Positions 1 through 11,208 of a stretch of 11,208 bases of DNA are shown piece after piece. Below the pieces are notes generated by a model. It did not search any database. It saw nothing but the letters and a program-made list of their open reading frames with translations, and had not been told where the DNA came from. The position numbers were made by a program, and so were the translations under genes. Origin of the DNA: Anaerolineae bacterium (lineage in GTDB: Bacteria > Chloroflexota > Anaerolineae > UBA1429). The stretch covers positions 1 through 11,208 of the forward strand of contig JAFGLK010000236.1 in NCBI GenBank assembly GCA_016928125.1, given 5' to 3'. How positions within the stretch are numbered: position 1 is the first letter of the stretch; every line of letters starts with the position of its first letter.

Positions 1-449
1 ATCAGATAGAGCGACTCGGGCGTGGTGATCAGGATGTGTGGCGGCTGCGTGACCATGCGCCGCCGCGCCGATTGGGGCGTATCGCCGGTGCGCACAGCCG
101 TATGGAGCGGGGGCAGCTCGGCTCCTAGCTCGCGGGACGTGGCCCGGATGCCGCGCAGCGGCTCGCGCAGGTTGCGGGCGATGTCGTTGTTGAGCGCCTT
201 GAGGGGCGACACGTACAGCAGCTGCACGCCGCTCAATTCGGGGGCAGCGGCCAGGTCGCGATAGATGCGGTCGATACCCCACAAAAACGCCGCCAGCGTC
301 TTGCCCGAGCCGGTGGGCGAGAGGATCAAGGTGTGCTCTCGCCGCTGGATAGCAGGCCAACCGAGCGCCTGAGGCGGGGTCGGCTCTCCGTAGCGCCGGC
401 CGAACCAGGCACGCGTGGCGGGCAGAAAAGAGCCAAGTGCGTCGGACAT
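1..449 (-). CDS. lhr: Lhr-family DEAD/DEAH-box ATP-dependent helicase, N-terminal part (cut by window edge)
   Basis: A superfamily 2 helicase whose first 149 residues are visible; the rest lies beyond base 1. The order of motifs is that of Lhr (large helicase-related) proteins: a Q-motif-like segment around residue 27 (PTPPQALGW), motif I at residues 44-51 (SPTGSGKT), motif Ia at 81-90 (SPLKALNNDI), an RTGDT segment at 120-124 and motif Ib at 142-149 (TTPESLYL). SPLKAL(N)ND followed by RTGDT is characteristic of Lhr rather than RecQ or RNA DEAD-box helicases. Family members are ATP-driven 3'-5' DNA/RNA-DNA translocases linked to DNA repair. The start ATG at 449-447 is preceded by AGGAGC (460-455) with a 5-nt spacer. 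The DEAH motif, C-terminal RecA domain and Lhr-specific domains cannot be seen, so subfamily is inferred. It sits about 250 bases downstream of the amidohydrolase on the same strand, with a hairpin and a dyad between them, so it is probably transcribed separately. Confidence 0.9.
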   Translation of the reverse strand, partial: MSDALGSFLPATRAWFGRRYGEPTPPQALGWPAIQRREHTLILSPTGSGKTLAAFLWGIDRIYRDLAAAPELSGVQLLYVSPLKALNNDIARNLREPLRGIRATSRELGAELPPLHTAVRTGDTPQSARRRMVTQPPHILITTPESLYL

Positions 450-559
450 GGACAGCTCCTGAGGCGATGTCACAGACCGAGCCGGACGGTCTGGGATCGG
501 ATTCCCGGCATGGGTGAGCGGCGGTGACACGTGGCCGGTATCATGCAGCAGTGCGCGTA

Positions 560-600
560 GGCATAGAAAAAATGTTCTATGCCCGCATCCCATAGCATAG
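560..600. promoter_or_regulatory. Dyad plus a third GCATAG copy upstream of lhr (possible operator)
   Basis: GGCATAGAA (560-568) and TTCTATGCC (575-583) form a perfect 9-bp inverted repeat around a 6-base centre. A further GCATAG lies at 595-600 and a CATAG at 591-595, so the hexamer GCATAG/CTATGC occurs three times in about 40 bases. The block lies 111-151 bases upstream of the lhr ATG and is AT-rich against its surroundings. It has no T-run placed like a terminator tail, so an operator is more likely than a terminator. On the minus strand the centre reads GAAC-ATTT-TTTC, one mismatch from the GAAC-N4-GTTC core of Bacillus-type SOS boxes; this link is speculative. Confidence 0.4.
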
Positions 601-632
601 TGCAATCGGCCCGCAGAGGCAAACGGGACAGA

Positions 633-658
633 ATCGCGCGCGACGGATCGCGCGCGAT
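633..658 (-). terminator. GC-rich hairpin after the amidohydrolase gene (weak terminator candidate)
   Basis: ATCGCGCGCG (633-642) and CGCGCGCGAT (649-658) pair perfectly over 10 bp around a 6-base loop. The hairpin begins 44 bases after the amidohydrolase stop on the minus strand. The following minus-strand bases (TCTGTCCCG) are only mildly T-rich, so a classic intrinsic terminator is not certain. It may act as a pause or 3'-end stabilising structure. Confidence 0.5.
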
Positions 659-702
659 CAGGCGGGTTTGTGGCCATCCACCGACGCGCGAGGCGGGCGG
701 CG

Positions 703-1536
703 CTATGCGAGGCCCAGCAAGCCCAAGGCATCCCGCTGGATGATCCCCTCGATCTCGTCTCTGGGAATGCGCGGCAGACGCGTGCCCTCGACGATGGCGT
801 TCACGCTGCGCAAGCTATCCAGCGTCTCCTGGGGTGTGGTGACTGGAAAGTCAGTGCCGAAGAAGACCTTGTGCAGCTGCGCGTACTCCATGCAGAGCAC
901 CAGCGCATTGTAGAACTGCCACGGGCGGTAGAACTGGGCCGAGATGTCGGTGTAGACATGGGGATGCTTGCGGATCAAGGCGATGGTATCGGGCTGCCAG
1001 GGATGGCCGAAATGCGCCACCACGACGCGCAACTCGGGGAACGCCGTAGCGACTTCGTCCAGCGCCATGGGATGAGCATAGCGCAGCGGCGCCGTTCGTC
1101 GGGGCGAGGTGGCTTGATGGAAAGCGACCGGCAGGCCACGACGCTCCGCATAGCTATAGATCGCCAGGGCACGTGGGTCCATGGGATCATGATCCATGTA
1201 GTGCGGGCTGAGCTTGACGCCCTTCATCCCCAGATCCTCCACCGCGCGCACCAGCTCATCCATCGCTCCGGCATGGTTGGGGTCCACCGAGCAAAAAGGC
1301 ACGATCTTCTCCGGCCACATGGCGGCCCAGCGCGCGATATCGTCGTTGGGCGTATGCGCACCAGAGGCCAGGCCCAGCAGGACCAGCTTGTCCACGGGGG
1401 CCATGGCGGCCTGGAATTCGGCCCAGCCGATGTTCCGTTTGTATTGCTTGTCGGCGCGATAGCCTGGCGCGCTGAGCAGCGCCTCGGACTGGGTCTCCAG
1501 CTGCGTGGGCGTATGCACGTGAACATCAACGATCAT
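703..1536 (-). CDS. Amidohydrolase family protein (COG2159, TIM-barrel metal-dependent hydrolase)
   Basis: A 277-residue metal-dependent hydrolase of the amidohydrolase superfamily, in the branch that includes ACMSD-like decarboxylases and 2-pyrone-4,6-dicarboxylate hydrolases (COG2159). Visible metal-site features are the N-terminal HxH (H6, H8 in IVDVHVH), H140 (VAFHQ), H175 and H178 (VVAHFGHPW) and D229 (FGTDFPV). K108 lies in KGVKLSP, a segment conserved in this branch. Substrate cannot be assigned; the family performs hydrolysis or nonoxidative decarboxylation on small carboxylated or cyclic substrates, and the protein is probably cytoplasmic because no signal peptide is seen. The ATG at 1536 was chosen because it starts directly at the beta-1 strand carrying HxH and has AGGAGGT 5 bases upstream. 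An in-frame ATG at 1623 would add 29 low-complexity residues reaching back through a stem-loop. It lies downstream of the CHAD gene on the same strand with a 120-base gap. Confidence 0.88.
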   Translation of the reverse strand: MIVDVHVHTPTQLETQSEALLSAPGYRADKQYKRNIGWAEFQAAMAPVDKLVLLGLASGAHTPNDDIARWAAMWPEKIVPFCSVDPNHAGAMDELVRAVEDLGMKGVKLSPHYMDHDPMDPRALAIYSYAERRGLPVAFHQATSPRRTAPLRYAHPMALDEVATAFPELRVVVAHFGHPWQPDTIALIRKHPHVYTDISAQFYRPWQFYNALVLCMEYAQLHKVFFGTDFPVTTPQETLDSLRSVNAIVEGTRLPRIPRDEIEGIIQRDALGLLGLA

Positions 1537-1541
1537 GAGAT

Positions 1542-1548
1542 ACCTCCT
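1542..1548 (-). promoter_or_regulatory. Ribosome binding site deciding the amidohydrolase start
   Basis: AGGAGGT on the minus strand, 5 bases before the ATG at 1536-1534. This near-perfect Shine-Dalgarno rejects the longer in-frame start at 1623. Confidence 0.8.
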
Positions 1549-1595
1549 GTGCCTGCTCTGGGCCGCTTCTGGCTGGGATGTGCCTGGGATGGGAA

Positions 1596-1645
1596 CCCAT
1601 GGCATAGTTGAGCGCTGGCCCATCCGACCTCAACCACGCCATGGG
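1596..1645 (-). other. Long imperfect stem-loop between CHAD and amidohydrolase genes
   Basis: CCCATGGC (1596-1603) pairs with GCCATGGG (1638-1645), and GTTGAG (1607-1612) pairs with CTCAAC (1629-1634). The 3-base joints (1604-1606 and 1635-1637) contribute one further A-T pair, giving a 17-position stem with two mismatches and a 16-base loop. It starts 11 bases after the CHAD stop and ends about 60 bases before the amidohydrolase ATG. No T-run follows on the minus strand, so it is more likely an RNA processing or stabilising element, an attenuator, or a protein-binding dyad than a simple terminator. Confidence 0.5.
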
Positions 1646-1656
1646 AATGGGCTCTC

Positions 1657-3831
1657 TTACAGCCGCAGCCGGGCCAGTGCTCTGAAGGTCTTGCGCACCT
1701 GCTGCCTGGAGAAGTCACACCACAACTCGGGGAAGGTCTCCAGGCGACGATTCATCTCGTCCTCACAGGCCTCTCGGTAGGCTTTGACCCCAGGGTAGCG
1801 CCCGCTTGCGCGCCGCTCGAGAAAGGCATCGAGCATCTCGACGGCCACAGCGGCATCGTGCATCTCGCCCAGATGATCCTGCAAGGCGACCACCTCGGGG
1901 ATCAGCGCCACCACAGCCTGCGGCAGCACGTCGCTCATGAACTCCAGCCCGTAGCGCAGACGCTTGCTGTCGATGCGCAGCGCGTGCAGCAGCTCGATCG
2001 GGGCATTCTCGAGCACCGCATCGTATGCGCTCACCACGCGCCAGGCGACATACAGGAAACGGGGTGCAACCTGGCTTACCGCCCTTTCCTCCGAGGCCCA
2101 GCCCTCGGGTGTCACCAGTTCATCGAGCAGCTCACGCATGGCCTGAACCAGGCGCCTATACGTTCGCCCATCCAGATAGCGCAGCATGCGTCGACGCGAC
2201 CGCTCGCGCTGGGCGCGCCAACGTCTGAGCAATGGTTCGAGATCGACCTTCTCCCCATCTGGCGATCTATCCGCGAAGGCCTGCGCACGCGCCAGAGCCA
2301 CATCCATGTCGCGCACGTCGCCCAGCAAGCGCCCTGCCTGCCGCAACAGGTCACTGACACGCGTCACAAGCGCCCCGGTGAGATAGGGGCCGAACAGGCC
2401 CAGCGCCGAACGCATGCGTCGCGTCGCGACGCGCATGTCGTGCAATTCCTCGGGGTCCTCGCCCAGGCGCGTCCCCGCCTCGTGGTCGAGCATGCGCTGA
2501 AAGTGAAAGCGGAGCACCTTGCGCGCCGCCTCCTGCATCGAGTCCCAGGGCTGAATGCCCAGGCCGCTTTGGGCCTTCTTGGCCAGGGCCACGCCGCCGT
2601 CCTCTTGCAGCGAGCCCCACGCCAGCCGCACCGGATAGAGCATCTCCCACAGATCGGACCGCCTCTGAGCGCGCTGAGCGTGCTTGGCGGATAGGGGCCC
2701 CGAGAGGACGATGCGCACCGTCTCATCCATGGAGGACGCTTCATGGATCTCGGTCCTGGGCGGACTGTCGTCATCCAATGCGGCGGCCAGCCGGACCAGG
2801 GCGGCGATGGTCAACGTCTCTCGGCTCTGGTCCAAGGGCCAATCGTCAGGGATAACCTGGGTGATGCGCGCCGGGGTGATCTTGCGGCGATGGAGGTAGG
2901 CCGCGGCCGCCACGGTGCGCTGCTGGACGGCGTCCAACTCTTCGATCGAGAGGCGCAGGAGTACGTCGCGACGTGCCTCATGAGAGGATCGTCGGCGGGC
3001 CCGGCCGCCCAGGTTATGCAACACGGCGGCTGTGTGGAGCAACGGGCGTTGAGCCTGCCCCAATCCGTGGATTTCCTGCAGCAGGTCAAAGAGCTGCACG
3101 GCCCTCTGGGCAACCTGCTGCGCCCGCACCCGATCGATGCCATAACGCGCCACGATCCTATCGACGCTGCTGGAACGGGCCTGTGCGAGGAGCTCGTCAT
3201 CGGAGGGGCCACTGCCTTCGATCAGGTCCAGCGCACGCCGGAGCTTGCTGCGAGACTCGGGCACGAGCCCGAAATCGTCCAATAGCACCTGATCCAACCG
3301 CTCCAGGTCTGCGACCTGGCCGCTCTCCAGCAATTCGCATTCCAACATGAAACTCGTGTGATCCAGCCCATCCGACAGGGTGCGCACCACGTCCAGCGAT
3401 AGCTCGGCCACAGGACGCCCTTCGTCCAACAACAGATGCTTGTGCCGCGCCTGCTGGATCGATACCAACCGTCGCAGGCGCCGTCCGCCCGTCAGGGCAG
3501 CCAGATTCCTGCGCAGCTCGCCCCGCGGCCAACTCGCCACATCCTCCGTACGACGCGGAAGGGTGATCTCGTATTCCGGCCGGTGGACGATAGAGCCCAC
3601 CACGCGAGCTGGCCCCTTGAGCGTCGCCAGCCAGACACCCCCCTCGGAGCGCAGGCGACAGGCCCAGGCTTGCTGCAAGAGCGCCTGGTCGCGTGTGTCC
3701 AGATAGTCGTCAGCAACCACGACCTTGCCCACGCGCTGCAAGACAAAGGACCCCAAGGCCTCCAGACGCCTCAAACGATCAAAAAGCAAGCGATCTGGGA
3801 TGAGATAGCGGGATTCGATCTCTGTGGGCAT
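1657..3831 (-). CDS. CYTH - Ppx/GppA-like HD - CHAD domain protein (polyphosphate-linked)
   Basis: A 724-residue protein with three domains. Residues 1-205 are a CYTH/triphosphate tunnel domain: E4-I-E6-S-R8 at the ExExK position, then YLDTRDQALL (43-52), LATLKGP (68-74), YEITLP (87-92) and a closing SKLRRAL. The canonical lysine of ExExK is replaced by arginine. Residues about 215-400 resemble the helical C-terminal domain of Ppx/GppA phosphatases, with LLHTAAVLHNLG (264-275; the HD pair reads H272-N273), H284, H314 and LVRLAAALDD (345-354). Residues about 425-720 are a CHAD domain with its conserved histidine helices: EELHDMRVATRRMRSAL (461-477), HALRIDSKRLRYGLEF (616-631) and QDHLGEMHDA (651-660). 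CHAD domains bind polyphosphate and CYTH enzymes cleave triphosphate or polyphosphate, so a role in polyphosphate or nucleotide handling is inferred. The start has GGGAGG 9 bases upstream. No signal peptide or membrane segment is seen. Confidence 0.9.
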   Translation of the reverse strand: MPTEIESRYLIPDRLLFDRLRRLEALGSFVLQRVGKVVVADDYLDTRDQALLQQAWACRLRSEGGVWLATLKGPARVVGSIVHRPEYEITLPRRTEDVASWPRGELRRNLAALTGGRRLRRLVSIQQARHKHLLLDEGRPVAELSLDVVRTLSDGLDHTSFMLECELLESGQVADLERLDQVLLDDFGLVPESRSKLRRALDLIEGSGPSDDELLAQARSSSVDRIVARYGIDRVRAQQVAQRAVQLFDLLQEIHGLGQAQRPLLHTAAVLHNLGGRARRRSSHEARRDVLLRLSIEELDAVQQRTVAAAAYLHRRKITPARITQVIPDDWPLDQSRETLTIAALVRLAAALDDDSPPRTEIHEASSMDETVRIVLSGPLSAKHAQRAQRRSDLWEMLYPVRLAWGSLQEDGGVALAKKAQSGLGIQPWDSMQEAARKVLRFHFQRMLDHEAGTRLGEDPEELHDMRVATRRMRSALGLFGPYLTGALVTRVSDLLRQAGRLLGDVRDMDVALARAQAFADRSPDGEKVDLEPLLRRWRAQRERSRRRMLRYLDGRTYRRLVQAMRELLDELVTPEGWASEERAVSQVAPRFLYVAWRVVSAYDAVLENAPIELLHALRIDSKRLRYGLEFMSDVLPQAVVALIPEVVALQDHLGEMHDAAVAVEMLDAFLERRASGRYPGVKAYREACEDEMNRRLETFPELWCDFSRQQVRKTFRALARLRL

Positions 3832-3980
3832 GGTCCATCGCCTCCCAAAGCCGCCCGTGTCGTCTGACGCTGACCGACGTATGGCCCAGGCCCGGCTGTC
3901 GCTTCATCTAGCGGAACAGAAAACGCACGCAGTCTCGTGAAGAAGCCCAGGCCTTGCAACAGGCAGATGTCGCTACACCT

Positions 3981-3986
3981 ATTATA
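3981..3986 (-). promoter_or_regulatory. -10 element (TATAAT) upstream of the CHAD gene
   Basis: A perfect TATAAT on the minus strand, about 150 bases before the CHAD-gene ATG, predicting a leader of roughly 140 bases. No good -35 hexamer is found at 16-19 bases spacing, so the promoter may need an activator or may be fortuitous. It follows the gamma-carbonic-anhydrase-like gene's stop and small hairpin, consistent with a new transcription unit. Confidence 0.45.
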
Positions 3987-4000
3987 CCCGATCTGCAGCC

Positions 4001-4025
4001 GCCGTGCGCGATTCGACGGCACGGC
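4001..4025 (-). terminator. Small hairpin after the hexapeptide-protein gene (weak)
   Basis: GCCGTGC (4001-4007) and GCACGGC (4019-4025) form a perfect 7-bp stem with an 11-base loop, beginning 26 bases past the stop codon on the minus strand. No T-run follows, so intrinsic termination is doubtful. Confidence 0.3.
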
Positions 4026-4050
4026 TCACCATCAGGTTGGCCGTGGCCGC

Positions 4051-4659
4051 TCAGAGGCCCCTGGCCTTGCGGATCTGAGCCTCGATCATATCGCCTTGGT
4101 AGCGCGCCCACTGCGCTGGCACGAGCCCGAAATAGGCCCTGCGGTCGCCATCCGTGATCTGCTCCTGGACGACCTGAGCGGGCACTCCTTGGGCAAAAGC
4201 GCCGTCGGGGATGATCTGATCGATATGGGTCGCGCTGCCATTCGCCAGGACCGCCCCCTCCCCGATGCGCGTGTTGTAATCGCAGCAGGCATTCAGCCCC
4301 ACCGCCCCCCGATCCCCGATCTGGGTGCCGTGCATCGTGGCGCCATGATTCACCCAGCATTCGTCGCCGATGATGGAGCGATCGGGCACAGCGGCTGTGG
4401 ATGAGCCGGACAGAGCAGGGCGACCGCCTTCGATGCACACCGAATCGTAGATATGGGTGTAGTTGCCGATCGTGTTGGTGCCCCGAATGACCACATTGCA
4501 GCGCACGAGCGCGTGGTGTCCGATGGTCACGCGACCGCTGATCACGGTGCCCGCATCGATTTTGGTGAACGCGCCGATCGTGATGTCGCCCTCCAGGATC
4601 ACGCTGGGGTGGATGTCCGCGGTCGGATCGATGCGGATGTTTGCCGAATTGTTTGCCAT
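4051..4659 (-). CDS. Gamma-carbonic-anhydrase-like left-handed beta-helix (hexapeptide repeat) protein
   Basis: A 202-residue protein built of hexapeptide repeats from about residue 10 to 165, followed by a helical tail, the layout of small bacterial gamma-carbonic-anhydrase-like proteins and related acyltransferases. Two zinc-ligand histidines are in register with those of archaeal Cam: H105 and H110 in VNHGATMHGTQIG. The third ligand position appears to be E77 (DSVCIEGG) where Cam has His81. The usual RGDxxxI segment reads RGTNTIG, so the catalytic Asp is missing and the turn is shortened; the usual NIQD reads HIYD. Carbonic anhydrase activity is therefore doubtful; a scaffold, a metal-binding relative or an acyltransferase is possible. 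The ATG at 4659 was chosen for AGGAGGT 7 bases upstream; an in-frame ATG at 4740 lies upstream of the mapped promoter. It is divergent from the large regulator gene. Confidence 0.82.
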   Translation of the reverse strand: MANNSANIRIDPTADIHPSVILEGDITIGAFTKIDAGTVISGRVTIGHHALVRCNVVIRGTNTIGNYTHIYDSVCIEGGRPALSGSSTAAVPDRSIIGDECWVNHGATMHGTQIGDRGAVGLNACCDYNTRIGEGAVLANGSATHIDQIIPDGAFAQGVPAQVVQEQITDGDRRAYFGLVPAQWARYQGDMIEAQIRKARGL

Positions 4660-4666
4660 GCGCGAG

Positions 4667-4673
4667 ACCTCCT
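4667..4673 (-). promoter_or_regulatory. Ribosome binding site deciding the hexapeptide-protein start
   Basis: AGGAGGT on the minus strand, 7 bases before the ATG at 4659-4657. It selects the 202-residue product over the longer frame starting at 4740. Confidence 0.8.
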
Positions 4674-4696
4674 TTCTGGCAAAACCCATGGCCTCG

Positions 4697-4725
4697 ATTG
4701 TATGCCGGCCCTCAGGCCATGTCCA
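4697..4725 (-). promoter_or_regulatory. Sigma-70-type promoter for the hexapeptide-protein gene
   Basis: On the minus strand TGGACA (4725-4720), a 17-base spacer and TACAAT (4702-4697) match the -35/-10 consensus at 5 of 6 positions each. Transcription would start near 4690, leaving a leader of about 30 bases that contains the Shine-Dalgarno at 4673-4667. The spacer contains a GGCC-N4-GGCC dyad that could bind a regulator. Confidence 0.68.
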
Positions 4726-4788
4726 CAGGGCCGCATACATCGCAAGTCATCTCGTCCAAGACGTATCAGATTGGGGCGCATCTTCGTC

Positions 4789-4817
4789 TTTACATGGGGT
4801 GTTATCGGTGCTAGAAT
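4789..4817 (+). promoter_or_regulatory. Sigma-70-type promoter for the BTAD regulator gene
   Basis: TTTACA (4789-4794), a 17-base spacer and TAGAAT (4812-4817) match consensus at 5 of 6 positions each with optimal spacing. The predicted start point is about 4823-4826, giving a leader of some 42 bases before the ATG at 4867. The -10 hexamer overlaps the in-frame ATG at 4816, which therefore cannot be used by this transcript. Confidence 0.72.
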
Positions 4818-4866
4818 GCCATTCGTCGACTCGGGTGATGGGTTCCTCATCGGGTGTGTGCCTCTC

Positions 4867-7800
4867 ATGAGCAGCGGATTCCCAGGATTTCCGATCATCA
4901 CGACCAAAGTGCGGCGTCCGCGTCGGCAGGCTACGCTGCTGCGGCGGGAGCGCCTGGTCAGCTTTCTGCACAACAACATCCACCACAAGCTGATCCTCGT
5001 TTCCGCGGCGGCGGGCTATGGCAAGACCTCGCTTCTGATTGATTTCGCGCACGATACAGAGCTGCCTGTCTGTTGGTATAGCCTGGATCACAACGATGCG
5101 CATGTCTTTACCTTTATCGAGTATCTGGTGGCCTCCTTCCAGCAATGCTTTCCACAGTTCGGCAAGAAGGTGCTCGAGGCCCTGCGCAGCTATTCAGGTC
5201 CCCCTGAAGCTGTGGAGCCTTTTGTGCGTCTCTTGCTCAATGAGATCGAGGAGAACACCGGTCAGTATTTCGTGTTGATCCTGGATGACTATCACCAGGT
5301 GCTTGAGAGCCCGTCGGTCAATGCGCTCCTCGATGGTCTGCTCCTTTATCTGCCCGAGCATTGCCACATCATTCTGGCCTCACGTGGGATTCCCCGACAC
5401 CTGAATCTGACCCGTCTGGTCGCTCGCCTCGAGATGCAAGGCCTGGGCGCTGAGCATCTGCGCTTCACCGACGATGAGATCGCCCAATTGTTGCGGAAGA
5501 TCGGGCGAGAGGATCTCAGCGCAGATCAGATCGCGCTGCTAGCTGAGCGCTCGGAAGGCTGGATCACGGGGGTGCTGCTGGCAGCCCGGACGAACTGGAC
5601 CGGTGCGGCCCATGATCTGCTCTACCTCACGGGCGAGACGCCAGGCGTGTTCGAGTACATGGCCACAGAGATCCTCGCAACGCAGCCCCCTGAGATCCGG
5701 CGCTTTCTGATGGGCAGCGCCCTCCTGAACGAGATGAGCCCGCCTCTGTGTGACGCCTTGCTGGATTTGAACAACTCGGCTCAGCTTTTGCGCGACATCG
5801 CGAGCGCGAGCCTCTTCACCTTCCGTCTCGATGCGGCCGAGACGCTCTATCAGTACCATCAGCTCTTTCGCGAGTTCCTGATCGCCAGGTTCCAGCAGGA
5901 GGATCGCGAAGCGTATCGACGCCTGCGACTCAAACAGGCCGAGTTGATGATTCACCACGGTCACTGGCCGCAGGCGATCGAGAGTTATCTCTCGGCGGAG
6001 GCTTACGGCGAGGCGGCCAAGGCGCTCGAGATCGTGATCAAGGACACGGTTGAGGCCGGGCAGTGGGAGATGGCCAGGGAATGGCTGGAGGCCATTCCAA
6101 AGGCGATACGTGACGAGCATCCACGCCTGTTGTTCTATCGCGGCAGGCTATTCGCCGATATGGGCGACCCGGGCGAGGCGCTGCGGCTTCTCGGCCAGGC
6201 CTATGATGCCTACATGACCCTGGGCGACGAGATCGAGGCGGCGCGCGCCCTCATCGAACGCGCCATCGTGGAGCGCTTCCAGGGCCGCTTTCGCGAGGCG
6301 ATCGAGATCTGCCAGAGGGCCTTGGCAATGGTCGGCGACCGCGACTCGCGCACCGCGATGTACGCGCTGCGGCACATCGGCATCTGTCATGACCTGCAGG
6401 GCCATCACGCCCAGGGGCTCGAGGAGATGGCCAGGGCTTTGGAGATCGCCGAGGCTGTTGGAGACGATATCAATGCGGCCTATATCACGCATGAGATCGG
6501 CGTGGCCCAGCTCTCCCAAGGGCAGTTGATGACAGCGCGTCAGCATTTCCATCGCGCCCTGCTCTACTGGCGCAAGCTCGGCAACGCGAGCACCCTCTCG
6601 ATGACCCTGCAGGGCCTCGGCTTGGTGCACCAATACCTGGGCCAGTATGTGGAGGCGGAAAGCCGTTTGCAGGAGAGCCTCACCAAAGCGCGGCTGTCCG
6701 CCGACGCGCGCCTGGAGGCCTATGCGCTGATCAACCTGGGCGATCTCTATCGTGACGTGGGCCAATGCATCAAGGCCCACGAAAGCTACGCAGCGGCTCA
6801 GGAGATCGCCGCCGAGGCCAAACTGGCGCATCTGCTCATCTATCTTCTGATCGCTACCGGAGATACCTATCGCCTGCAGGGCGATCTGGGGCATGCTCAG
6901 CAACTCCTGGTTGAGGCAGCAGACCAGATCGATGCGCAAGAGATGGCCCAGGAGGCAGGACTGTGCCAACTTGCTTTGGGCGCTGTTGCTGCGCAGCAAG
7001 GCTCACTCGAGACGGCCTACACGCGCTTGTCGCTGGCTCTGGATCTATTCACAGGGATCGGCTCAGAGCGAGAGGCTGCCCGTGCGCGCCTCCAGTTGGC
7101 CCGCCTGGCGCACACGGAAAGACATGAGCAGGCGACCCGGGCACACTTGCGAGAGGTGGCCCGTCTGGTGAGGGCGCTGGGATCTCACCAGTTTATCGTG
7201 GCCGAAGGTCCTGCCATGTTGGATCTGCTACGTTACGCAGAGGACCAGATCCAGGATGACCAGCCACCCATGACCACCCTCTGGGTCAGCCCGCGTAACG
7301 AGATCGAGGAGCTGTTTGTGTCGGGGCCAGCGCAACCGTCCTCTGTGTCAACCATCAAGGCGCCCATCGAGCTTTTGGGCCTTCAGGGCGGGCAGGTGCT
7401 CACCCATGGAGAGCCAGTCACCTGCTGGGAATCGGATTCGGCGCGCATCATGGCTTTCTTGTTCGCCTCATTCCCGCAGGGCCTGTCGCGTGACCGGGCC
7501 ACCGAGATGCTCTGGCCAGAGGTCAGCCTCGATCGTGGCAATAGTCTGTTCCACTCGACGCTCTATCGGCTGCGACAGGCGCTCGGCAAGGACTTTGTCA
7601 TACGCCGCGATGGGGCCTACCGCGTGAATCCCGACACGGGCTATCGCTACGACGTGTCCGAGTTTGAGGGTCTGGGCGAGCTGGGCAAGGGGAGCGACGG
7701 CCTGGCACACATCGCCCGTCTGCAGGCCATTACGCTCTATCGCAGCCCATTTCTAGAGAGTTGCGATCTCGACTGGTGCTTTGAGCTGCGCGAGACGCTG

Positions 7801-8097
7801 GCCGCCACCATGACCAATCTGCTCCTGAAAGAAGCCCAATACCAGGCCAGAACCGATGCCCTGGTCCGGGCTGAGGAGCTCTACCAGCGCTTGCTCCGCA
7901 TCGATCCCCTGGACGAGCGTGCCCATCGGGGCATCATGTGGTGTCGAGCCAAGCACAATGACCGCTCGGGCGCACTCAGGCAGCTTCGTGAATGTCAGCA
8001 GATCCTCGAGGAAGAGCTGGGCGTCGAGCCCAGCCCTGAGACCGTTGCGCTGGGCGAGACCTTGCTCTCTGGCGATCTGGGGCCGTTGCCTGACTGA
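4867..8097 (+). CDS. MalT-like NTPase / TPR / winged-helix / BTAD transcriptional activator
   Basis: A large (about 1076-residue) STAND-type regulator. The N-terminus has the usual MalT-like entry (IITTKVRRPR, residues 10-19), a Walker A of the MalT type (SAAAGYGKTS, 46-55), Walker B (VLILDDYH, 136-143) and the YHQLFREFL segment (330-338) that closes the NTPase/arm region. Residues about 360-790 are tandem TPR-like helical repeats. Residues about 830-925 form an OmpR-like winged helix with recognition helix NSLFHSTLYRLRQAL (892-906). Residues about 930-1065 are a bacterial transcriptional activator domain (BTAD) ending in the typical EELGVEPSPET. This inverts the AfsR/SARP order, where the DNA-binding part comes first. 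A ligand binding the TPR/NTPase part is expected to switch on DNA binding. The start was set at 4867 because the upstream promoter excludes 4816; GTG at 4858 is an alternative, and no strong Shine-Dalgarno is seen for either. Its likely target is the CGTGAG repeat block just downstream. Confidence 0.9.
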   Translation: MSSGFPGFPIITTKVRRPRRQATLLRRERLVSFLHNNIHHKLILVSAAAGYGKTSLLIDFAHDTELPVCWYSLDHNDAHVFTFIEYLVASFQQCFPQFGKKVLEALRSYSGPPEAVEPFVRLLLNEIEENTGQYFVLILDDYHQVLESPSVNALLDGLLLYLPEHCHIILASRGIPRHLNLTRLVARLEMQGLGAEHLRFTDDEIAQLLRKIGREDLSADQIALLAERSEGWITGVLLAARTNWTGAAHDLLYLTGETPGVFEYMATEILATQPPEIRRFLMGSALLNEMSPPLCDALLDLNNSAQLLRDIASASLFTFRLDAAETLYQYHQLFREFLIARFQQEDREAYRRLRLKQAELMIHHGHWPQAIESYLSAEAYGEAAKALEIVIKDTVEAGQWEMAREWLEAIPKAIRDEHPRLLFYRGRLFADMGDPGEALRLLGQAYDAYMTLGDEIEAARALIERAIVERFQGRFREAIEICQRALAMVGDRDSRTAMYALRHIGICHDLQGHHAQGLEEMARALEIAEAVGDDINAAYITHEIGVAQLSQGQLMTARQHFHRALLYWRKLGNASTLSMTLQGLGLVHQYLGQYVEAESRLQESLTKARLSADARLEAYALINLGDLYRDVGQCIKAHESYAAAQEIAAEAKLAHLLIYLLIATGDTYRLQGDLGHAQQLLVEAADQIDAQEMAQEAGLCQLALGAVAAQQGSLETAYTRLSLALDLFTGIGSEREAARARLQLARLAHTERHEQATRAHLREVARLVRALGSHQFIVAEGPAMLDLLRYAEDQIQDDQPPMTTLWVSPRNEIEELFVSGPAQPSSVSTIKAPIELLGLQGGQVLTHGEPVTCWESDSARIMAFLFASFPQGLSRDRATEMLWPEVSLDRGNSLFHSTLYRLRQALGKDFVIRRDGAYRVNPDTGYRYDVSEFEGLGELGKGSDGLAHIARLQAITLYRSPFLESCDLDWCFELRETLAATMTNLLLKEAQYQARTDALVRAEELYQRLLRIDPLDERAHRGIMWCRAKHNDRSGALRQLRECQQILEEELGVEPSPETVALGETLLSGDLGPLPD

Positions 8098-8116
8098 TCC
8101 CTCCTCACTTCGCCTG

Positions 8117-8152
8117 AGCGTGCGTCGCAGATCCCGCGATGCGCGCTTTTTT
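8117..8152 (+). terminator. Intrinsic terminator after the BTAD regulator
   Basis: GCGTGCGTCGC (8118-8128) pairs with GCGATGCGCGC (8136-8146) over 11 positions including two G-U pairs, with a 7-base loop, followed immediately by TTTTTT (8147-8152). A8117-T8147 can extend the stem. It separates the regulator transcript from the small genes downstream, so those need their own promoter. Confidence 0.88.
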
Positions 8153-8174
8153 CATGCACGGAATCCGCACCCGC

Positions 8175-8191
8175 CGTGAGTTTTTCGTGAG
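8175..8191 (+). promoter_or_regulatory. Two CGTGAG direct repeats at 11-bp period (putative BTAD/SARP operator)
   Basis: CGTGAG occurs at 8175-8180 and again at 8186-8191, separated by TTTTT, so the centre-to-centre distance is exactly one helical turn (11 bp). A degraded third copy in phase, TCTGAT, lies at 8197-8202. Known SARP activators bind short direct repeats spaced 11 bp and placed over the -35 region, with the last repeat shortly before the -10; here the second repeat ends 10 bases before TATCAT. The BTAD regulator encoded immediately upstream is the obvious candidate to bind. Confidence 0.62.
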
Positions 8192-8198
8192 AACCCTC

Positions 8199-8207
8199 TG
8201 ATATCAT
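8199..8207 (+). promoter_or_regulatory. Extended -10 promoter element for the small-peptide gene
   Basis: TGA-TATCAT matches the extended -10 pattern TGn-TATAAT with one mismatch. No proper -35 hexamer precedes it; the -35 region is occupied by the CGTGAG repeats, as expected for an activator-dependent promoter. Transcription would start near 8214. Confidence 0.55.
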
Positions 8208-8242
8208 AGGGGCACGTTGAGCGTTCGGGGTCAGGGGGGGAC

Positions 8243-8335
8243 ATGAAAAAGGCTTACTACTCGATTTTGTACATCGTGCTCTCGATCGCGGCTTTGGTCG
8301 TGGCCAGTGGCGCCCCGGTGCCCCACGGTCGCTGA
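8243..8335 (+). CDS. Small exported-peptide candidate (30 residues)
   Basis: A 30-codon open frame beginning MKKAYYSILY and ending GAPVPHGR. It has a strong purine-rich ribosome site (AG followed by a run of G at 8233-8240, two bases before ATG). The product has a positively charged N-end (K2, K3), a hydrophobic core from about residue 7 to 21 and a small-residue region; signal peptidase I could cut after A21 (VVA), leaving the 9-residue tail SGAPVPHGR. Cutting after A24 is unlikely because P25 follows. It is the first gene after the putative BTAD-controlled promoter and lies 81 bases before the DUF5317-like gene. It is not recognised as a named family; a secreted signal peptide, a small membrane protein or a leader peptide for the downstream gene are all possible. 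Confidence 0.6.
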   Translation: MKKAYYSILYIVLSIAALVVASGAPVPHGR

Positions 8336-8416
8336 GGTAGCCGAGAGGGCCCTTAACAATCGAAACGTCCCGGATCAGAGGAACGCTCTGCGGCACAGCA
8401 GGGGGGCGGCCAGCGT

Positions 8417-8995
8417 ATGATTCTGCTGATAGCGGTGGTGCTATCGCTCCTGATCGCGTTGCTGCGGGGAGGCCGGCTTGAGCGGCTGGCTGAGATCTCA
8501 TTCCGCTATGGTTGGCTGGCCCTTGTGGCCCTGGGTATGCAGATTTTGCTCACCGGGAGGCTGCTTCCCGATCGGCTGATGCCGGTCAGATTTCGAATTG
8601 CTCTGCTGCTCGGGTCGCATCTGCTGCTTCTGCTGGTGGTGGTCGCCAATTATCGGCTTCCGGGGATGCCACTCATCGGCCTGGGCCTGGCACTGAACCT
8701 GACCGTCATGCTGGCCAATGGTGGTTGGATGCCGGTCACCATGGAGGCCTTGGAGGCAGCCCAACTCGATCATCTGGTGTGGGAGACGGATGCGGGCGCG
8801 AGGGTGATGGGTTGGAAGAACCTGGTGCTCTCGCGAGGTGAAACCCGCTTGTGGATACTGAGTGACGTGATCGTGGTCTCTTTCCTATTCCGTACTCTTG
8901 TGAGCCTTGGTGACATCGCCCTGGCGTTGGGAGTATTCATCCTGTTCCAACGCACGATGAAGCGGCAGGCTGTCACTCAGCGACCTGATGGCTGA
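8417..8995 (+). CDS. DUF5317-like integral membrane protein
   Basis: A 192-residue, very hydrophobic protein with about five predicted membrane segments (approximately residues 2-16, 31-47, 60-77, 83-100 and 145-177, the last perhaps two short helices). The ANGGWMP motif (residues 100-106) after the fourth segment, followed by a short extramembrane stretch to about 145 and a closing hydrophobic hairpin, matches what I recognise as DUF5317, a family of unknown function. The basic tail (KRQ, residues 182-184) suggests a cytoplasmic C-terminus. ATG at 8417 follows a G-rich run at 8401-8409. Placed between the peptide gene and the NHLP-like gene on the same strand, with gaps of 81 and 52 bases, it is likely cotranscribed. 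A role in export or sensing of the neighbouring peptides is inference only. Confidence 0.75.
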   Translation: MILLIAVVLSLLIALLRGGRLERLAEISFRYGWLALVALGMQILLTGRLLPDRLMPVRFRIALLLGSHLLLLLVVVANYRLPGMPLIGLGLALNLTVMLANGGWMPVTMEALEAAQLDHLVWETDAGARVMGWKNLVLSRGETRLWILSDVIVVSFLFRTLVSLGDIALALGVFILFQRTMKRQAVTQRPDG

Positions 8996-9019
8996 TTGAA
9001 ATGGACATCTTTGTTTCAA
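8996..9019 (+). other. Small inverted repeat before the NHLP-like gene
   Basis: TTGAAA (8996-9001) and TTTCAA (9014-9019) form a perfect 6-bp inverted repeat with a 12-base centre, directly after the DUF5317-like stop. TTGAAA could serve as a -35, but no acceptable -10 lies 16-18 bases downstream. It may be a weak operator or chance. Confidence 0.25.
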
Positions 9020-9034
9020 GATTGTAGGTGTCGT

Positions 9035-9040
9035 AAGGAG
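9035..9040 (+). promoter_or_regulatory. Ribosome binding site deciding the NHLP-like start
   Basis: AAGGAG lies 7 bases before ATG 9048 but only 1 base before ATG 9042, so the second ATG is the functional start. Confidence 0.75.
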
Positions 9041-9047
9041 TATGAGC

Positions 9048-9305
9048 ATGGCTTATGAGAGGTTGCAGGCTGTTGTTGGCACAGCGCTTATCGATTCTGG
9101 CTTTCGTCGCAGCCTCTTGGCCAGGTCGTTCGGCGTCTTGGCTGAATTCGATTTGAGCTCTGAGGAGGTGGCCGCCGTCATGTCGGTTGAGGCCGACACA
9201 CTGCAAGAGTTCGCGAGCCAGCTGCATCAGTGGATGGTTCGGGAGACGGCGTCTCACATTTTGCGCAGCAGGCCGATGGCCTTCCCTGTGGCCGTCATGG
9301 CCTGA
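9048..9305 (+). CDS. NHLP-clan (Os1348/Franean1_4349-like) RiPP-precursor-like small protein
   Basis: An 85-residue protein. The first 60 or so residues follow the leader-type pattern I recognise from Os1348/Franean1_4349-family members of the NHLP clan: an opening helix (AYERLQAVVGTALIDSGFR), an FRRSLLA segment, a short FDLSSEEV turn, and then a helix of the form VEADTLQEFASQLHQWM. These leaders derive from nitrile-hydratase-alpha-like folds and usually precede a modified core peptide. The remaining tail (after VRE, ending MAFPVAVMA) has no cysteine and few Ser/Thr, so lanthionine or thiazole chemistry is not obvious, and no modification enzyme or transporter is in the window. The start at 9048 is chosen by Shine-Dalgarno spacing. 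It closes the small-gene cluster and is followed by two hairpins. It may be a true precursor or a leader-fold protein with another role. Confidence 0.65.
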   Translation: MAYERLQAVVGTALIDSGFRRSLLARSFGVLAEFDLSSEEVAAVMSVEADTLQEFASQLHQWMVRETASHILRSRPMAFPVAVMA

Positions 9306-9310
9306 CGACC

Positions 9311-9328
9311 GCGGCGCACAAGCGCCGC
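9311..9328 (+). other. Hairpin just after the NHLP-like gene
   Basis: GCGGCGC (9311-9317) and GCGCCGC (9322-9328) form a perfect 7-bp stem with a 4-base ACAA loop, 5 bases past the stop. No T-run follows, so it is better seen as a 3'-end protecting structure upstream of the true terminator. Confidence 0.5.
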
Positions 9329-9356
9329 CTGATCTAGCCAAATCCCCCCACATCCC

Positions 9357-9404
9357 AGGCGCGCAGCTTTCTCCCCCCCGAGGGCTGCGCGCCTCTTCTT
9401 TTTC
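9357..9404 (+). terminator. Intrinsic terminator closing the small-gene cluster
   Basis: AGGCGCGCAGC (9357-9367) and GCTGCGCGCCT (9384-9394) pair perfectly over 11 bp around a 16-base loop rich in C, followed by the T-rich tail TCTTCTTTTT (up to 9404). The T-run is on the plus-strand side only, so it serves the small genes; it lies 31 bases beyond the stop of the converging glycosyltransferase-like gene. Confidence 0.85.
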
Positions 9405-9435
9405 TCTTCAGGGCGGACCAGAAGCGGCTGTGCGC

Positions 9436-11208
9436 TCAGGATTCCAGTGCGATACGTGCGAAGGTGTAGCCCGTGCCGAGATGGCTGGGGCGCAACACCA
9501 GCCGATAGGTCGCTGGCGCCAGATGCCCCGGCAGGTGCAGCGAGTGAATGTCACGCACCACCTCGCCCTCGCGCCAGAGGTCGTAGGGGTAGGTTCCGCC
9601 CGCGATCACCACATCCTGCTGCCATACCACGGCCCGTTTCGCGTCTACCAACTCAAGCACGAAAGACTCCTGGGCCGCCCCCTCGCCCGCGTCCTCTGCA
9701 TCGGCCTGCCAGAAGAGGATTAGCTTGGCCATGTCGCCTGGGTGCAAGCTGAGCTTGGCCTCATGCTCGTGCCCCAGTCGATGGAGGCTGTGGCCCACCA
9801 GACGGAGCCCATCCCACGACACATCGTGGGCCACGTCGAGGTCGAGTGCGGCAAGCGGCGGCTGCACATCGGCCCTGCGGACCGCTACGTGGGCCAGATC
9901 GAGCGCGGTGCCATCCGCGGTGACGTCATCGCCGGGGGTGAGGGCCAGGCGCTGACCATCCTCGAGACCGTACATCCCGACGCGTAGCAGATAGATGCCC
10001 GGCGGCGTTCCGGGCGGCAGAGCCAGACCATAATTGTCGCGCACCCACTCGCCCACCGACCAACTCGTCGTAGGCCGCCCCCCACCCACGGGCTCGCTAT
10101 CGCGCTGCCCTACGATCTGGCCGCGCTCATCGACGAGGTGAGCAAAAACCTTGAACCGCCGCTCGATGGGAACCAGGGCCTCCCAGAACAAGGTCAGCTG
10201 CACGATATCCCCCGCCTGCGGTTGGGGCGTGAGCAATGTGTAACCGCATAGCCGCACCTGATCTCCCAAGATGGCCTCGACAGGATGCTCCACATCCTGG
10301 GCGGCCGCGCGTGGCACGCTATACACCACCAATCTCAAGTTGCCGAACCAGCTATCCATCGCCTTGAAACAGTGCGCATCCAGCCAATGCTCGATGAACC
10401 CGGTGGGATCGCTCTCGTCTGTGGCCCAAAGAATCGCATATAGCCGGTCATGTCGGGCGACGATGCGCTCCAGCTCAGCGCGGGTCTGCTCCTCGTCCAG
10501 GGGTCGCTGGCGAGGCAAAGGGTATTCTGGCCATGGCCCGTGATAGTAATAGTCCACGGTCTCGACCTGGGAGGGGGCGTTGATGAGCAATGCGTCGTCG
10601 GGCCTGGCCGTGGCATTGAAATAACTCACGATCGCCCGATAGTCGTCGCGGGCGTACGTCGGATCCGAGTACAGGTGCGATAAGGAATAGCACGAGCCGG
10701 CGCATACGCCTCCCACCAGGACCAGGCCCAGAATCAGCGCTGGCCAGCGGCGCCTGAAGCGCTCAAGCGCCAACACAAGGGTGAGGATGCCGGCGGCTTG
10801 CAGGATGTGGTAGGCTGGCGTGGCCAGCAAGAGGAACTTGGGCTTGTACATGGGGCGGCTCAGCGAGAAGAGATACATGAGCGCCACCGGCACCAGGCAA
10901 TAGAGCAGTAAGGACAGCCTCCGGAAGCCCTCACCAGGGCGCCCCCTACTGCGCCACAGCCAGACCAGCGAGGGCAGGATGAGCGCTGAGATGCCGATGC
11001 CCAGCCACGTGGTGCGCGGCCTTATGCTCACGGTCACGCCGAGCGCGAACACGCGAGCGACCTCCGTGAGCAGGTCGCCGAGCGCCAGCGGCGCACTGAC
11101 CGCCGGCCAGCGGGCGAGTGAGCCCCACGACACGATCAGCCAGGGGACATAGGCGAGCAGGGCGAGCGCCTGCAGGCTGGCCCAGCGCAACAGGAGCGCC
11201 AACCGTCG
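9436..11208 (-). CDS. Family-39-like membrane glycosyltransferase, C-terminal part (cut by window edge)
   Basis: The last 590 residues of a polytopic protein whose frame is open through the window edge. About five membrane segments are visible at roughly residues 10-29, 68-85, 99-116, 123-149 and 156-176. The RPMYKPKFLLLATPAY stretch (about 118-133) resembles the motif before the last helices of ArnT/PMT-like (GT39/GT83) transferases. A soluble part follows: an alpha/beta segment (about 182-300), then two similar beta-sandwich modules. The first contains GDIVQLTLFWEAL and later VGEWVRDNYGLALPPGTPPGIYLLRVGMY; the second contains GDMAKLILFWQA and later REGEVVRDIHSLHLPGHLAPATYRLVL. The catalytic N-terminal Asp-containing loop is outside. 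The role, transfer of a sugar from a lipid-linked donor at the outer face of the membrane, is known for the family and inferred here. It converges on the small-gene cluster and appears unrelated to it. Confidence 0.82.
   Translation of the reverse strand, partial: RRLALLLRWASLQALALLAYVPWLIVSWGSLARWPAVSAPLALGDLLTEVARVFALGVTVSIRPRTTWLGIGISALILPSLVWLWRSRGRPGEGFRRLSLLLYCLVPVALMYLFSLSRPMYKPKFLLLATPAYHILQAAGILTLVLALERFRRRWPALILGLVLVGGVCAGSCYSLSHLYSDPTYARDDYRAIVSYFNATARPDDALLINAPSQVETVDYYYHGPWPEYPLPRQRPLDEEQTRAELERIVARHDRLYAILWATDESDPTGFIEHWLDAHCFKAMDSWFGNLRLVVYSVPRAAAQDVEHPVEAILGDQVRLCGYTLLTPQPQAGDIVQLTLFWEALVPIERRFKVFAHLVDERGQIVGQRDSEPVGGGRPTTSWSVGEWVRDNYGLALPPGTPPGIYLLRVGMYGLEDGQRLALTPGDDVTADGTALDLAHVAVRRADVQPPLAALDLDVAHDVSWDGLRLVGHSLHRLGHEHEAKLSLHPGDMAKLILFWQADAEDAGEGAAQESFVLELVDAKRAVVWQQDVVIAGGTYPYDLWREGEVVRDIHSLHLPGHLAPATYRLVLRPSHLGTGYTFARIALES

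Follow-up and report, generated by a model that had tools for sequence, protein, structure and literature searches.

A conserved regulator-peptide-membrane protein cassette of Anaerolineae-type bacteria that looks like an undescribed peptide-signalling circuit

Introduction

TPR regulators are known to mediate peptide communication chiefly in Bacillota, where the RRNPP receptors join a TPR domain to an N-terminal HTH or Rap-type domain. The SARP activators carry their DNA-binding/BTAD region at the N-terminus. Tandem propeptides also occur in RRNPP/RRNPPA systems, according to an excerpt of PMC11343458, and an excerpt of PMC10972967 describes SARP operators as direct repeats, in units of 11 bp, that cover the -35 region.

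Here we analysed a window of 11,208 nt (the whole stretch of DNA under study), which carries a cassette found in many Anaerolineae-type bacteria. Sequence comparison suggests a peptide-signalling circuit that has not been described, with the peptide as the putative signal. The cassette shares with the RRNPP/RRNPPA systems (PlcR-PapR, NprR-NprX, Rgg-SHP) a cytoplasmic TPR regulator adjoining a small exported-peptide gene, but its candidate receptor has an N-terminal MalT-type NTPase and a C-terminal BTAD, its peptide belongs to another family, DUF5317 and NHLP genes are added, the phylum is different and ligand binding is putative. With the SARP and SARP-LAL regulators of Streptomyces (AfsR, PimR) it has in common the BTAD and direct repeats phased at about 11 bp near the -35/-10 region (here the presumed operator), whereas its DNA-binding/BTAD region is C-terminal, its NTPase is N-terminal and a small peptide gene, not an antibiotic cluster, is the presumed target. 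The N-terminal NTPase and MalT-like TPR region resemble MalT and the large ATP-binding LuxR-type activators, in which a LuxR-type HTH occupies the C-terminal place taken here by BTAD. The last protein shares the NHLP domain with the NHLP/Os1348 RiPP leader family over the NCBIfam cut-off, but it has a short tail or none, and maturation genes were not recognised around it. The cassette is a conserved candidate circuit of Chloroflexota that is directly testable: its predicted peptide is short, its promoter element is defined and it usually has one locus per genome.

Results

Architecture of the cassette

The initial annotation had listed an activator, a terminator, an 11-bp-phased operator, a 30-aa peptide, a DUF5317 protein and an NHLP-domain protein, and all of them were found at the places claimed:

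4789..4817, + strand, promoter-like match ahead of the activator, at chance level (1 found, 1.1 expected)
4867..8097, + strand, activator with MalT-type NTPase, TPR array, C-terminal winged-helix-like segment and BTAD (domain searches; upstream of the peptide in relatives)
8116..8148, + strand, terminator-like stem-loop with T-run just past the activator (stem-loop scan; recurs in relatives)
8175..8191, + strand, phased direct repeat CGTGAG-N5-CGTGAG, presumed activator operator (recurs in relatives)
8199..8207, + strand, extended -10 TGATATCAT (by eye; TG at 8199-8200, hexamer at 8202-8207)
8243..8335, + strand, 30-aa GAP peptide MKKAYYSILYIVLSIAALVVASGAPVPHGR (sequence, relatives, codon-position test)
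8417..8995, + strand, DUF5317 membrane protein of 192 aa (PF17248, 104.7 bits, cut-off 25)
9042..9305, + strand, NHLP-domain (Os1348 family) small protein of 87 aa (NF038399, 45.8 bits, cut-off 40)
9357..9394, + strand, terminator-like stem-loop at the cassette end (stem-loop and T-run scan)

The activator ORF ends at 8097 and 4867 is its likely start. Its N-terminal NTPase matches the MalT equivalog NF003420 at 1.3e-63 with 215 bits, far under the model cut-off of 537, and residues 10-391 match MalT of PDB 8bob at 4.7e-31. The TPR array is recognised by TPR_12 (1.5e-23), and the MalT-like TPR model exceeds its cut-off (TPR_MalT; PF17874, 52 bits against 45). The BTAD occupies residues 945-1067 of 1076 (PF03704, 58.5 bits, cut-off 22.1, 1.3e-15), at the C-terminus where a domain search at E up to 0.1 gave no LuxR-type HTH. 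A Pfam search returned no winged-helix match before the BTAD, and a segment with a recognition-helix-like motif, seen by eye, is conserved there in relatives. The DUF5317 protein has an AF2 model with a mean pLDDT of 88.6, and no relative of it was found in the viral contigs searched.

Promoter, operator and terminators

The promoter placed at 4789 by the initial annotation is the sole match in the scanned region, yet 1.1 are expected by chance, and the claim is not upheld. The two stem-loop terminators of the window do not exceed the shuffle mean of 2.8. Among relatives, 38 of 80 have a terminator-like stem in the 200 nt that follow the activator, where mononucleotide shuffles predict 1.0.

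The operator copies CGTGAG lie at 8175-8180 and 8186-8191, 11 nt from start to start; the -10 hexamer begins 10 nt past the second copy, and the peptide start follows 35 nt beyond the hexamer. At an identity of at least 7/8, a phased repeat before the peptide was found among 42 loci (L061, a near-duplicate of L058, left out) ten times at spacing 11 and 13 times at spacing 12, where dinucleotide shuffles gave 0.6 and 0.9. A second set of 37 loci gave the same result (12 at spacing 11 and 13 at spacing 12, shuffles 1.2 and 1.1), and in it every other spacing from 7 to 17 occurred 0-4 times, near chance. The proposed 11-bp-phased operator is therefore more than a chance pattern, with direct repeats at 11 or 12 bp in both locus sets. 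Its sequence differs between clades while the architecture is kept. The GTGAG repeat followed by a -10 was found at 11 sites in 10 genomes (six of these sites before the peptide gene), and its reversed form at one. A looser pattern (20 nt, at most two mismatches) gave nine sites in nine genomes against four for the reversed control, and no regulon is claimed from it.

The small peptide

The exported-looking peptide proposed from the small ORF beside the activator gene is real and conserved in relatives; its export signal is judged from sequence alone. It is built of a charged N-terminus, a hydrophobic core, small residues, a GAP motif conserved at the helix end and a short, variable tail, usually of 5-9 aa, that is rich in Gly and low in complexity. 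At -1, 191 of 193 peptides have a residue that suits signal peptidase I (G/A/S), and the 193 peptides carry 168 different tails. With the predicted cleavage, SGAPVPHGR would be a possible product.

The codon pattern indicates that the peptide is translated and constrained as protein. Sixteen pairs without overlap, selected on nucleotide identity, showed 125/72/246 differences at codon positions 1/2/3, the third position being the most variable in 15 of them. Furthermore, pS exceeded pN in 34 of 34 pairs, although these were picked at 70% protein identity or more, which favours such an outcome. More than one copy is present in 13 of 93 loci, side by side in 12 (the script parsed three of five copies in L025 and two of three in L190), and peptide loci are usually one per genome. 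Automatic choice of the first peptide differs from hand choice in a few loci, and in L012 and L017 it takes an upstream start. Searched against NCBIfam, 30 of 50 hand-chosen peptides gave matches to five families, all at the level of chance, with a best E of 0.016.

Conservation of the neighbourhood

The peptide profile matches 76 of 249 class genomes sampled; 57 of the 76 were fetched as 59 regions, 13 were already sampled and six weak ones (E 3e-4 to 9e-4) were skipped. The independent tallies leave out 13 of the 59 regions, whose loci were already in the first set. In the 46 independent loci of this search, the activator is just upstream of the peptide in 38 of the 45 with room, and NHLP (37/42) and DUF5317 (32/42) lie near it. 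The neighbourhood is conserved across diverged Anaerolineae-type genomes, with DUF5317 identities down to about 30%, so the restriction to close strains named in the initial annotation as a refutation does not apply. Cultured relatives among the loci are Leptolinea tardivitalis and Leptolinea sp. HRD-7 (L042 and L064).

At the genome level, DUF5317 is present in 72 of 76 peptide genomes, and all seven genomes whose cassette lacks it carry it elsewhere. The link is also tight outside the training set, where 43 of 218 genomes have both, four the peptide only and two DUF5317 only (p=2e-38, phylogeny ignored). The description of the cassette as self-contained is correct only in part: DUF5317 sits at another site in seven cases, and there are 50 of 75 relatives in which a response regulator, histidine kinase or HD-GYP gene, absent from the window, trails the cassette within 700 nt. 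No such signalling gene was found beside the activator start in 55 loci.

Discussion

A possible circuit

The cassette is best read as an autoregulated peptide-signalling cassette under SARP-like control, a reading to which we give even chances. Of the earlier interpretation, the conserved order stands, and so do the phased operator and the peptide with its export-like sequence; a RiPP product of the last gene is not supported. The activator would act at the peptide promoter, where the phased repeat lies over the -35/-10 region, a step that comparison supports. Under such control, the peptide, DUF5317 and NHLP genes would stand apart from the activator as one unit. The peptide would then be exported and probably cleaved to about 9-13 residues, in keeping with its sequence. 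The DUF5317 protein, its near-obligate genomic partner, may be the membrane protein for export, maturation or sensing. Finally, the TPR/NTPase switch may read the peptide or its membrane level and close a positive loop, with output to the signalling gene trailing the cassette in most relatives and to a small number of other operator-bearing genes.

That the peptide acts back on the TPR domain is an inference. In partial Mantel tests on 64 loci (one near-duplicate peptide excluded), the tail was correlated with the TPR at r=0.07, p=0.13 given the NTPase and r=0.13, p=0.03 given the BTAD. The tail followed the NTPase to a similar degree (given BTAD, r=0.12, p=0.02), and the TM part of the peptide tracks the NTPase more than the TPR, so phylogeny and coevolution are not separated. 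The Gly-rich, low-complexity tail counts against signalling, as it would be unusual for a specific ligand, and so does the much less clear contrast of the looser operator pattern with its control.

Alternative readings

A rival with a substantial but smaller share of our belief is that nothing is secreted, and that the peptide is a single-helix membrane subunit or regulator of DUF5317 (in the sister cassette described below, of the HD-GYP protein), the activator merely controlling the expression of this membrane complex. The GAP conserved at the helix end favours it, as does the nearly constant terminal K-W of the KW-class peptides across phyla, which fits a structural contact, some members having been picked by a pattern that allows KW. 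The association with DUF5317, including the genomes with DUF5317 at another site, also speaks for a subunit, which the near-perfect pairing suits as well as it suits signalling. Against it, the repeated copies and diverse tails are easier to understand in a secreted product, small residues occupy the signal-peptidase-like position and the neighbouring regulator bears a TPR array.

An antimicrobial or contact-dependent peptide, with DUF5317 as immunity protein and a bacteriocin-type regulator, is improbable, even though a short exported-looking peptide adjoins a membrane protein of unknown function and NHLP is a RiPP leader family. The usually single locus per genome, the stable order and the purifying selection speak against it. 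Enzymes for peptide modification were not recognised in the recurrent neighbours. ABC-transporter genes are recurrent there (12 and 6 loci), but their positions are scattered or distant, and a PADLOC and PHROG scan of the window proteins gave matches in the TPR region alone.

We hold it to be more improbable still that the last gene encodes a RiPP precursor and that the signal is made from it, with the small peptide as accessory. The NF038399 match is over its cut-off (PF14407, at 36.8 bits, is under its cut-off of 48), and NHLP is kept where DUF5317 is missing in 7 of 42 loci. However, the protein stops soon after the domain (70-73 aa in several loci), tails past it are absent or of few residues in many loci, and maturation or modification enzymes were recognised neither among the eight window proteins scanned nor in the recurrent neighbour families of relatives read by eye. 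The NHLP protein as a stand-alone partner fits these data better.

That the small ORF is a regulatory leader (uORF or attenuator) for DUF5317 and NHLP is very improbable, because, for all its place in the transcript leader shortly past the -10, it is conserved at the amino-acid level, occurs in repeated copies and is present where DUF5317 sits at another locus.

The sister cassette and DUF5317

A sister cassette of a GAxxKW-type peptide, an HD-GYP protein and DUF5317 was found in other phyla. In its survey (37 no-activator loci, minus L002 and L054), the TPR activator is not beside the peptide and DUF5317, and the peptide of the signalling cassette may therefore not need the activator as receptor. 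Tentatively, and with somewhat less confidence than in the circuit proposed above, DUF5317 may mark an ancient undescribed peptide-signalling system. DUF5317 would take part in processing or sensing a small GAP/GAxxKW peptide, for which there would be two kinds of readout. One would be the cytoplasmic NTPase-TPR-BTAD activator of Anaerolineae-type Chloroflexota; the other, in Bipolaricaulota, Armatimonadota, Actinomycetota, Bacillota and other Chloroflexota, would be an HD-GYP protein anchored in the membrane (cyclic-dinucleotide signalling). In one genome, related phased repeats are borne by both cassettes, which suggests a single regulator for the two. This would give DUF5317, which had no mention in the literature searched, a first testable role and a possible link to HD-GYP signalling across phyla.

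In a control search, DUF5317 matched in two of 14 named genomes, Thermotoga maritima and Thermus composti. A peptide signal of T. maritima (TM0504) is reportedly tied to exopolysaccharide; the term TM0504 was absent from the literature searched, and Thermotoga was not among the named matches listed in the KW-peptide search, named ones being a minority.

Organization of the cassette

The cassette of the window forms an ordered one-strand set, as the initial annotation had described, although the promoter that it placed at 4789 matched only at chance level.

Features of the cassette
4867–8097, + strand, activator gene
8116–8148, + strand, stem-loop with T-run
8175–8191, + strand, direct repeat CGTGAG-N5-CGTGAG
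8199–8207, + strand, extended -10
8243–8335, + strand, 30-aa ORF (peptide)
8417–8995, + strand, DUF5317 gene
9042–9305, + strand, NHLP-domain gene
9357–9394, + strand, second terminator-like site

The activator begins with a MalT-type NTPase (PDB 8bob, 4.7e-31), continues with TPR repeats and has its BTAD domain at the C-terminus. On the opposite strand, a hexapeptide-transferase gene flanks the cassette on one side and a membrane-protein-like gene on the other. Elsewhere in the window (1657–3831), a CYTH-CHAD protein has a Pfam match to Ppx/GppA domain III between both domains, a perhaps unusual arrangement.

Conservation of the gene order

The search for this gene order, proposed in the initial annotation, was carried out with a 40-row DUF5317 profile, which picked out 217 relatives across the genome collection. 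Among the best 80 loci, which were retained, a same-strand BTAD match lay within 2 kb upstream of DUF5317 in 43 (44 counting the window). When the gaps between activator and DUF5317 were read individually, a peptide of the same design was present in 43 of these 44, the exception being L031; the L062 peptide is a variant form, and GAL replaces GAP in L058 and L061. By per-gene profiles, 41 of the 80 loci hold all four genes and 23 hold DUF5317 alone, several contigs being truncated.

To reduce the circularity of a DUF5317-based search, the peptide alignment A2 was searched against 249 genomes of the window's class, and 76 matched at E<=0.001. From 57 of these 59 regions were taken (the others left out were 13 genomes already represented and 6 that matched only weakly), 46 of them outside the first 80 loci. 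An activator was found within 1.5 kb upstream in 38 of the 45 new regions having at least 600 nt of room; the other seven are L162, L166, L170, L171, L206, L207 and L210, and in L170 it lies about 2.2 kb upstream, beyond the limit. With at least 1200 nt downstream (n=42), NHLP was present in 37, DUF5317 in 32, both in 30 and neither in three (L180, L206 and the weak match L210). All four genes occurred in 29/41 new regions with room on both sides.

A PF17248 (DUF5317) search of the same 249 genomes gave 76 with DUF5317, and 72 with both peptide and DUF5317. After removal of 31 model-contributing genomes (n=218), 43 genomes had both, four the peptide only and two DUF5317 only (Fisher p=2e-38, phylogeny ignored). 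Of the peptide-only cases, G127, G138 and G221 match weakly within long frames, and the fourth, G232, is real and lies at a contig end; in G224, one of the two DUF5317-only genomes, the gap where the peptide is expected holds a divergent peptide-like ORF. Seven loci carry peptide and NHLP without an adjoining DUF5317, with an activator within reach in four (L152, L155, L159, L168). All seven of their genomes encode DUF5317 elsewhere, and two of six such second sites fetched (L234, L235) are cassettes with a GAxxKW-type (KW) peptide.

The peptide family

A total of 107 coding peptide copies were parsed in 93 loci. Thirteen loci have more than one copy, neighbouring in 12; the remaining one, L032, has two activators with one peptide each. 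Five tandem peptide genes, the final four nearly identical, stand at L025:9137–9866. Most of 20 genomes, chosen because they bear the locus, have one strong peptide locus, and G020 has two.

Sixteen non-overlapping pairs, picked solely for their nucleotide identity, differed 125/72/246 times at codon positions 1/2/3. Synonymous exceeded non-synonymous divergence in 34/34 pairs (means 0.29 vs 0.06), which overlap and were picked by protein identity, a choice favouring this result. The loci, together with the 120 listed of 184 database clusters, supplied 195 unique peptides: [GA][AG]P occurs in 193 and G/A/S at a possible signal-peptidase position in 191. The Gly-rich tails measure 5–9 residues in 168 peptides and come in 168 different forms. 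No Pfam domain was found on the 120 database relatives listed, of which the named ones are hypothetical proteins. Tails ending in Cys, such as GAPICIMC and GAPFCWTC, were seen in L011, L021, L157, L187 and L194 (also L032, L179, L181, L202), a hint that several loci may encode a cross-linked or modified peptide.

The phased repeat

The 11-bp-phased repeat before the peptide gene, already noted in the initial annotation, recurs: direct repeats at 11/12-bp spacing are strongly enriched upstream of the first peptide in 42 loci and again in 37 further loci, the remaining spacings being at or near chance in both sets. Its sequence varies by clade (GTGAG, GTAAGCAC, GAAGCC, AGCTAAAC) and, by eye, broadly tracks a recognition-helix-like segment of the activator. 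Most members of a clade whose helix motif is FHQTLKRLRD or similar show no evident repeat of this kind. Five loci (L022, L027, L046, L019, L038) form a clade in which the peptide is followed directly by NHLP and, further on, by DUF5317; here the 11/12-bp repeat was not found, and the promoters have CTGAGAGATGTAAGAG- or CTGTAAGAG-like motifs in common instead. The phased repeat resembles the classical SARP site, in which direct repeats made of 11-bp units cover the -35 region (PMC10972967).

The GTGAG repeat plus -10 pattern gave 11 sites in 10 genomes, vs one for the reversed pattern. Six precede a peptide gene; by eye, the other five precede a response regulator, a small LuxR-type protein, a LeuA-dimer-like protein, a long secreted-looking protein and one further protein. 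A looser operator pattern gave nine sites vs four in the control, and therefore the wider regulon is only sketched.

Partner proteins and a possible circuit

In the predicted DUF5317 fold (mean pLDDT 88.6, pTM 0.84), helices are accompanied by a small beta portion; it had no useful PDB match. Five helices are predicted for the NHLP protein; its tail is variable and often very short, so that a role as a precursor, suggested earlier for this last gene, is unlikely.

Comparison of the loci shows a conserved unit with a SARP-like phased promoter element, a translated and constrained peptide and a tight link to DUF5317. We propose that the activator would bind the phased repeat, that the peptide would be exported and then cleaved, with DUF5317 serving it, and that the peptide, or its level, may feed back on the TPR/NTPase part. 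In the main rival reading, the peptide is not secreted and serves DUF5317 as a membrane subunit. No mention of DUF5317 was found in the searched literature, from which most subscription papers are missing. Among the matches listed there on BTAD in Chloroflexi, on peptide pheromones in Chloroflexi, on BTAD/TPR proteins in quorum sensing and on signalling peptides in connection with Anaerolineae or SARP, no title or abstract opening describes the gene set.

In 50/75 loci, a same-strand gene from a response-regulator/histidine-kinase/HD-GYP protein cluster begins no more than 700 nt past the cassette, vs 0/55 at the activator start; a simple motif divides these 50 into 34 REC/HK and 16 HD-GYP genes. 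No such downstream gene is present in the window or in the relatives closest to it (L001, L003, L004, L006, L010). By eye, oligopeptide-type ABC transporter-like genes (binding protein, permease) are present in L018 (about 1100–3800) and five other loci, in most of the six for each gene about 5–9 kb upstream of the cassette; they could be relevant to peptide re-import, or a matter of chance.

A sister cassette

Of the 37 DUF5317 loci without activator, 35 were examined with a peptide filter that permitted KW, GAP and other endings. In 14 the peptide ended in GA-x-x-KW or similar, and in four it was a GAP peptide; the remaining 17, some of them truncated, had none. By record title the KW-type loci belong to Bipolaricaulota, Armatimonadota, Actinomycetota, Bacillota and Chloroflexota, mostly as metagenome bins. 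A signalling-protein cluster member lies about 2 kb or less from DUF5317 in 13 of the 14; four of these proteins were scanned with Pfam, and all have HD_5, with MASE9 above the cut-off in one, below it in two and absent in one.

In G007, a genome that also bears the GAP cassette, a GTGAG operator heads a KW-type cluster on contig 8 (L221:1108–4127), composed of a LeuA-dimer-like gene, a KW-like peptide, an HD-GYP gene and a DUF5317 frame, either broken or masked in part. This operator suggests that one regulator may act over both cassette types. Judged by eye, a look-alike protein of about 210–260 aa recurs beside the KW cassette (L040:30–668, L065:10810–11469, L221 about 1123–1884, L222:5155–5934), and the L040 copy, the sole one scanned, matches PF08502 LeuA_dimer at 25.8 bits (cut-off 24.9).
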